Shown here: piece by piece, positions 1-64,000 of the stretch
Numbering within the stretch: position 1 is the stretch's first letter
How the letters are laid out: every line of letters begins with the position of its first letter
Source: an uncultured Lachnospiraceae bacterium
Lineage (GTDB): Bacteria; Bacillota; Clostridia; Lachnospirales; Lachnospiraceae
DNA length: 64,000 bases
NCBI GenBank assembly: GCA_947178125.1
Contig: CAMWXB010000013.1
Location: 1-64,000, forward strand
Direction: 5' to 3'
The notes under the pieces: generated by a model
Told to the model about the DNA's origin: nothing
Seen by the model: the letters and a program-made list of their open reading frames with translations, nothing else
Databases searched by the model: none
Program-made: the position numbers and the translations under genes

Positions 1-63
1 AAGGGCCTTCGCAGGAACCATGTATGCCCTGTCAGGCCGGAGGCCGTGCCGCAATTGTATCAG

Positions 64-2175
64 TTATCCAAACGCCTCATTCAGCATCTCCGTTCCCGCG
101 AGCACAAATCTGCCTTCTATAATGACCGGTATCACTTCGTTCTCTTTCGTGACCACAGTCAGTTCTCCCAGTTCATCATAAGGAATCGTGATGTCCGTAT
201 GACAGTTGAAATAAGCTTTCTCCATATCTTCGCCGCGCAGCGCCGACACCTCATTTTCCTTTGCCACAATTTCTTTGCCATCAGGATTATAACTCTTTAT
301 TTCCTCTTCATGGGAATAACAGGTATCGCCTACCGCAAAATGCGGTCCGGTCTTTTCCGCAATCAGAATGGGCATCTTATCTTCGATACCGAATTTTCTC
401 GCAGCAACATAGGCCGTCGTATTCGTTCCGATCGCGAACTCACCGATTGGCAGCGTGTCATGATGGAACAATACATTCTCTTTGATATACCGTTTATTCT
501 CCTGTTCCGATGCAAAATTGCCGCAGTCATATTCCGTGATCATGCCATCCTGAAAACGAATGGAAATATCGCGATATTCCAATCCGTTCAGGAAGACGCG
601 TGTAACATGGAGAAGCCCCTCCGTTCCGGCAAGCTGTGGCGATGTGAACACCTCTCCTACCGGAATATTCACGTCTGCGACACAGTTTTCAAAATTTGTC
701 TCTTTCTCCGGTATCTGCAGCTCATGCAGTTTGATCTTCAGGTTCGTCCGGTTCTTTCCCATGCCTTTTATCAGCACATAGTCCCCTTTATCCAGCGTAT
801 CGATGAGCGTCTGCTGAATCCCCTGATATAATTGATAATCGAGTGTATTGATGCGGATGATCTCATCAAAGATTTCATCGTATCTGTCGCCGATTTCCGG
901 CACCGGAAAAGCAATGATCGTAAAACTTCTCTCTTCGCCTTTGATATAACGGTTCTGTAACGCACCGGCTTTAGAAGTATATTCCACCGAAAGTTTCTGC
1001 TGTTTATCGCTCAGTTTACAGGCCGCGTCCTTATTCTGCGGCACAAAAGGCTGTTCACCGAATATCTCCAGTACTGCCGGGCCGCCAAATACGGCTGCTT
1101 CCGTCTTGAACTGTTCAAATGCCGACTGCATACACTCCAGCTTCCGTTCCGTAAGCTGTTTATCCAGAAACAGGGCACTGTCCTCCCGGTGGTCATAATC
1201 GAACTGCTTATTCGGATTGGCGCCAAAGTACCCGTTTTTATGCACACTGCGCCCCTGAAAAATATTGGTGCCGGAACGATAGATTGTCGGCCTTAACCCC
1301 ATCTTCTCAAAGTTCAAAACCGCCTCCCGGATCATCCGCTCAAAACCGAGGCAGTACCGTATATTGACCGTTTTCTTGATTGAAATATCTTTATTGCACA
1401 CTTCAAAACCGATCCGATAACCTTCCGTGTAAGTATCCGCCATCAGCTTTATTGTCTCCTCGGGCAGCGCAGCCAGATGTTTTGCTGTCCTGATTTCATT
1501 TTCCGACACATATTCGCCATAATAATAAAGATAGCGGATATCCGACAACTCACTTTCCATGACGATACGCGCTGCACAATCCCGCTGTGGACAGACAAGC
1601 CCCTCCACTTTATCATAAGCCGCCGGTTCGGAATAGTCGCTGACATACCAATAGACGGTTTTTCGTACTTCCTCTGTAAAGGACTGCGCCGGGCCGGCGT
1701 CGTCTGCTTCCACAAACTCTCCTTCCTGCTCTCCGCAGAGAAAAATCTGATAAATCTCCAAAAAAAGCTCCATGCGGATGACCATGCCGTACAGACTCTG
1801 CTCATAAGCCGCCGCTATCATCCCGCGCAGTTCCGCATAGACAAACGAAAGCAGCTGTCCCATCGTCTTTCCGAAGCATTCCGCCGCATAAGCAGGGTTG
1901 GCATAACTCCGGTCATAGTTTTCAGGCAGAATATCCGCATAAAGCGCACGATTATGCCTTTCCAGTTCTTCTAAAGAAGCCCTCCGCAGGGCGCCGCTTC
2001 CTACAAAGTCCCATGTTTCTTTCATCAGCAGAACAAACTCCGCCATTTTTCTGAAATAGTCCCGATACGCGCCGCATCCGGCCTCGGACGGTATCTGCAC
2101 GATCCGCTCATAGACAAGCGCAAACCGCTCCGCTTCCAGTTCTTCTTTTTCTTCTATCGTCATACTTTCCTGCAT
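64..2175 (-). CDS. M29-type aminopeptidase with long N-terminal extension
   Basis: A metallo-aminopeptidase of the M29 (thermophilic AmpS/AmpT) type, expected to remove N-terminal residues from peptides in the cytoplasm. The C-terminal half carries the family's metal ligands: Glu in GEVFTSP (about residue 508), Glu and His in AEKTGPHFAVGD (about 607 and 612), and His and Asp in NCHTDI (about 659 and 661). The family is usually near 400 residues, but this protein is 703, so roughly 300 N-terminal residues are an extension I do not recognise. An in-frame TTG lies at 2196, but the sequence there is itself the ribosome site GAAAGGAG, which serves the ATG at 2175 with an 11-nt gap. No signal peptide is seen. 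It reads away from the pyr operon and is probably a separate unit. The family call is firm; the substrate is unknown. Confidence 0.85.
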   Translation of the reverse strand: MQESMTIEEKEELEAERFALVYERIVQIPSEAGCGAYRDYFRKMAEFVLLMKETWDFVGSGALRRASLEELERHNRALYADILPENYDRSYANPAYAAECFGKTMGQLLSFVYAELRGMIAAAYEQSLYGMVIRMELFLEIYQIFLCGEQEGEFVEADDAGPAQSFTEEVRKTVYWYVSDYSEPAAYDKVEGLVCPQRDCAARIVMESELSDIRYLYYYGEYVSENEIRTAKHLAALPEETIKLMADTYTEGYRIGFEVCNKDISIKKTVNIRYCLGFERMIREAVLNFEKMGLRPTIYRSGTNIFQGRSVHKNGYFGANPNKQFDYDHREDSALFLDKQLTERKLECMQSAFEQFKTEAAVFGGPAVLEIFGEQPFVPQNKDAACKLSDKQQKLSVEYTSKAGALQNRYIKGEERSFTIIAFPVPEIGDRYDEIFDEIIRINTLDYQLYQGIQQTLIDTLDKGDYVLIKGMGKNRTNLKIKLHELQIPEKETNFENCVADVNIPVGEVFTSPQLAGTEGLLHVTRVFLNGLEYRDISIRFQDGMITEYDCGNFASEQENKRYIKENVLFHHDTLPIGEFAIGTNTTAYVAARKFGIEDKMPILIAEKTGPHFAVGDTCYSHEEEIKSYNPDGKEIVAKENEVSALRGEDMEKAYFNCHTDITIPYDELGELTVVTKENEVIPVIIEGRFVLAGTEMLNEAFG

Positions 2176-2275
2176 TCCAGTCAATTCTCCTTTCAAATTA
2201 TATCGTGAAGACTCATAAATTCACGTTCACGCACTCCCCGCCCGATTTTAACTAACATCCGTTCTTCTCCTGCAT

Positions 2276-2299
2276 GACGCCGGACGTTCGGCCGGTGTC
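2276..2299. repeat. Hairpin downstream of the pyr operon
   Basis: GACGCCGG and CCGGTGTC pair across an 8-nt loop with one G-T wobble, 2 nt beyond the stop codon of the preceding minus-strand gene. No T-tract follows, so a classical intrinsic terminator is not supported. A 3'-end stabilising or weak terminator role is inference. Confidence 0.4.
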
Positions 2300-2301
2300 C
2301 G

Positions 2302-2625
2302 TTATACCGCATAGGCCCCCGCATACAACACCGCGCTCACGCCGCCGAGCGCGAGCACATTTAACAGAATGCCAAGATAGGAAAAAAAGTAATATTTATC
2401 CCGCTCCGTTCTGGAGACTGCACCGAGCGCCGTACCGATCAACGCAAAGAGCATCGCGAGAAAAACCGCCGCACCGTACTGTTCCGGCACATCCCCGGCG
2501 CTCAAATAACTCATGGCCACCGCATAGACAAGCGTCACAAGAGAAATGACCCCCAGTATCGTCGCCATAATGCCCTTCTGCGTATGGCTCTTATTGGTAA
2601 AAATAAAACTATTCTTATGTCCCAT
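2302..2625 (-). CDS. Small three-helix membrane protein (DUF6142-like)
   Basis: A 107-residue membrane protein with about three hydrophobic segments: one after the charged N-terminus (HTQKGIMATILGVISLV), one around AAVFLAMLFALIGTALGAV, and one around YLGILLNVLALGGV. The polar linker SRTERDKYYF lies between the last two. It resembles the uncharacterised clostridial DUF6142 group, recalled from memory and not searched. The ATG at 2625 sits 13 nt after GGAAAGG; the ATG at 2637 is only 1 nt after that motif and so is a poor start. It is the last gene of the Nudix-pyrF-pyrE group and follows a 50-codon membrane peptide gene. Function is unknown. Confidence 0.65.
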   Translation of the reverse strand: MGHKNSFIFTNKSHTQKGIMATILGVISLVTLVYAVAMSYLSAGDVPEQYGAAVFLAMLFALIGTALGAVSRTERDKYYFFSYLGILLNVLALGGVSAVLYAGAYAV

Positions 2626-2716
2626 CGTTATAACCATGCCTTTCCAAATTCATGTCCCCAAATCTGCAAATGGGCATCCCTCCCGGAATACCCATTCATT
2701 TTTTCAGAATAATATT

Positions 2717-2869
2717 TTAAAATAAAATTTTACTCCTGCCGGCCAAAAGCTTTGCGCCGCCGATGATTAGAAGGATACCGCTTGTGACTCCCACAACCAG
2801 GCTGACTACTCCGACTGCGATATTCATCGCTCCGGCGCCTCCCATTGTCTTATATGTTTTTTCTTCCAT
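2717..2869 (-). CDS. 50-residue glycine-rich membrane peptide
   Basis: A short gene found by reading the minus strand between pyrE and the DUF6142-like gene. It begins MEEKTYKTMGGAGAMNIAVG, continues through a hydrophobic glycine-spaced helix (residues about 15 to 38), and ends with a basic tail GGAKLLAGRSKILF before TAA. AAAAAGGA lies 11 nt before the ATG. The polar N-terminus, single membrane helix and basic C-terminal tail look like a genuine single-pass protein. The 31-nt gap to pyrE suggests cotranscription. Its hydrophobic composition resembles its membrane-protein neighbour, so the two may work together. Function is unknown. Confidence 0.6.
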   Translation of the reverse strand: MEEKTYKTMGGAGAMNIAVGVVSLVVGVTSGILLIIGGAKLLAGRSKILF

Positions 2870-2900
2870 CTCTGCACCATTCCTTTTTATTCAGATAAAT

Positions 2901-3578
2901 TTATTTTGCTCCGTACTGCTCATAATATTCGTCAATGGACGCTTTCAGTGCATCATCGATATAGATGCTGCCCTGATATGGCTTATTATACAGACATTCC
3001 ACAACATCTTCCATCGTAACGATGGCATTCGTTTCAAATCCGTATTTTTCTTTGATTTCTTCCAATGCGCCCTTTGTACTTTCCAGCCCCCGTTCCATCC
3101 GGTTAAGGGATACGATGAGCCCTTTGATTTCCACATCCGCCTGCGCCTTGATGATCGGGAAGGTCTCTTCAATGGATTTCCCGGAAGTGGTAACATCCTC
3201 GATGATAACGACCCTGTCCCCATCCTTTAAACTGCTCCCAAGAAGAATGCCCGTATCACCGTGATCCTTGACCTCTTTCCGATTGGAACAGTATCTTACT
3301 TCCCTGCCATATAATTCGCTGATTGCCATCGTCGTCGCAACAGAAAGAGGAATCCCTTTATAGGCCGGCCCGAACAACACATCGAAATCCAGACCGTAAT
3401 GGTCATGAATCGCCTTTGCATAATACTCACCCAATCTGCGCAGCTGTGTTCCTGTCACATATGCGCCTGCATTCATGAAAAAAGGAGATTTTCTGCCGCT
3501 CTTTAAGGTAAAATCGCCAAATTTGAGAACCTGGCTGTCCACCATAAATTCAATAAATTCCTGTTTATATTGTTCCAT
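2901..3578 (-). CDS. pyrE: Orotate phosphoribosyltransferase
   Basis: Converts orotate and PRPP to orotidine 5'-monophosphate in de novo pyrimidine synthesis, in the cytoplasm. The PRPP-binding loop is clear as VVIIEDVTTSGKS in the second half, and the N-terminal segment TLKSGRKSPFFMNAG is typical of PyrE. The 225-residue length from MEQYKQEF is normal. A longer frame reaches 3662 but would overlap the end of pyrF; the start near 3578 (or the ATG at 3587) follows AAAGGATGGG and leaves a 58-nt gap. It lies directly after pyrF, so the last two pyrimidine steps are encoded together. The pyrK and pyrD genes often found between them are absent here. Confidence 0.96.
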   Translation of the reverse strand: MEQYKQEFIEFMVDSQVLKFGDFTLKSGRKSPFFMNAGAYVTGTQLRRLGEYYAKAIHDHYGLDFDVLFGPAYKGIPLSVATTMAISELYGREVRYCSNRKEVKDHGDTGILLGSSLKDGDRVVIIEDVTTSGKSIEETFPIIKAQADVEIKGLIVSLNRMERGLESTKGALEEIKEKYGFETNAIVTMEDVVECLYNKPYQGSIYIDDALKASIDEYYEQYGAK

Positions 3579-3636
3579 TCCGATCATCCCATCCTTTCCC
3601 GCTGTCGATTCGCAAATACTTCTGAATATTTCTCCG

Positions 3637-4617
3637 TTACCGCTTCGCCAGCGCCCCCGCAATATCCTCCTTCATGGCGAGTACCGCTGCTCTGGAAGCC
3701 TCAGCGAAATGTTCCGCACCGTACTTCGCATACTCTTCCTGCTTGTATGCGGCAATAATGCCTCTGGAAGAGTTAACGATTGCACCAAGTCCGTCCTCAT
3801 TAAAGAAATGTGCCAGATCCGCACCTTTTCCGCCCTGTGCGCCATAACCCGGCACGAGGATAAATGCCTTCGGCATCAGTTTGCGTAATGTCTTCCCCTG
3901 TTCCGGGTAAGTCGCTCCGACAACGGCTCCGACATTGCTGTAGGAACTTCCCATACAGTCTGCGCCCCATTCCGCAACCATCTCCCCGACGATTTCATAA
4001 AGCGGTCTGTCGGCGGTCGTAATACCGCCTGCACCCTCTCTGCCGGCGCCGGCCGTGATTCCCGCCCGCACAATGCGGTCCTGGAATTCCCCGCTGCTCG
4101 GATTGGAAGTTTTTACAAGGACAAAAATGCCCTTCTTTTCTTCCTGGCATACTTTGATAAAAGGCTTGACGCCATCGGAGCCAAGATACGGATTGACCGT
4201 GATAAAATCTTCATCAAAACCGCTGCAAAGCTTACTTCCCACCTGTACTCTGCCAAGATGCCCTACCGCATAGGCCTCGGAAGTGGAGCCGATATCGCCG
4301 CGCTTCACATCGCCGATTACGATAAGTCCCTTTTCTTTACAGTATTCTACCGTTCTCTGAAAAACGAGCAGACCTTCAATGCCGAACTGCTCATACATTG
4401 CGATCTGGGGCTTTACCGCCGGAATCAGGTCATATACATGATCGATGATTTCTTTATTGAATGCCCAGACCGCCTCCGCAGCCCCTTTCAGCGTCTCTCC
4501 ATGTTCTTCAAATGCCCGTTTCTGCAAATGTTCCGGTATATACTTCAACATCGGATCCAATCCCACTACGATTGGCGCACCTGTCCGTTCAATGTTCCGA
4601 ATCAGTTTATCTATCAT
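3637..4617 (-). CDS. pyrF: Orotidine 5'-phosphate decarboxylase
   Basis: Decarboxylates OMP to UMP, the last step of de novo pyrimidine synthesis. The catalytic Asp-Lys-Asp set is visible in VIGDVKRGDIGSTSEAY, and the size (326 residues) and that motif place it in the longer type-2 PyrF subfamily. LVPGYGAQGGKG near the C-terminus is the phosphate-binding loop. The ATG at 4617 follows GATGGGAG with a short spacer and is preferred to the ATG at 4629, which lies inside that ribosome site. A 7-bp hairpin sits just upstream of the ribosome site. The gene is in an operon with a Nudix-like gene upstream and pyrE downstream. Confidence 0.96.
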   Translation of the reverse strand: MIDKLIRNIERTGAPIVVGLDPMLKYIPEHLQKRAFEEHGETLKGAAEAVWAFNKEIIDHVYDLIPAVKPQIAMYEQFGIEGLLVFQRTVEYCKEKGLIVIGDVKRGDIGSTSEAYAVGHLGRVQVGSKLCSGFDEDFITVNPYLGSDGVKPFIKVCQEEKKGIFVLVKTSNPSSGEFQDRIVRAGITAGAGREGAGGITTADRPLYEIVGEMVAEWGADCMGSSYSNVGAVVGATYPEQGKTLRKLMPKAFILVPGYGAQGGKGADLAHFFNEDGLGAIVNSSRGIIAAYKQEEYAKYGAEHFAEASRAAVLAMKEDIAGALAKR

Positions 4618-4631
4618 TTTTACTCCCATCT

Positions 4632-4647
4632 GTCTGCTTCAGCAGAC
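4632..4647. promoter_or_regulatory. Hairpin in the pyrF leader
   Basis: GTCTGCT and AGCAGAC form a perfect 7-bp stem with a 2-nt loop, ending about 3 nt before the pyrF ribosome binding site. It could modulate pyrF translation, but such a tight loop may also be a chance palindrome. No PyrR-type attenuator was recognised. Confidence 0.35.
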
Positions 4648-4672
4648 GCCCAAATTCAATCGTTGTTCAAAA

Positions 4673-5077
4673 TTAAAGCGTCTTGTCCTTTAAATCGCGC
4701 AGCACGAACTGATTTTCAATATAATCCTCGAACTGTTCTCTTTTTACCCATTCGTACTCGCCGTACTCCTCAGGCAGAATGATATGCTTCTCTTCTTCTT
4801 CCGGAACGGAACAGATATAAGCGATGCCGACACAATGCGTATCGCCGAGCATGCTGGACCATGTATATTCTATTTTCTCGATTTTACCGTCAATGGATAA
4901 AAGTTCCTGAATCGCCCGGAGAACAGCCTCGTCCGGTGCCTCCCCGTGATTGACTTCCGTGTCGATGAATTCCCATATGTAAGGTTCCGGAATGTGGTCA
5001 TCCACCCATCTTTTTACCAACAGATATCTGTCATCCTTCTTAATGATTCCTTTCACGCGTAAAAAAGTTTTTCCCAT
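4673..5077 (-). CDS. Nudix-fold protein with degenerate Nudix box
   Basis: A 134-residue protein with the layout of a small Nudix hydrolase: an early strand VKGIIKKDDRYLLVKR, the region EVNHGEAPDEAVLRAIQELL where the Nudix box belongs, and a C-terminal YEWVKREQFEDYI helix. The box normally reads G-x5-E-x7-RE-U-x-EE-x-G-U. Here the first Gly is Thr, RE is RA, EE is EL and the last Gly is Ser, so only part of the metal-binding glutamates remain. Pyrophosphohydrolase activity is therefore doubtful. A good promoter lies upstream at 5168-5197 and pyrF follows 55 nt later, so this is probably the first gene of the pyr operon. Confidence 0.75.
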   Translation of the reverse strand: MGKTFLRVKGIIKKDDRYLLVKRWVDDHIPEPYIWEFIDTEVNHGEAPDEAVLRAIQELLSIDGKIEKIEYTWSSMLGDTHCVGIAYICSVPEEEEKHIILPEEYGEYEWVKREQFEDYIENQFVLRDLKDKTL

Positions 5078-5167
5078 AATCTACTCCCAGCCTTTCTCCG
5101 CACCTCGTCCGGATGCGAATACCACTTTTACAAAATAATCATCTTATTACTTCAAATCCTACTAGAT

Positions 5168-5197
5168 ATAGTACCATTGCCATCTACCGCTTGTCAA
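5168..5197 (-). promoter_or_regulatory. Promoter of the Nudix-pyrF-pyrE operon
   Basis: On the minus strand TTGACA (5192-5197) and TACTAT (5168-5173) are separated by 18 nt. It lies in the gap between the TPR lipoprotein stop codon and the Nudix start, about 90 nt upstream of the latter. Confidence 0.65.
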
Positions 5198-5206
5198 CAA
5201 ACATCC

Positions 5207-6262
5207 TTATCTGGTCTTCAGGAACTGATACTCCCTCTGCGCGGCGGCATCATCAGGATAAGATTTCAGGTAATCGCTCATCAGAGCCGCCGCCGTCTTG
5301 TAGTCTTTCATATATTCATATGCAACGATTTCATTGAACTTCAATATCTGCATCATATCATTGCCTTCGATATTCATCGCGGACTGAAAAGCCATCAGCG
5401 CCAGTTCATATTCACCCATCTGCATCCGGCACAGACCAAGCTGGTTATAGATTTCCGGCTGGCTCTGGTCATTTAGCGTATAATCGTTATAAATACTGGA
5501 AGCATAATTATAATCGCCCAATGCTTCATAAGTTCTTCCAAGATACAGAGATGCCTCGTAATTGGCAGAAATCTTCACTTTGGAAAGATAGTTTTTGGCA
5601 TTTTCGTAGTCTTCCAGATAATAATAAATACGCCCCATGTCATAATCGGAAATCGTCTTTTCATTATCAGCAATGACCTGTGCAAAATATTCCCTGCCGA
5701 CATCTTTATAACCGTTATCGACCAATGCAATGTAGATTTGAATCAGCCTGTCGTAGTTCTGTGCATCCATGGAAACTGCCTGGTCAAAATCCAGTTTGGC
5801 ACCTTCAAAATTCCCGGTATACAGCTTCACACAGCCCCTCAGATAATAAGCTTCCACTTCCTTCGGACGCAGAGACAGGATGGCATCGTATGCACTGATT
5901 GCAGCCTCCGCCTGACCGTTTCTGAAATATGCCGTAGCCAGATAGTAATTCATATCATAATCCATATCTTCCGGGATTCCGTCGCTCAGCTGCAACGCCC
6001 TTTCCAAATAAGAGATGGCATCTTCGTATTGCGACAATCCCATATAAGCAAGGCCCATTCCACGGCAGAGCAGCCTCTCGTCTTCATTTGCCGCCAGCGC
6101 GGCATCAAAATACTGGAGCGCAGCATCATACTCCAAACGCTGGACCGCAGCCATACCTTCGCTGACATTATCTGTTTTCTCTTTCGCGCCGCATCCTGCA
6201 CACAAGAGCAGCATGACGGCAGCAACCGTCATTAATCCTTTTTTCTTCATTCCTGTAACCAT
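5207..6262 (-). CDS. Tetratricopeptide-repeat lipoprotein
   Basis: A surface lipoprotein with a basic N-terminus (MKKKG), a hydrophobic stretch and a lipid-attachment cysteine in LLCAGCGAK. The rest is helical TPR repeats, for example YDAALQYFDAALAANEDERL, YEDAISYLERALQLSD and FEGAKLDFDQAVSMDAQNYD, continuing to near the C-terminus (about eight to nine repeats). TPR arrays are protein-protein scaffolds, and no enzymatic domain is seen. The start is uncertain between the ATGs at 6262 and 6250, neither with a strong ribosome site. The gene is 68 nt or more beyond the YdcF gene and could be the end of the long unit that begins near the Hpt gene. Confidence 0.8.
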   Translation of the reverse strand: MVTGMKKKGLMTVAAVMLLLCAGCGAKEKTDNVSEGMAAVQRLEYDAALQYFDAALAANEDERLLCRGMGLAYMGLSQYEDAISYLERALQLSDGIPEDMDYDMNYYLATAYFRNGQAEAAISAYDAILSLRPKEVEAYYLRGCVKLYTGNFEGAKLDFDQAVSMDAQNYDRLIQIYIALVDNGYKDVGREYFAQVIADNEKTISDYDMGRIYYYLEDYENAKNYLSKVKISANYEASLYLGRTYEALGDYNYASSIYNDYTLNDQSQPEIYNQLGLCRMQMGEYELALMAFQSAMNIEGNDMMQILKFNEIVAYEYMKDYKTAAALMSDYLKSYPDDAAAQREYQFLKTR

Positions 6263-6330
6263 GCTCTTTTCTCTGTCTGCAAATTCATTTTTCAATTTAT
6301 TCTACCATATTCGTTTCTTCCCGCCAACGG

Positions 6331-7077
6331 CTAAATCAAATTTCCACAGACCAGATCCTTCAGAATCCCGAAGAACTCCCTCACCATATTATTCAACTGA
6401 AAATAGATATTGGACGGAGCGGCGATTCCGCAGACATTCCGGATTCCCTGATGTTTTGCCAGGTGAACTCCTCTGAAAACATGAAAATTATTCGTTACGA
6501 TTCCCACACGGTCCTTCTCCATATCCAGAAATACCGAACTGAACGCGATATTCTCCGAAGTATCCGTCGATTTATCCTCCATGATGATCCGTTCTTCCGC
6601 AATCCCTTTTTCCACGAGATAATCATACATTCCCTGCGCTTCGCTGTGCGGCTCGTTCGCTCCCTGTCCGCCGGAAACGATACAGAGCGTATTTTCATTT
6701 TCCACCAGATAATCGTACGCTGTATCCAGTCGGAATTTCAACGCCGCCGAAGGTCCTTTCTCCTTCACCTGGGCGCCGAGCACGATGAGATAGTCGAGAT
6801 TCGGCTCCCCCTTTGCGCGGTAAGAACTGATAATGCAGCCTTCCACGATGATAAATGAGAGCACGCCCAGCACGATCACAATCGTAATGACTCTCTGCAG
6901 GCCATGCGGCAGCTTTGACCACATATGAAAATGCAGAAAGGCGGTAAGTCCCAGAAAAAAGCAGCCTCCCATCCCCCATATCAGATAAAACCTGGTTCCG
7001 GTTTTAATGCTGTAAACTAGAAAGCAGTAGCCAAAGCAGAACAGACTGCATAAAATACTGAAAATTTCTTTCTTCAT
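6331..7077 (-). CDS. YdcF/DUF218 family membrane protein
   Basis: A 248-residue protein with about three N-terminal membrane helices (residues 1 to 85) and a DUF218 domain. The domain shows LDYLIVLGAQVKEKGPSAAL, IVSGGQGANEPHSEAQ, the segment EERIIMEDKSTDTSENI, and VGIVTNNFHVFRG. Relatives include YdcF, SanA and ElyC, linked to envelope integrity and vancomycin sensitivity; their chemistry is unresolved. AGGAAGAAC precedes the ATG. The start lies 7 nt beyond the stop of the hydrolase gene, so the two are probably cotranscribed. Confidence 0.85.
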   Translation of the reverse strand: MKKEIFSILCSLFCFGYCFLVYSIKTGTRFYLIWGMGGCFFLGLTAFLHFHMWSKLPHGLQRVITIVIVLGVLSFIIVEGCIISSYRAKGEPNLDYLIVLGAQVKEKGPSAALKFRLDTAYDYLVENENTLCIVSGGQGANEPHSEAQGMYDYLVEKGIAEERIIMEDKSTDTSENIAFSSVFLDMEKDRVGIVTNNFHVFRGVHLAKHQGIRNVCGIAAPSNIYFQLNNMVREFFGILKDLVCGNLI

Positions 7078-7084
7078 GTTCTTC

Positions 7085-8446
7085 CTAAAAACCTTTCTCC
7101 TTTAAGTCTTTTACGAGATTTACATAAAATTCCCTCACATCAAATCCCATGATATTTTCTCTGTTCAGATCAATCATATCACCATGGGAAATTCCCCTGT
7201 TTCCTTTCGGCCGCAGTATCGCATGGACATCGCCCCATAAGGCGGAATCAATAGAAACCAGACCGTCATTCTCTCCATCGAAATGTTTTACCAGATAATA
7301 AGAGACATTTAACGGAAACCGGCCGCTCTGCGCCTTTGGCATAGCGGTAGCCACGCTCTGATAATAAACAGCTCCGCAATCGGGCAGATTTCCATTCCTT
7401 TCGAGACATGCCTTCGCAGTCAGATCTGTTACAGCGCCCAGAAAATCCGGCGAGACATCGCCTAACCGGCGCAATGTCCCATTATACCGTGCTGCCAGAA
7501 AATTCCGCAGCCCGGCCGGTGCTTTTTCCAGAAGATAGTCTGCAAAAAAGCAGCCTCTGTGCGGTGTGTTGATCGTCGTAAGAGATGCCGCATATTTTGC
7601 TGCGCCGCATTTGGCAATAGCATACCGCGCATCCAGTCCGCCTTTGGAATGAGCGATAATATTGACTTTGCCGCATCCCGTCTCTTCAACAAGCCGTCGG
7701 ATGCGTTCCGCCAGTTCCTGACCACAGGAAGCCACTGAAGCCGCTGACTGTTGATTCCCGTAATAAACGACCGCGCCGTTACGCATCAGTTCTTTCGGGA
7801 TTCTCCCCCAGTAATTCAGGAACCGGAAATCCCGGAAGAACACGCCATGCACCATCAGGAGCGGATATTTCGTATGGCAGCATTCGCTTTCCTTCCGCAC
7901 GGCATTCAGTTCTTCTTTTTCCAGTTCCGTTTCATACTCCTGCACCGCAAGCCGATATAATCTGTAAAAAAGGAACAGATTCACAAGGGGGATCCACCAG
8001 CACAGGCATAGCAGCACGCGATAGCGAATCCCCATCTGTACGGAAGATACCATCAGCCGCAGGCAGCCATTCAATAACAGAATCCCTTCTCCGCACAGCC
8101 AAAGCAGAAGCGACAGAAGATAAAGCAGAATCCTTCCTGCCGTCCAGCCGGATATCGCATGAAAACTCCAGAACTGCCAAAGCAGCCCGAATAAGAAGGT
8201 CAGCCCTGTATACAGCACCAGTGCACATCCTCTGCCAAGCTGCTTTAACCGCTTTGTATCCATGGGACTACTGCCGATATCTCCTGTCGGAGGCATGATA
8301 TTCTCATACATGAAAAAAAGGATGGCGGCAGTCGTCAACAATACCGCCCCTATGCCGCCAGTCTGCGTTACCAACAGGATTCCCGCCATATTCATACTGG
8401 CCGTAAGCATAAAAATCCGGAATACTCTTTTTATTCGCTGTATCAT
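7085..8446 (-). CDS. Membrane-anchored alpha/beta hydrolase (lipase-like)
   Basis: About 150 N-terminal residues form four or so membrane helices, followed by an alpha/beta-hydrolase domain. The oxyanion strand is PLLMVHGVFFRDF, the nucleophile elbow is IIAHSKGGLDARY (AHSKG in place of the usual GHSxG), and later segments GENDGLVS and GISHGDMIDL supply a likely Asp and His. This matches the triacylglycerol lipase/esterase group; a lipid or ester substrate at the membrane is inferred. Its ATG overlaps the preceding lipoprotein stop in ATGA form, implying translational coupling, with GGAG 11 nt upstream. Confidence 0.8.
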   Translation of the reverse strand: MIQRIKRVFRIFMLTASMNMAGILLVTQTGGIGAVLLTTAAILFFMYENIMPPTGDIGSSPMDTKRLKQLGRGCALVLYTGLTFLFGLLWQFWSFHAISGWTAGRILLYLLSLLLWLCGEGILLLNGCLRLMVSSVQMGIRYRVLLCLCWWIPLVNLFLFYRLYRLAVQEYETELEKEELNAVRKESECCHTKYPLLMVHGVFFRDFRFLNYWGRIPKELMRNGAVVYYGNQQSAASVASCGQELAERIRRLVEETGCGKVNIIAHSKGGLDARYAIAKCGAAKYAASLTTINTPHRGCFFADYLLEKAPAGLRNFLAARYNGTLRRLGDVSPDFLGAVTDLTAKACLERNGNLPDCGAVYYQSVATAMPKAQSGRFPLNVSYYLVKHFDGENDGLVSIDSALWGDVHAILRPKGNRGISHGDMIDLNRENIMGFDVREFYVNLVKDLKEKGF

Positions 8447-9300
8447 AATTTTCGATTCTCCACCTGCCCTGTCTCAAAAAACATATGAAGCGCTTCCTCC
8501 ATCTGCACGGATAGCCCCGCATCGTCGCCGACGTCCTCGTCCTCATCGAATATGCTGTAAGCATAGAGAGAATACATATTGGTATCGTCTTCTGCGAAGT
8601 ACAGAACCATAACACCCGCGCCATCTTCATCTCTGACAAATGCTTCCATTTTGAGTGTATGTCCCAGAAAGGTCATGCCGATATCATCTATCGTAACATG
8701 ATATTCACCTTCCTCTTCCGCCATTTCTTCCTCCAACATGCTCACCATTTCATCCATATTCTCAAGGAACATATCTATCATGCCATAGGCTTCGGATGTC
8801 TGGGAAACGATCAGGCAGTCCATCGCTGTATCCATATTGCCATTGGGAGCAAAGACCGTATCATAATCATCGCTCATATAATTGTCCCGTTCCCAGCCCT
8901 CCGGAAGCGCAAAGGAAATGCAGTCCACCTGAAAGGTTCCGTCGCTCTTTCGATGTCTCGAAGAAGAATCTTCGTTTTCACGTCGTCTTGAAGAGGGCTC
9001 ATCATCACCGCGCCGTTCCAGTTCGGCGCTTCTTCTCCTGATTTCTTCCTCGGCAGCGGCCCGCGCCGTTTCGGATTTCTTTTCTCCCTGTTCTGCCGTC
9101 TGTCTTTCGCCCCGTTCCTCTTCCACCTTCTTTTCGTTCTTTTCCTGCTCGATATGCCTTCTTACTTCCTCGCGCGCCTCTTCCTGTGTCCGGTCAATGA
9201 CAAAATCCGATGCATCCGGCGTCTGCTTTCCGCAGCCGGCCAGGCCAAATGCCAGACAAATACATAACCCCGCTGCAATACTCCTGCTCTTCATACCCAT
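8443..9300 (-). CDS. Lipoprotein, paralogue of the next upstream gene
   Basis: A 285-residue lipoprotein: signal MGMKSRSIAAGLCICLAFGL, then the lipobox cysteine in LAGCGK. A long charged low-complexity stalk rich in Glu, Arg and Lys (about residues 25 to 110) precedes a globular C-terminal domain. That domain shares FxLPEGWE, VFAPxG, a DxGxTFLGxTLxME segment and an ALxMFFETG ending with the gene at 9388-10659, so the two are tandem paralogues. The ATG at 9300 follows GAGGGGG; the longer frame to 9360 lies over an inverted repeat and is unlikely. The domain is unrecognised. The gene is coupled to the downstream hydrolase by an ATGA overlap. Confidence 0.75.
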   Translation of the reverse strand: MGMKSRSIAAGLCICLAFGLAGCGKQTPDASDFVIDRTQEEAREEVRRHIEQEKNEKKVEEERGERQTAEQGEKKSETARAAAEEEIRRRSAELERRGDDEPSSRRRENEDSSSRHRKSDGTFQVDCISFALPEGWERDNYMSDDYDTVFAPNGNMDTAMDCLIVSQTSEAYGMIDMFLENMDEMVSMLEEEMAEEEGEYHVTIDDIGMTFLGHTLKMEAFVRDEDGAGVMVLYFAEDDTNMYSLYAYSIFDEDEDVGDDAGLSVQMEEALHMFFETGQVENRKL

Positions 9301-9326
9301 AAGTCCCCCTCTTCTACATGTGCGAA

Positions 9327-9362
9327 GAATGCCAGTTCCCGCTTCATTGGAAACTGGCATTC
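9327..9362. repeat. Long hairpin between the two lipoprotein genes
   Basis: GAATGCCAGTTCC (9327-9339) and GGAAACTGGCATTC (9349-9362) pair over 13 positions with one bulge and a 9-nt loop. It lies 25 nt beyond the stop of the upstream lipoprotein gene. No T-run follows on the minus strand. The GAATGCC/GGCATTC core resembles the trailing hairpins of the nested-hairpin elements at 49.5 and 51.3 kb. Confidence 0.6.
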
Positions 9363-9387
9363 TCTCGCTGATGACCGCTTCTTTTGG

Positions 9388-10659
9388 CTAATCTTTCAAT
9401 TTTCCCGTTTCAAAGAACATATCCAGAGCGGCTCTTACATTCGCTTCTGCTTCTTCGCCTTCACCGGCCCAGATGACCGCATAGATCGCATACTGTGAAT
9501 AACCGCTCTGCGCGATATAGAAGATTCCGGTATCTCCATCGGCCTTCATCTCCATCACAAGCGTCCTTCCAAGGAAAGTTTCACCCGCATCATCTATCAC
9601 AAGGTCTGTTACATCTTCGCCGAGAACTTCTTCAAAATAACTTTGTGTATATTCCAGATCGGACAGCATTTCATCAATGACACCTTCATCGTAGGAATAA
9701 TCCTCCTCAATTGAAATATATCCGTATCCTCCTATCGCATCGCCTTTCGGTGCAAATACCGCTTCGCTGTAGGAACTTTCATCTTCGTCTTTCTCCCAGC
9801 CTTCCGGAAGTTCAAATGTCATAAAGCCCAGATTGAAAGCATCCGCATTATATTCGTCGCTGTTCTCAAATTCTGTCCGCTTTGCCTCTGCAAAAGAATC
9901 ATCCCATCCGATATCGATCTGATAAAAAGACTCCAGTTCGGCCACAAGATCTTTTGTCTTACCTGTCGTATCATCCGCTACAATACAGATATCAACAAGT
10001 CCCATGACATTGTCGCCCATTTCCTTTAAATAAAAGACCTGATAATACGGCGCATAACTATCGTCATAGGAATCGAACTGCATATATGTAACGACACACA
10101 TTGCAGCGTCTTTGCCGATCTCCTCTACTTCGCCGATTTCGATACCGTAAAGATAAGTAGAATAAGACATTTCACTTTCTATATACGTTTCCAGATTTTC
10201 ACCCACCGTATAATCTGCAGCATTATACTGAATATACGGATCAATATCTACATCTACCACAACCCCCATGCGCTCACTCGTTGCATAAGAACCGGAAACA
10301 CTCGGATAATCTCCATCCGGTACGAAAACAGATAACGTCTTTTTATCGCCCGACTTGGTGTTAGATGTGGATACCAGTTCTTCCATCAAATATTCAAATC
10401 CATCATATCCTTTTGCCTCGTCGGAACCAAAAACAACGCCGCTCACTGCTTTTGTCTCTTCCTCTGCCTCTTCCGGCTCCTTCGATTCTTCGTTTTCATC
10501 TTCCGCTTCTTCAGCGACATCTTCTGTGTCGGTATCATCCTCTGTTGCCTGTGCTCTGTTCTTCGTCAGATCAGAGGCACTTGGCTCCTTGCCGCCGCAA
10601 GCTGTCAGACCGGATAACATAGCTGAAATTAACAATGCAGTGATTATCTTATTTTTCAT
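9388..10659 (-). CDS. Lipoprotein with acidic stalk and duplicated-fold domain
   Basis: A 423-residue lipoprotein with signal MKNKIITALLISAMLSGL, lipid cysteine in LTACGGK, then an acidic low-complexity linker (about residues 38 to 72) and an extracellular domain region. The last 150 residues (FMTFELPEGWEKDEDE onward) are clearly related to the paralogue at 8443-9300. The middle part (about 75 to 240) could be a divergent copy of the same fold, as it also opens with a segment describing a single polypeptide strand pattern and ends before a Tyr-rich region; this is inference. The start overlaps the hybrid kinase stop in ATGA form and uses GGGAGAGAACGA as ribosome site. It may be the envelope partner of that kinase. 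Confidence 0.75.
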   Translation of the reverse strand: MKNKIITALLISAMLSGLTACGGKEPSASDLTKNRAQATEDDTDTEDVAEEAEDENEESKEPEEAEEETKAVSGVVFGSDEAKGYDGFEYLMEELVSTSNTKSGDKKTLSVFVPDGDYPSVSGSYATSERMGVVVDVDIDPYIQYNAADYTVGENLETYIESEMSYSTYLYGIEIGEVEEIGKDAAMCVVTYMQFDSYDDSYAPYYQVFYLKEMGDNVMGLVDICIVADDTTGKTKDLVAELESFYQIDIGWDDSFAEAKRTEFENSDEYNADAFNLGFMTFELPEGWEKDEDESSYSEAVFAPKGDAIGGYGYISIEEDYSYDEGVIDEMLSDLEYTQSYFEEVLGEDVTDLVIDDAGETFLGRTLVMEMKADGDTGIFYIAQSGYSQYAIYAVIWAGEGEEAEANVRAALDMFFETGKLKD

Positions 10660-13235
10660 TCGTTCTCTCCCTCATTATTTTTGTTTCCTAAATACTTGTT
10701 CAATATGCGCATACATTCTCTTACATCGATAGGCTTTGCAATATGAGCAACCATACCGCATTCCAGGCAGCGTTGTGCATCATCGGAAAAGGCATCCGCC
10801 GTCATCGCAATGATGGGCAGGTCTTTATCCTCCCGCTCCAGCGCCTTGATCGCTCTTGTCGCATCGTAGCCATCCATGACGGGCATCCGGATATCCATCA
10901 GAATCGCATCATAATACCCGATTTCGGAATTGTCGAACATCTCAAGACATTCTCTACCGTTGACAGCCCTGTGCAGTTCCACTCCCGTTATGGAAAGAAT
11001 CTCACTTGCTACTTCCCAGTTCAGGTCGATATCCTCTGCCAGAAGAATCCGTTTTCCGGTAAGGTCCGCTTCCAGCATGGCATCCTGTTCCTGACTGCTG
11101 TCATAAGTATCCATATACTGTTTCAGACGATGGTATAAGGTGGACTTGAACAGCGGTTTGGAAATAAAGCCTTCTATCATGGATTCATCTACCGCAGCCT
11201 CCATATCGCTCCAGTCATAAGCTGAAATCAGGAAAATCGGAATATCCAATCCGACTCTTTTCCGAATCTCCCGTATCGTCTCGACACCATCCATACCCGG
11301 CATTTTCCAGTCTATCAGGACAAACTTATAATCGTCATTCCGTTTATGCCGTTTTTCGATCATCTCGATTGCCGTCATACCATTCTGCGTCCATTCGGCA
11401 TGGGTACCGAGTTCTTCCAGATTATCCACGGCGCTTTCACACAGATCACGGTTATCATCCACGACCAGAATATTCCAGGGCGGCAGCTTCATTCCATCGA
11501 TATCGGCATCCGACTTCTGCAGGTTCAGGATAACATGGAACGTACTTCCTTTCCCCTGCTCGCTTTGAAGTTCGATTGTTCCGCCCATCAGATCCACGAT
11601 CTTTTTGGCGATGGATGTACCAAGACCGCTTCCCGTAATGTAGCGTACCTGTTCCGTCTCTTCCCGCGCAAAAGTATCCCATATCTTTGCCTGGAATTCC
11701 GGTGACATACCGATTCCCGTATCCTTTACAAGGAAATGCGTCTGTATCATATCGACATTACTTTCTCCGTCCAGCTGCACCTGATACATATAGACATCGA
11801 CCCGTCCGCCTTCCGGTGTGAATTTTATCGCATTGGAAAGCAGATTGAGCAGCACCTGATTCAACCGCACATTATCACAGATAACATCTTCTGAAAGAAT
11901 ATTCCGGATAAATATGTCGAAAACCTGGTTTTTCGCGCTCACCTGCGGCTGAATGATATTGACAAGATCATCCATTTGTTCACGCAGAGAGACAGGCACC
12001 ATATTTAACACCATCTTGCCGCTGTCGATTTTGGACATATCCAGCACATCGTTGATCAGACCAAGCAAATGCTTGCTGGAAAGGCTTATCTTCCGCAGGC
12101 AGTCATCCACTCTTTCCTTATCATTGATATTCTTCTGCGCGATTCCCGTCATGCCGATAATAGCATTCATCGGCGTCCGGATATCATGGCTCATGCTGGC
12201 AAGGAAATCACTTTTGGCCATATTCGCGTGAACCGCTTCCTGCCTCGCCTTCGTCAGTTCATCAATCTGCCTGACCGACAGCCGGTAATACAACAGGAAG
12301 ATAATCGCCATCGCAACAAAGATGATCAGCATAGAAGCGAATGTCACCCATACCCTGACCACAGCCAGGTCGGAAACCGATTTCGTCATAAAATCAAGCG
12401 GCATGGCACAGATCAGATACCAGTTGGAATTTCCGGGAAGTCTGGAACAATGTATCTGCATCCCTTCTCCCTCTACCATCGCACTCGCAAAATAGACCTC
12501 GCCATTCTGCATCGCATCAGAAATTTCCTGTACATAATCCGCGGGTTCCTTTCCCTCAAACGGCGCATAAGTCTCCATAATACGCTGAAAATAACTTTCT
12601 CTGTAAGCGCCTTTATTTCGGATGACAAACTTCCCGTTAATATCGATAATATGATAATATACATCGGAATCTTCTCCTGCCAGGAAAAGCGCATCATTCA
12701 GGTAGTCCATAGGAAAACCTGCGAGCAGAGCAATACTCTTCCCACCATCCTTCATCGGATATTCTGCCTTTAGACCCAATAACAGAACCCTATCGCCGTT
12801 CTCCGTCTCGGCTTCCGCTATAATACTACCGTCCGAGAGCAAATGACCGACCATATACTGATCATCCAACAAACGCAATTCATCACCATAGATGACTTCC
12901 GAATTCCCATCTCCCCCATAAAGCGCCAGATAGTTGAAATCACGCACCTGTGCGCTCGTCTCAAGTTCCTCCAGCAATTCCTCTCCATAGACTACGTCTT
13001 CCGGCGGAGTACGCTTGATGATTCCGTCAACCTGTGACAGACGAAGATCAATAATCGACTGAAACTTCTGCTGTACCTGAAGGCTCATTTCAGACATATA
13101 AGTATGGCTGATTTCCGTGACCGATTCTTCCGTTTTCACCGACATAAATAAGGTAAGTGCAATAAAGACTCCGATACTGACAATTACGACGCTGATAATG
13201 CTGCTCCTGAAAAAATTAATTGTCCTTTTATCCAT
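10656..13235 (-). CDS. Hybrid sensor histidine kinase with two receiver domains
   Basis: An 859-residue membrane sensor. TM helix 1 is at about 11-31 and TM helix 2 at about 296-317; between them is a roughly 260-residue extracellular sensing region with Cache-like features. The DHp domain has SMSHDIRTPMNAI with phospho-acceptor His350. The ATPase has N box VLLNLLSNAIKF, G1 DTGIGM and G2 GSGLGTSIA. Receiver 1 carries Asp642 (VLIDWKMPGMDG) and receiver 2 Asp781 (ILMDIRMPVMDG). The free Hpt gene directly upstream offers the next step of a phosphorelay. No DNA-binding output is attached. It is coupled to the lipoprotein gene that follows. Confidence 0.93.
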   Translation of the reverse strand: MDKRTINFFRSSIISVVIVSIGVFIALTLFMSVKTEESVTEISHTYMSEMSLQVQQKFQSIIDLRLSQVDGIIKRTPPEDVVYGEELLEELETSAQVRDFNYLALYGGDGNSEVIYGDELRLLDDQYMVGHLLSDGSIIAEAETENGDRVLLLGLKAEYPMKDGGKSIALLAGFPMDYLNDALFLAGEDSDVYYHIIDINGKFVIRNKGAYRESYFQRIMETYAPFEGKEPADYVQEISDAMQNGEVYFASAMVEGEGMQIHCSRLPGNSNWYLICAMPLDFMTKSVSDLAVVRVWVTFASMLIIFVAMAIIFLLYYRLSVRQIDELTKARQEAVHANMAKSDFLASMSHDIRTPMNAIIGMTGIAQKNINDKERVDDCLRKISLSSKHLLGLINDVLDMSKIDSGKMVLNMVPVSLREQMDDLVNIIQPQVSAKNQVFDIFIRNILSEDVICDNVRLNQVLLNLLSNAIKFTPEGGRVDVYMYQVQLDGESNVDMIQTHFLVKDTGIGMSPEFQAKIWDTFAREETEQVRYITGSGLGTSIAKKIVDLMGGTIELQSEQGKGSTFHVILNLQKSDADIDGMKLPPWNILVVDDNRDLCESAVDNLEELGTHAEWTQNGMTAIEMIEKRHKRNDDYKFVLIDWKMPGMDGVETIREIRKRVGLDIPIFLISAYDWSDMEAAVDESMIEGFISKPLFKSTLYHRLKQYMDTYDSSQEQDAMLEADLTGKRILLAEDIDLNWEVASEILSITGVELHRAVNGRECLEMFDNSEIGYYDAILMDIRMPVMDGYDATRAIKALEREDKDLPIIAMTADAFSDDAQRCLECGMVAHIAKPIDVRECMRILNKYLGNKNNEGENE

Positions 13236-13265
13236 CTTACTTCTCCATTCAATCAGAAACTACTC

Positions 13266-13625
13266 TTATCCATTCTCGCTGTGCTTCGCAATACATGCAA
13301 TAATCTCTTCCTGTATGGGCAGAACCTGCTCCAGAACCGGTCTTGCTTCTTCCGGTTTTCCAGCTCTCAATAAATCAACGACCTTTGTATAAGCCTCATA
13401 TACGGGCGTAATTGACAGATTTCCTGAAACGCCTTTGATCGCATGCGCTTTCTCTATCGTTTCGTTATAATCCGTACCGTCAAAATCTGCTCCGACATGA
13501 TATGTATTAATCGATTTCGTAAAAGAGCCAAGTAATTTCGTATATAATTTCTCATTTCCGTTAATGCGCTTCAGGCCACCATCAACGTCTACACCCAGCT
13601 CCTTCAGTTCTTCAAACAAACTCAT
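13266..13625 (-). CDS. Free-standing Hpt phosphotransfer protein
   Basis: A 119-residue four-helix protein with the histidine phosphotransfer signature AHAIKGVSGNL, placing the acceptor at His61. Such proteins shuttle phosphate between receivers. The hybrid kinase 30 nt downstream, with two receivers and no Hpt of its own, is the obvious partner, and the CheY-like and HD-GYP receivers further upstream are other possible targets (inference). The start has GGGGG 9 nt upstream. A possible promoter is at 13656-13683. Confidence 0.9.
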   Translation of the reverse strand: MSLFEELKELGVDVDGGLKRINGNEKLYTKLLGSFTKSINTYHVGADFDGTDYNETIEKAHAIKGVSGNLSITPVYEAYTKVVDLLRAGKPEEARPVLEQVLPIQEEIIACIAKHSENG

Positions 13626-13655
13626 ACATCATTTCCCCCTTTTCCTGTTTTCTTT

Positions 13656-13683
13656 ATCATATTAATAACTATGCCTTTCTCAA
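13656..13683 (-). promoter_or_regulatory. Possible promoter of the Hpt-hybrid kinase unit
   Basis: TTGAGA (13678-13683) and TATGAT (13656-13661) on the minus strand, 16 nt apart, about 31 nt upstream of the Hpt start. The spacing is slightly short, so this is a moderate call. Confidence 0.4.
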
Positions 13684-13736
13684 CCTGCGATATTTGCGCT
13701 GCAGGCCAAATCCGTGTGTGAAATCTAAGTTCACAC
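13679..13736. repeat. Intergenic repeat of the CTCAACCTGC type with small hairpin
   Basis: The segment beginning CTCAACCTGCGATATTTG (13679) resembles stretches at 23250 (CTCAACCTGCGAGTTTGG) and 61984 (CTCAGCCTGCAAACTCTG). It is followed by GTGTGAA-7 nt-TTCACAC (13716-13736), a stem using the same GTGTGAA word as the outer arm of the nested-hairpin elements. It may be a decayed relative. Confidence 0.45.
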
Positions 13737-13771
13737 TATTCATATTACTATGTTTTCTCCCAAATTACAAG

Positions 13772-13805
13772 TTCCGGCACAGAAACTTTCATTTCTGTGC
13801 CGGAA
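13772..13805 (-). terminator. Strong hairpin terminator candidate after the MCP gene
   Basis: A perfect 14-bp stem, TTCCGGCACAGAAA and TTTCTGTGCCGGAA, with a 6-nt loop, 24 nt beyond the MCP stop codon on the minus strand. The sequence after it is only moderately T-rich (CTTGTAATTTGG). It most likely ends the chemotaxis operon. Confidence 0.65.
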
Positions 13806-13829
13806 TCATCACTTGTCTGTTTCTTTATA

Positions 13830-15437
13830 TCAATATTTTCCGAAGTCATCTCCAAGAGAAATGACCTGCTCATTTGCTCCCGATGAAGGTGTGAAAGAAC
13901 CGCTGCTTCTAAAAGAAGAAGCGCTGCTTCCTGAACCCAGATTGTAAATAGCGAGCATCTCTCTCATTCTGGAAGCCTGGTTGGACAACTCTTCGCTGGC
14001 AGCCGCACACTGTTCGCTCGTAGCGGAGTTGGTCTGTACGACCTGCGATACCTGTGTGATTGCCTGTTCGATCTGTGCCACCGCTGTTGCCTGATAGTTG
14101 GAAGATTCCGCAATGCCGTTGATGATCATTTCGCTGTCCTGTACGACCTTGGTAATCTCTTCCATAGCATGAGAGGTATCGTCTACGATCTTGGAACCGG
14201 AGCTTACCTTTTCGATAGAATCTTCGATCAGATCCGCTGTCTCTGCCGATGCAGCCGCACTCTTCGCCGCAAGGCTTCTTACTTCTTCAGCTACGACTGC
14301 AAAGCCCTTACCTGCCTCACCTGCTCTTGCCGCCTCAACAGCTGCATTCAACGCAAGAATATTGGTCTGGAATGCGATATCATCAATCGTCTTAATGATC
14401 TTGGAGATATTTTCAGATGATTTATTGATATCCTGCATCGCTGCCATCGTATCCTGCATCTGCCTGTTACCCTTCTGTACATCTTCAATTGCTCTTGCAA
14501 CAAGGGAAGCAGCCTCATTTGCCTGTTCTGCGTTCTGTTTGGTCTTATCAGCGATTTCGTCAATGGATGCCGTAATCTGCTGAATAGCGCTTGCCTGCTC
14601 GGTAGAGCCCTGTGCCAGTGCCTGACTTGCACTTGCTACCTGTGAAGAACTGATTGTTACCTGAGAACCTGCCTCTGAGATATTGCCCAGCGCATTGAGG
14701 TTATCCTCTACAAGTTTCTTCAGGGAATTGCCTAATACATCCTCCGAAGAAGCCGGTTTCACGCTTACTGTCAGATTACCGTTCGCTACTTCCTCAGCGA
14801 TATTTGCCTGATATTTGATGTTGTCGATTACTTTTGTATATTCATCTACCAACTCACCAAATTCATCATTCGAATACTTGGTCATTTCAATATTATTGAC
14901 ACGTCCCAATGCGATTTCTTTTGCAGCATCGGAAAGCTGTCTTACGGAACGTGCGATTGTTTTGATCAGTGTTGTTGAAATCGTAATGGTAATGATAACG
15001 GAGACGATCAGCAGTCCCACGCTGATTCCGCTCGACATATTCATCGTGTTCCGCAGCGTTGCGATTCGTTCATTCTTACCGGTCTCAACATACTCGCTCA
15101 ACTGATTGCCATATTCCTCCAAAGTTGCAATTCTGTTATCTTTACCTGTATTAACGAATTGTGTCAGTTTATTAAGTTCCGCTTCATCCAGGCCCTCTAT
15201 TGAACGCAGTTCCTCAATAATTTCCGTTGCACTGTCCTCATTCAATGTACTGATGGAGTCAACCAACTGCTGCAACCCGTTCTTAATCCCTATTGCGCCG
15301 TCTTCATTCATTGTGCTGATAGTGCTTACTGCGTAGTTTGTAATCCAAACGCCTACCAGTACATTAATAATTGTAAGCAGAACGGGAATCGAAAAACCCG
15401 CTATCAATTTTGTTCTTATCTTCATGTTTTTTAACAT
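13830..15437 (-). CDS. Methyl-accepting chemotaxis protein
   Basis: A 535-residue transmembrane receptor that controls CheA. It has two membrane helices (about residues 11-33 and 132-156), a short helical extracellular domain of about 100 residues, a HAMP domain, and a long cytoplasmic coiled coil. The signalling tip reads [20 protein letters not shown] followed by [10 protein letters not shown]. The extracellular part contains two similar short heptad blocks ([12 protein letters not shown] and [12 protein letters not shown]), suggesting an internal duplication. The C-terminal Ser/Gly-rich tail ends in DDFGKY with no CheR-tethering pentapeptide. The gene is 12 nt beyond cheW and is the last gene of the che operon before a strong hairpin. 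Confidence 0.95.
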
Positions 15438-15449
15438 CTCTTATACCTC

Positions 15450-15995
15450 TCATTCTTCATCATTATTCATTTCATTTGCCTGTTCCACAACTGATAAATC
15501 GTCATCATTTAACAACTTGTCGGGGTCTAACAGCAGTTTGACCGTGTCTCCGACTTTACCGATACCATAAACATATTTATTATGCGCTTTATCGGCACGT
15601 CCGACACTCGGCGGAGGCAGGATATTATCTTCTTTGATTTCAACGACTTCCGCTATCTTTTCAACGATCAGGCCTACCATCATAGACTTAATGTTAATGA
15701 CGATGATACAGGTCCTGTCATTGTACTCAAACGGTTCCTGCTTGAACCGCAGACGAACATCAACGACCGGAATGACCTTTCCTCTCAGGTTGATTAGACC
15801 TTTGATATAATCCTCTGTTTCGGGAATCGCCGTAATCGCCTGCAGCTGGATGATCTCGTTTACATACTGGATTTCCAGTCCGAAATACTCGTTTCCGGAC
15901 TTAAAAGTCATGTACTTTCCCCTTTGCGTATCATGCTCATTAGAAGCGGCATTTTCTCCATCTACCTGTCTCTTCAATTCGCTCATATTCTCCAT
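15450..15995 (-). CDS. cheW: Chemotaxis coupling protein CheW
   Basis: Couples the receptor to CheA. The CheW fold is recognisable from MTFKSGNEYFGLEIQYVNEI, through the hallmark NLRGKVIPVVDVRLRF, to VGLIVEKIAEVVEI. A hydrophilic N-terminal stretch of about 28 residues and an acidic C-terminal tail make it slightly longer (181 residues) than a minimal CheW. AAAGGA lies upstream of the ATG. It sits between cheA (26-nt gap) and the MCP gene (12-nt gap). Confidence 0.93.
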   Translation of the reverse strand: MENMSELKRQVDGENAASNEHDTQRGKYMTFKSGNEYFGLEIQYVNEIIQLQAITAIPETEDYIKGLINLRGKVIPVVDVRLRFKQEPFEYNDRTCIIVINIKSMMVGLIVEKIAEVVEIKEDNILPPPSVGRADKAHNKYVYGIGKVGDTVKLLLDPDKLLNDDDLSVVEQANEMNNDEE

Positions 15996-16021
15996 GCAAC
16001 ATCCGTTCCTTTCTGTTTAAT

Positions 16022-18211
16022 TTATTCTATCAATCCCGGGGCATCCAATATCAAAGCAATGCTTCCGTCACCGAGCTGTGTACAGCCGGATAGACCCTTG
16101 ACTTTCTTAATATAGGAGGGAATCGGTTTTACCACGATTTCCTGTTCGCCAATCAGCCTATCGACAAGGAGACAGACTTTCTTATCTTCCACCTCAAGAA
16201 TTAACATAACCCCCTCTTCCACAGATTCTTTATATTCTTTCAGACCATACCACCGGCCAAGTCTGAGAACCGGGAAACACTCTCCGCGAATCATAATATA
16301 TTCATCACCGTTCGGCTCATGAATCATCATATCTTCCTTCACGCGGACAAATTCCTTGATCGCTCCTGTCTCCATAACAAAGGAAGACTGACCGATCTCC
16401 ATGACAATACCATCGATGATTGCAAGCGTCAAAGGAATCTTCAGACTCATGATCGAGCCAAATCCTTTTTTACTTTCAATCTCCAAAGAACCGCCGATTG
16501 CCTGAATATTCTGAACAACAACATCCATGCCGACACCACGGCCTGAATATTCCGTAACTACTTCGTTCGTAGAAAAACCGGGAAGCGTGATCAACTGGAA
16601 TACCTCTTTATCCGAATAAGCGCTGTCCGGCTTACTCTCGTCCAGAAGTCCCTGTTTTCTCGCTTTGGCCATGATCTTATCTCTGTCAAGTCCGCTGCCG
16701 TCATCTTCTACACTGATCCATACCTTGCCGGCTTCCGTTTTCGCGGATAAAGTAACTCTTCCCTTCTCCGACTTACCGCTGTCACGGCGCTCCTCTTTGG
16801 ATTCGATACCGTGGTCCACGGAGTTTCTTACGATGTGCATCAGCGGGTCTGAAATATGCTCTACGATATTTTTATCCACTTCCGTCTGGTCACCGACCAT
16901 AACAAATTCAATATCCTTGCCAAGCTTTCTGGATACATCGAATACGATACGGTTCATCTTCTGGAACGTATTCGTAAGCGGTACCATTCGCATGGACATG
17001 ATAACATTCTGCAGATCCGTAGATATCTTGGAAAGCTGCGCAGCCGCCTTATTGAAATTATCAAGATTCAATCCGGGCACCTTCAAATCGGAGTTCTGAA
17101 GCACAACCGATTCCGAAATAACGAGCTCCCCGATCAATTCCATCAGCTGATCCATCTTGCTTACATTTACATTGATAAAGGAAGCCTTTTCTCCTTTCGG
17201 CTTATCCTTGGCCAGTTTCTTCTGCTTTCCGGGCTCCTTGGATTTGATAACGAAATCACCGGGCGCGATCGCCGGTTTTTCCGGTTTCTTCTCTTCCTTC
17301 TTAACGTCGGCCTCTCCCGCCTGCGTTCTGGAATCGATTTCTTCCACGCTGGACTCCAGGTCAATCACCGGTGCCGCCGATGCCGCCACAAGATCCTGCT
17401 CACTGAAATCAAAGCCCTGTAAGAACTCTTCGGCCTTACACTCATAAACGTCAACTTTCTCGATATCATATCCTACACCGACGATCTTACGGATTTCTTC
17501 TTCGCTGGCCTGTGCCTGCAATAGAATCTTGAAACCGTCTTTGATGATTGTTTCCGCTGCATCCGCGTCCGAAATGATATCCTCCGGAGAATACAGAAGA
17601 TCCTCCGCAATTTCTTTTAAAGCATAAACAATCTTATAGGCATGAACGTTCGCCATTTCTGTTTCCTGGAAAAAGGAAACATAAATCTTATAAAAACGAC
17701 TTGCGCTTGTTGCCACAGGCGCGATATAGAACTGTTTCGGCTCCTCGTGCTTGTTTTCCGGAACCTCCGCGCCTTTTTTCTTTTTCCCCTTTCCTCCATC
17801 GCCGCCTTTGATCTTTTCCAGAAATTCATCCAGCGTTGCGACAATTTCTCCGGCCTGCCCGTCTAACGGGTCTCCGTTTCGGATTTTGTCCATTTCATTC
17901 GTGATGAAATCGGCCACTTCCAGCACATGATCCACAAGTTCCAAGTGCGGAACATTTTCAGGATGGGATTCTCTCAAGAAATAGAAAACATCCTCCAATT
18001 TGTGTGCCACAGCCGTTATCTCATCGAACATCATGATACCAGAAGAGCCTTTAATGGTATGCATGGTTCTGAAGATTTCGTTGATACTGTCTTCATCAAA
18101 GCAATCCGCATCTTTCTGTTCAAGGACCATATCCTGCAGCTGCTCTAACAGCTGGCCGTTCTCGAACAGATACATATCCAACATACCGTCTGTACTAAAT
18201 TCTTCTGCCAT
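16022..18211 (-). CDS. cheA: Chemotaxis histidine kinase CheA
   Basis: A 729-residue kinase. P1 (Hpt) has TMHTIKGSSGIM with His51; a P2-like region (about 165-275) is followed by a basic/acidic linker. The dimerisation helices precede the P4 ATPase, with N box HIVRNSVDHGIE and G boxes VEDDGSGLD and GRGVGMDVV. The C-terminal P5 is the CheW-like regulatory domain. All catalytic motifs are intact. The KGKKKKG stretch after P1 is a flexible linker. It is in the middle of the che operon, with cheY 40 nt upstream and cheW 26 nt downstream. Confidence 0.96.
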   Translation of the reverse strand: MAEEFSTDGMLDMYLFENGQLLEQLQDMVLEQKDADCFDEDSINEIFRTMHTIKGSSGIMMFDEITAVAHKLEDVFYFLRESHPENVPHLELVDHVLEVADFITNEMDKIRNGDPLDGQAGEIVATLDEFLEKIKGGDGGKGKKKKGAEVPENKHEEPKQFYIAPVATSASRFYKIYVSFFQETEMANVHAYKIVYALKEIAEDLLYSPEDIISDADAAETIIKDGFKILLQAQASEEEIRKIVGVGYDIEKVDVYECKAEEFLQGFDFSEQDLVAASAAPVIDLESSVEEIDSRTQAGEADVKKEEKKPEKPAIAPGDFVIKSKEPGKQKKLAKDKPKGEKASFINVNVSKMDQLMELIGELVISESVVLQNSDLKVPGLNLDNFNKAAAQLSKISTDLQNVIMSMRMVPLTNTFQKMNRIVFDVSRKLGKDIEFVMVGDQTEVDKNIVEHISDPLMHIVRNSVDHGIESKEERRDSGKSEKGRVTLSAKTEAGKVWISVEDDGSGLDRDKIMAKARKQGLLDESKPDSAYSDKEVFQLITLPGFSTNEVVTEYSGRGVGMDVVVQNIQAIGGSLEIESKKGFGSIMSLKIPLTLAIIDGIVMEIGQSSFVMETGAIKEFVRVKEDMMIHEPNGDEYIMIRGECFPVLRLGRWYGLKEYKESVEEGVMLILEVEDKKVCLLVDRLIGEQEIVVKPIPSYIKKVKGLSGCTQLGDGSIALILDAPGLIE

Positions 18212-18251
18212 ATCGTTCTCCTTTCCTGCATATTTCGGTTAAGTTCTTTTG

Positions 18252-18644
18252 TCAGACCAAACCAAGTTTTTTTAATGCCTGCTCAAATTTCTCCTGATCT
18301 ATCGGTTTACCGGAATAAATGGTACATCCCAGTTCAAACGCCATTTTTACATTGGCTTCATCGTTCAGCGCCGTCGTCATGATGACTTTGACTGCCTTAT
18401 CCTCCGGGATATTCCTTTCCTTCTCCAGATTCCGAATCCCTACAAGCGACTGATAGCCATCCATAACAGGCATCATGATGTCAAGACATATCAAGTCGTA
18501 AGGTTCACCGTCTTCCAAAGCCATCATGAAGGCATCTACCGCTTCCATACCGTCCACGGTCACATCGCATTCACCATACTTTGACAGAAAATTTACCATA
18601 AATTTTCTTGTGACAAAATCATCTTCGGCTAATAGAATTTTCAT
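18252..18644 (-). CDS. cheY: CheY-like single-domain response regulator
   Basis: A 130-residue receiver with the acidic pocket in LLAEDD, acceptor Asp55 in LICLDIMMPVMDG, the switch Thr in VIMTTA and the Lys in SGKPID. It lacks an output domain. Its place between cheB and cheA makes it the likely CheA target. Whether it acts on a flagellar motor cannot be told, because no motility gene is in view. Confidence 0.9.
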   Translation of the reverse strand: MKILLAEDDFVTRKFMVNFLSKYGECDVTVDGMEAVDAFMMALEDGEPYDLICLDIMMPVMDGYQSLVGIRNLEKERNIPEDKAVKVIMTTALNDEANVKMAFELGCTIYSGKPIDQEKFEQALKKLGLV

Positions 18645-18656
18645 ACCCTTTCTCCT

Positions 18657-19691
18657 TTACATATTATTTAATAACGCGTATGTTCTTCCTGCGATATCGC
18701 CCAGTTTTTCCTGATACATTACCGCACCCAGATCATAAGCGACCTTAGGCATTCCATAAACAACACAGGTGGACTCATCCTGCCCGATCGTTCTGGCTCC
18801 GGCCTGCCTCATGCTGAGGAGTCCCTTGCCGCCGTCACCACCCATGCCGGTCAGTATGATACCGACTGCATCTTTTCCCGCCGCTTTTGCAACCGATTCA
18901 AATAATACTTCAACAGACGGACAGTGGCCGTTTACTCTCGGCCCGGCTTTCACTTCCACCTGATAAGAACCGTTAACCTTGATGAGCCGCATATGTCTGT
19001 CTCCACCCGGAGCGATGAGCATATGGCCCGGAAGCACCCGGTCCCCGGTCTCCGCCTCCTTGACCTGAATCCTGCACTGGTCATTCAATCTCTTCGCATA
19101 CATTTCCGTAAATTTAGGCGGCATATGCTGCACACAGACAATACCCGGAATATCTGTCCTGAAATCTTTCACAACGGAATAGATTGCTTCTGTCCCACCG
19201 GTGGAAGCGCCGATCGCCACGACCAGATTGCTTCGGTAACTGGACAGATTCTGTTCCTGTTCCTGCTGTTTTACGACCGTCTTTTTAATATTGCTGATCC
19301 GGGCAGTCGATGCTATCTTGATCTTCACTAATAATTCGTTTCTAATAAAGTCTTCCAGCTGCGCTCTGCTCGACACCGCCGGCTTTGCCACAAAATCAAC
19401 AGCCCCTGCATTCATCGCATCGAATACCTTATCGCTCAGGGCGCTGATCACGACTACCGGCAGCGGATACTGAGGAATCAGTTTTCGCAAAAACTCAATA
19501 CCGCTCATTCGCGGAAGTTCTACATCCAATGTCATGACATCGGGTTTATGTAACAAAATAAGATCTCTTGCCTCGAATGGATCCTTTGCGGTTGCTACGA
19601 CCCTGATTGCCGGATCTTTGCTCAGATTCTGCACCAGAAGTTCCCTGAATACAATGGAATCCTCTACGATTAACACTTTAATTGGCTGCAT
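18657..19691 (-). CDS. cheB: Chemotaxis methylesterase CheB
   Basis: A 344-residue protein with an N-terminal receiver (Asp56 in TLDVELPRMSG) and a C-terminal methylesterase/deamidase. The catalytic Ser163 is in AIGASTGGTEAI, His189 in VCVQHMPP, and the Asp in ILTGMGGDGGKG. It removes methyl groups added by CheR to the MCP. It lies 5 nt after cheR and 12 nt before cheY, which implies one transcript. Confidence 0.96.
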   Translation of the reverse strand: MQPIKVLIVEDSIVFRELLVQNLSKDPAIRVVATAKDPFEARDLILLHKPDVMTLDVELPRMSGIEFLRKLIPQYPLPVVVISALSDKVFDAMNAGAVDFVAKPAVSSRAQLEDFIRNELLVKIKIASTARISNIKKTVVKQQEQEQNLSSYRSNLVVAIGASTGGTEAIYSVVKDFRTDIPGIVCVQHMPPKFTEMYAKRLNDQCRIQVKEAETGDRVLPGHMLIAPGGDRHMRLIKVNGSYQVEVKAGPRVNGHCPSVEVLFESVAKAAGKDAVGIILTGMGGDGGKGLLSMRQAGARTIGQDESTCVVYGMPKVAYDLGAVMYQEKLGDIAGRTYALLNNM

Positions 19692-19696
19692 AAATT

Positions 19697-20515
19697 CTAG
19701 CCCTCCCTCTTTCTGAATATCGATGGCTGAATGATCTGGAACGGTGTGCTGTTCCTGTCAATTGTCTCCGTTGTTCCAATAAAGAAGTATCCGCCTGGAA
19801 CCATCGCATCATATACACGCTGAACCAGGTCTCGTTTCGTATTGTCATCAAAATATATCATGACATTACGCAAAAATACCGTATGCAGTTTTTTCTTGAA
19901 GGGAAGCGGGTCCATTAGATTGAACTGTCTGAAAATGACTTCCCTCTTCAGTTCATCCGTCACCTGATACTGGCTTCCTCCTGCGACTGACTTGAAGAAA
20001 TGCCGTTTCCACTGTTCCGGAAGATTTTTAAGCTGCTCCGCGCTGTATATCCCTAACATTGCCTGCTGCAATACCTTTGTGGAAATATCCGTTGCCAGAA
20101 TTTTCTTATCCCACTGGTCTTTCTCCAGTCCAAAGAAATCCGCCAGAACCATTGCAATCATATACGGCTCTTCTCCCGTAGATGCTGCCCCGCACCAGAT
20201 GCGCAGGTCCTTGCTTGCCGCTTCCTTTGTTTTCAACCAGGGAAGCACTTCGCTTCTGAAATAGTCAAAATGTTCAAACTCCCGCATGAAATAGGTATGA
20301 TTTGTTGTCAGGAAATTCACTAAAATTTTTTCCTGTGTACCGGTCTTATCCCGTTCTACTACATCCATGAACTCATGATAATTATTCCAGCCATTCCGCT
20401 TCAGATAATTCTGAAGCCTTCCGTTTACAATGACCTTCTTCTGTCCCAGCTCTATTCCGTAGCGCTGCTTCATGAACACAGAAATTCTTTGTAGTTCCTC
20501 ATCTGTCATCATCAT
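19697..20515 (-). CDS. cheR: Chemotaxis methyltransferase CheR
   Basis: Methylates MCP glutamates with S-adenosylmethionine. An N-terminal helical domain (about 1-75) precedes the SAM-binding domain, with RIWCGAASTGEEPYMIA as the SAM motif and VFLRNVMIYFDD as the Asn-containing motif. At 272 residues it has the usual length, without TPR additions. GGGGG lies 9 nt before the first of three consecutive ATGs. It is the first gene of the compact che run; the 54 nt upstream are AT-rich, with a -10-like TATAAT but no clear -35. Confidence 0.95.
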   Translation of the reverse strand: MMMTDEELQRISVFMKQRYGIELGQKKVIVNGRLQNYLKRNGWNNYHEFMDVVERDKTGTQEKILVNFLTTNHTYFMREFEHFDYFRSEVLPWLKTKEAASKDLRIWCGAASTGEEPYMIAMVLADFFGLEKDQWDKKILATDISTKVLQQAMLGIYSAEQLKNLPEQWKRHFFKSVAGGSQYQVTDELKREVIFRQFNLMDPLPFKKKLHTVFLRNVMIYFDDNTKRDLVQRVYDAMVPGGYFFIGTTETIDRNSTPFQIIQPSIFRKREG

Positions 20516-20572
20516 CTTTCCATTCCCCCGAAAAAAAGATTTAGTATAAATATTTTATTATAAAACTCCCTT

Positions 20573-20713
20573 ACAGAATCGCCTCAAGCGATTCTGTTGT
20601 GACGGAGAATGGCTCACAGAGACATTCTCCGGTGTGAAGAAGGTTCGCCCGCGAACTGTAGAAGTTCTTAACGATGCGCCCATTGGCGCGAGTTTTAGAA
20701 CTTCTCTTCACAC
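20573..20713 (-). repeat. Nested-hairpin element, copy A
   Basis: A composite of stems abutting the stop codon of the 20714-21775 gene. The outer stem is GTGTGAAGA/TCTTCACAC (20632-20640 with 20705-20713). Inside it are GTTCGC-CC-GCGAAC (20643-20656) and AGAAGTTCT/AGAACTTCT (20660-20668 with 20697-20705), which encloses GCGCC-CATT-GGCGC (20676-20689). Outside it are GGAGAATG/CATTCTCC (20604-20630) and ACAGAATCGC/GCGATTCTGT (20573-20597). The same architecture recurs at 51.1-51.4 kb. The rest of the 20516-20713 gap is an AT-rich leader. Confidence 0.8.
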
Positions 20714-21775
20714 TTAGCACAGCTGTCTTGAAATCTTACGGCATATTGTATAAATATCGGGATTGAATTTCACACCCGCCTCATCCTTCATGATTGCAAG
20801 CGCTTCCTCTCTGCTGTGCGCATTTTTCGCAGTCAGATTCGTATAACGTTCCATAATCGTTACAATCTGGGCCGCAAGCGGAATTTTTTCCCCTTTCAAA
20901 TGTTCAGGGTACCCGCCGCCATCCCAGTTCTCATGATGGTAACGCGCAATATCAATTGCCGTACTGATAAACTCGTTATAATCATTACTGACATAGAGGT
21001 CGCTCAACAGCTGTGCACCGATATTCGTATGATTCTGCCGAATCTCCGTTTCTTCCTCGGACAGGTCTCCTTTTTTCTTTAAAATATCCATCGGGACGCC
21101 GATATTGCCGATATCGCAAAGAGGTGTCGCCAGTTCTATCGTATCCACATAACTGTCCGATATCTTATCTTCGAACAGGGGCGAAAGCTGCATGCCCTGT
21201 GCCAAAATTCCGCAGTTTCGGCGCAGCCGCTCCATATAATCATTTTCATAATCGCTGTTCTGCAAAGCGATATTTGCCAGTGCATACAGAATGTTCTTTT
21301 TCTCCAGTTCCATCTGCCTGAGCTGCTCGCTGACGGAAACCTGAAGCTTTCTGTTCGTTTCCATCAACTCGTTCTTCACTTCATAAAGCCGCAGATGAAC
21401 ACCCACGCGGGCCTGCACTACTTCTGGTATAAAAGGTTTCGTAATATAATCTTCTCCACCGAGCAGAAAACCTTCTACAATATCCATCGGATCGTCGAAC
21501 GCCGAAATAAAAATAACCGGGATATTAGCCGTTTTCGGATTTTTCTTCAAATGCCTGCATAACTCATAACCATCCATTCCCGGCATGGAAATATCCGTCA
21601 AGACCAATCTGGGAGAACACTCCTTTGCCATTTTCAATGCTTCTTCTCCGCTCTCTGCCAGAATGGGGGAGCACCCTAAGTCCTTGATAATTTCCTCCAG
21701 GACCAGCCGGTTCGTCTCCACATCATCCACAATGAGTATCCGTTCTCCGTCCAAACGTTCTGCTCCATATCCCAT
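20714..21775 (-). CDS. Receiver plus degenerate HD-GYP-domain protein
   Basis: A 353-residue protein: an N-terminal receiver with Asp61 in LVLTDISMPGMDG, a coiled linker (about 130-165), and an HD-GYP-type domain. HD-GYP enzymes hydrolyse cyclic di-GMP. Here the signature HDIGK reads CDIGN (Cys220) and the later ADxxDAL segment reads MERYTNLT, so several metal ligands are missing, although YHHENWDGGGYP is kept. The C-terminus also ends early, next to a nested-hairpin element. It is probably catalytically inactive and may act as a phosphorylation-dependent binding partner of the intact paralogue at 23379-24482. GAGGTGGAATAG precedes the ATG. Confidence 0.85.
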   Translation of the reverse strand: MGYGAERLDGERILIVDDVETNRLVLEEIIKDLGCSPILAESGEEALKMAKECSPRLVLTDISMPGMDGYELCRHLKKNPKTANIPVIFISAFDDPMDIVEGFLLGGEDYITKPFIPEVVQARVGVHLRLYEVKNELMETNRKLQVSVSEQLRQMELEKKNILYALANIALQNSDYENDYMERLRRNCGILAQGMQLSPLFEDKISDSYVDTIELATPLCDIGNIGVPMDILKKKGDLSEEETEIRQNHTNIGAQLLSDLYVSNDYNEFISTAIDIARYHHENWDGGGYPEHLKGEKIPLAAQIVTIMERYTNLTAKNAHSREEALAIMKDEAGVKFNPDIYTICRKISRQLC

Positions 21776-21807
21776 CTATTCCACCTCTTTCCGAAAACCG
21801 AAATTTT

Positions 21808-23229
21808 TTATAAAAAAGTATTTAATTCCTCGTATCCGGCGCTCACTTTCTCATAACTCTCTTTCTGGACCGCCATCTTTAACCGCAGAATAACGCGGCT
21901 CACTTCACGCGGCGCATCCTGCGTCAGCTGCCGGATCGTGTCCATGAACATCTCTGCTTTCTCCCAGTTCTCCATCTCCACACAGAGAATCAGTTTCGAA
22001 AGGTTCTTTTTCAATGCTTCTTTGTTCTCGGGCGTGCCATACTGCGTCACATGGTCCGAATCATCCTCTTCTGTACCCGGCGCGACCTCGAACAGATATG
22101 CGCTGCCGTCATCCGCCGGTGCGACCTCCGTATCTTCTCCTTCGCAGACGCCTACCCAGATAGAGAAAGAAAACGTACTTCCCTTGTTCTTCTCACTCTC
22201 CACTTCGATCTTACCGCCCATCAGCTCCACGAGCTGCTTGCAGATATTCAGGCCGAGACCCGTTCCGCCGTACTTTCGGGAAATCGAAGCGTCCACCTGT
22301 GAAAAACTCTGGAAAAGCTTATCCTTGTCAGCTTTATCAATACCAATCCCCGTGTCCTTCACAATGAAAAACAACTCTATTTTATCTTTTACTCTCGCCG
22401 TTCTGACAACCTCCACGGTAATCTTTCCGACTGCGGTAAATTTCAACGCATTGGACAGCAGATTGTTCAGAATCTGTATGATACGCAGTTCGTCACCGAC
22501 AACGTACTCCGGTATCTGCGGAGATACCGTCATAAAAAATCCGATACCCTTTTCTGTCAGTTTATTAATATGCTGATTCTTTACATAATCCAGCATACTC
22601 CGAAACTGGAACCGGCGCGGCTCCAGTGTGAACTTTCCTGCTTCCAGCTTGGAAAAGTCCAGAATATTATTAATAATTTTATTCATATCGCCACAGCAGC
22701 GTTCGATCAGCCGCAGCGCTTTCAATGTCTGTTCGTCCTGCACCGTTTCGAGCAATTCTTTCGTATTGCCGAGAATACCGTTTACCGGTGTCCGCAGTTC
22801 ATGCGTTACATTCGCAACAAACTCAGATTTGACCTTCAGCGCCTGCTCCGCTTCCTGCTTAACATGGGTAATTTCCCGGTTCAGATATTCTTTCTCCAGA
22901 ATATCATTGGCCATACAGATATAGGTGTTCTTCCGGTCTTCGCTCTCAATGATCCTTGTTTCCACCGGAAAACAGGTCAGATTCTTTCGATAGGCCACGA
23001 GATTACTTAACTCACTGCCGAACAGATACTCCGTTTCAAAGCCATCGCCTGTAGACTTAAAAGCTCCCGGAAAGATATCGCTGATACGCCTGCCGCACAA
23101 ATCTTCCTCGTACTCCAACTTCTTCTTTGCCGCAGCATTCGCATAAGAAATGATTCCCGTATGGTCAAATATAAAGACCATTTCCAACGCATCTTCTATC
23201 GGAAATGCGTGCCCCTCATTCCATTCCAT
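21808..23229 (-). CDS. PAS-domain histidine kinase
   Basis: A soluble 473-residue kinase with no membrane segment. An N-terminal PAS domain (about 10-115, MVFIFDHTGIISYANAAA) leads to a DHp domain with ANVTHELRTPVNGILG (His about 143). The ATPase has N box ILNNLLSNALKF, G1 DTGIGI and G2 GGTGLGLNI. The last 80 or so residues form a helical C-terminal domain without a receiver or an obvious Hpt motif. The receiver of the next gene, 32 nt downstream, is its likely target. The ATG at 23229 follows a run of six Gs with a 5-6 nt spacer and is preferred over the GTG at 23232. Confidence 0.9.
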   Translation of the reverse strand: MEWNEGHAFPIEDALEMVFIFDHTGIISYANAAAKKKLEYEEDLCGRRISDIFPGAFKSTGDGFETEYLFGSELSNLVAYRKNLTCFPVETRIIESEDRKNTYICMANDILEKEYLNREITHVKQEAEQALKVKSEFVANVTHELRTPVNGILGNTKELLETVQDEQTLKALRLIERCCGDMNKIINNILDFSKLEAGKFTLEPRRFQFRSMLDYVKNQHINKLTEKGIGFFMTVSPQIPEYVVGDELRIIQILNNLLSNALKFTAVGKITVEVVRTARVKDKIELFFIVKDTGIGIDKADKDKLFQSFSQVDASISRKYGGTGLGLNICKQLVELMGGKIEVESEKNKGSTFSFSIWVGVCEGEDTEVAPADDGSAYLFEVAPGTEEDDSDHVTQYGTPENKEALKKNLSKLILCVEMENWEKAEMFMDTIRQLTQDAPREVSRVILRLKMAVQKESYEKVSAGYEELNTFL

Positions 23230-23249
23230 CACAATCCCCCCTGTTCTAA

Positions 23250-23313
23250 CTCAACCTGCGAGTTTGGGCGCAAGCACAAACTTGCGGTTGAAAAATCTCT
23301 GATTTTTCAACCT
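23250..23313. repeat. Overlapping alternative hairpins, CTCAACCTGC-type repeat
   Basis: CAACCTGCGAGTTTG can pair imperfectly with CAAACTTGCGGTTG (to about 23290). The final GGTTG also belongs to a perfect 12-bp stem GGTTGAAAAATC/GATTTTTCAACC (loop TCT, to about 23313), so the two stems are mutually exclusive. The first 20 nt match the repeat seen at 13679 and 61984. Confidence 0.5.
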
Positions 23314-23335
23314 ATCCTCCCCAGATATGTTGAGA

Positions 23336-23368
23336 GGCAGCAAAAAATATCATAAGTATTTTGCTGCC
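23336..23368 (+). terminator. Terminator-like hairpin facing the plus strand
   Basis: GGCAGCAAAA and TTTTGCTGCC (10-bp stem, 13-nt loop) are followed on the plus strand by TACAATTTTTTT. The genes on both sides run on the minus strand, where the T-run would precede the stem. It may stop antisense transcription or act as a processing site. Confidence 0.4.
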
Positions 23369-23378
23369 TACAATTTTT

Positions 23379-24482
23379 TTATGAAAAATCAAACATCTTT
23401 ATTACTTCAACAATATTGAAGAAGTCTTCCTTTGCAAGCGCAAAACATTCCAGTACATCCGGGGAGAACTGACCGCACTCTCCATTCATGATCATATCAT
23501 ATGCCATACCATTCGCATATGCACTCTTATATACTCTGGGGCTTACCAGTGCATCATATACATCCGCAATGGCAACGACCTGCGTATAAATCGGAATCTC
23601 GTCACCTACGAGATGATCCGGGTATCCCTTGCCATCCCATCTTTCATGATGATAACGGCAGATATCATAAGCATAACGATAGAACTCACTGGTCTGATCC
23701 TTATAAGATTTCTCCAATATTTCACAGCCGATCGTCGTATGCGTTTTCATGACTTCAAACTCTTCCGATGTCAGACGGCCCGGTTTCAAAAGAATCGCAT
23801 CCGGGATACCGATCTTACCGATATCGTGCAGCGCTGACGCTCTGGAAATCTCATCGATCTGCTCCTGCGTGATACCATATTTCGGGAAATATTTCATAAG
23901 ATACTTCAACATGATCCTTGTAAAATACTTGATCCGTCTCGTATGCTCGCCTGTTTCCGCGCTTCTTGCTTCTACAACAGAACTGAGCGTATCGATCATG
24001 AACTCAGAATTTTCACGGATTTTCCGTTCCTGCTCCCTGATTTCCGCTTCCTGTTCTTTTAAGCGGACTTCCATGTTATACTTATGCTGGTACAAATCTA
24101 CAATATTCTTGCTTCTTCTTTTTACAATATGAGGGTAAAAAGGTTTATGTATAACATCTGCCACGCCATAAGAATATGCCTGATCTTCACTATCCAGCGC
24201 GTCCTCGCTCGTGATCAGGATGACCGGAATGTCATTCAGCATATTCTGGCCGTGCATGTACTCCAGCACACCAAAACCATCCATGATCGGCATTACGATA
24301 TCAAGCAGAACAAGTACAATGCGGTCGTTGCTCTTTAACTTTGCAACGGCATCTTCGCCGTTATCAGCTTCGAGCAGTTCGTATTTGCCGTCCTTGAACA
24401 TTTCTTTCAAGATCTCTCTGTTTACTTCCTCATCGTCAACAATTAAAATCTGCTGTTTTAATTTTTCCATCTCCTGTTCCAT
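23379..24482 (-). CDS. Receiver plus HD-GYP cyclic di-GMP phosphodiesterase
   Basis: A 367-residue response regulator whose output is a complete HD-GYP domain. The receiver acceptor lies in LLDIVMPIMDG (about Asp61). A charged coiled coil (about 138-160) joins it to the catalytic domain, with LHDIGKIGIP, KTHTTIG, YHHERWDGKGYP and ADVYDALVS all present. It should hydrolyse c-di-GMP when phosphorylated. The ATG at 24482 follows AGGAGATGGCC; the upstream ATG at 24488 overlaps the ribosome site. It is the first gene of the signalling cluster and has its own promoter candidate. Confidence 0.93.
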   Translation of the reverse strand: MEQEMEKLKQQILIVDDEEVNREILKEMFKDGKYELLEADNGEDAVAKLKSNDRIVLVLLDIVMPIMDGFGVLEYMHGQNMLNDIPVILITSEDALDSEDQAYSYGVADVIHKPFYPHIVKRRSKNIVDLYQHKYNMEVRLKEQEAEIREQERKIRENSEFMIDTLSSVVEARSAETGEHTRRIKYFTRIMLKYLMKYFPKYGITQEQIDEISRASALHDIGKIGIPDAILLKPGRLTSEEFEVMKTHTTIGCEILEKSYKDQTSEFYRYAYDICRYHHERWDGKGYPDHLVGDEIPIYTQVVAIADVYDALVSPRVYKSAYANGMAYDMIMNGECGQFSPDVLECFALAKEDFFNIVEVIKMFDFS

Positions 24483-24585
24483 GGCCATCTCCTGTCTTAT
24501 TTCTTCTCAAATAATCGTCATGATATTAATATCCGTATAACAAGGGCTTAGAATCCCTATTTTTGACGATTTCCCTATCACATCT

Positions 24586-24615
24586 AAAATACCATTTTTC
24601 AGTCAGGATTGTCAA
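24586..24615 (-). promoter_or_regulatory. Promoter of the HD-GYP/kinase/che cluster
   Basis: TTGACA (24610-24615) and TATTTT (24586-24591) are 18 nt apart on the minus strand, about 100 nt upstream of the HD-GYP start. The intervening leader holds no other feature I could recognise. Confidence 0.5.
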
Positions 24616-24665
24616 TAAAAAGACATGAAAATTCCCAGAAAATTATGGCAGGACACAATCAGCGT

Positions 24666-27600
24666 TCATCGATACAGAACATAATCCTGCATTTCATGCT
24701 TGAAACCGCTTACAGAAAGCGCTTCCACCGCATCCTCCGGATAATCCGTTACAACAATCCGTTTTCTGCCTGCATAGACTCTTCCTTTCTGAAAATCTTC
24801 CGCAAAAAGACACATGGCTTCTTTCAGACATTCCATATCAAAGACCCGCAGCGCTTTTCCCTGTCGCTCAAACAGCGCCGCCGGCAGGCCGCTTCTGAAT
24901 GCGGCCGCCGTTCCCGGAACGTTGGTAAATGCCATTCCCTGCTCATGCGGCAGAAGTTTTCCCCATGGCTGCATGGGATCTGCTGCATTGAGCCAGACCA
25001 GTTCTTCTCCCGGATTTTTGAGCCGTGCCGTTACCGCCTCAAAATCTTCTTTTCGAATGAACTGCGCCCCGGAAAGCCCCTCTACGAAATATCCTCTCCT
25101 GACCTGCCCGGTATACTCCTGCACGCGCAGAAGCGACAACGCCTCCTGCCAGGACATCCCGTAAGCGGCCGCCGTTTCTCTGCAAAGAATCAGATACCGG
25201 TCAAAACACGCTGTCATATGCTCCTGTACCGTCAGCGGGCGAAGCGGCCTCACCAGATCAAAACGTCCTGTATAAAACGCCTTCACACGCGCTCCCACCC
25301 GCTGTCTTGCCGCAGATTTCTCAAGTTTCTTCCGATTCAGCAAAAGTCTTACCGGTGCAAAACTGTCAGCATTCACGATGCCTTTTTCCATCAAAGAAAA
25401 CAGTATTTCATGGGGCGGCTCTCCGTCCAGCGCTCCGCCAAGCGTCTGTATGAAACTGGCTCCCCGCCTGAAAAGTATCTCCACTAACCGTCTTTCTTTC
25501 TCTGTAAGTATCTCCACAGGCGTTTCTTTCGTTCCTTCAGAAAATATTTCCGGCTCCCTGTTCCAGTCAATCCGTTCCGTACTTTCCAGACGGAGTCTGC
25601 CGCCCTTTTCCATATACCAGAAATATTCTCCGGTGGAAAGAATCTCATCCAACAGCTTTTCCTTATAGTTCTTTACCCTTCCGGGAAGCAGAAAATCTTC
25701 CAGGGCAGCGGCAGGCAAGGCAATTCCCGTAAGCGCAGAAAGCGCTGCCCGCAGACCGTCTTCCAGCGGCGCCGTCTGTCGGATGCGTGAAATCAGGAGT
25801 GCGGCGTAAGCTCCCGCCTTACAGGTGGTAATCTCCTCCCTGCGGTTCTTCAAAGTCCGTACTCTCGCCCGCTTATATAATGCCGCATGATAATAAACGC
25901 CGTCCTGTTCGACAATTTCCTTCCGCTCACACAATTCTGCCAATACGGCCAGAACATCCGCTTCCCGCCATCCGTAACGCTGTGCAGTCTGCACCGCGCT
26001 TGCCCCGCCGCGGTAACGCAGCATCCTGCGGACGATGTGCAGTACGGCATCCCGGCCGTTCGTTTCCGATTCCATCTCCGCAAAAGCCGCCTGATATTCC
26101 GCTTCCTGTTCCGCCGCAATCCAGAGACCCTGTTCCAGATAGACTGCCCGGCCTTCTTCCGCGAGTTTTTCCAGCCATTCTGCAAGGATATTTTCCGCCG
26201 GGTGTTCCCCTGTCGGGATATTTTTCACCGGAATGTCCAGTTCTCCCGCTGCCAGATCCCCTTCCGTCATCAGCAGAGAGTGCAGCTGTCTCTCGTCCTC
26301 CGGCAGCTTTTCCCGCTCCTGCGTCCGAAGAAGTTCTTTTTCTCCCGGAAGAATCAGTTCTTTCTCCTGCTGCAGGGCTTCTTCCACCGCCGCATGGATT
26401 TTCCGGGGTGTCGGCGCATAGTCATACATGACGGCGGCTTCCTGTGCCCATTGCAGCGGCAGAGACATGGGGGAAGGCGTATCCGTATAAATTTCCCGCA
26501 CCGTGACCAGTCCTGAGCGAATCCCGCAAAGCAGTTCTCTGACACCTTCCACATCCCATAACTGACGCATACACTCCTGCCGTGTTTCACGAATGAGCGG
26601 GTGGTCCTTTTCCCCAATGACCTGTTCCATCATCTCTGCGCTCCGTATCCGCTGCATCCACAAGGGCTGCCTGCCGTTCTTCCGTATCCCCATCATCAGC
26701 GCCCGTCCGCAGTTATGACGGAAAGCCACATTAAAAAGAGGCGTTTCCGGAAGCAGCGCCGCCAGAACCGGTTCCGCCAGTTCGGGCTGCAGCCTGTTAA
26801 GCAGTCTTTCCGGCAACGGTTTATCTCCATAGGAATACAGCAGAAAGCCGTCTTCCTCATCCACACTGCCCGCCTCAATTCCCATCTCGCTTCGGACAAG
26901 CTGTGCGGCGAGCATGGAAAGCGGCGCATTGATGCGCCTCCCGAAAACGGAATGGAACATGAGCTGGCTGTTGCCGGACTGGTCTTTAAAATGCTCCGCA
27001 ATGATCGTTTTATCGTCCGGCAGCACACCGGTCACTTCCATCTGTCTTTTCAGATACCCGGATGCAAGCATGGACGCCGACTCGTCAAGACCGAGCCTGT
27101 CAAGCGCCGCTTCCAGCCTGCCGCTTTCTTCCGCTTCCTGCAGAGAACGCAGAATACGGCCGAAAGCCTCTCCTGTCTCTTTCCCCCGGCCTTTCAGTTC
27201 TCCCTTCCAGAAAGGAAGCCTCGCGCCTTCGACGGGAGCCTGTGTCACCGTTACCGTATCCCGCCCGATATGGACGACTTTCCATCCAAAAGAGCCGAGA
27301 ATAAACCGGTCTCCCTTCTGGGTCTCGTAAACGAACTCTTCATCCGCCTCGCCTACCTTTACCCCTTCTTCCGTCCTGACCGTATAAAGGCCCTTGTCCG
27401 GAATCGTCCCGCCTGCGGAAACGGCCAGCATTCTGCTGTAACCGTCTCCTTCCACTTTCTCATGGAGCCTGTCATACAGAACTCTGGGCCTGACCGGAAC
27501 GTCCCGCTTATGCTCATAATCTCCCGCCAGCATTTCCAGTACGGATTTCACGTCCTCCTTCGTTACCTGACGGAAAGGCCATGCTCTGGGCAGAATCTCC

Positions 27601-28856
27601 ATGACCTCATCGAGCGTATAACTCCTGAATGCCGCCATCGAAACAAGATGCTGCGCCAGCACGTCCAGACACCCCTCCGGCGGATTCACCTTCTCCACGC
27701 AGCCTTCCCGCGCAAGTTCGGAAGTCATGCCGCACAGAACGCTCTCCGCCGCCGTCCTCGGAAACAGGTACATAACGCTCGTGCGGAAGGGATTGTGTCC
27801 CGCACGTCCAAGTCTCTGCATCGTACCGGAAATCGTACGCGGACACCCTACCTGAAGCACCTGGTCGATCTCGCCCACATCGATACCAAGTTCCATCGAC
27901 GAAGTGGCACACAACAGCCGCAGCCTGCCTTCCCGCAAAAGCTGCTCCGTTTCCTGACGCTGCTCTTTGGAAAGACTGCCGTGATGAACACGGGCAAAAT
28001 CTTCTCCGCCCAACAAGTTAACATAATACGACAATTTTTCCGCATACCGCCTTCCCTCAACGAAGGCGATCACGCTCCTTTTTCCCTGACAATACCGGTA
28101 TACCAGCTCAGAAAGTTCCTGCCAGACAGGGTCCTTTCTTTTTTTGCTCAAATCCACATAGGAACCCAGTATCTGAAGTTCGACTTTTTTTTCCATGGAC
28201 GGCGCCACGATTTCTACCGGTTCCGGTGCCAGATAGGCCGCGGCGTCGGCAAGCGGGGATATGGTCGCGGACAGACCGATGCGCTGAAGCGGCTCCCCGC
28301 ATAAAGCATCCAGCCTCGCCAGCGACAGCATCAAATGCGCACCCCTTTTGGTATCGATCAGGGCATGGAGTTCGTCCAGAATGATCGCTTTTGCCGTACA
28401 GAGCATGTTCTGGCCGGTCTTACTGGTAAGCAGTAAATAAAGGGACTCCGGCGTCGTGATCAGAATGTGCGGCGGCTTTCTGAGCATCTGCTGCCGCTCC
28501 CCTGCCGTCGTATCTCCGGTGCGGATTGCCGTCGTTACCAGCCCTTCTCCGCCGATCCCGACAAGCGGTCTCTTCAGATTCTCCCGGATATCGGCCGCCA
28601 GCGATTTGAGCGGCGACACATAAATAAGCTGCAGTTCCTGCTTTAAACAGCCCGCTGCAGCTAGATTTTTCATCCTATTCAAAAATACAAGAAATGCGGA
28701 AAGCGTCTTTCCCGTTCCCGTAGGCGCGGAAACCAGTACATGCGAACCGGATGCGATGGCGGGCCATGCCGCCTCCTGCACTAAGGTCGGCCCGCCAAGC
28801 GTTTCCCGGAACCATTCGGCTGTCTCCGTGTCAAATAACCGTAAACAATCTTCCAT
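24666..28856 (-). CDS. lhr: Lhr-like large DEAD/DEAH helicase
   Basis: A 1396-residue superfamily 2 helicase of the Lhr (large helicase-related) group, thought to act in nucleic-acid repair and remodelling. Motif I is SAPTGTGKTLSAF (about 43-55), motif II DELH in IILDELHAL, motif III GLSATI, and motifs V and VI ELGIDVGEID and MQRLGRAGHNP. After the two RecA domains come about 900 residues of DEAD-associated and C-terminal Lhr regions, giving the typical giant size. The start at 28856 has AAGGA 7 nt upstream and lies 13 nt after the hybrid kinase stop, so the two are probably cotranscribed. A frame extends to 28910 but overlaps that kinase. Confidence 0.92.
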   Translation of the reverse strand: MEDCLRLFDTETAEWFRETLGGPTLVQEAAWPAIASGSHVLVSAPTGTGKTLSAFLVFLNRMKNLAAAGCLKQELQLIYVSPLKSLAADIRENLKRPLVGIGGEGLVTTAIRTGDTTAGERQQMLRKPPHILITTPESLYLLLTSKTGQNMLCTAKAIILDELHALIDTKRGAHLMLSLARLDALCGEPLQRIGLSATISPLADAAAYLAPEPVEIVAPSMEKKVELQILGSYVDLSKKRKDPVWQELSELVYRYCQGKRSVIAFVEGRRYAEKLSYYVNLLGGEDFARVHHGSLSKEQRQETEQLLREGRLRLLCATSSMELGIDVGEIDQVLQVGCPRTISGTMQRLGRAGHNPFRTSVMYLFPRTAAESVLCGMTSELAREGCVEKVNPPEGCLDVLAQHLVSMAAFRSYTLDEVMEILPRAWPFRQVTKEDVKSVLEMLAGDYEHKRDVPVRPRVLYDRLHEKVEGDGYSRMLAVSAGGTIPDKGLYTVRTEEGVKVGEADEEFVYETQKGDRFILGSFGWKVVHIGRDTVTVTQAPVEGARLPFWKGELKGRGKETGEAFGRILRSLQEAEESGRLEAALDRLGLDESASMLASGYLKRQMEVTGVLPDDKTIIAEHFKDQSGNSQLMFHSVFGRRINAPLSMLAAQLVRSEMGIEAGSVDEEDGFLLYSYGDKPLPERLLNRLQPELAEPVLAALLPETPLFNVAFRHNCGRALMMGIRKNGRQPLWMQRIRSAEMMEQVIGEKDHPLIRETRQECMRQLWDVEGVRELLCGIRSGLVTVREIYTDTPSPMSLPLQWAQEAAVMYDYAPTPRKIHAAVEEALQQEKELILPGEKELLRTQEREKLPEDERQLHSLLMTEGDLAAGELDIPVKNIPTGEHPAENILAEWLEKLAEEGRAVYLEQGLWIAAEQEAEYQAAFAEMESETNGRDAVLHIVRRMLRYRGGASAVQTAQRYGWREADVLAVLAELCERKEIVEQDGVYYHAALYKRARVRTLKNRREEITTCKAGAYAALLISRIRQTAPLEDGLRAALSALTGIALPAAALEDFLLPGRVKNYKEKLLDEILSTGEYFWYMEKGGRLRLESTERIDWNREPEIFSEGTKETPVEILTEKERRLVEILFRRGASFIQTLGGALDGEPPHEILFSLMEKGIVNADSFAPVRLLLNRKKLEKSAARQRVGARVKAFYTGRFDLVRPLRPLTVQEHMTACFDRYLILCRETAAAYGMSWQEALSLLRVQEYTGQVRRGYFVEGLSGAQFIRKEDFEAVTARLKNPGEELVWLNAADPMQPWGKLLPHEQGMAFTNVPGTAAAFRSGLPAALFERQGKALRVFDMECLKEAMCLFAEDFQKGRVYAGRKRIVVTDYPEDAVEALSVSGFKHEMQDYVLYR

Positions 28857-28869
28857 ACCGATGTCCTTC

Positions 28870-31632
28870 TCATCCCAAAATTTCGCGCAGGACGCCAAAG
28901 AGGACTTCAATATCGATCGGTTTCGCGATGTGTCCGTTCATACCGCTCTTTAACGCTTCCTGTTTATCCTCTTCAAAAGCATTGGCAGTCATCGCAACGA
29001 TCGGTATGGTCGCCAGTTCTTTATTTTCCAATACACGAATCGACTTCGTCGCCTCATAACCGTTCATCACCGGCATCTGAACATCCATCAGGATTACCTG
29101 ATAATAACCCGGCTCGGATTTTTGCAGCATATCCACGGCAATCTGACCATTTCCGGCAATTTCCACTTCAAATCCGGCATCGCCCAGAATCGTAGCCGCG
29201 ATCTCCTGATTCAGTTCCACATCCTCCGCCAGCAGAATACGGCCTGTATGGACTTCCGCAAGCTGTTCCTTCGAATCCTGGAGTTCTCCCCGCTCCGAAT
29301 ATATTCTGGCCCCGGTATTTATACGGAAGGTAAAGGAAACCGTAAATTCGGAACCGACACCCTTTTCACTTTTTACCGAAATGCTTCCTCCCATCATTTC
29401 GACAATATTCTTGGTAATCGCCATGCCAAGTCCGGTTCCCTGAATGCCGCTGATCGTACTGTTCTCCTCTCTTTTAAAAGGTTCAAAGATCTGTGCGACA
29501 AAACTTTCGCTCATGCCGAGCCCGGTATCTCTGATGATAAACTCATAATCCGCATAATCTTTCATCGTTCCAGGCGTCTCCGTAACCTTCACATAAATGC
29601 TGCCGCCGTTCTCCGTATACTTTACAGCATTGCTCAGCAGATTCAAAAGCACCTGGTCAAGACGCAGCTTATCGCAGTAAATTTCCTCATCTGTAACATT
29701 CACGGATTCCATCTGCAGGGAAAGCTGCTTCGCATCGGCATCTGCCTGGATGATATTCTGCAAGCCGCTCATAATTTCCGGAAGACTGCATACTTTCTCT
29801 TCGATGTGCATCTTACCGCTTTCGATATGGCTCATATCCAGCACATCATTGATCAGATTCAGCAAATGGTTTCCTGACGACTTGATTTTCTCAAGGTACT
29901 CCTCCACCTGTTCCTTTTTGTCAATATGCGTAATCGCCAGATTCGTAAAACCGACAATCGCGTTCATCGGCGTACGGATATCATGCGACATATTGGAAAG
30001 AAATACACTCTTTGCCTTGCTCGCTTTTTTCGCCTGAGAAAGCGCATCCTCAAGCTGTCCCATCCGCTGCATCTCAGTGCGTGTTTCCTCATCTATGTTG
30101 CGAACGCCAAGAACAATCCCCCGGCTCTCATTCCATGAGCCTGCGCGCACGGCTTTCATCTGAAAATACTTCGTCCCACCATGATGTCCGACACGATAGT
30201 TTATATAAAATGTTCTTTTTTCCAACAATTCCTCGAGCAGCATTTTCCGCGAAGAAACCTGCCGCACCATTTCTCTGTCTTCTTCAAATACATAATTCTG
30301 TATGTAAAGCTCCATGCTTTCTTCAATTGATATCTCTCTTCCAAGCAGAGGGTTCAGCAGACTTCCGTTTTCGATGTTGTTCCGAAGCAGCGTTCCCATG
30401 CCGGTATCGAGATTAAAAAAGCACACGAAATTATAGTCAATGCTCAATGCCTGAATCAGTTCTTTCTGATACCGCTCATTCTTCTTTTCCCGCATTTTCT
30501 GCTCGGTACTGTCCAATAAGAACCGCTGATAAAATAGTTCGCCATTTTCCCGTATCAGCTTGATATTGCCCATAATATGCAATATTTTCCCATCTTTATG
30601 CCGTACGCGGTACTCGGTGCTGACGCTGTCACCTTCGTCTTTGAGCTTATCGATTGCCTGCAGCAGCCCCTCTCTATCCTCATCCACTACGGATGCCGCG
30701 ACCATATCAAAGCCTATCTTCTCCAATTCGTCTTTGGACTCATAGCCCAGAATTTTAAGCGCCGCCCGATTGATGCTTAAAATACGCGAACCATCCAGAG
30801 AATGGCACAGAACGCCACAGTCAATCGCCGTAAAGATTGTCTCGAGAGTACGGTTCTTCTGTACGATTTCCTGTGCGTAAGCATGCTCTCTCGTCACATC
30901 GATTCCGACACCTACGGTTCCCATAACGCTTCCGTCCCAATCATATAGTGGGGATTTATAAGTCATAAGCGTTCTCTGACCGCCGCCTGTCTGAATGACT
31001 TCCTCAGCAATACCGGTCTTTTTCGTTTCCATGACCACGCGCTCGGATTCGATACAGGCCGGGTCATCCTGCTCAACATCCCATATGTACGCATGACGCT
31101 GCCCTTCTACCTGCTGCTTTGTCTTATTAACGGTCTCACAGAAGCTGTCATTGACCTTTTCGTGCACTCCGTCTTTGTCCTTATACCAGATCAGATTCGG
31201 AATATTATTGATCGTCGATTCCAAATACTGACTTTCCTGCCAGAAATCTACTCTTGTCTTACAGACTTGCTGCCACTTCAGAAAACGGAATCTGACTTCT
31301 GCATCCGACATGGGCAGCATCCAGATATCATCAATATCCGCCAGACAATCTCCCAGATTATTTTCCTCAAAAGAGAGCTGCTCTTTTTCCACAAGCAGAA
31401 CCAGATCAGATTTTTCCTTTTTGGCGGAAAGCAGTGTATCCAGCGCTTCTTTGACATTTATTCCCCGCAGATCGGCAAAAATAACATCGGCCTCTGCTGT
31501 CAGCGCGCTGTCAGGAACAGTACTTTCAGAAAATTCATGGGTAAAATGCTCCAGCGGAGCCATCTCCTTTATCGCCTCAAATATTTTATCCTGGCGTCCT
31601 GTCATATATATATGAAGATGACACTGATACAT
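28870..31632 (-). CDS. Multi-PAS hybrid histidine kinase
   Basis: A soluble 920-residue hybrid kinase. Residues 1-125 look like a degenerate receiver-type module (VIFADLRGINVKEALDTLL). Three PAS-like regions follow (about 135-250, 258-380 and 390-515), then a DHp domain with SNMSHDIRTPMNAIVG (His550). The ATPase has N box VLLNLLSNAVKY, G1 DTGLGM and G2 GTGLGMAI, and a C-terminal receiver has ILMDVQMPVMNG. No membrane helix is seen, so the signal is intracellular. It has a very good promoter and GGGGGAATAAGAC before the ATG. No separate regulator is adjacent. Confidence 0.92.
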   Translation of the reverse strand: MYQCHLHIYMTGRQDKIFEAIKEMAPLEHFTHEFSESTVPDSALTAEADVIFADLRGINVKEALDTLLSAKKEKSDLVLLVEKEQLSFEENNLGDCLADIDDIWMLPMSDAEVRFRFLKWQQVCKTRVDFWQESQYLESTINNIPNLIWYKDKDGVHEKVNDSFCETVNKTKQQVEGQRHAYIWDVEQDDPACIESERVVMETKKTGIAEEVIQTGGGQRTLMTYKSPLYDWDGSVMGTVGVGIDVTREHAYAQEIVQKNRTLETIFTAIDCGVLCHSLDGSRILSINRAALKILGYESKDELEKIGFDMVAASVVDEDREGLLQAIDKLKDEGDSVSTEYRVRHKDGKILHIMGNIKLIRENGELFYQRFLLDSTEQKMREKKNERYQKELIQALSIDYNFVCFFNLDTGMGTLLRNNIENGSLLNPLLGREISIEESMELYIQNYVFEEDREMVRQVSSRKMLLEELLEKRTFYINYRVGHHGGTKYFQMKAVRAGSWNESRGIVLGVRNIDEETRTEMQRMGQLEDALSQAKKASKAKSVFLSNMSHDIRTPMNAIVGFTNLAITHIDKKEQVEEYLEKIKSSGNHLLNLINDVLDMSHIESGKMHIEEKVCSLPEIMSGLQNIIQADADAKQLSLQMESVNVTDEEIYCDKLRLDQVLLNLLSNAVKYTENGGSIYVKVTETPGTMKDYADYEFIIRDTGLGMSESFVAQIFEPFKREENSTISGIQGTGLGMAITKNIVEMMGGSISVKSEKGVGSEFTVSFTFRINTGARIYSERGELQDSKEQLAEVHTGRILLAEDVELNQEIAATILGDAGFEVEIAGNGQIAVDMLQKSEPGYYQVILMDVQMPVMNGYEATKSIRVLENKELATIPIVAMTANAFEEDKQEALKSGMNGHIAKPIDIEVLFGVLREILG

Positions 31633-31680
31633 GTCTTATTCCCCCTGTGCTCTGCAAAAAATAATATAGCTATTGTATTT

Positions 31681-31709
31681 ATTTTAACAAGTGGTGAAAT
31701 CTATGTCAA
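31681..31709 (-). promoter_or_regulatory. Promoter of the multi-PAS kinase-lhr unit
   Basis: TTGACA (31704-31709) and TAAAAT (31681-31686) with a 17-nt spacer on the minus strand, about 50 nt upstream of the kinase start. Confidence 0.7.
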
Positions 31710-31823
31710 CATTCAGAAAGGAAATTCACGGTCAACAAATTTACGGTCAGCGCTGCCGTCATCTTCGTAAAAAAGGTGCATGGTCCTGCGGTCTGCGCTT
31801 TGCCATACACCTGTCACTGCTAT

Positions 31824-33785
31824 TCAATTATTGGAACCCGCATTTTCCTTTTCACCATCCACCCAGACGCCATAGTACTCCTTATTTCCTTCAGCATCAT
31901 ACTCCGTGCCGATTCCGTTTCGTTTACCATTCTCCCATTCCCCTTCATAACGGGAACCGTCTATATAATACATCACGCCAAAACCAGATGCTGCACCGTC
32001 TCTGTATTCGCCAAAATAGCAGCTTCCATCCGAGCCTCTGAAAACACCTGTTCCTGTCTGAACACCCGCCTGCCATTCTCCGTAATAAACGCCGTCTGAA
32101 TAATGCATGCTTCCCATTCCACTACGCTCGCCATTGAGACACTCACCTTCATAATAGACCAGGCTGTAAAAATACTCAATACCCACGCCGGTTCGCTTTC
32201 CATTTACCCATTCACCGCAATACCAGACTTTTGATTCTCCACCGTCACTATAATAGCAAACACCCGTTCCATTCCTCCATCCGTCTGCAAAATCACCAAC
32301 ATAATAATCTCCATCACTATAATATTCTGATCCATTTCCGTTTGGTATGCCGCCCACAAATTCTCCGATATAAATTTCTCCATTCTTATCAACGCGAATC
32401 CCCTGTCCTTCCAGTACACCGTTTTCCTGCCTGCCGGTGTACCGAATCCCATCGGAATCCGTCCATGTGGTCACATCGGACTGGTCCGAAATCCCGTTCA
32501 TTTCGCCAGTCGTCTCAACCAGTTCATCATCCTGAAAGATACCGGTCTCACACCTTCCGTCCTTATAATACATTGTTCCTTCCTTAAAAGAACTCCCTTC
32601 CCATTCTCCCTCAAAATACCACCGTCCGCGTTCGTCCTCCGCAGAATACCAGGCGGTCACTTTTCCAGAACGCTCATCCTCTCTCCACTCACCCTCATAA
32701 CGGATGCCGGATGAATTATAATAGGTTCCGGTTCCATGCCGATTCCCGTTTTCCCATTCACCATAGTGGAAGCTTCCACTGCTTTTAAAACAATAAGTTC
32801 CCAATCCATCCTTCATTCCGTTCTTCCATTCACCTTCATAGCGGTCCCCGTTTTTATAATACATGATTCCCTGACCGTCGGGCTGCCCGTCTTTCAATTC
32901 TCCCAGATAAAACGTTCCATCCTTGTAATTGACGCGCCCATATCCTTCCAACACACCGTTTTCCTTTTTCCCCGTATAGACCGTGCCGTCCGCACCGAGC
33001 CAGGTTTCCGCATCCAGGAGCAGATTCCCGACAAACTCATCCTTCAGCCAGATCTCAGGGCTGGCCGTTCCATCCGCACCGAAAAAAAAGCCAATTCCGT
33101 TTCTGACATCGTTCTCCCATTTTCCCTCATACCTGTCGCCGCTTTCCCAATAATAAACGCCGTCGCCCTCGCACTTTCCGGCTTTGAACTCTCCTTCGTA
33201 TCTACCGTTGACCTCAGGGAAATATTCGACTCCATATCCTTCTTTCACATTGTCTTTCCACGCTCCATCATAGACAATCTCCCCGGAAGCAGAATACAGC
33301 GTTCCTTCCCCATCGCGTAATCCGGCTTTAAATTCTCCTGTGTATTTCTCTCCGTTCGTATAAACGGCCGTTCCTTCTCCTTCTATCTTGCCATTCTTCT
33401 GATTTCCGGTATATTGGGTTCCGTCGTCGTCCGTCCACTGCGGTAACATATCTTCTTCCGGCACCGGTTCTTCCTCCATGCCAGTTTCCTGTGAATCCGT
33501 TTCCACGCTGTTCATCGCTGCATCAGATTCTTCCGACCGCACACGGCCGCCGACAAAACGTAATACCATACATACGACCAGAAACACCAGGAATCCTACG
33601 ACTAACATACGGACCGTCGTATTTTTAATTTTATTGCGGATCCATGTTCCAAATCCCTTGCCGTCTTTCCCTCTGCGTTCAGTGATCACGGAAACCGCAA
33701 TACCACAAAAAATGGGCGCAACTATATGGACCACTATTTTATTCTCCAAAAACAAATCAATAAAACTCATATCAATAAAACTCAT
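31824..33785 (-). CDS. Membrane-anchored MORN-repeat protein
   Basis: A 653-residue protein with two N-terminal hydrophobic helices (about 16-36 and 59-78), an acidic linker, and roughly 20 MORN repeats such as DRYEGEWKNGMKDGLGTYCF. MORN repeats form elongated beta surfaces that bind lipids or proteins. The array falls into three blocks, each opening with a W-x3-DG-x-x-YTG-x-x-x-NG-x-x-EG-x-G unit (WTDDDGTQYTG, WLGADGTVYTG, WTDSDGIRYTG), which suggests block duplication. The first codons are a tandem duplication, MSFIDMSFID. The ATG at 33785 follows GGGGGAACGG. It stands alone with about 190 nt downstream and a 300-nt divergent region upstream. Its role is unknown. Confidence 0.85.
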   Translation of the reverse strand: MSFIDMSFIDLFLENKIVVHIVAPIFCGIAVSVITERRGKDGKGFGTWIRNKIKNTTVRMLVVGFLVFLVVCMVLRFVGGRVRSEESDAAMNSVETDSQETGMEEEPVPEEDMLPQWTDDDGTQYTGNQKNGKIEGEGTAVYTNGEKYTGEFKAGLRDGEGTLYSASGEIVYDGAWKDNVKEGYGVEYFPEVNGRYEGEFKAGKCEGDGVYYWESGDRYEGKWENDVRNGIGFFFGADGTASPEIWLKDEFVGNLLLDAETWLGADGTVYTGKKENGVLEGYGRVNYKDGTFYLGELKDGQPDGQGIMYYKNGDRYEGEWKNGMKDGLGTYCFKSSGSFHYGEWENGNRHGTGTYYNSSGIRYEGEWREDERSGKVTAWYSAEDERGRWYFEGEWEGSSFKEGTMYYKDGRCETGIFQDDELVETTGEMNGISDQSDVTTWTDSDGIRYTGRQENGVLEGQGIRVDKNGEIYIGEFVGGIPNGNGSEYYSDGDYYVGDFADGWRNGTGVCYYSDGGESKVWYCGEWVNGKRTGVGIEYFYSLVYYEGECLNGERSGMGSMHYSDGVYYGEWQAGVQTGTGVFRGSDGSCYFGEYRDGAASGFGVMYYIDGSRYEGEWENGKRNGIGTEYDAEGNKEYYGVWVDGEKENAGSNN

Positions 33786-34088
33786 ATATCCGTTCCCCCG
33801 CCATCGATATCCATATACACAACTATCCCGGACTGTTATTGCAAATAACAAGACTACACGACAGCATACTATACAGATTCATTATAACACTTGCGAGAAC
33901 GCACAATTTGTCTATTTTTACCGATTTCTATGCTATTTTTGCAATTTTTTGTAAAATCCGGTCATTTCTGCCTTTCTACAATTCTTTCTACTATTCTGTA
34001 AAAGAGCACATTGCAATCATGACGCATATTCTATATACTATTTGTATCATTTGGAAAATGCGAAGCCAAGAACACGGAGAATACTTTT
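33786..34088. promoter_or_regulatory. Divergent intergenic region
   Basis: A 303-bp AT-rich gap between the MORN gene and the amidohydrolase gene. It holds a clear plus-strand promoter (34011-34039) and, on the minus strand, a TATAAT at 33881-33886 without a convincing -35. No RNA gene or ORF is supported. Confidence 0.5.
34011..34039 (+). promoter_or_regulatory. Promoter of the amidohydrolase gene
   Basis: TTGCAA (34011-34016) and TATACT (34034-34039) with a 17-nt spacer, about 50 nt before the start codon. Confidence 0.6.
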
Positions 34089-35432
34089 ATGAAAAATATT
34101 TCTGCCAGAAAATACGCCTATATGAACGCAAACCTTCTCGACGGAAAACTCGATAAGAACGGCAATATGCCCGTCCTGAAAAATGCCGCCGTCTTCGTTG
34201 ACGGTGAAACGATAACCGACATCTGCACGGACGGCACGCCCGATACAGCAGGCCGTGAAATCATCGACTTACAGGGCGCTTATCTGCTGCCGGGCCTCAT
34301 TAACCTGCACGTCCATTTCGTGCCCGCTATGCCCGTCAAGAAACCGAAACCGGGAAAAGAACAGAAAAAAACGGATTTAAAAGCGCTGAAAGAAAAACTT
34401 TCCGGATTTAAACTCACCGAAAAAATCATTCTCGCCATTCAGAAAGGCGTTGCCAGAGATACGCTGCATTCCGGCGTAACGACCGTTCGGACCGTCGGCG
34501 GCCTCATGGATACGGATGCAAAGATGCGCGACCGGATAAATGCCGGTAAGATCGCCGGCCCCCGTATGTTCGTCGCAAACACCGCAGTCTCCGTTCCGGG
34601 CGGCCATATGGCCGGCTCCCTCGCCACGGAAGCCACATGTCCGGAAGATGCAATAAGGGACGTCAAAAAAATCGCAAAGACAAGACCTGACCTCATCAAA
34701 TTGATGATAACGGGTGGTGTGTTAGACGCTTCCGAAAGCGGCGAACCCGGCGTTCTGAAAATGCCGCCGGAAATCATAAAAGCGGCCTGCGATGCCGCAC
34801 ACGAACTGGGATATCAGGTTGCCGCCCACACGGAAAGCCCGGAGGGTGTCCGTGCCGCACTCCGAAACGGCGTCGATACCATCGAACACGGCGCCATGCC
34901 GGACGATGAGATCATCCGCCTGTTCCGTGAAAGAAAGGCTGCTGATATCTGCACCCTGTCTCCGGCGCTGCCGTATACCCTGATGGAACCGGCCGATACC
35001 GGTCTCGGAGAACTCGGAAAGCACAACGGCACAATCGTCTTTAACGGCATCGTGGAATGCGCCAAGGCATGTATTGCAAACGACATCCCCGTCGGCCTCG
35101 GCACGGATACGGGCTGTCCTTTCGTTACGCCCTACGATATGTGGCGCGAACTCTACTATTTTACCAGATACTGCGGCGTTTCCAACGCTTTTGCCCTGCA
35201 TACGGCAACACAGGTCAATGCAGAGATTCTCGGCATATCGGATAAAACGGGAACCATCGAAACCGGCAAGAGCGCCGACTTTATTGTCGCCAGGCGCAAT
35301 CCTCTTGAGGACATTTCCGCCCTGCGCACGCTTTCCATGGTCTGTGTACGGGGTAATCTGGTCCGGAACCCAAAGGTCAAGAGGGTCAAAAGCATTGATG
35401 AGGCGCTGGATAAGGTATGGGGCGCTATTTGA
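34089..35432 (+). CDS. Metal-dependent amidohydrolase (prolidase-like)
   Basis: A 447-residue TIM-barrel amidohydrolase. The metal ligands are all visible: HVH (His74, His76), the bridging Lys204 in LIKLMITGG, His247 in VAAHTES, His267 in IEHGAM, and Asp340 in GLGTDTG. This pattern matches the cluster of imidazolonepropionase and Xaa-Pro dipeptidase-type enzymes; substrate specificity cannot be read from sequence alone. It is preceded by CGGAG 9-10 nt before the ATG and a good promoter. It stands alone, ending convergently with the racemase-family gene. Codon usage is more GC-rich than in the intergenic flank. Confidence 0.88.
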   Translation: MKNISARKYAYMNANLLDGKLDKNGNMPVLKNAAVFVDGETITDICTDGTPDTAGREIIDLQGAYLLPGLINLHVHFVPAMPVKKPKPGKEQKKTDLKALKEKLSGFKLTEKIILAIQKGVARDTLHSGVTTVRTVGGLMDTDAKMRDRINAGKIAGPRMFVANTAVSVPGGHMAGSLATEATCPEDAIRDVKKIAKTRPDLIKLMITGGVLDASESGEPGVLKMPPEIIKAACDAAHELGYQVAAHTESPEGVRAALRNGVDTIEHGAMPDDEIIRLFRERKAADICTLSPALPYTLMEPADTGLGELGKHNGTIVFNGIVECAKACIANDIPVGLGTDTGCPFVTPYDMWRELYYFTRYCGVSNAFALHTATQVNAEILGISDKTGTIETGKSADFIVARRNPLEDISALRTLSMVCVRGNLVRNPKVKRVKSIDEALDKVWGAI

Positions 35433-35458
35433 TACTGACTTTCATTTTGTAACCTATA

Positions 35459-36151
35459 TCACGCAACGATCATATCGACCAGCGCCTTAACATGAATTTT
35501 CATCGTATCCAGGCAAGGTACAGAGCTCACTTTGTCATTCAACAGCAATGGCAATTCCGTGCAGCCCAATATGACCGCTTCAATGCCATCGTCTTCTTTC
35601 ATGCGTGCTATGATTTTTTGAAAACCTTCCAGTGTTTCCGGTTTTATCACACCCAGTTCTAATTCGGACGATATTTTCCGGTTTATATACTCCATTTCTT
35701 CCGCGGACGGTGTCTCGATTTCAATATCATGACAACAAAAGGGCGTTTTGAAAAAGTCTCCTGTCATCGTAAAAACAGTTCCCAATAGCCCTAATTTACG
35801 CATGTTCAGCCGAACGGCCTCATCCTTTGCCGTTTCGACGATGCTTACTAACGGAATATTTGACCTTTCCTGTAATTTATCGAAGACGATATGTGGTGTA
35901 TTTGCACTCAATGCGGCGAAATCACACCCGCTATTGACAAGATTATTGACCGCGTTCATAAGATAATCTGTTAATTCGTCATACTGTTGTTCACCGCAGA
36001 GCCGCAAAACATCAAATACATTCACACTTTCAATCGTCAAGTTCGGGAAAAAATCCTTTCCAACCTTATCCTGTACGCCGTAAACAATGTCGTGATAATA
36101 GGGAATCGTCGATTCAGGTCCCATTCCGCCTACTAATCCTAATTTTTTCAT
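35459..36151 (-). CDS. Aspartate/glutamate racemase-family protein
   Basis: A 230-residue member of the Asp/Glu racemase superfamily, which uses two opposing residues to abstract and return the alpha proton. The N-terminus MKKLGLVGGMGPESTIPYY and the second catalytic Cys197 in ILGCTELPLLL are clear. The first catalytic position is Ala83 (LSANTPH) rather than Cys or Thr. True two-base racemisation is thus uncertain, and a one-cysteine lyase or isomerase is possible. The ATG at 36151 follows GAGGGTG; the longer frame starts with a TTG before that site. It is a single gene between two unrelated units. Confidence 0.82.
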   Translation of the reverse strand: MKKLGLVGGMGPESTIPYYHDIVYGVQDKVGKDFFPNLTIESVNVFDVLRLCGEQQYDELTDYLMNAVNNLVNSGCDFAALSANTPHIVFDKLQERSNIPLVSIVETAKDEAVRLNMRKLGLLGTVFTMTGDFFKTPFCCHDIEIETPSAEEMEYINRKISSELELGVIKPETLEGFQKIIARMKEDDGIEAVILGCTELPLLLNDKVSSVPCLDTMKIHVKALVDMIVA

Positions 36152-36253
36152 AACAAACACCCTCAAGTTAAATTTGTCAAATATGCAGTACTATTATCTT
36201 ACCACAGGCGCACGCGCAATTCCATGATAAATGCTTTTTGTTTGGCTTTTCAC

Positions 36254-36307
36254 GCATTCTCCAGCGTGAGAAAGACTTGCTCCGCAAGTCAGAACTTCTC
36301 TTCACAC
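36254..36307 (-). repeat. Nested-hairpin element, truncated copy B
   Basis: Directly after the stop of the ABC gene, on the minus strand, come TGTGAAGAGAAGTTCT, then GACTTGC-GGA-GCAAGTC (a 7-bp stem, 36274-36290), then TTTCTCACGC and half of the trailing hairpin (GGAGAATGC, 36254-36262). The central apical hairpin and the second inner arm found in copies A and D are missing. The two outer arms no longer match perfectly, so this is a deleted or recombined copy. Confidence 0.7.
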
Positions 36308-38049
36308 TAACCGACCTCTATGACCCGGTCGCACAATTTCAACGAAGACGCCCTGTGCGCCGCCACAATGACCGTTTTATCTCCCGGAATGCTGCGTATC
36401 GCATCCTGTACGATATTTTCACTGTACTGGTCCAGCGCGCTCGTCGCCTCATCGAAAATAAAAACATCGTTATCCTGCAGGAACATTCTCGCCAGAACAA
36501 TCCGCTGCCGTTGTCCGCCCGAAAGCTTTATGCCCTTTTCCCCGATCACCGTATCGAACCCGTCTGGCAGTCCTGTTATAAACGCATCAATACAGGCTTT
36601 CCGGCACGCCTGAAGCAGTTCTTCTTCCGAAGCATCTTCCTTTCCAAAAAGCAGGTTCTCTCGGATCGTCGTATGGAAAAGGATATTTTCCTGCATGATA
36701 TAACCAATCCTTTCATACATGAACGTTCTGTCAATATGGCGCAGGTCGATTCCGGAAAAAGAAACGCTTCCGCTCGTTGGCTCCAACATACCGGTAATCA
36801 GCTTCAGTAAGGTTGTTTTCCCGCTGCCGCTTTTTCCCGTGACCGCGACCCGCTCTCCCTTTTCTATCGTCAGGTCAAGATTTCGGAACAGGGCATTCTC
36901 CACATCGGGATATCTGAAAGTTACCTTTTTCAGCACAATTGTATTGGATGTATCCGGTACCTGTCCCACCTTTTTGCCGCATACCTGCTCCCGTTTCTGC
37001 CCTGCTGCTTTCTTGCCGTCCGGCTGCTCCTGCACCTGCCCCGACGTCTTATCATACGCTTCCTCCGGCGCCCATCCCGCCAGGCTTTCCAACAGCCTGT
37101 CCGTATACGGCATCCCGGACTGCAGGTCGGCATCCGCCGCAGACACGGTCTGTACAGCATCCGACAACAAGGCATAATACATGGCAAAAACCAGCAAATC
37201 CCCGATATGCAGGCTCCCCGAAAGAATCAGCAGCCCGCCAATAAAATACAGGCCAAACTGCATAAAAAATTCATCTTTCAGTTTCGGAATAATCAAGACC
37301 CTCGCCGTCCAGTAATTGATCCATTTCGCATTGCAGCGCATATCCGCATGGAGAAACCGATAGTAACGCCGTTCCTCATGCTTTGCCAGATTGAGCGCCC
37401 TGACTTCGCTCCAGCCCTGTACAAAAGCATGAAGCCACGAAGAAGTCCTTTGTGCAATCTCCCTGCGCTCATTCGTAATCTTTTTTTCACATCTGCTGAT
37501 CAGGCTCCCCAGCCAGAACGTAAAAGGGATTGCGAGCATGGAAAACAGGGCGAGCCCGATATGGATGCGAAACAGCATCCATATGCTGACCACGCCCGCC
37601 GCATACTGCATGAGAAGTTCAATCGTCTGACTGTCTGCAAACGCCGCAGCCTGCACGGTATCCTCATCAATCCGCATTTTCAGGTCGCCGACGCTGACCT
37701 TTTCATAATCCGAAAACCGCATTTCCCAGAAATTTCTCAATATTTTCTGCCGGATACGATATGTTGTGCCGTTGACGAGAGCATACTTCGCCAGCGCTTT
37801 GATATGACCGGCCGCCGCATCTGCAAAATAAACTGCCAGATAGCCGAAAACGACCGTCTTGAACATTCCAAAATCCGCCTGTAAAATCACATGTTCGATA
37901 AAAGTTCTATAAATCCGGGGTGTTGCAAAATTCAGTCCGGTTGTCACCGCGCTGAAAAGAAACAAGATTACCCAATACCTTTTTACACCGCGGGCATAAG
38001 GGCATAATCCGCACAAGACTCGATACCGGTACCGCATCCGTTTTCCCAT
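36307..38049 (-). CDS. ABC transporter, fused permease and ATPase (second half-transporter)
   Basis: A 580-residue half-transporter of the exporter type: about six membrane helices (residues 20-290), then a hydrophilic insert with repeated GQ-x-x-EQ and GKK words (about 325-355), then the ATPase. Walker A is VTGKSGSGKTTLL, the signature LSGGQRQRIVLAR, Walker B FIFDEATSALD, and the switch His AAHR. The protein stops at CDRVIEVG, about 25 residues earlier than its partner at 38148-39884, immediately next to hairpin element B, so its C-terminus may be truncated. The ATG at 38049 follows AAAGGA; a frame to 38322 overlaps the partner gene. It probably forms a heterodimer with that partner. Confidence 0.9.
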   Translation of the reverse strand: MGKRMRYRYRVLCGLCPYARGVKRYWVILFLFSAVTTGLNFATPRIYRTFIEHVILQADFGMFKTVVFGYLAVYFADAAAGHIKALAKYALVNGTTYRIRQKILRNFWEMRFSDYEKVSVGDLKMRIDEDTVQAAAFADSQTIELLMQYAAGVVSIWMLFRIHIGLALFSMLAIPFTFWLGSLISRCEKKITNERREIAQRTSSWLHAFVQGWSEVRALNLAKHEERRYYRFLHADMRCNAKWINYWTARVLIIPKLKDEFFMQFGLYFIGGLLILSGSLHIGDLLVFAMYYALLSDAVQTVSAADADLQSGMPYTDRLLESLAGWAPEEAYDKTSGQVQEQPDGKKAAGQKREQVCGKKVGQVPDTSNTIVLKKVTFRYPDVENALFRNLDLTIEKGERVAVTGKSGSGKTTLLKLITGMLEPTSGSVSFSGIDLRHIDRTFMYERIGYIMQENILFHTTIRENLLFGKEDASEEELLQACRKACIDAFITGLPDGFDTVIGEKGIKLSGGQRQRIVLARMFLQDNDVFIFDEATSALDQYSENIVQDAIRSIPGDKTVIVAAHRASSLKLCDRVIEVG

Positions 38050-38100
38050 ATGAATGACCATTCCTTTCTCTCGGCTTATGATTTTTATTCTAACCATCAT

Positions 38101-38119
38101 GATTCCGCTTCGCGGAATC
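38101..38119. repeat. GATTCCGC-TTC-GCGGAATC hairpin module
   Basis: An 8-bp stem with a 3-nt loop, flanked by CTAACCATCAT and TCTCAAAT. The same module with the same flanks lies at 51225-51243, and a variant at 49417-49433. It sits between the two ABC genes, about 50 nt before the second start. Confidence 0.65.
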
Positions 38120-38147
38120 TCAAATCCAAATGAAGAAGATGTTCCTT

Positions 38148-39884
38148 CTACTTCATTGCAAAAAGCGTTCGGAACCGCTCGCTTTCCACGGCCATCCGGG
38201 CGGGGATTCCCGTCTCCGCCACCTGTCCGTTTTCCAGTATGATACACCTGTCGCACAGCATCACGGAGCTTTGCCTGTGGGCAATCACAAGCGCCGTTTT
38301 TCCTGTTAAAACTTTCCGCCACGCCTGATGTATCGCGTTTTCCGTTTCATTGTCGAGCGCTGACGTCGCCTCATCAAAAATGAGAATCTTCGGATTTTTC
38401 AGATAAATCCGCGCAATGGCAAGCCGCTGTTTCTGCCCGCCGGAAAGCCCCATCCCCTTGCTTCCGATAATGGTATCAAGTCCCTCGGGCAGAGATTCAA
38501 TAAATGGCGCAAGCCCTGCTTCCTCATAAGCACGGATAAGTTGTTCCTCCGCCGCATGACGGTTTCCCATCAACAGATTCTGCCGAATACTCCCGTCAAA
38601 GACCAGTACATCCTGCTGAACATATCCAATCTCTTCCCGGACAGAGTCTAAAGCACAGGCATCAAGCCGCTGTCCGTCAATCGCAATCATCCCTTCCTGC
38701 GGCCGGTAAAAGCCGACAAGCAGACGCGCCAGCGTCGTCTTTCCGCATCCGCTCTTCCCGACAAGCGCCATATGCTTCCCCGCCGGAATCGTCAAAGTAA
38801 TCCTATGGAGCAGCGGCTCGCCGCTTTCATACCCAAAAGATACGCCGGAAAAGGAAATGCTTCCCTCCCTGATTTCCAACCTCTCTGTTCTTTCCGGTTC
38901 CGTCGGAGCCCGTAAAAAATCATGGATACGCTGTATGTACGACACGCGCCCCTGTGCATCGAGAAAATTCTGACTGATATAAGCAATTTTATCCGATAAT
39001 TTCGTATAAAAACTGAAAATAACAGTCAGCGTACCGAGCGTCATCTTTCCACATGCGGCCATATAAGCCGCCAGTCCATAGATCACAAGCCGGATGACCA
39101 GATTGGAAAGTGCGATCATATTCTGTGCGGTAAGCGACGAAATGCCGGCCGCAGCGCCAATCCGAAAAAGTTCTTTCTGCTTTTTCTCAAATGTCCTTTC
39201 AATCTTCCCTTCGCCGCGAAGCATCCTTATATCACGCAAAGCGGTAATGACTTCATACATCCAGCCGGCATAACTTCCGTATGCCTCCCGCTCTTCCTGT
39301 CCGAGACTGCCGATTTTTTTCCGGCACTTCATATTGATGAGAACGGAAAAAAACGCCGACAAAAGAGCCGTCAGACCGATGTGCCAGTCTACCGCGCACA
39401 GATAGGCGCCATACAGTATGGCCATCAAAACATTGTTATATAAGTGAATCATGTTCCGCACAATAAAGTGCATACACTGAACCGGATAATCCTGAAGCAG
39501 TACAAGGATTTCCCCCGTAGAAGCATTGGCCATATACCCGGCCTCGCACTTTTGCAGATGATGAAAGACATCCCTTCGAATGGAAAAAACGAACATATTC
39601 ATCAGATACCCGTGCTGGGCATATAAGAGGAAATACAGTCCGCCGGAAAATAGAATACAGAGCAGGAAGACAAGCGCGACCGCCCCAAAAGAATGCAGAT
39701 TCCGATAGTATACGGCCTCATCGATCATAATTCCGAAGAGAACAGGCAGCAGCACCGCAAGAAGCGAGTCCGCCAGCCAGCCCGCATAGAACATCATAAA
39801 ATGCTTCCGATATCCGCGCATATACCTTTTCAGAAATCCGATTGCTGACCAGTAATTCAACCTGTTTCCCGTCTCTTTCATCAT
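38148..39884 (-). CDS. ABC transporter, fused permease and ATPase (first half-transporter)
   Basis: A 578-residue exporter-type half-transporter. About six membrane helices are followed by an ATPase with Walker A LVGKSGCGKTTLARLL, signature LSGGQKQRLAIAR, Walker B LIFDEATSALD and switch VIAHRQSS. No C39 peptidase domain precedes the membrane part. The ATG overlaps the stop of the small membrane-protein gene in ATGA form, so it is translationally coupled to it. The second half-transporter follows after about 100 nt. Drug, lipid or peptide export are all possible; no precursor peptide gene was recognised nearby. Confidence 0.92.
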   Translation of the reverse strand: MMKETGNRLNYWSAIGFLKRYMRGYRKHFMMFYAGWLADSLLAVLLPVLFGIMIDEAVYYRNLHSFGAVALVFLLCILFSGGLYFLLYAQHGYLMNMFVFSIRRDVFHHLQKCEAGYMANASTGEILVLLQDYPVQCMHFIVRNMIHLYNNVLMAILYGAYLCAVDWHIGLTALLSAFFSVLINMKCRKKIGSLGQEEREAYGSYAGWMYEVITALRDIRMLRGEGKIERTFEKKQKELFRIGAAAGISSLTAQNMIALSNLVIRLVIYGLAAYMAACGKMTLGTLTVIFSFYTKLSDKIAYISQNFLDAQGRVSYIQRIHDFLRAPTEPERTERLEIREGSISFSGVSFGYESGEPLLHRITLTIPAGKHMALVGKSGCGKTTLARLLVGFYRPQEGMIAIDGQRLDACALDSVREEIGYVQQDVLVFDGSIRQNLLMGNRHAAEEQLIRAYEEAGLAPFIESLPEGLDTIIGSKGMGLSGGQKQRLAIARIYLKNPKILIFDEATSALDNETENAIHQAWRKVLTGKTALVIAHRQSSVMLCDRCIILENGQVAETGIPARMAVESERFRTLFAMK

Positions 39885-40285
39885 GCCGCACCCGCCTTCC
39901 CGAATATCCTCTGAAAAAGCGTATGCTCACCGGAAACAATTTCAACCGTTATCGTACCCGAAACCTCTTTTTGTCCGCCGCACAGCAGAATGCGCATCAC
40001 TCCATCGCTATACGCTGCCTCCTTCACTGCAAAAGAGAATACTTCCCGGTTCCTGTCCTCATAAAAATATACCCTGTTATCAAACAGTTCCAACGCCTCC
40101 CCGCACACGATTTCAATCTCCTCCCCATTGATTTTTGCCTCATAAGTCTGCCGCTCTTCTAATGTCACTACGGATGAAGCGATAAGAAAAACCCCAAAAA
40201 ATACGCCCAAATAAACGCAGAAAAGCACCGGCGACTTCACCATATATTTCATATACCACCGCTCAAACCGCCTTTTCCCCTGCAT
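39881..40285 (-). CDS. Small one-TM protein, possible mini adaptor of the ABC exporter
   Basis: A 134-residue protein with a basic N-terminus (MQGKRRFERWYMKYMVK), one membrane helix (about 18-38), and an extracellular beta-rich domain of about 95 residues. The last 25 residues (GTITVEIVSGEHTLFQRIFG) resemble the extreme C-terminus of HlyD-type membrane fusion proteins, but the long coiled coil and lipoyl parts are absent. I infer a miniature periplasm-side adaptor for the two ABC genes that follow. GGAGGATTTACT precedes the ATG. The operon order is small protein, ABC 1, ABC 2. Family assignment is tentative. Confidence 0.6.
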   Translation of the reverse strand: MQGKRRFERWYMKYMVKSPVLFCVYLGVFFGVFLIASSVVTLEERQTYEAKINGEEIEIVCGEALELFDNRVYFYEDRNREVFSFAVKEAAYSDGVMRILLCGGQKEVSGTITVEIVSGEHTLFQRIFGKAGAA

Positions 40286-40440
40286 AGTAAATCCTCCTCT
40301 GTCACTATTATTTTTAGATTACCACCCTGTATAGAGCCGGCCCTCTCCAAACCGCAATCTGCACAGTCCCATCATAATAAAACACATCCCTTACGTCATT
40401 AAAGAAAATACAGTTTTTCCCTTCAAATTCTGCAATCCGG

Positions 40441-40469
40441 TTGTCTGTCCGTCTTGTATCCTTTATAAT
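40441..40469 (+). promoter_or_regulatory. Promoter of the AraC-family gene
   Basis: TTGTCT (40441-40446) and TATAAT (40464-40469) with a 17-nt spacer on the plus strand, 72 nt before the chosen start codon. Confidence 0.65.
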
Positions 40470-40540
40470 TGAAATACAGACGGAATCCGGATTTCCCCGG
40501 CAAGCCGCCTTCGGGAAAAACAGACAGGAAAGGACAGACT

Positions 40541-41422
40541 ATGATCAAAGACCGACGACTCGACGACCAGTTCATCCCCATCGCCTTCCATTCCAAGGAA
40601 GATTTTGCACAGTATCCGGCGCAGGAATTATTCACGATGACATTGATCACCGATGGAAAATGGGATTTTTCACTGAATCACGTTGACTATTCTTTAGAAG
40701 CGCCGATGATTTTATGTCTGAATGACAAAGATTCTCTTATTCTGAAAAATAACAGCAGAGCCGCCGCCAAAAGCTTTTTCTTTTGTGCAACCTTTTTGAA
40801 CAGCAGTCTTACCGGCCAGGCCCTTTTGGAAAATCAATTTGAAAAGATTGAAGATATGCACGACCGGAATCTGATTCAGCCCTTTTTATGCCGTAACGAA
40901 CACTACACCGGACTTTTAGCGTTAAATGCGCCTTCCGCGATGCAGGTCAACACATGGCTGTCCATCATCGGCGCAGAATGTCTTTCGCAGAGCGACGGCA
41001 GATGGACTTGCCGCATCCGGCGGTATCTCCTTCAAATCCTCTATCTCTTAGAAGATGAATTTTTATTGTGTTATGAGGGAAAAAGTTCAAAGAAGCGGCC
41101 CATCGATTATGCGCTGGAATATATTCACAGTAACTATAATCTCGGACTGACGTTAGACGGCATCAGCAAATACGTCGGTTCAAACCGCACCAGCCTCAAT
41201 GCCCACTGCAAACAGGCGACCGGTATGACAATTATCCAGTATCTGAATCATTACCGTTCCAAAATGGCCGAAGATGCACTCCGTCACACGAATCTGACCT
41301 TAAACGAAATCGCCATATGCTGCGGCTATAATTACGAATCCTATTTCATAAAAGTCTTTACAGAAAAACACGGGATTACTCCGACCGAATATCGTAAAAT
41401 CCATCGGAGAATCCCGCGTTAA
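40541..41422 (+). CDS. AraC-family transcriptional regulator
   Basis: A 293-residue regulator with an N-terminal ligand or cupin-like domain and a C-terminal pair of helix-turn-helix motifs. The first is TLDGISKYVGSNRTSLNAHC, the second NEIAICCGYNYESYFIKVF, and the family ending is HGITPTEYRK. The ATG at 40541 has GGAAAGGACAGACT upstream; a frame beginning at 40469 would start inside the promoter. It is divergent from the ABC exporter operon and convergent with the N-glycan locus, so its target could be either or both. The exporter is the nearer candidate because the two promoters face apart. Confidence 0.88.
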   Translation: MIKDRRLDDQFIPIAFHSKEDFAQYPAQELFTMTLITDGKWDFSLNHVDYSLEAPMILCLNDKDSLILKNNSRAAAKSFFFCATFLNSSLTGQALLENQFEKIEDMHDRNLIQPFLCRNEHYTGLLALNAPSAMQVNTWLSIIGAECLSQSDGRWTCRIRRYLLQILYLLEDEFLLCYEGKSSKKRPIDYALEYIHSNYNLGLTLDGISKYVGSNRTSLNAHCKQATGMTIIQYLNHYRSKMAEDALRHTNLTLNEIAICCGYNYESYFIKVFTEKHGITPTEYRKIHRRIPR

Positions 41423-41426
41423 ATTT

Positions 41427-42368
41427 TTAAACAGTTGTCAGCAATGCTTCAAATTTTCCTTCCAGCTCATATGTTCCCGTGCCGGCGGTAATCAAAATGC
41501 TGTCGCCCTTCCGGAAAAAAAGCCGTTCTTCTCCGGCACTTACTTCTCCGCTTCCGTCCAGCACAAGCAGGCTCACAAAAGAAGCGGCGTCCGCCTCACC
41601 GGACATCCGTTTCATGAATTGTCCGTCCAGTACGATTTTGTCTACCGTAAAATATTCACAGGAAACGATATGCGGTTCAAAGGATTTTCTTTTCAGAATC
41701 GGTATTCTGTTCGTCACCTGCAGCGCCTTTTCAATATGAAGGTCACGCTCTTTTCCGTCCGCGCCCTTCCGGCCGTAATCATATACCCGGTAAGTCACAT
41801 TGGAATTTTGCTGAATCTCCGCGATCAGATTTCCGCGTCCAATGGCATGAATCGTTCCGGGTTCGATGAACAGGACATCGCCTTTCTGCACTTCCACCCT
41901 GTTCAATACTTCCAGCAGCGTCTTATTTTGAATCCGCATTGCGAACTCTTCTTCCGATACTTCCCGCGAAAAGCCATAGTACAGGCTCGCGCCCTCTTCG
42001 CAGTCCACAATATACCACATTTCCGTTTTGCCGTATTGACCTTCATTCTCCATCGCAAAAGCATCTCCGGGATGTACCTGTACGGAAAGTTCGTCCGCCG
42101 CATCGATGAACTTGATCAGAAGGGGGAACTGTTCATATTGGCGGCTTTTTGTTCCGACCACTTTTTTTCCTTCCATTATAATGTATTCGTTCAGCGTGCT
42201 TCCGGCGTAGTCACCGTTCCCGATGATGCTCGGCCCGTCCGGATGACAGGAAAGTTCCCATGTTTCCGCCAGTTTATCGCCCGAAAAGTCTTTTCCAAAT
42301 TCTTTCTTGAGTCTGTTTCCGCCCCACAGATAATCTTTGCAGGCGGGTTTTAATTTTAAGATTGCCAT
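41427..42368 (-). CDS. manA: Mannose-6-phosphate isomerase, class I
   Basis: Interconverts mannose-6-phosphate and fructose-6-phosphate, so it feeds mannose into glycolysis. The zinc ligands are visible: LSVQVHPGD (His99), YGKTEMWYI (Glu116) and PGTIHAIG (His174). At 313 residues it is the short firmicute type. AAGGATAAAT precedes the ATG, which lies 2 nt after the GH85 stop codon, so this is the last gene of the N-glycan operon. It stops 4 nt from the convergent AraC gene with no visible terminator between them. Confidence 0.95.
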   Translation of the reverse strand: MAILKLKPACKDYLWGGNRLKKEFGKDFSGDKLAETWELSCHPDGPSIIGNGDYAGSTLNEYIIMEGKKVVGTKSRQYEQFPLLIKFIDAADELSVQVHPGDAFAMENEGQYGKTEMWYIVDCEEGASLYYGFSREVSEEEFAMRIQNKTLLEVLNRVEVQKGDVLFIEPGTIHAIGRGNLIAEIQQNSNVTYRVYDYGRKGADGKERDLHIEKALQVTNRIPILKRKSFEPHIVSCEYFTVDKIVLDGQFMKRMSGEADAASFVSLLVLDGSGEVSAGEERLFFRKGDSILITAGTGTYELEGKFEALLTTV

Positions 42369-42370
42369 AT

Positions 42371-45253
42371 TTATCCTTCTTCCAGTCCATAGACTTCTAT
42401 TTCATAAATACGCGCCGCGCTGTCGCTGCCCTGCGTCGGTTTATTGACCACCAGCTTGACGAACCGGGCATTTACGGGTGCAAATGTATCATGGGTCGTA
42501 CCTGCCGTATTCCTCGTTACGCTTCTTACTTCTTCGAACGCCGCACCGTCCTCGCTGACATAAATCGCATAGAACTTCGTATTCATATCCGCGCTTTCGC
42601 CGCCGGCTTCGGCATGATAGATATCCACCGCACTGACCGTTTTAACGGAGCCGAGGTCCAGCGTAATCTCATGAGGCGCACTTCCCGTCGCACACCATTT
42701 TTTGCTGTAGTCGCCGTCTACCGCAAACTGCGGCGCTTCATTTTCGTTTACATAAGTATCCGCTTCCGTGCCCGCGTCCTGGGAAAGAAGAACGAGTCCT
42801 TCCGCCGCTTTTTCGGTTATGACAATATAACCCTCCTGCGATGCCTCGCTGCTGCCAGAGCCATTTTCCGCCAGAATCGATACAGCATAGACGCCTTCTT
42901 CCGGATAGGTAACGGATACCGTATCGCCCTGTGCCGTCTCTGTATCCGCTCCGGTAAGCGTCCATGTTACCTGTTCCGTATTCTGTGAACACAGACTGCT
43001 GAACGTGATCGTCTCTCCCGGCGCCGCCAGCGTTACATCCGCCGTAAAGGCCGCTTTCGGAAGGCTGTTATCCGGCCAGTCCATCGTCACACGGGAACTG
43101 CTCCCTTCCTGTAACAGTGCATTCACCGGCACGACTTCAAAAACAGAAAGGTTCGTCTCATCCGTCCGGGGAAGCGTATTGATATAAAAACTGTTCGTAT
43201 TCGATACGCCGAGCAGGGATTTACTCTCGTCCTGGTTGATGCGGTATATCTCGTAATAATCCGTCATGACATCGGAGTCCCAGGCAAGGCGTACACCGGC
43301 ATACATGCTGTCCTCATCGAACTCGCTGTCGAGCACCCGGACATTGCTCACGGAAGCCGTTTCTTCCTGATCGTATTCCGCCATCGTGATATTGCCGAAC
43401 CGAATCTGCACGCCGTCCGCGTCCGTATCGGATTTCAGCCTGTAAGAAATCGCCTTGATGCGTTTTCCTGCCAATGCGGCCGTATCATAGGAAACGGTCG
43501 TCCAGTCTTCCCCTGCTTTCCGGTCCCCTTCCAATACCATCTCGGAACCGTCATCCATCGTCAATACCGCATCCAGAGAAACTTCCGCTCCTCTTGCCTT
43601 TACGGTCGTCGTAAAGCTCATCTGCTCCGTTGCCGTAAGGCCCGCGCTGTACAGCTTGATGAGCGACTCTCCGCCGGCCTTCATCGTACCGCGGAGAATC
43701 AGGCTGTTTCCGCCGTAATAGGCATCTCCCACATCCAGGTCCGCCGTAAGCTTATTGCCGCCCGCATCTTCTATGATGTAACGGTATGTCGGCAGGATAT
43801 CGGATATGCTTCGGTTATTCCAGTCGAGCATACTGATCATCTGGCCGTTCTTATAGAATCCATAGCCGTTTCCCGTCGAAAAATTCGTTACGAAAGGAAG
43901 GCTCGTAACAGCCGTACGTTCCACAATATAGGAAGAAACGCCCCTCCACTCCGTATCGCCTGACGGACTGTCACCTGCGGCCGGATTCCCTTTTGCATTG
44001 ACCCACAGTTTATTTTCCTGTTTCCAGAAATCCTGTATCATATCCGTGGAAAAATAGGCCCAGCTCGGACAGTAAAGTCCTAACGATGTATAAGTTCCGC
44101 CTTCCGGGTTTTCGAACAGGCTCCAGTTAATTTCCGTTCCATAGCCATTGCTCTGCAGATCGACGCCGGCATACAGGCTGTATGGGTCGATCTGAAGCTC
44201 TGCCGCCAATTCGGCTGAAGCCTTCAGCAATTCCTCCGGTGCAAGCTTCTCCGTTGTCCACCAGAAATTCAGGAACATATCATCGGCCACCGGCGTGCCG
44301 TCTTCTGTCTGCAAAAATGCGGCATTCTGCTCCGTCAGTGCATTCTGCCAGTCCATTTCACCATCTGCCGTCATGGAATCATAATAAATCAGTTCCAAAT
44401 CCGGCGCCTGTTCCTTATAATAAGAAAGAAATTCCTGCATCCGCACGGCGTGGTCTTTTGTCAGGGGTTCTTCTTCCGTTCCTTCCGTTTCCTGATTGAT
44501 GAACCATCCGTCAAAGCCGTAAAGTTCTGCAACTTCGATGAGCTTATCGACAACCGGATAGCTTCCGTCCTCCGCTTTCTGCAGAAGGTCTTCCAGCCAT
44601 ACCATCTTGCCGCCATGCGCCGTCTGCGGCATGAACACAGTCCCGATAACTTTTACGCCGTTCTTATGGCCAGCATTCACAACGTCCGCGCTAGGTGCCA
44701 CGATGAGCCCTTCGCCCGACGAGCCGCCCCAATATACGAGCAGGTCTACATACTGCCAGTATGAAAAAGCATTGACCTCCGCCTTATTCAATCCATGCGG
44801 TGAATTTCCGCTCGTACTTCCGTTCATGATCGAAATCGCCATACTCCGCGTATCTTTATTCTGGGTCGCGTTCACCGTCTCAAGTTCCGCAATATCCACG
44901 CGCTCTGCAAGCGGTACGCTGCTCACATTGAACAGCAGGTCCTCGTCTTCCTCGGCCTTCCACTCCAGAAGCTGTGCCGGGAACCAGTAGGAAGCTTCCG
45001 GCTGACGGCTCATGGTGAGTTCCCGATTCTCATTCTCCTCCGTAACAGCATATTGGCCGGCTGTCTCCGTACTTCCCTCTGCATCCGGCTGCACCTGTTC
45101 CTGCTGCCCTTCTGTTTCCGCACTTTCCGCAGGCGGTGTTTCTTCGGGCGCCTGCTCAGTCGCCTGCGTCCCGCCGCAGGCCGTAAGACTGATCGTCATA
45201 GCCGCTGCCGTTATGACGGCAGCAGCTCTTTTCCCATACCATTTTTTCCGCAT
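42371..45253 (-). CDS. GH85 endo-beta-N-acetylglucosaminidase, surface lipoprotein
   Basis: A 960-residue lipoprotein (lipid Cys26 in LTACGG) with a Pro/Glu-rich stalk and a GH85 catalytic domain (about 80-440). ENGases of this family cleave between the two core GlcNAc residues of N-glycans. The catalytic Asn-x-Glu pair is in YGFDGWFINQETEG (Asn253, Glu255). After it come beta domains, a PKD-like domain (about 725-808, AAPGETITFSSL and YPEEGVYAVSI), and a C-terminal F5/8 type C (discoidin) domain (about 815-958) that may bind sugar. AAGGAGAAA precedes the ATG. It lies between GH38 and manA, so release of host N-glycans outside the cell is the likely role. Confidence 0.93.
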   Translation of the reverse strand: MRKKWYGKRAAAVITAAAMTISLTACGGTQATEQAPEETPPAESAETEGQQEQVQPDAEGSTETAGQYAVTEENENRELTMSRQPEASYWFPAQLLEWKAEEDEDLLFNVSSVPLAERVDIAELETVNATQNKDTRSMAISIMNGSTSGNSPHGLNKAEVNAFSYWQYVDLLVYWGGSSGEGLIVAPSADVVNAGHKNGVKVIGTVFMPQTAHGGKMVWLEDLLQKAEDGSYPVVDKLIEVAELYGFDGWFINQETEGTEEEPLTKDHAVRMQEFLSYYKEQAPDLELIYYDSMTADGEMDWQNALTEQNAAFLQTEDGTPVADDMFLNFWWTTEKLAPEELLKASAELAAELQIDPYSLYAGVDLQSNGYGTEINWSLFENPEGGTYTSLGLYCPSWAYFSTDMIQDFWKQENKLWVNAKGNPAAGDSPSGDTEWRGVSSYIVERTAVTSLPFVTNFSTGNGYGFYKNGQMISMLDWNNRSISDILPTYRYIIEDAGGNKLTADLDVGDAYYGGNSLILRGTMKAGGESLIKLYSAGLTATEQMSFTTTVKARGAEVSLDAVLTMDDGSEMVLEGDRKAGEDWTTVSYDTAALAGKRIKAISYRLKSDTDADGVQIRFGNITMAEYDQEETASVSNVRVLDSEFDEDSMYAGVRLAWDSDVMTDYYEIYRINQDESKSLLGVSNTNSFYINTLPRTDETNLSVFEVVPVNALLQEGSSSRVTMDWPDNSLPKAAFTADVTLAAPGETITFSSLCSQNTEQVTWTLTGADTETAQGDTVSVTYPEEGVYAVSILAENGSGSSEASQEGYIVITEKAAEGLVLLSQDAGTEADTYVNENEAPQFAVDGDYSKKWCATGSAPHEITLDLGSVKTVSAVDIYHAEAGGESADMNTKFYAIYVSEDGAAFEEVRSVTRNTAGTTHDTFAPVNARFVKLVVNKPTQGSDSAARIYEIEVYGLEEG

Positions 45254-45290
45254 AAAAATTTTTCTCCTTTTTCTCCATCGCCTTTCTGTT

Positions 45291-48200
45291 CTATTGCAGC
45301 AGCACTGTCACGACTTCATAAGGTTTTAATACAACGTCGATGACATTTCCGTTCACGGCTGCCTCGCCCTCGATTTCTTCCAGAAGATTACACAGATACG
45401 CTTTCTCAAAGAGCGCATTGACGGTCAGCTTCGTTTTGGTGTAAGCGTTTTCCGACTCATACATACGAAGCACGATACCGTTTCCGCTCTCCGCTCTCTT
45501 GATCGTCTCCAGAATCACATTGGAATGCGCCACGGAAGCATAAGAACAGCTCTTCCCGTTTTCCGTGTCTTTTTCCGCCATAAGGGGCTGATTCAGCTCA
45601 TAAGCTTCCTGCACCGTACCGGCCGTGCGCCACCCTTCTGCATGCGGATAAATCGCATAGGTGAACGTATGCTCTTCCTGGTCGCTCGTCGGATTCGGTT
45701 CTATACCGGACTTGATCAGCGTCAGCGCCATATTGGAATCTTTCACGGAATGTCCGTATTTACAGTCATTTAACAGTGAAACACCATAATGTCCTTCCGA
45801 TAAGTCCATCCACTTCTGCCCGCAGCTCTCAAACCGGGCCACATCCCAGCTCGTATTCTGATGCGTCTTTCTGGTCAGACTGCCGAACTGTACGTCAAAA
45901 GCGGCCTCATCCGTATGTACTGCCACCGGGAAATGTACTTTCAAAAGCGTCTGATGTTCCTTCCAGTCCACATCGGTCACAAAATCTATCCTGCGGCTTT
46001 CCGCATAAAAGATGATTTTCTGGAAAATCGTGGAATTGGAAGCCTTTCTTTCGATTTCCAGTACCGCGCATACTTCTCCGATTTCCGTCCATTCCATTCT
46101 CTCCACATTGTCGATATCCCAGAATTTTTCGGTATAGAAGATGTCGATATCCCAGTTGTCGAAATAAATCGGCTTATCCTCATACATCCTAAGCAGATTG
46201 GCGCGCTCGCCCGCCTGTATCACTTCGCGGTCATTTTCTTTATCAAAAATACTCGTGAACATTCCCTGTTCATCCAGCTTTATTACATAAAACGGCGTTT
46301 CCAGTTCATAGTCTCCGTTCAGGACAAAAGGCCTGTTCTCTTTTTCCGGCTCCGCTGCCATAAAAGAGCGATAACCTTTAGACGGAAGATTCTTAATATA
46401 CGCAACGCTGCCACCTTTGGTCTTCTGGACAGGATATACGGTTCCATCTTCATCCACGAGCGCATTTCCTTCAAATGTTCCCAGATTCACGATGTCATCA
46501 CGTTCCCATCCGAGTGTATTAAAGACGGTGAGCGCATTTCCTTTTCCGGCTGCCGCACGCCGGCGTTCAGCACTCATAGCGGAAAGCTGTTCCGCCAGCT
46601 TCGCATATTCTTCTTTCGTCACCTCATATACTTCATGAATGGCTGAACCAGGCAGAATGTCGTGGAACTGATTCAGCAGAACAAGCTTCCACATAGCTTC
46701 CAGCTCTTTTTCCGGATATTGCACTGCCGCTCCCGTTTCCCGCATCGTCTGTGCCGCCAGAACGGACAGAAATTCCAGATCCATCAATCCAAGTTCCGCT
46801 TTCCGGTTGGAACGTTTGTTTCTCGCCATGGAAGTCAGCGTTCCTCTGTGATACTCGAAATAAAATTCTCCTTCCCACACCGGAAGCCGTTTGTTTCCTG
46901 CAACGCGCTCCTTCAGTTCATCAAAATAGGTGCGGGCAAATTCCTGCCGTACCGCCGGGATTCCCTTTACCCCTTTTTCCATACGGATAGAAGTCTCCAG
47001 CATTTCCCTCGTAGGGCCGCCGCCGCCGTCTCCATAGCCGTAGGAAACGAGGATATCGTTGTTGATATCTTTATTCTGATAACGCATCCAGCCGCCCATA
47101 ATGGCATCCGGGTGCAGCATCCCGTTGTAGGTCGTAAAGTAATCTTTGATCGGCTGATTGACGCCCAGCGTCGTGATCAGGTGCGTCAACACCTCCGTGC
47201 CGTCGATTCCTCTCCACATCATCGTATCGTATGGTATCTTATTGAACTGGTTCCAGGCGAGCTTCGTCGTCATGAAATAATCGATTCCGCACTTTTTCAT
47301 AATCTGCGGGAGCGCCCCCGAATAGCCGAACACATCCGGAAGCCACAGAATCCTGTTATCCACGCCGAATTCTTCCCGGAAAAAGCGTTTGCCGTACATG
47401 AACTGACGGACGAGCGATTCTCCGGAAGTCAGGTTACAGTCAGCTTCCACCCACATGCCGCCTTCCGGCTCCCAGCGTTTTTCCCTGATGCGCTCTTTTA
47501 TCTTCTCGTACAGTTCAGGATAACGTTCTTTCAAAAACGCGTACAGCTGCGGCTGGCTCGACATGAACTTATAATTCGGATATTCTTCCATCAGCTTTAA
47601 GACTGTCGCAAAACTCCGCCCTACTTTCTCCCGTGTCTGTTCCACTGTCCACCACCACGCGACATCAATGTGCGTATGGCCGATACAGGTCGCTATCACG
47701 TCCCGATAGCCGCCCATATCCGAATACAGCGCCTGGTCGATATAGTCGGAAGCTTCTTCCAGCTTCCGGTAAAAAGCATCCGAATAAGGCGTGCGCAGAT
47801 CGAGGAAGTTGACTGTCGTATTCAGGATTTCCTGAATGTCCCTGCGGTTCTTATCATCCTCTTCCATTCTGGAAAAGGCCGCTAACGGCACCCACAGATC
47901 GTAGTAAAGTTTTTCAATTCTTTCGTCAATTTCCTGCATCTCCACGATCAGATTAAATTCCGTGTGCAGTATACCCGTATAGGCCTGCAGTTCCAGAAGC
48001 AGTTCTTCACCCGCTTTCGCTTCCGCACACAGGAACACGTCCCGGTGGTTCATATCGATTCCCTGTACCGCTTCTCCGTTCACAAATAAAAGAAACTGCG
48101 GATTCTTTGCATCATCCCACTCGTCTATCTGTGTGCGCACATGAAGCCACATGCGTTTTCCATCCAGTTCTTCCGGCACGCGGTAAAGCGTCCTGAACCA

Positions 48201-48398
48201 GTAATGGCGGTCTTTTCCATACCAGTGCATGCTTTTGCAGTCGAATACCTCCCAGGGCGTATCGTCTTCCTGCGCTTCTTCCGGATGAATATAGTTCCCC
48301 TCTTTGTATTTCCAGCGTTCAATCGTAAATCTCTGTTTCACCTTCAGTTTTTTTAATTCCTCGCAAATGACATTCACTCTCTTATCTAAAAAATACAT
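45291..48398 (-). CDS. GH38 alpha-mannosidase
   Basis: A 1035-residue cytoplasmic alpha-mannosidase without a signal peptide. An N-terminal domain of about 230 residues precedes the catalytic domain with zinc ligands in GHTHIDVAWWW (His241, His243, Asp245 region) and the nucleophile Asp355 in WLPDVFGYSGALPQI. The middle helical bundle and C-terminal beta domains give the normal full length. It would trim alpha-linked mannose from imported N-glycan fragments. AAGGAGGCAGAT precedes the ATG, 24 nt after the GH130 stop. Confidence 0.95.
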   Translation of the reverse strand: MYFLDKRVNVICEELKKLKVKQRFTIERWKYKEGNYIHPEEAQEDDTPWEVFDCKSMHWYGKDRHYWFRTLYRVPEELDGKRMWLHVRTQIDEWDDAKNPQFLLFVNGEAVQGIDMNHRDVFLCAEAKAGEELLLELQAYTGILHTEFNLIVEMQEIDERIEKLYYDLWVPLAAFSRMEEDDKNRRDIQEILNTTVNFLDLRTPYSDAFYRKLEEASDYIDQALYSDMGGYRDVIATCIGHTHIDVAWWWTVEQTREKVGRSFATVLKLMEEYPNYKFMSSQPQLYAFLKERYPELYEKIKERIREKRWEPEGGMWVEADCNLTSGESLVRQFMYGKRFFREEFGVDNRILWLPDVFGYSGALPQIMKKCGIDYFMTTKLAWNQFNKIPYDTMMWRGIDGTEVLTHLITTLGVNQPIKDYFTTYNGMLHPDAIMGGWMRYQNKDINNDILVSYGYGDGGGGPTREMLETSIRMEKGVKGIPAVRQEFARTYFDELKERVAGNKRLPVWEGEFYFEYHRGTLTSMARNKRSNRKAELGLMDLEFLSVLAAQTMRETGAAVQYPEKELEAMWKLVLLNQFHDILPGSAIHEVYEVTKEEYAKLAEQLSAMSAERRRAAAGKGNALTVFNTLGWERDDIVNLGTFEGNALVDEDGTVYPVQKTKGGSVAYIKNLPSKGYRSFMAAEPEKENRPFVLNGDYELETPFYVIKLDEQGMFTSIFDKENDREVIQAGERANLLRMYEDKPIYFDNWDIDIFYTEKFWDIDNVERMEWTEIGEVCAVLEIERKASNSTIFQKIIFYAESRRIDFVTDVDWKEHQTLLKVHFPVAVHTDEAAFDVQFGSLTRKTHQNTSWDVARFESCGQKWMDLSEGHYGVSLLNDCKYGHSVKDSNMALTLIKSGIEPNPTSDQEEHTFTYAIYPHAEGWRTAGTVQEAYELNQPLMAEKDTENGKSCSYASVAHSNVILETIKRAESGNGIVLRMYESENAYTKTKLTVNALFEKAYLCNLLEEIEGEAAVNGNVIDVVLKPYEVVTVLLQ

Positions 48399-48422
48399 AT
48401 CTGCCTCCTTAGCCTTCTTGGC

Positions 48423-49403
48423 CTATTCCATATACGCCATCAAACGATCTGCCGTTGTAAATGCAAGCCCGGTCACCGTATCGGCACATCCATAATAAAT
48501 TGCAATCCTGCCTGTTGCCGCATCCGTCAATGCCGCGCAGGGAAATACGACATTCGGAACATCTCCCACGCACTCATACAGTTCATGCGGCGCCAGAATA
48601 TAATTTCTTGTTCTCTTTTTGACTTTCCACGGCTCCTCCAGATCGAGCAGCGCACATCCCATCCGGTAAACAAATCCGTTACAGGTATTGATCACACCGT
48701 GATAGATCAACAGCCAGCCATCTTCCGTTTCGATCGGAACGCATCCGGCACCGATTTTCGTAGACTGCCATGCGGATGTATCCCCCTTGATCGTTCCCAT
48801 CACCATGCGGTGCCGTCCCCAGTACTGCATATCCGGGCTTTCGCTCAGGAAAATATCACCGAAAGGCGTATGCCCGTTATCGCTCGGCCGGCTCAGCATA
48901 TAATATTTGCCCCGAATTTGCCGCGGGAACAGTACGCCGTTCCGGTTGAACGGCAAAAACGCATTTTCCAACTGATAAAAATTCCGAAAATCGAATGTAT
49001 ATCCTACCCCAATCGTCGGATATCCCCGATAACCGTTACACCATGTGACATAATATTTACCGTCGAGGAAACATACACGCGGGTCATAGCGAAATTCTCT
49101 TTCCGCAATTTCCGCATTCGCTCCCTGCAGTGCGATCGGCTCATCGGAGATTTTCCAATGAATGCCGTCCTTGCTGAAACCGGCAAATATATCCATGCTG
49201 ATCGACCTGCTGTCACAGCGGAATACGCCGGCGAAGCCATCCTCAAAAGGAACGACCGCGCTATTGAAAACGCTGTTGGAATTCCGGGTCGCAAATCTTT
49301 CAATGATCGGATTACCACTGTAACGCCACACTGGCATATCACAGGCATCTCCCGGTTCCTCCCATGGTATATTGGGCAGTTCTCTTCCAATTATCTTTGT
49401 CAT
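48423..49403 (-). CDS. GH130 beta-mannoside phosphorylase
   Basis: A 326-residue five-bladed beta-propeller of the GH130 family, which phosphorolyses beta-mannosides to mannose 1-phosphate. The general-acid Asp is in REFRYDPRV (about Asp107). [13 protein letters not shown] and [11 protein letters not shown] are typical active-site loops. With an ENGase and GH38 beside it, the most likely substrate is Man-beta-1,4-GlcNAc from the N-glycan core; this specificity is inferred from context. The ATG at 49403 follows GGAGGTTGGT; a longer frame to 49502 runs over hairpin sequence. It is cytoplasmic, with no signal peptide. Confidence 0.9.
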
Positions 49404-49416
49404 ACCAACCTCCATC

Positions 49417-49433
49417 ATGCCGCTTAGCGGTAT
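49417..49433. repeat. Variant of the GATTCCGC hairpin module
   Basis: ATGCCGC-TTA-GCGGTAT, flanked by AACCTCCATC and CTCAAAT, a variant of the modules at 38101 and 51225. It lies a few nucleotides upstream of the GH130 ribosome site and could influence its translation. Confidence 0.6.
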
Positions 49434-49463
49434 CTCAAATTCCAAAACAAACAGGTTCGTCAA

Positions 49464-49503
49464 GGAGAATGCCCGTATTGTGGGCATTCTCCGGTTCCTC
49501 ACC
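49464..49503 (-). repeat. Trailing-hairpin module after the binding-protein gene (copy C)
   Basis: GGAGAATGCCC and GGGCATTCTCC (49464-49474 with 49482-49492) form a perfect 11-bp stem with a 7-nt loop, starting 11 nt beyond the binding-protein stop codon. The stretch TAGGGTGAGGAACC between them resembles a shortened outer arm of the nested-hairpin element. Confidence 0.65.
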
Positions 49504-50994
49504 CTATTTGCCCAGGTATTCGTCTACCTGTCTCTGTGCCTCGTCGATGACATCCTGCCAGCCGGCTTTCATCAACTCTTCCTTGATCTGCGGTACCACG
49601 ACTGCAGGGTCCTGAACGCCTGTCATTACCTCACTGCGGTAACGAAGCCATATTTCGCGGCAGTTCGCCAGTTTATCCGCAACTTCCGTCGTATCGAATG
49701 TAAAGCCCAGCATAACGGAAGACACCGCCTGCTCGTTCAGCGCTTTGATCTCGCCCCACTGGTCGTATTCATCCGTATCGACCTGTGTTACCGTAAAGAA
49801 TGTCGCCTGCGTATAGCCGGCCATCTCCCAGTCGTTGTTGATCTTGTGCACTTTACCGTCCTGCGTATATTCAAAATTCACGCCTTCTTCGCCATAGTAG
49901 AACATATCACGAAGCTTTGTATCCACATTGATCAGGTCAAGAAGCTGTAAACATTTTTCCGGATACTTTGTATTGATGGAGATCATATTCAAAGAACCTC
50001 TTACCGTTTCGTTGGAAAGAATGGTATCGCCCATCTTCTGAACAACGACATCTTTGCCCATCTGAGGTCCCCATGAAGTGATTCCTGCGGATTCCCATCC
50101 CTGTGCAACACGCCACATATTGTAGACACGCGCTTCCGACAGGGTCGAAGCATCCGGATTGATGATTCCCTTCTGATACCACTCATGCAGTGTTTCCAGT
50201 GAACTGTAAATATCCGGTTCTTCCAGCGTAAAGCATACTCTCGCGTCCGCATCGTCATACCGTACGCCCAGAATCTGCGTTCCCGCTCCAATCTGGTCAT
50301 ATACGTCAAAGATATAATAGACTCCGTCGTTCTTTACATAAACAGGATAATCGTTCTTATCAGCTTTCAGCGTCTCAAAAATACCTGTCAGGGAATCCAT
50401 CTCCGTAAGCGATGCGATATCCAGATTGTATTCATCGACCAGTTCCTTATCCCATACCGCATAATTGGAGATGGAACTGTCTTTATAAGTAGGAATGCCG
50501 TAAATCCTGCCCTTTACCTTTACGCCTTCCCAGTATTTCTCCGGCATCAGTTCTGTCAGTCCCGGCATATTGGCATCTATCATATCAGTAATGTCGTAGT
50601 ATGCGCCCAGATTAATGTCCGCAATGTAGTTATTGCCGTTTCCGAAGATAATGTCATAAGGTTCGTTGGTGCTGACGATGATATTCCGGCGTTTATCCCA
50701 GTCGCCCCAGGGAATGACTTCCATCTCCAGACTGACGCCGACCTTTTCACCAATATACTCATTCACCTTTGCAATCCATGTATCATAGTTACGCGGCATA
50801 CCGTTTCCGATGATCACCCATTTCAGGGGAACGATTTCTCCACTGTCCGCCTGTGCGGATTGGGAACTGCCTTCGTTCCCGCCGCCTGATGATGCCGGAC
50901 TGCTCTCACCGCTCCCGCTGTTCCCACAACCTGCCAGTGTTCCGAGTAACATGACCGCAGCCGCTCCTGCTGCCAATAATCTTTTTAATTTCAT
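49504..50994 (-). CDS. ABC sugar-binding lipoprotein
   Basis: A 496-residue extracellular solute-binding protein: signal peptide, lipid Cys23 in [10 protein letters not shown], a Ser/Gly/Asn-rich linker, then the binding domain. The C-terminal region with [18 protein letters not shown] resembles the DUF3502-type ending of LplA-like proteins that serve complex glycans. AAGGAGGATCATT precedes the ATG. It follows the two permease genes, but a 392-nt gap full of hairpin elements separates them. The likely ligand is an N-glycan fragment, inferred from the glycosidases beside it. No ATPase gene is in the locus, so a shared MsmK-type ATPase is probably used. Confidence 0.9.
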
Positions 50995-51082
50995 AATGAT
51001 CCTCCTTTTTATATTTATATACTTCTTCTCTCACTACCCCCACACCCCAAAACAAGCAAACTTAATATAAGCAATCTTGTCT

Positions 51083-51214
51083 GGAAGAACGCCTCATTTG
51101 GGCGTTCTTCCGTGTGAGAAAGATTTGCCTCCGGCAAATCGTAGAACTTCCAAGTCAGCTATGCTGACTTTTCGAAACACCCACTGGTGTGAGTCTTAGA
51201 AGTTCTTCTCACAC
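51083..51214 (-). repeat. Nested-hairpin element, copy D-left
   Basis: The outer stem is GTGTGAGAA/TTCTCACAC (51112-51120 with 51206-51214). Inside are GATTTGCC-TCC-GGCAAATC (51122-51140) and AGAACTTC/GAAGTTCT (51143-51150 with 51199-51206), which encloses AAGTCAGC-TAT-GCTGACTT (51152-51170) and ACACC-CACT-GGTGT (51177-51190). The trailing hairpin is GGAAGAACGCC/GGCGTTCTTCC (51083-51111). The order of parts is the same as in copy A, but nearly every stem differs in sequence. Confidence 0.8.
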
Positions 51215-51224
51215 TAACCTCCAT

Positions 51225-51243
51225 GATTCCGCTTCGCGGAATC
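51225..51243. repeat. GATTCCGC hairpin module between the two D elements
   Basis: GATTCCGC-TTC-GCGGAATC with the flanks CTAACCTCCAT and TCTCAAAT, matching 38101-38119 exactly in the stem and loop. Confidence 0.65.
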
Positions 51244-51255
51244 TCAAATCGGTCG

Positions 51256-51387
51256 GGAGAATGCCGCTTTTTAGGCATTCTCCAGCGTGAGAAAGACTTG
51301 CTTCGCAAGTCGTAGAACTTCTTAGCGAAACAGCCAAGCCTGGGAACCAGGCTTTAGCTGTATGAGCTCTAGAAGTTCTTCTCACGC
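51256..51387 (-). repeat. Nested-hairpin element, copy D-right
   Basis: The outer stem is GCGTGAGAA/TTCTCACGC (51285-51293 with 51379-51387), the last base being the first base of the permease stop complement. Inside are GACTTGC-TTC-GCAAGTC (51295-51311) and AGAACTTCT/AGAAGTTCT (51314-51322 with 51371-51379), which encloses ACAGC/GCTGT and AAGCCTGG-GAA-CCAGGCTT (51330-51361). The trailing hairpin is GGAGAATGCC/GGCATTCTCC (51256-51283). It abuts the permease stop codon just as copy A abuts its gene. Confidence 0.8.
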
Positions 51388-52304
51388 TATTCTTTGACCG
51401 ACCCAATCGTCAGACCGGAAATAAAATACTTCTGGAAAAACGGATAGGTACATGCAATCGGTACGATGATCACGATCGCAATCGCCATTCGTACGCTTTC
51501 TGTCGGCATCGATGACCGGTACTGCTGTAAGGAAACGCCGCCATACGGATTGTTCGCAATATATTCGATGTTCTTCTGCATCTGGTTCAGCAGAGACTGC
51601 AGCGTCTGCAGCTTCGCATCCTGAATATACAGGGAAGCCTGGAACCAGTCATTCCAGTAACCGAATGCCGCGAACATACCGATCGTCGCCATGACCGGCT
51701 TGGAAATCGGCAGTACGATCCTCGACCATATCCTGAACTGTCCGGCTCCGTCAATCTTGGCGGATTCTATGATGGAATCCGGCACCGTCGTCCTGAAGAA
51801 CGTCCGGCAGATCGTAACACTGAAAGCCGAGCACGCAAGAGGCAGTATCAACGCCCATATGCTGTTGTTCAATCCCAGAATATTATTTACTACTACATAA
51901 CTTGCCAGCATTCCGCCGTTAAACACCATCGGAATGAAAATCAGCCATGTATAAATCTGTTTTAATTTAAAATTCCTTCTCGAGACCACATAGCCCATAG
52001 AAGTATTCAAAGCAATCGAAATGATCGTACCAATGACCGTTACTGCCACCGACATAAAAGCCGCACGCAGAATCGTCAAACGTTCGTTCCACAAGAACTC
52101 ATAAGCCGATGCGGAAAAGACCTGTGGAATGAGCTGATATCCGTTCGCCCGGATAGACTCCTCGTCAGTGATGGATATCGAAAAAACAAACAACAGCGGA
52201 ATCACACATATGATCGCCAGAAACAGAAATATCAGATTGAATACAATATTGGTAGATGTTTTGATCTGGTTCAATGACTGTCCGCTTTTTTCTTTTTTAC
52301 CCAC
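51387..52304 (-). CDS. ABC sugar permease (MalG/LplC type)
   Basis: A 305-residue inner-membrane permease with six helices. It starts with a first helix at NIVFNLIFLFLAIICVIPLL and carries the EAA-type cytoplasmic loop (IIESAKIDGAGQFRIWSRIV) that contacts the ATPase. The GTG at 52304 has AGGGGG 8 nt upstream; a GTG at 52313 lies within that ribosome site, so the shorter form is preferred. It is 15 nt after the partner permease. Its stop codon is contacted by a nested-hairpin element. Confidence 0.92.
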   Translation of the reverse strand: MGKKEKSGQSLNQIKTSTNIVFNLIFLFLAIICVIPLLFVFSISITDEESIRANGYQLIPQVFSASAYEFLWNERLTILRAAFMSVAVTVIGTIISIALNTSMGYVVSRRNFKLKQIYTWLIFIPMVFNGGMLASYVVVNNILGLNNSIWALILPLACSAFSVTICRTFFRTTVPDSIIESAKIDGAGQFRIWSRIVLPISKPVMATIGMFAAFGYWNDWFQASLYIQDAKLQTLQSLLNQMQKNIEYIANNPYGGVSLQQYRSSMPTESVRMAIAIVIIVPIACTYPFFQKYFISGLTIGSVKE

Positions 52305-52319
52305 GTTGTACACCCCCTG

Positions 52320-53303
52320 TTATATAATTCTGTTCTCATTGTCAATCTTGCTTACAATCCAGTTCGCCAGTAAGATCGTCGCGCAGCTGCAGATTGCCTG
52401 GAAAAAGGAAGCTGCTGCCGTCTGTCCGATTGGCGCCGTGGACTGGATAGCGTTATAAATGTATGTATCAAAAGTTGATGCCGTCGTATACAGGGAAGCC
52501 GGAAGCTGTCCGGTCACCTGATAGAACAGGCCGAAATCCGAGTTAAAAATCTTGCCGCAGTCCAGAATCAGCATCATGACAAAGACTGGTTTGATGGCAG
52601 GAAGCGTGATATGCCTCGCCTGCTGTGATTTCGTAGCGCCATCCATGACCGCCGCTTCATAGAGAGACGGGTCGATTCCGGTAATGCTTGCCAGATAGAG
52701 CACCATGCCGTACCCCATTCCTTTCCATGTATTCAGGAAAATGAGAATGAACGGCCAATATTTCTTTTCCTGGTACCACATGATACGCTCACCGCCCATC
52801 GCGGTAATGATACCGTTGATATAGCCTCTCTCCGGTGTCAACAGCGCATAGACAAAATAACTGATGACTACCCATGACATAAAATAGGGCAGGAACATCA
52901 TCGTCTGATACACTTTGGAACCCTTCTTATTTCTCATATTGCTCAGTATCAATGCCCCACCCACCGCAACGGTCGCACTGATGATGATAAATGCAATGTT
53001 ATAAAGAATCGTGTTCCGAAGCAGCATCGTAAAAGCATTGGACGTGAAGAAATATTTGAAGTTTCCAAATCCGGCCCATTCGCTGTGCAGCAGATTGTAA
53101 ATAAAGCCATGTCCGCCGGGCGCCAGTTTGTATACCTTAAATGCAATGATGATACCGAACATCGGCAGATATGAAAATATCAGGAACCACAGCAATGTAG
53201 GCAGCGACAGCAGGAACAACTCCGTATCGTCCTTAGACCAACGCTTTCTCCGGGGCTTTTTGACGAGTTTTTTTCCTCCGTCAGTCATTTTCTTTGTCCC
53301 CAT
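52320..53303 (-). CDS. ABC sugar permease (MalF/LplB type)
   Basis: A 327-residue permease with a basic N-terminal tail (KKPRRKRWSKDD), six membrane helices and the EAA loop LYEAAVMDGATKSQQARHI. It pairs with the MalG-type permease just downstream to import glycans. AGGAGGT lies 7 nt before the ATG. It is the first gene of the N-glycan operon and has a near-consensus promoter facing the LacI regulator. Confidence 0.93.
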   Translation of the reverse strand: MGTKKMTDGGKKLVKKPRRKRWSKDDTELFLLSLPTLLWFLIFSYLPMFGIIIAFKVYKLAPGGHGFIYNLLHSEWAGFGNFKYFFTSNAFTMLLRNTILYNIAFIIISATVAVGGALILSNMRNKKGSKVYQTMMFLPYFMSWVVISYFVYALLTPERGYINGIITAMGGERIMWYQEKKYWPFILIFLNTWKGMGYGMVLYLASITGIDPSLYEAAVMDGATKSQQARHITLPAIKPVFVMMLILDCGKIFNSDFGLFYQVTGQLPASLYTTASTFDTYIYNAIQSTAPIGQTAAASFFQAICSCATILLANWIVSKIDNENRII

Positions 53304-53352
53304 TCTTTTTACCTCCTTTTTTGTTTATATTTTATTTATTTTTGTTAACTGC

Positions 53353-53381
53353 ATATTAACATTGATTAACTACCATGTCAA
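53353..53381 (-). promoter_or_regulatory. Promoter of the N-glycan permease operon
   Basis: TTGACA (53376-53381) and TAATAT (53353-53358) with a 17-nt spacer, about 50 nt before the permease start. The candidate operator at 53355-53370 overlaps the -10 and spacer, which would suit repression. Confidence 0.75.
53355..53370. promoter_or_regulatory. Candidate operator 1
   Basis: ATTAACATTGATTAAC. It agrees at 13 of 16 positions with the word at 53531-53546 and overlaps the permease-operon promoter. A LacI-family binding site is inferred. Confidence 0.45.
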
Positions 53382-53481
53382 CAGCATTATGGAAATTTAT
53401 GATTATACCCAAAAATACACCGTTGAATTTGTCTATTTTTACTATTTTTATAGTGTTATCGCCATCATTTTTACATATCAC

Positions 53482-53496
53482 GTTTACAAATATTAA
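53482..53496. promoter_or_regulatory. Candidate operator, inverted copy
   Basis: GTTTACAAATATTAA, whose complement TTAATATTTGTAAAC closely matches the word at 53531-53546. It lies between the two promoters. Confidence 0.35.
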
Positions 53497-53530
53497 GCAA
53501 CCACCAAAACTACATTACTCACCATATTTT

Positions 53531-53546
53531 ATTAACATTTGTAAAC
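53531..53546. promoter_or_regulatory. Candidate operator 2
   Basis: ATTAACATTTGTAAAC, 7 nt upstream of the -35 of the regulator's own promoter. It could mediate autoregulation by the LacI-type protein. Confidence 0.45.
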
Positions 53547-53553
53547 TTAATTC

Positions 53554-53582
53554 TTGTATTTTTTTTCGTACTGTGCTATACT
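53554..53582 (+). promoter_or_regulatory. Promoter of the LacI-type regulator
   Basis: TTGTAT (53554-53559) and TATACT (53577-53582) with a 17-nt spacer, about 42 nt before the start codon. Confidence 0.7.
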
Positions 53583-53624
53583 AAACTAAAGCTTCAATTG
53601 AATGGACATAAATGGGGGATTATC

Positions 53625-54626
53625 ATGGAAAAAGTTACGATGAAAGACATTGCCGACGCACTCAATATCTCAAGAGTCACCGTCAGCAAAGCATTTAATA
53701 ATCAGGCCGGCGTATCCGATTCGCTTAGGGAAATGATTTTGGATAAAGCAAAAGAACTCGGATACGCGAAGCTTCCCTACCAGGCTATGAGTCCTGTCGC
53801 ACGCGATGAGCGCACCGTCGCCCTCGTCGTGTCAAGACCGGATTCCTCCGCATTCTGGACAAATCTGATCCACCGCATGGCGCAGGAACTTTCCGAATAC
53901 AATCTGAATCTGATGTATATTTACGTTCCTTCCACCTTTACCAAGGATTTCACGCTGCCTTCCATCCTTTCAAATGAAGGCGTGGAAAGCTTTGCTGTCA
54001 TCAATGTATACGACCCTGTCATTTTAGGCATGGTAAACGACCTCCCGACGCCGAAGGTCTTTCTCGACACCATTCCGACCCTGACAGACCGCAGACTGCA
54101 CGGCGACCTTCTTTTGATCGAAGGTTTCTGCACGGAGGCCGAAATCACGGAATCGCTGGTGGAAAACGGCCATAAAGAAATCGGATTCCTGGGCGATATC
54201 TGCTATGCGCAGACAAATAAAGAACGGTATCTTGGCTACCGTTCCTGTATGGATAAATATGGACTGCCCATCCGTCCGGAGTACTGTCTCACGACAAGCA
54301 TCGGCATTTTCTCCTACGAGAAGGAAATCTATGCCTTTCTGGACTCCCTGACCGACTGGCCTACCGCCTTCGTATGCGTCAGCGATTATGTCGCTCATTT
54401 CGCGCAGCAGTACATGGATGAGTATCCGCAGAAGCTCCCCCATCCCGTTACGCTGACCGGTTTTGACAACACCGAGGAATACAGCAATGTGACCGGAAAA
54501 ATCACCACCGCCAATGTTCCGACAGGACTGCTCGGAAAAAGACTGGCCCTGCAGCTGCTGTTCCGGACAACCCATCCGGAAGCGCCCCACGAACTGACCT
54601 TTATCAAGCCGTCGATCATTCCGTAG
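53625..54626 (+). CDS. LacI-family transcriptional regulator
   Basis: A 333-residue regulator with an N-terminal helix-turn-helix (MKDIADALNISRVTVSKAFN), the hinge region, and a periplasmic-binding-protein-like effector domain that ends with FDNTEEYSNVTGKITTANVP. The ATG at 53625 follows GGGGGATTATC. It is divergent from the N-glycan permease operon, the standard place for a local LacI-type controller, so a glycan-derived inducer is likely. It ends 18 nt from the convergent kinase gene. Confidence 0.92.
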   Translation: MEKVTMKDIADALNISRVTVSKAFNNQAGVSDSLREMILDKAKELGYAKLPYQAMSPVARDERTVALVVSRPDSSAFWTNLIHRMAQELSEYNLNLMYIYVPSTFTKDFTLPSILSNEGVESFAVINVYDPVILGMVNDLPTPKVFLDTIPTLTDRRLHGDLLLIEGFCTEAEITESLVENGHKEIGFLGDICYAQTNKERYLGYRSCMDKYGLPIRPEYCLTTSIGIFSYEKEIYAFLDSLTDWPTAFVCVSDYVAHFAQQYMDEYPQKLPHPVTLTGFDNTEEYSNVTGKITTANVPTGLLGKRLALQLLFRTTHPEAPHELTFIKPSIIP

Positions 54627-54644
54627 TTTCAAAACCGCCACATT

Positions 54645-56114
54645 CTAATCCGCAATCTGCAGCATCACCCGCAGCACGCAGCATTCCTCTCCGGCATACA
54701 GTTCCTTACCGATTTCCATCCCGCCGAAGTATTTGTGTGCTGCATGGCGTATGTTCTCCAGCCCGAAACCATGCCCTTCACCATTCTTCGTGGTCATGGG
54801 CAGACCGCTCTGTTCATCCCGCATCAGTTCGCCTGTATAGCTGTTCGCCACTTCTATCATGTACATATTCTTTTTCAGATAAGAAACGACCGCTATATGC
54901 GCGCTTTTGCCTGCATTCTTTTCGTTTGATACCATCTCTTTCACAGATGCGTTCTTTCCGTTTGATACCGCCGCTTTCACAAATGCGCTATCCCGCTCTA
55001 CCGCCTCGACGGCATTGGACAGGGCATTCTGTAGGATGATGCTGATATCAAAAGCATTAATCTTTTCACCTGGCGGATAATGGAAATCACAGTCAAAAAT
55101 GATTCCTTTTTCTTCCATCTGCCGCTTTTTACCGGACAAAATAACATCCGTCACAGGATTGCCGCTTGCCGTATGGAAAGAAACATCCTGTACTTCTTTT
55201 CGAAGTTCTCCGGCGTACTTTTCCGCCTCTTCGTACGCGCCCCGGTCATACAGCCGTTCCAATGTCATGAGATGATTCCCCATATCGTGGCGCAGCTTGC
55301 GCATATCCCTATAAAGCCGCTCGACTTCCCCGATATGGTTCTCCAGATCCTGTACCTGCCTTGAAAATACCTCCCGCTTTTTATCCTCTTCCTGCTCGTT
55401 CTTCCACTGCCGGAACACATAAGCCGTCACGAGAATCGTAACAAAGCAGAGCACGCTGTATAGCAGCATGAGCCAATCGTAACTTCCATAGAGATTCCAC
55501 GGGCTCCTTCCGGTATCCCGCTGATAAATATCCTGATAATAGCGCAGTATTCCATAAGCGAATGCGCCGAATACAGCAGGCGTTGCTAATAGGAGAAATT
55601 CCTTGACGTTCATATGTTCCCGCCGGCGGCCGTAAGCCCACAGCATACACTTGACCGCACCGTACATGAGAAACCCACCGAAAATTGTCTCTGCGCCTGT
55701 CTGTATCACATATTCCACGAACCAGATCATTTCGGTCTTATTGGGAAATGTCTCCACAAAAAGCCGGAAGACTTCATTGTTGACACAGGCCACGATACGC
55801 CACGCCTGCCAGCGTACACAGAAAAAAGCAACCGCAAGGAACGCCTTCTGGGCAATATATTCCCTGTCGATATGAACCATAACGAGAAAAGCCGCGAACG
55901 CAAGACAGACATAGATGAGCATCACATTTACAGGGAATGGACACCATTCAAAAAAGAAACTGGCCGCAGCATATGCTGCGCCGACACGCCATGTTTTCTT
56001 CTTTTCCTCCAGAAAAGGCTTCACCCAGAACACAAGACAGTAAGCGGTAAAGAAAGTTCGGCAGATTTGATAAATAACCGTAGCGGTCTCATAATATCGT
56101 TCTATTTCGTTCAT
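54645..56114 (-). CDS. AgrC/GHKL-type sensor histidine kinase without a regulator
   Basis: A 489-residue membrane kinase. About six N-terminal helices (residues 10-245) resemble peptide-sensing AgrC/ComD proteins. The phospho-acceptor motif is KLRHDMGNHLMTL and the GHKL ATPase has N box ILQNALSNAVEAV and G box GEGHGFGLENI. Between these boxes lies a 12-residue unit present twice (FVKAAVSNGKNA, SVKEMVSNEKNA), matching a 36-bp tandem duplication at 54914-54985. Such kinases usually pair with a LytTR regulator, but none is adjacent; the Septu pair lies upstream instead. AAAGGGGGCTGTGCAA precedes the ATG. Confidence 0.88.
   Translation of the reverse strand: MNEIERYYETATVIYQICRTFFTAYCLVFWVKPFLEEKKKTWRVGAAYAAASFFFEWCPFPVNVMLIYVCLAFAAFLVMVHIDREYIAQKAFLAVAFFCVRWQAWRIVACVNNEVFRLFVETFPNKTEMIWFVEYVIQTGAETIFGGFLMYGAVKCMLWAYGRRREHMNVKEFLLLATPAVFGAFAYGILRYYQDIYQRDTGRSPWNLYGSYDWLMLLYSVLCFVTILVTAYVFRQWKNEQEEDKKREVFSRQVQDLENHIGEVERLYRDMRKLRHDMGNHLMTLERLYDRGAYEEAEKYAGELRKEVQDVSFHTASGNPVTDVILSGKKRQMEEKGIIFDCDFHYPPGEKINAFDISIILQNALSNAVEAVERDSAFVKAAVSNGKNASVKEMVSNEKNAGKSAHIAVVSYLKKNMYMIEVANSYTGELMRDEQSGLPMTTKNGEGHGFGLENIRHAAHKYFGGMEIGKELYAGEECCVLRVMLQIAD
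54914..54985. repeat. 36-bp in-frame tandem duplication in the GHKL kinase
   Basis: Two 36-bp units (54914-54949 and 54950-54985) share CGTTTGATACC and TTTCACA-x-ATG words and encode the repeated 12-residue insert. The units have since diverged at several positions, so the event is not recent. Confidence 0.7.
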
Positions 56115-56161
56115 TTGCACAGCCCCCTTTAACCCAATAGCCACTCTCGCCGGCAGATGAT

Positions 56162-56190
56162 ATTATAGACACAAATCTATCGTTTGGCAA
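56162..56190 (-). promoter_or_regulatory. Promoter of the AgrC-like kinase gene
   Basis: TTGCCA (56185-56190) and TATAAT (56162-56167) with a 17-nt spacer, about 48 nt before the start codon. It sits just beyond the ptuB stop codon. Confidence 0.7.
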
Positions 56191-56197
56191 ATCATAC

Positions 56198-56869
56198 CTA
56201 TTCGGAAAGACAGTCTCTTAAACAGTCAACAATCGCCATACAATACGGAATATAAGAATCATTATCTTTATTAGAATAGTAATCAATAAAATCCCTTATA
56301 TTCTCATCTGAATATCGCTCTTCATCATAAACTTCCGAACTTTCTATAGCATTGCGTCTGTTTCGTATTAGATGATAATTATCAAGTCCCATTTGGGTTA
56401 TCATTTTCTGTGCAATATTTGTTGTAGGCTTCCTTGGCACACTATGTATTTTCCCGTCAATGGAATATTTAAACATCCGCTCAACTTCTGTTTTCGCTGG
56501 TGAAATCATCTCCTCATCCCACCAATCTTCCTTCTTATGCCCACAATGCCCGTCAGAATCAGTAATTCCTTCTCCATTGCAGGAAGCGAACATATTCTTA
56601 TATTCCAAATCAATCTGCGGAAAGAAAGTTTTAGGCCAAAAATGCTCAATATGTGAATTATTCAGAAATACTCTTTTCATACAATAGCAGCAAATATTGC
56701 CCTGCTCCTTAATTAACTGTTTGCGCAAACGTTGTCGCCGCATTTTTCCATCCCGATCATTTGTGGAAAAATCATTTTTGTAATGTGCTTCTCTGCCATT
56801 TTCACTTTTAAAATCCTGTTTCCAGGCCTCAAACCACTCCGGTGAGTCTCCTTTATTAATTCTTTTCAT
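56198..56869 (-). CDS. ptuB: Septu defence HNH nuclease PtuB
   Basis: A 223-residue HNH endonuclease of the PtuB/TIGR02646 type, the effector of the Septu anti-phage system. Cysteines in NICCYCMKR (about 60-65), the catalytic SHIEHFWPK (His73, His76), LEYKNMFASCNGE and the HCGHKK segment give the expected zinc-finger HNH order. The start at 56869 overlaps the end of ptuA by 14 nt; a frame to 56887 adds six residues inside ptuA. It is expected to cleave nucleic acid when PtuA senses infection. Base composition is much more AT-rich than its neighbours, consistent with transfer. Confidence 0.85.
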   Translation of the reverse strand: MKRINKGDSPEWFEAWKQDFKSENGREAHYKNDFSTNDRDGKMRRQRLRKQLIKEQGNICCYCMKRVFLNNSHIEHFWPKTFFPQIDLEYKNMFASCNGEGITDSDGHCGHKKEDWWDEEMISPAKTEVERMFKYSIDGKIHSVPRKPTTNIAQKMITQMGLDNYHLIRNRRNAIESSEVYDEERYSDENIRDFIDYYSNKDNDSYIPYCMAIVDCLRDCLSE

Positions 56870-58142
56870 TTCGTTTTCCCCGTGCAATCAGTACTCTTGC
56901 CTTTGCAACTCCATCCACATATCCATTGGATATTTCATCTAATTTATCTGCTATTTTTTCTGCCTGAGTAAATTCTTTATTGCTAATATACTCGTACATT
57001 TCCTCCACCAACTGCTTAATTTCTGCATTTACTGAAGCAGTTCTCATTACTTCCTCTAAAATTACATTTGCATCCCATCCAATAAAAGATTTATATTGCT
57101 GGAGACTCACTTTATCATTCTCCCGCAACATATAAAATAGATTAAATGTGTCATCCAGTTCTCCTAAAATTTGTGGCGAATGCGTCGTAATGATAAACTG
57201 GATATTTGGAAAGGTCTGTCGTAAAACATTCATTACTTTTCTTTGCCAGGAAGTATGCATATGAAGATCCAACTCATCAATCAAAACAACCCCCTGCCCA
57301 TCAAGCGGATTTGATAATTGAGGATTTGCCAACGCCATCCTGCGTGCCAAGTCACCAAATAAAGCAATTGTACATTTTTCTCCATCTGATAATTGATTTA
57401 TCTTTAGATACCGCCCATCTTTTCTCACCTTCATTGCTAATGGCCTTCTATCGATATGAATATCATCAAAACCATCGAGCATAGCAAGCATAGCCTTTTT
57501 TACCGCTAACAGACTTCTATCCTCGTAGGCATCGTTTTTTCTCACTTTTTCCTGATTTTCAATATCTTCCTGATTACGAAACCACATAAACAATGTTCTA
57601 AAATCAATCTTACTTTCTATCGCTTTATCAAATGCACTAAGCTTAGTAAACTGTCCATTTTTAGCTCTCAGTGGGACATCAAAAACAGACCTGTTAACGC
57701 CATAATTTACAAAAACAGGCATATTCTTCATATCTTCTTTTTCAATCCAGTTTCCATTGCCGTCATCATTTCCCTTTTCAATATAATATTCTTCAAATAA
57801 AGCAACCAGTTCTCTTAATTCGCTCATTCTATGCTTTCTACCTCCAGATCTGAAAATAGAACGAGAATATTCTTTTAACCTTCCATCTGGGAACTGAAAT
57901 ACCACATTAATTTCAGCCCTTGTCTTTCCATAACTAATATCATCAAGTTCTAATTGCGCCAGCTTTTTTTTTGAAGATACAAGCAGAGATATAATATTTG
58001 CGTAAATCAAATCGATTGCTCGTAATATCGTTGATTTTCCTACACCATTAATGCCAAATAGAATTGTACTTTTTCCCTCAAATGGTATTTCCAAATTATC
58101 GATTCCTTTAAAATTTGAAACCTTAATCATCTTAACTCTCAT
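56856..58142 (-). CDS. ptuA: Septu defence ATPase PtuA
   Basis: A 428-residue AAA15/OLD-like ATPase, the sensor and regulatory part of Septu. Walker A is FGINGVGKSTIL (about 29-40), the ABC-like signature is QLSDGEKCTIALFGDL, Walker B is VVLIDELDLHMH, and FIITTHSPQIL is the following His switch. The TOPRIM domain of full OLD nucleases is absent, and the nuclease is provided by ptuB. The gene overlaps ptuB and has a -10-like TATAAT upstream but a weak -35. The retron Ec78 system uses the same pair plus a reverse transcriptase; none was seen here, so plain Septu is the better call. Confidence 0.85.
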   Translation of the reverse strand: MRVKMIKVSNFKGIDNLEIPFEGKSTILFGINGVGKSTILRAIDLIYANIISLLVSSKKKLAQLELDDISYGKTRAEINVVFQFPDGRLKEYSRSIFRSGGRKHRMSELRELVALFEEYYIEKGNDDGNGNWIEKEDMKNMPVFVNYGVNRSVFDVPLRAKNGQFTKLSAFDKAIESKIDFRTLFMWFRNQEDIENQEKVRKNDAYEDRSLLAVKKAMLAMLDGFDDIHIDRRPLAMKVRKDGRYLKINQLSDGEKCTIALFGDLARRMALANPQLSNPLDGQGVVLIDELDLHMHTSWQRKVMNVLRQTFPNIQFIITTHSPQILGELDDTFNLFYMLRENDKVSLQQYKSFIGWDANVILEEVMRTASVNAEIKQLVEEMYEYISNKEFTQAEKIADKLDEISNGYVDGVAKARVLIARGKRNEKN

Positions 58143-58269
58143 CATTCACCTCATAATATCAACATACGTTTTATAATAGAATTATAGCATAATTCCAATA
58201 AAAATAAACGTAAAGCTCCAAAGAAATTACTCTGTATCCAAAGAAATCAGACCGCAGTATACAAATTTT

Positions 58270-58298
58270 TTGTATCCTTTCCATATAAATGCTATAAT
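58270..58298 (+). promoter_or_regulatory. Promoter of the amidohydrolase gene at 58330
   Basis: TTGTAT (58270-58275) and TATAAT (58293-58298) with a 17-nt spacer, about 31 nt before the start codon. It is divergent from the ptuA upstream region. Confidence 0.7.
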
Positions 58299-58329
58299 AC
58301 TTGCAAAAAAAGAAAAGAGGGGTAATCCT

Positions 58330-59250
58330 ATGAAAATTATAGACGCACACATTCATCTCTGTCAGAGCCTGAATGGTTTCGGAGCAAAAGGGGAACTTCG
58401 CTGCATCGGCGGCGGATTTGTAGAATATGCGGACGGAAGCACTTTTCAGATGTTCCCCGCGGAACTCGGCGAATACAACGTGACGCCGGAAGCGGTTCTT
58501 TCGCTGATGGACCGTGAGGGCGTGGAGAAAGCCGTGATGCTCCAGGGCAATTTTATCGGCCCCCAGAATCTCTATACATGGGAAGCGATGCAGAAATATC
58601 CGGACCGTTTCACGGGCGCGGCATGCTACGACCCATTTTGCAGAAAATATCAGGATGTCCGCAGGCATCTCTTCGAAGAATTGAAATTCCCCATCGTAAA
58701 GTTCGAAGTCAGCGACGGAAGCGGACTCATGAGCTATCACAGGGAGTTTGCGCTGAACGGGGAAATGATGGAAGAACAGCTTTGCTATGCGGAATCGCTG
58801 GGACTGACGGTGGTATTCGATATCGGCCGACATGGCGGTTGCTGCTGGCAGGTACAGGAACTGGCTGCCGCGGCCAGACGCCATCCCGGACTGCAGTTCG
58901 TGGTCTGCCATCTTCTGGCCCCGCAGGGACGAAGTTATGAAAACGACTGGCGTGAAGCGATGAAAGCGCTAAATCTTGACAATGTAGTCTTTGACCTCGC
59001 CAGTCTAAGCAGCAACCAGCGGCCCGAACCATATCCCTATCCCACCGCCATATGGTTTATCAAAGAAGCGATGCACATCCTCGGCGCAGACCGTATGATG
59101 TGGGGCAGCGACCTTCCGAGCAACCTCTGCCGGGATTCCTACCGCCATCTCTTCGACTATATTCTGGAAAGTCATGTATTTACAGAACGTGAAAAAGAGT
59201 CCATGCTTCGGAATACCGCAGACAGAATTTATTTTGTATCGAAGCATTAG
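58330..59250 (+). CDS. Amidohydrolase 2 (ACMSD-like) family protein
   Basis: A 306-residue TIM-barrel metal-dependent hydrolase or decarboxylase. The N-terminal HIH motif (KIIDAHIHLCQSL), a central Lys or Asp region around PIVKFEVSDGSG, a barrel His in VVCHLLAP and the final Asp in MMWGSDLPSN match the Amidohydro_2 pattern. Substrate is not predictable. The ATG at 58330 has GAGGGG upstream; the frame extends to 58270 but would begin inside the promoter. It is a single gene between the Septu pair and the convergent carboxypeptidase. Confidence 0.85.
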   Translation: MKIIDAHIHLCQSLNGFGAKGELRCIGGGFVEYADGSTFQMFPAELGEYNVTPEAVLSLMDREGVEKAVMLQGNFIGPQNLYTWEAMQKYPDRFTGAACYDPFCRKYQDVRRHLFEELKFPIVKFEVSDGSGLMSYHREFALNGEMMEEQLCYAESLGLTVVFDIGRHGGCCWQVQELAAAARRHPGLQFVVCHLLAPQGRSYENDWREAMKALNLDNVVFDLASLSSNQRPEPYPYPTAIWFIKEAMHILGADRMMWGSDLPSNLCRDSYRHLFDYILESHVFTEREKESMLRNTADRIYFVSKH

Positions 59251-59265
59251 AGCAGCTTCGCAATC

Positions 59266-60717
59266 CTAACGTTTCCCGGCAGTCTGCAGGATCCGGTTCA
59301 CTGCCGCCTCGGCATGCGTGGGCAGATTTCCGGCAGCTGAAGCATCTGCTCCCGACTCCGGTTCTCTCATGCCCATATAAAAGGTATTCAGAGCGTATCT
59401 TGCCAACAATCCCGAGACACGCCCCCGCTCTATGGAATCCTCAGTTCCCAGTACGACCACGACAAGATCATGCTTCATGGTTCCGTCATCCGCCGTCAGG
59501 GATGTGACCAGACACGCTCCGGCTTTGTTGGTCGTTCCGGTCTTCAGACCGGTGGTTTCGGGAAGATTGTGTAAAAGCGGATTGGTATTGCGCACTTCAA
59601 GATTGAGGGATTCCAAAGCGGCCTCTTCCAGAGAAGTGATATCCGTAATCTGGGGATAGACTTTCAAAAGATAAGAGACCAGCCGGAACATATCCTCCGC
59701 GCTCATACTGTTCTGGCGCTTTGCGGGAACCGGGTCTTCCGTAAAAGAGGGCAGACCGTTGCTGTTGAAAAAGACGGCCTGAGAAAGTCCCAGTTCCTGC
59801 GCTTTCTGATTCATCATCTGAACAAAAGCCTCCTCCGAGCCGGCAATCGCTTCGGCCAGACACAGCGCGCATTCGTTGCTGGAAGGCAGAAGGGCGCCTG
59901 TTAAAAGTTCCTGCACGCTAATCTGTTCTCCGGCTTTCAGGGGAATCACCCCATCGCTCGATTCGGCCAATGTCTGAACAGTTTCCGAGATGGTGACCTG
60001 CTCTTCAAGTGCAATCTGCCCCGCTGAGATGGCATCCATTGCCAGGAGACAGGTCATCAGTTTCGTGGTACTGGCTATAGGGTAGGAAGTTTCAGCGTGA
60101 TACTGGTAATAGAGTTCCCCGGTAGTGGCATCTCCTACCAGCACGCTGTTGACCCCATAGAAATAACCGGCCTGTTCCAGCGCGTCTGGCGAAATGTTAA
60201 AAGGCTCCTGTGTATGAATCTGCAGAGAGCCTGCGGCGGGAACGGTAATCTCCACATCCAGGATCATCGCAATATCCGCGGCCATCATGAAACAATCATA
60301 ACCGCCGGAAGGCAGTTCCATAATCAGGGTATAGTAAGATACCTTCTCTTCATTCACCTTAAATTCGTTTCGCCGCAGGGAAACATCCGGGTTTTCGTCA
60401 TCTTCCCAGGGAGTATTTTCCACGCCCACAGGTGTATAGACATTTCCCAAATTCAGGGAGACGGCATTTTTCGTAACTTCCAGAGAAAAGGATTTATCCG
60501 TATCTTTCAGAAGCACGGCAATGTCACGCAAAGAGAAATAAGTGTTATTGTCATAGCTGTAATCCAGCGTTTTTACCGTGTATGCGGTGCCGCTATCCGT
60601 CTGTACCCGGCAGGTCCCGGGAATTTCGTAACTCGCGGCCACCCTGACAGGCAGGATGGAACATACCAGAATAACGGACAATATCAGAGAACTCATTTTC
60701 AGCAGTATTTTTTTCAT
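59266..60717 (-). CDS. D-alanyl-D-alanine carboxypeptidase with N-terminal stalk domain
   Basis: A secreted serine carboxypeptidase (DacA/PBP5 type, family S11) that trims the D-Ala of peptidoglycan peptides. A signal peptide (about 1-29) is followed by a domain resembling the copper amine oxidase N-terminal fold (about 30-165, YFSLRDIAVLL). The penicillin-binding domain has IASTTK (Ser216, Lys219), the SSN motif in LLPSSNECAL, and LKTGTT as the KTG motif. The usual C-terminal beta domain and amphipathic anchor are not evident. AGAGGAGATTCC precedes the ATG. It starts 17 nt after the membrane-protein gene upstream, so they are probably an operon. Confidence 0.92.
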   Translation of the reverse strand: MKKILLKMSSLILSVILVCSILPVRVAASYEIPGTCRVQTDSGTAYTVKTLDYSYDNNTYFSLRDIAVLLKDTDKSFSLEVTKNAVSLNLGNVYTPVGVENTPWEDDENPDVSLRRNEFKVNEEKVSYYTLIMELPSGGYDCFMMAADIAMILDVEITVPAAGSLQIHTQEPFNISPDALEQAGYFYGVNSVLVGDATTGELYYQYHAETSYPIASTTKLMTCLLAMDAISAGQIALEEQVTISETVQTLAESSDGVIPLKAGEQISVQELLTGALLPSSNECALCLAEAIAGSEEAFVQMMNQKAQELGLSQAVFFNSNGLPSFTEDPVPAKRQNSMSAEDMFRLVSYLLKVYPQITDITSLEEAALESLNLEVRNTNPLLHNLPETTGLKTGTTNKAGACLVTSLTADDGTMKHDLVVVVLGTEDSIERGRVSGLLARYALNTFYMGMREPESGADASAAGNLPTHAEAAVNRILQTAGKR

Positions 60718-60734
60718 GGAATCTCCTCTCCCGC

Positions 60735-61520
60735 TCATTGCTCCTGCGTCTGTTTTAACGTGTACATAATAGGATAATCTTCTGAAAAAAGTCCAACAGG
60801 GCCGGAATCAGAGGTGGCGGAACCGATCTCCTCCAACAAGATCAGTCGGGAATCCGTCCTGGTATAGTATTCCGCCTTCGCATCAGCAGACCAGCCGGCA
60901 TCGAACTGTCTTGTCAAAATGCCCTCCGCCGTTTCATAGGTGCCGCTGCCCTCATATTGTGCCTGCAAGTCTTCCAGAGAAGGCAGCAGCGCAGGACCAG
61001 AGGTCATCAAATAGGAAATTGTGGACATCCCAAAAGTCTCGGCCACAAGCGCCTCGATGTCTTCCTCTTCCATACTGCCCGTATAGCCTGCCATGCGGAG
61101 CCTCTCTGCCAGAATTTCCCGAAAAGCCGCGGCTAACGCCCCATAGGCAGCCTGACTGCAGGCATCGTAGCTTTCCGGCAGGACAGTACAACGGAAATTT
61201 CCGCCGGTGCGGTCAGTCTGCTCCAAAGTCAGCTCAACCTGAACGGTCAACCCCTGCATACGGGATTCCATCTCCTCCAGAGAGACAGACACGGCCTCTA
61301 TATCCTGCAGCCAGCCAAATGCTGTGGCAGCGGCATGTTCTGTCATATCCACATCCGCTGTCCACTCTCCCGATACACTCCCGCCGCCCGACGCAAAAAA
61401 GTGCAGATACGCCAAAAGTGCGGTGGATATGCCCAAGGTCAGAAGCAGTATGAGCAATATCGTATTTTTTACGGTATTTTTTATCGCATTTTTTCTGGTT
61501 TTTTTAGCTTTTTTTCTCAT
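60735..61520 (-). CDS. Membrane-anchored extracellular protein of unknown function
   Basis: A 261-residue protein with a very basic N-terminus (MRKKAKKTRKNAIKNTVKN), one membrane helix (about 20-44) and an extracellular domain of about 210 residues rich in helices. I recognise no family. The ATG at 61520 has a run of six Gs upstream; the frame runs to 61709, but that part overlaps the decayed kinase. It lies upstream of the D,D-carboxypeptidase with a 17-nt gap, which suggests a cell-wall role. A kinase may once have been its upstream partner. Confidence 0.65.
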   Translation of the reverse strand: MRKKAKKTRKNAIKNTVKNTILLILLLTLGISTALLAYLHFFASGGGSVSGEWTADVDMTEHAAATAFGWLQDIEAVSVSLEEMESRMQGLTVQVELTLEQTDRTGGNFRCTVLPESYDACSQAAYGALAAAFREILAERLRMAGYTGSMEEEDIEALVAETFGMSTISYLMTSGPALLPSLEDLQAQYEGSGTYETAEGILTRQFDAGWSADAKAEYYTRTDSRLILLEEIGSATSDSGPVGLFSEDYPIMYTLKQTQEQ

Positions 61521-61542
61521 TGCGCCCCCCGTCCGCAGCCTC

Positions 61543-61931
61543 CTAATTTTCGATATCCGCGTCTTCTTCATTCGAAACGGATGTCGTCTTATTTGCATTG
61601 ACTCTCCCCAGATTTCTCTCCTGATAATCAATCGTAATGGATAAATCCGTCCATGGCCCCTGGATACCTTTTGATCTGAATTGCTCGAGCAGTTTAAAAT
61701 TGCCGTCATTATCCACCATAATATTGTCAGGACTGATATCTCTATGGATAATCCCTTCTTTATGCAATGCCTGATTTAGCTATGGCAACAGGTACAACTT
61801 GAGTCGTCTTACCCGAAGTAACATATGTTATCCCAAAACCACCTTCGCCAAGAACCGTATGGATGCGGTACCTCTTTTGAATCTTCCGTATTATCTCTAT
61901 TAATATATACGGTCTTTTCATCATCTCTCAT
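61543..61931 (-). pseudogene. Decayed Ser/Thr protein kinase
   Basis: Remnants of a bacterial Hanks-type kinase in two frames. MRDDEKTVYIN (from 61931) is followed after a frameshift by KRYRIHTVLGEGGFGITYV, the glycine loop, and then [12 protein letters not shown] and a stop, so the VAIK lysine is lost. After a large internal deletion the reading resumes at [18 protein letters not shown], which keeps the catalytic HRD loop. It then jumps from FKLL directly to [14 protein letters not shown], so the DFG segment and activation loop are gone. GAAGGA precedes the first ATG. At under 400 bp in total, a functional kinase is impossible. Confidence 0.85.
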
Positions 61932-61983
61932 TCTGATATGTTCCTTCACTATGCAATGATCGTTTTAATAACCATATCTTTCT

Positions 61984-62020
61984 CTCAGCCTGCAAACTCT
62001 GGAGCGAAGCTGAAATCGTC
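61984..62020. repeat. CTCAGCCTGC-type intergenic repeat, third copy
   Basis: CTCAGCCTGCAAACTCTG and following bases align with the segments at 13679 and 23250 (shared CTCA-x-CCTGC, then GC-x, then AAAT or AAACT). TCAGC/GCTGA can form a short stem. It lies between the kinase remnant and the second MCP stop. Confidence 0.4.
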
Positions 62021-62049
62021 CTGATACCAGTATTCGCTGTGAAAATATA

Positions 62050-63636
62050 TTAAAAATCGGAAAATACTTCCATCTGCCGTTTCAGTTCTTCTACGATCTC
62101 GCGGTTCGTATCCATACGGCCTGTGATATCTCCCATATTCTCCACCAGACTCTTCGTACTGCCTGCAACTCCGGTAATACCGGCGGCGCCGTCATCAATC
62201 GCTCTTGTGATACTTTCAATAGAACCGGCTATCTCGGTCATGGAATTTCTAAGGCGGTCGGTCCTGCTGTTAAATGCATCGATCATTTCCTTCACATAAT
62301 CGGCATCCTCTTTATACTGTCTTCCAGAACGGACAAATTCCCGGAACTCCGTCAAAATCGTCTCACTCAGATAGTCCGCCATTTCCTGGGAGTTCTTTGA
62401 CAGGTTATGTACTGCATTTGTAACAATCTGATTGACTTCCTGAATACGCCCGGCTGTTTCACCGCAGGAGTTTGCCAGAGATTTAATCTCTGCTGCAACG
62501 ACGGCAAAGCCTTTTCCGGCTTCTCCGGCCCGCATGGCTTCTATGGAAGCATTAATGGCGATCAGATCGGTCGTTGATGAAATGGTCACGATATCTTTTG
62601 TCAGTTTCGTTACCTGATCTACACTCTTACTGTTTTCAATAGCCTCTTCAAGCACCTTCAAGATATCTGCCGTCTTCTTTTGAATCACTTCTGTGTTCGT
62701 CTGTGCCGCTGCCTCCATCTCATTTGCGCGTATCTTCATCGCAGAGGAATAATCCGTAATGGCGCCGCATTCTTCCGCCATATCACGAACATCCTCTTTG
62801 ATGCCCGCGACGCTGCTGTTGATGTTCGCCGCATTCTTTGCCACCTTCTGGATTGCCATGGACAGAGAACCTGCGAGAGAGGATAACTCCCCGGCGCTTT
62901 TTCCCGACGTGCGGGTACGTTTCAGCACTTCGCCGGTCACTTCATCAAGCCGCTCGGAACTTTCCTGAAGCGTATCAACAGTTCCCTTGATCGGTCTTAT
63001 CACATATTTTTTAATGATCCGTATCGCTGCGAGCACTAAGATCAGACAGGTTACAACAGATGCTACAGCGATGACGAATGATACGATATAGACGAATAAA
63101 AGCTTCTGCCTCGCATCGGCTGTCCTTGCGCTTACAGCCGCATACAGCGCATCGGCATCGTCCGCTATGGCTGCGCCGAAGCCCGCAACGTCTCCATTTG
63201 CATAAGCATAGGCATCCTGTGTCTTACTGTCCGCACTCGCACATACAAGATAGACCAGAGCGTGTTTAAAAGAATCATAGTTTGCTAAAAGCTGTGCATA
63301 AATCTCTTCTTCATCTTCCGTAACATAGTTTTCATATTCTTTTAAATATGCCTCCAGCGTTTTTTCTTCTTCTTTGATCTGTGCCACAACAGTGATCATC
63401 GTATCATAATCCGTTGCGACGATATGGGACAACGCCATCTTGTGGATGTTGGTAGTCGTATAACGGATATTCTGCAATGTTTCCAAACCTGCCATATAAT
63501 TATCCACGATTTTCGAAGCATTGGAATTTACGTTGTTGATACCGAAAACCGACAGAGCATTTGAAATCAAAGCCACTACTCCCAGAAGAATGATGGGAAG
63601 TATCAGACGCTGTTGTATGGTAAGTTTTTTCTTCAT
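62050..63636 (-). CDS. Methyl-accepting chemotaxis protein with four-helix sensor
   Basis: A 528-residue receptor with two membrane helices (about 12-32 and 182-205) flanking a helical extracellular domain of about 150 residues of the four-helix-bundle MCP type. A HAMP-like segment and a cytoplasmic signalling domain follow. The tip reads [19 protein letters not shown] and then [10 protein letters not shown], a slightly divergent form of the usual NAAIEAARAGE hairpin. AAAGGA lies about 14 nt before the ATG. It is an orphan receptor, 40 kb from the che operon, with a mobile-element-like palindrome 37 nt upstream. Confidence 0.93.
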
Positions 63637-63660
63637 CTTACATTAATATATCCTTTCAAT

Positions 63661-63673
63661 ATATGATTCTATC
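63661..63673. repeat. Left copy of 13-bp direct repeat
   Basis: ATATGATTCTATC, identical to 63881-63893. The two copies bracket the palindromic element exactly, as target-site duplications do. Confidence 0.75.
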
Positions 63674-63880
63674 AGGTAATTGCGAAACGATGTTTTCAAA
63701 GGTTCCCGTTGTACAAAATAGACAATCACCGCAGGGCACGCTTTCGCTGCACTGTCACTCGCAGCGGTGCGTAAGACGCCAAAACACGGCGTCTAAGCAC
63801 CGGCGGTGCCAAAGCGCCCTGCTTGCGATTTGTCTATTCTGTACAACTGCTTTCCAGAAAAATGCGTTTCGCAATTACCT
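63674..63880. mobile_element. 207-bp palindromic MITE-like element
   Basis: The terminal inverted repeats are perfect over 16 bp: AGGTAATTGCGAAACG (63674-63689) and CGTTTCGCAATTACCT (63865-63880). A second pair of arms, GTTGTACA with TGTACAAC and ATAGACAA with TTGTCTAT, continues inward. A third is GCAGGGC/GCCCTGC (63731-63737 with 63816-63822). Apical stems include CGCTGC/GCAGCG, GACGCC/GGCGTC and CGGTGC/GCACCG. No ORF is present. With the 13-bp direct repeats outside, it looks like a non-autonomous transposable element. Confidence 0.75.
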
Positions 63881-63893
63881 ATATGATTCTATC
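63881..63893. repeat. Right copy of 13-bp direct repeat
   Basis: ATATGATTCTATC. It overlaps the stop codon (63889-63891) of the partial gene that follows, so the element sits directly beyond that gene's 3' end. Confidence 0.75.
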
Positions 63894-64000
63894 TTGCAGA
63901 AACGGCTTCCGCCATCTCGTCTAACTGCTCCTGCAGATTCCGGCCGGAAGGATTTCCAGCCGCCATATTTTCCGCAAATTTTGAAACGGGGTCCCAGAAT
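63889..64000 (-). CDS. Extracellular sugar-binding protein, C-terminal fragment
   Basis: Partial at the window edge. The last 36 residues read FWDPVSKFAENMAAGNPSG and then RNLQEQLDEMAEAVSAR before TAG, the typical ending of MalE-like ABC solute-binding proteins in clostridia (recognised by memory). A mobile-element-like palindrome begins 8 nt after the stop codon, outside the coding region. Confidence 0.65.
   Translation of the reverse strand, partial: FWDPVSKFAENMAAGNPSGRNLQEQLDEMAEAVSAR

Follow-up and report, generated by a model that had tools for sequence, protein, structure and literature searches.

The window, by which we mean the whole 64-kb stretch of DNA that was analyzed, contains a 392-bp gap between two minus-strand genes, and this gap is the site of two hairpin copies in tandem. 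The upstream gene (51387–52313) encodes a binding-protein-dependent ABC transporter permease, for which the best NCBIfam models, UgpE and MalG, both scored below their cut-offs. The downstream gene (49504–50994) ends with a TAG stop codon at 49506–49504 and had no match in NCBIfam; its place and its lipoprotein-like start suggest that it probably encodes the substrate-binding protein of the transporter. Both copies lie on the minus strand, which is the gene strand. The core of element 1 (51285–51389; 75.8 bits with the covariance model R1, see below) is a three-way junction of the helices P1, P2, and P3 with an extra apical hairpin in P2, and its first triplet, TAG (51389–51387), is the stop codon of the permease ORF (offset 0). 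It is followed by a trailing hairpin, P4 (GGAGAATGCC...GGCATTCTCC, 51256–51283), and by a 3' module (51217–51243) in which a P5 hairpin (51243–51225) leads into ATGGAGGT and joins element 2 without a gap. The core of element 2, the tandem copy (51112–51216; 68.2 bits), starts with TAGTGTGAG, away from any gene end, and is followed by its own P4 (GGAAGAACGCC...GGCGTTCTTCC, 51083–51111). Both P4 hairpins were placed by sequence and fold. The two elements are spaced 173 bp apart. In the gene direction, the architecture reads TA, then P1 enclosing P2 with its apical hairpins and P3, then P4. The initial annotation of two tandem copies with a single architecture is thus confirmed, and each of its named stems was located in the sequence. 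Its span covered both copies but, by ending at 51387, dropped two bases of the leading TAG; the true start is 51389.

The fold of the 331-nt region had a z-score of −12.2, and none of 100 shuffled sequences was equally stable. The single copies, folded as minus strands, had z-scores of −10.9 and −9.5, with none of 200 shuffles as stable in either case. Among copies, the core measures about 87–105 nt. To describe it, 16 simple copies were picked, leaving out truncated copies and those with extra apical hairpins, and were aligned with MAFFT, which does not fit the alignment to a structure. From this alignment (A3), RNAalifold unaided predicted 32 of the 33 base pairs that had been named beforehand. 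In the same 16 copies, 97.6% of the cells paired, and double changes occurred in 14 of the 33 pairs, compared with 6.9 ± 1.3 in shuffles, none of which (0/500) reached as many. In 101 copies from the source genome, 96.9% of 3109 cells paired and 26 of the 33 pairs had double changes, figures biased towards the structure by an alignment made to the covariance model; when the partners were slid by one base, pairing fell to 43–45%. The claim that the stems stay paired while their letters differ therefore holds, with covariation beyond chance. As the changes track the pairing, a small peptide encoded across the element was set aside as an explanation. Changes that break a pair also proved comparatively rare: in 40 nearest-copy pairs from the source genome, one-sided changes at paired sites occurred at 0.022 per site, about four times more rarely than changes at unpaired sites (0.096). 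Copies also exist in other genomes. Neither of the two outcomes that the initial annotation had named as refuting was thus observed, and the structural claim stands.

The elements of the window belong to a large dispersed family. R1, the covariance model built from A3, found at least 133 copies (E ≤ 0.01) in the source genome (4.14 Mb, Lachnospiraceae-type), a lower bound, with R1 scores for 150 of 2064 candidates. When one copy was used as a BLAST query against the same genome, 59 matches were obtained, of which 41 had E ≤ 1.4e-7. A second model, R2, had matches in 29 of 40 same-genus genomes, the source genome included; copy number across the genus was patchy, with 0–47 copies in the other genomes and at least 110 in the source genome (113 candidates scored). 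An exact 20-base pattern was present in at least 106 stretches of public genomes. Among the 80 stretches listed, 79 were titled Lachnospiraceae, Roseburia, Acetatifactor, Blautia, “uncultured bacterium” or “Bacterium 1xD42-87”. The exception, from Phocaeicola vulgatus (L109), has the 20-base pattern alone, with the structure absent by eye, and was taken as a chance match. In 16 genomes from other families of the order, R1 found no copy at the strict cut of E ≤ 1e-18. A contig classed as viral (L301, IMGVR_UViG_3300035424_000360) matched the pattern at 9572 and 9727; these two matches may lie in host DNA or may indicate that the element is carried horizontally.

Two unrelated loci, L002 and L004, carry an identical 87-nt core, and 17 of 52 3' modules continue into another core, forming tandem or mosaic arrays. 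At L200:998–1310, three tandem copies lie behind a gene with a DapB-like end, and copies 2 and 3 are without their start. The counts below rest on two sets of copies: 101 R1 matches from 91 loci of the source genome, out of its at least 133 copies, and 96 R1 matches in other genomes, from 100 of the 106 pattern stretches (without L109 and L132–L136), some of which lie beyond the 80 with listed titles. Seven of the latter were dropped from the stop-codon count because their 5' flank was shorter than 250 nt, leaving 89. At gathering score, Rfam gave no match to the element. Below the cut-off, the trailing hairpin gave the best match, to the animal microRNA mir-278 (27.8 of 55 bits, E 1.6e-4); this and three weaker sub-cut-off matches were taken as chance. 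A search of the open-licence PubMed Central literature found no description of a Lachnospiraceae repeat of similar kind.

Elsewhere in the window, again on the minus strand, there is a further full copy (20603–20716; 90.1 bits, offset −1), which starts at the TAA stop (20716–20714) of a response-regulator ORF (20714–21775), and a truncated copy with P1 and P3 only (36264–36309; 24 bits), which starts at the TAG stop (36309–36307) of an ABC exporter ORF (36307–38322). Either of these may be the “copy A” to which the tandem pair had been compared without coordinates. A core-deleted copy (49404–49506) takes up all of the next gap in the operon: it begins with TAG, the stop codon of the gene before it, continues with the P1 remnant GGTGAGG, P4 (49492–49464), P5 (49430–49420), and ATGGAGGTTGGT, and is directly followed by ATG 49403, the proposed start of the gene behind it. 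A solo 3' module, a P5 hairpin with ATGATGGTTAG, was recognized on the minus strand by sequence at 38090–38126 as a member of the direct repeat family D2. All four independent elements (51389, 49506, 36309, and 20716; two full, one truncated, one core-deleted) start at a stop codon; the start of the tandem copy, at 51216, does not. The ORF at 48423–49502, mannobiose-phosphorylase-like by a family match below the cut-off, is listed with a GTG start at 49502, yet its first 33 codons are the core-deleted copy; the true start is likely ATG 49403, which follows GGAGGTTGGT. The window also holds, at 56856–58145, an ATPase resembling the retron/anti-phage effector PtuA, which scored 277.6 of 500 bits and so lies below the curated cut-off.

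The position of the window elements is that of most of the family. Among 100 distinct copies in the source genome, 66 had a gene stop between −3 and +5 relative to their first base, compared with a background mean of 0.82 and maximum of 4 in a sliding count at positions more than 12 nt off the element start; in other genomes, the corresponding number was 50 of 89 (background 0.72, maximum 4). A frame of at least 90 codons closed within −60 to +21 of the start in 80 of the 101 source-genome copies, with its stop at offset 0 in 38, +5 in 11, −1 in 6, −2 in 6, −3 in 5, +18 in 3, and elsewhere in 11; with a stricter gene definition, 62 of 101 copies were at a stop. At offset 0, the stop codon is the element's own first triplet, usually TAG, which is the first triplet of 147 of 188 copies; at offset +5, it is usually the TGA within TAGTGTGA. 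This coincidence is partly trivial when counted from ORFs, because the first stop codon inside the element inevitably closes any frame that runs into it. Forward frames ended in the element in 74 source-genome and 60 other copies, at −3 to +5 in 62 and 49 of them, and frames entering from the 3' side on the opposite strand also stopped at fixed element positions, in 35 and 26 copies, respectively. For this reason, real protein ends were checked in relatives, and it is these homologous ends, not the frame counts, that carry the claim.

Among the copies that do not begin at a stop, 16 of 65 have a TATAAT-like hexamer (one mismatch allowed) whose last letter is also the element's first base, with a background mean of 0.78; examples are L138, L147, L184, L190, L070, L113, and L088. 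As a promoter, this hexamer was rejected, −35 boxes not being enriched (mean 2.75 mismatches, perfect in L070 only). It is probably a target preference for A/T-rich sites, the only account of it that our main reading (see below) offers.

The 3' ends of 20 source-genome genes were searched for in 24 other genomes of the genus, and 68 sequences at 14 sites could be compared. R1 found the core absent from 67 of the 68 orthologous sequences; R1 detects the core only, so that a leftover 3' module at such a site is not seen by the model. At the L226 site, the relatives L230, L234, and L238 indeed retain a P5-like 3' module although the core is absent, and the missing cores could in part be losses. 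The sole filled site is that of L150 in genome G006 (L229). There, the element occupies the same place as in the source genome, P1 and P2 are paired but consist largely of other letters, and there is no P3; it is either an independent insertion or a replacement by another subfamily.

At 8 of the 14 sites, half or more of the relatives have their protein end in exactly the position seen in the source genome: the window (where the permease end VKE* is at the same residue in 3 of 3 relatives), L150, L152, L153, L159, L213 (2 of 3), L226, and L200 (3 of 6). At five sites (L141, L144, L170, L179, and L207), the relatives are mostly 1–7 codons longer, although one of the five relatives at L179 has the same protein length. 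At L223, whose gene end we take to be purF-like, the source-genome gene reads on for six codons inside the element and closes further downstream than its counterparts in relatives. One of the 68 sequences, L293, comes from a contig that ends before the stop. Insertion is therefore not strictly at the stop, relatives mostly ending elsewhere at 6 of the 14 sites, and the five sites with longer relatives weaken the idea that an inserting enzyme strictly recognizes stop codons. The native stop-to-start gaps had a median of 44.5 nt (quartiles 16.5 and 67.8; 64 measured of 67 sequences, the filled site among them). Such short gaps make insertion exactly at the junction plausible; by our estimate, uniform insertion over them would place roughly a fifth of the copies, not two thirds, in a 9-nt interval. 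The intergenic DNA of the relatives is too diverged for the junctions and a target-site duplication, for which TA or TAG was considered, to be fixed. In conclusion, most copies begin at the stop codon of a gene, and this codon is usually supplied by the element, a feature that the initial annotation did not contain.

Many copies run at their other end from P4 into the P5 hairpin and then into ATGGNGGTTAGN. Of 52 3' ends with P5 and ATGGNGGTTAGN, 35 are non-tandem, and an ORF of at least 50 codons starts near 16 of these, in 14 cases at one fixed spacing, directly after TTAGN. Some of the fixed-spacing starts use the repeat's own GTG and may be due to chance; those with an ATG and a long frame are more telling. 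Eight fixed-spacing proteins were scanned with Pfam, and seven matched. The domain begins within the first 20 residues in four of the eight (GH3, MatE, GH42, and EPSP synthase) and further in for L051, L127, and L144; the L062 protein had no match. The start at L144 agrees with that of the relative G008, of whose short native gap nothing recognizable by eye is left at L144. At L086, two elements bracket the EPSP synthase gene, one ending where the gene starts and the other, a 5' fragment, providing the TAG on which it stops. In some operons (L144; the window at 49506–49404), the gap is filled wholly, from TAG to ATGGNGGTTAGN-ATG. Some 3' ends thus supply a Shine-Dalgarno sequence and a start codon to the next gene. 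A second start-side repeat, a hairpin followed by GCAGGTT...GAAAGGCATGGTTATTA, occurs 10 times in the loci (L038:1688 and 2613, L098:3409, L151:1701, L152:1362, L173:195, L154, L202, L115, and L116); it lies just before a start codon in several and directly behind a core in L038.

Taken together, these observations describe a new Lachnospiraceae repeat family that is REP/BIME-like, present in high copy number, and, by its distribution, mobile; most of its members abut stop codons. Our main reading, to which we give a probability of roughly 0.6, is that the element is mobile DNA of the REP/BIME kind, non-autonomous, and tolerated where the genes of an operon meet. The suggestion of a REP/BIME-like mobilized palindrome in the initial annotation is supported as to kind by the copy number, the mosaic modules, the tandem arrays, the identical cores, and the absence of the core from 67 of 68 orthologous sequences; the elements do not qualify as members of the GTAG-REP/RAYT group (see below). 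In the broad sense, the elements share with REPs and BIMEs that they are high-copy, extragenic, palindromic, partly mosaic or tandem, and mainly downstream of coding regions. Insertion would generate the copies, with A/T-rich sites of the form (A)A^TA(A/G) as the probable targets, and a trans-acting enzyme would recognize the palindromes as DNA hairpins; such an enzyme would keep Watson-Crick pairing about equally on both strands. Host selection would then purge most insertions and spare those whose left end restores an interrupted stop and whose right end restores an interrupted ribosome-binding site; survivors would thereby accumulate at stops in tight gene-to-gene gaps. Once transcribed, the hairpin would fold so that the stop codon lies at its base, and it may affect termination, ribosome recycling, or mRNA stability of the upstream cistron, as has been reported for E. 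coli REPs near stop codons. What weighs against this reading is that no transposase came to light (see below), that insertion is not strictly at stops, that some of the empty sites may be losses, that part of the ORF-based coincidence is trivial, and that P1–P3 show an excess of G-U over A-C.

A bolder version is that the element acts as a mobile intercistronic cassette, which gives the left gene its stop codon and equips the right gene with a Shine-Dalgarno sequence and a start position, and which can thereby occupy operon junctions from stop to start without breaking either gene. We regard this as a tentative possibility, with the odds somewhat against it. If true, it would represent a signal-restoring life style for selfish DNA in gene-dense genomes, and the cassette would be a ready means to rewire operon spacing.

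The foremost alternative to a mobile DNA element is an intercistronic RNA element under selection at its present position: the fold at the stop would stabilize the upstream cistron or tune termination and the expression of neighboring genes, and copies would spread, their position and pairing being retained for the usefulness of the RNA. The exact placement at stop codons on the coding strand and the strong folds are in keeping with it, as are the same-strand frame that starts within 300 nt downstream in 82 of 101 copies and the commonest Pfam family among the upstream genes, BPD_transp_1 permeases (9 of 75). Such permeases are a classic location of REPs. These 75 genes (of 80; five short or duplicate proteins were omitted from the scan) are otherwise varied, with no evident common function, and this mixture, like the absence of the core from nearly all orthologous sites, speaks against a selected RNA. 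In favor of such an RNA, PMC12306157, with its reference 17 as the source, reports lower translation in E. coli where a REP lies less than 16 nt from the stop.

The kind of departure from pairing bears most directly on this alternative. If RNA of the gene strand were under selection, G-U pairs would be tolerated and A-C mismatches would not. Over all helices, there were 88 G-U and 103 A-C among 5354 cells (44 and 57 of 3109 in source-genome copies, 44 and 46 of 2245 in other genomes), so that G-U was not well above A-C as in functional RNA. Six tRNAs from the same loci, a small control chosen by a finder that itself favors paired stems, had 19 G-U and 0 A-C among 147 cells. The 40 nearest-copy pairs gave the same picture, their one-sided changes comprising 19 G-U, 23 A-C, and 14 others. 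In the outer helices P1–P3 alone, G-U exceeded A-C (62 versus 34; binomial p = 0.006), which hints at some selection at the RNA level. Since G-U is no commoner than A-C over all helices, unlike in tRNAs, pairing looks to be needed and kept in DNA, and selection on the RNA is weak at most at any one site. A useful RNA as the main explanation is accordingly rather unlikely. The initial annotation's 3'-UTR RNA structure is a candidate only: the place at stop codons fits a transcribed 3' element. The compensatory change on which that annotation relied is real, but what was drawn from it, a selected structure, is weakened by departures that are strand-symmetric over all helices. Strong covariation alone is thus no proof of RNA function, and the comparison of G-U with A-C is a cheap test that is worth using elsewhere.

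Pairing might also be kept by mutation rather than by selection, with template switching between the palindrome arms copying one arm onto the other and so producing compensation without function. The nearest-copy pairs, with 34 both-sided pair changes beside 56 one-sided ones and no excess of G-U among the latter, are what such copying would leave behind; module exchange between subfamilies, however, yields the same double changes, and the dispersal, the conserved architecture, and the stop-codon position are left unexplained. As a full account, we hold template switching to be improbable.

Much less probable still, and already largely refuted, is a GTAG-type REP moved by a RAYT, a Y1 tyrosine transposase. 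It would account for the TAG end, the high copy number, and the tandem and mosaic arrays. The core, though, is a three-way junction and not a palindrome of 20–40 bp, and the GTAG tetranucleotide at the foot of the stem is missing from most copies, a G preceding the element in only 19 of 188. No Y1 transposase was found in the source genome, a 93% complete draft. In the genus, Y1_Tnp was present in 10 of 31 genomes and did not track copy number: G023 has 16 Y1 matches and only 2 elements, while G006 has 17 elements and no Y1. The RAYT was therefore rejected as the mobilizer. Among the upstream genes, no transposase appeared in the best 25 of 84 Pfam families. Least credible of all is an intrinsic terminator or attenuator between operon genes, which the stable hairpins 3' of genes might suggest, but 49300–51500 contains no terminator-like site (1.4 in shuffles), no T tract follows P4 in the window copies, and same-strand genes lie close downstream.

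As for better-known repeats, MITEs and RU/ERIC/BOX-type repeats are short, non-autonomous, intergenic, and modular, as are the elements described here. The latter differ in their multi-stem core; P1, the outer stem, forms an inverted repeat at the core ends, but P4 and P5 lie outside it, and with empty sites too diverged for junctions, a terminal inverted repeat with a fixed target duplication is not demonstrable. With the GTAG REPs and BIMEs of E. coli, Pseudomonas, and others, as treated in the available part of PMC3733652, the elements share that they are high-copy intergenic palindromes, mosaic and tandem, and mostly 3' of genes; there, too, the TAG of the terminus often provides the stop codon of flanking ORFs, a likeness that favors the GTAG type. 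They differ in the branched core of about 87–105 nt with separate P4 and P5 modules, in the usual lack of a G before TAG, in having no link to a RAYT, in the overlap with the stop in more than half of the copies, and in the 3' module with its Shine-Dalgarno sequence and start codon. Their host is a member of the Lachnospiraceae, and Firmicutes are absent from the phyla that this part of PMC3733652 lists for GTAG repeats. In E. coli, 446 of 4,072 called REPs lie within 15 nt of a stop (PMC12306157, available in part). The elements share with these the hairpin beside the stop codon and a possible effect on termination, although here most copies overlap or touch the stop and the effect is a candidate only.

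Thus, what was already known, so far as the available parts of the two sources show, is that GTAG REP ends often give stop codons (PMC3733652) and that translation in E. coli is lowered by REPs close to a stop (PMC12306157). New, as far as we searched, are the family itself and its branched core, the extent to which it overlaps stops, the form that reaches from stop to start, and pairing that is symmetric between the strands. The findings add a large repeat family to gut bacteria for which our searches found no named REP. Gene starts and 3' ends that are supplied by the element, such as the start at 49403, may be mis-annotated in these genomes. Two questions become testable: whether selfish elements fit their ends to translation signals, and whether a hairpin rooted at a stop codon changes termination or the ratio of neighboring operon products.
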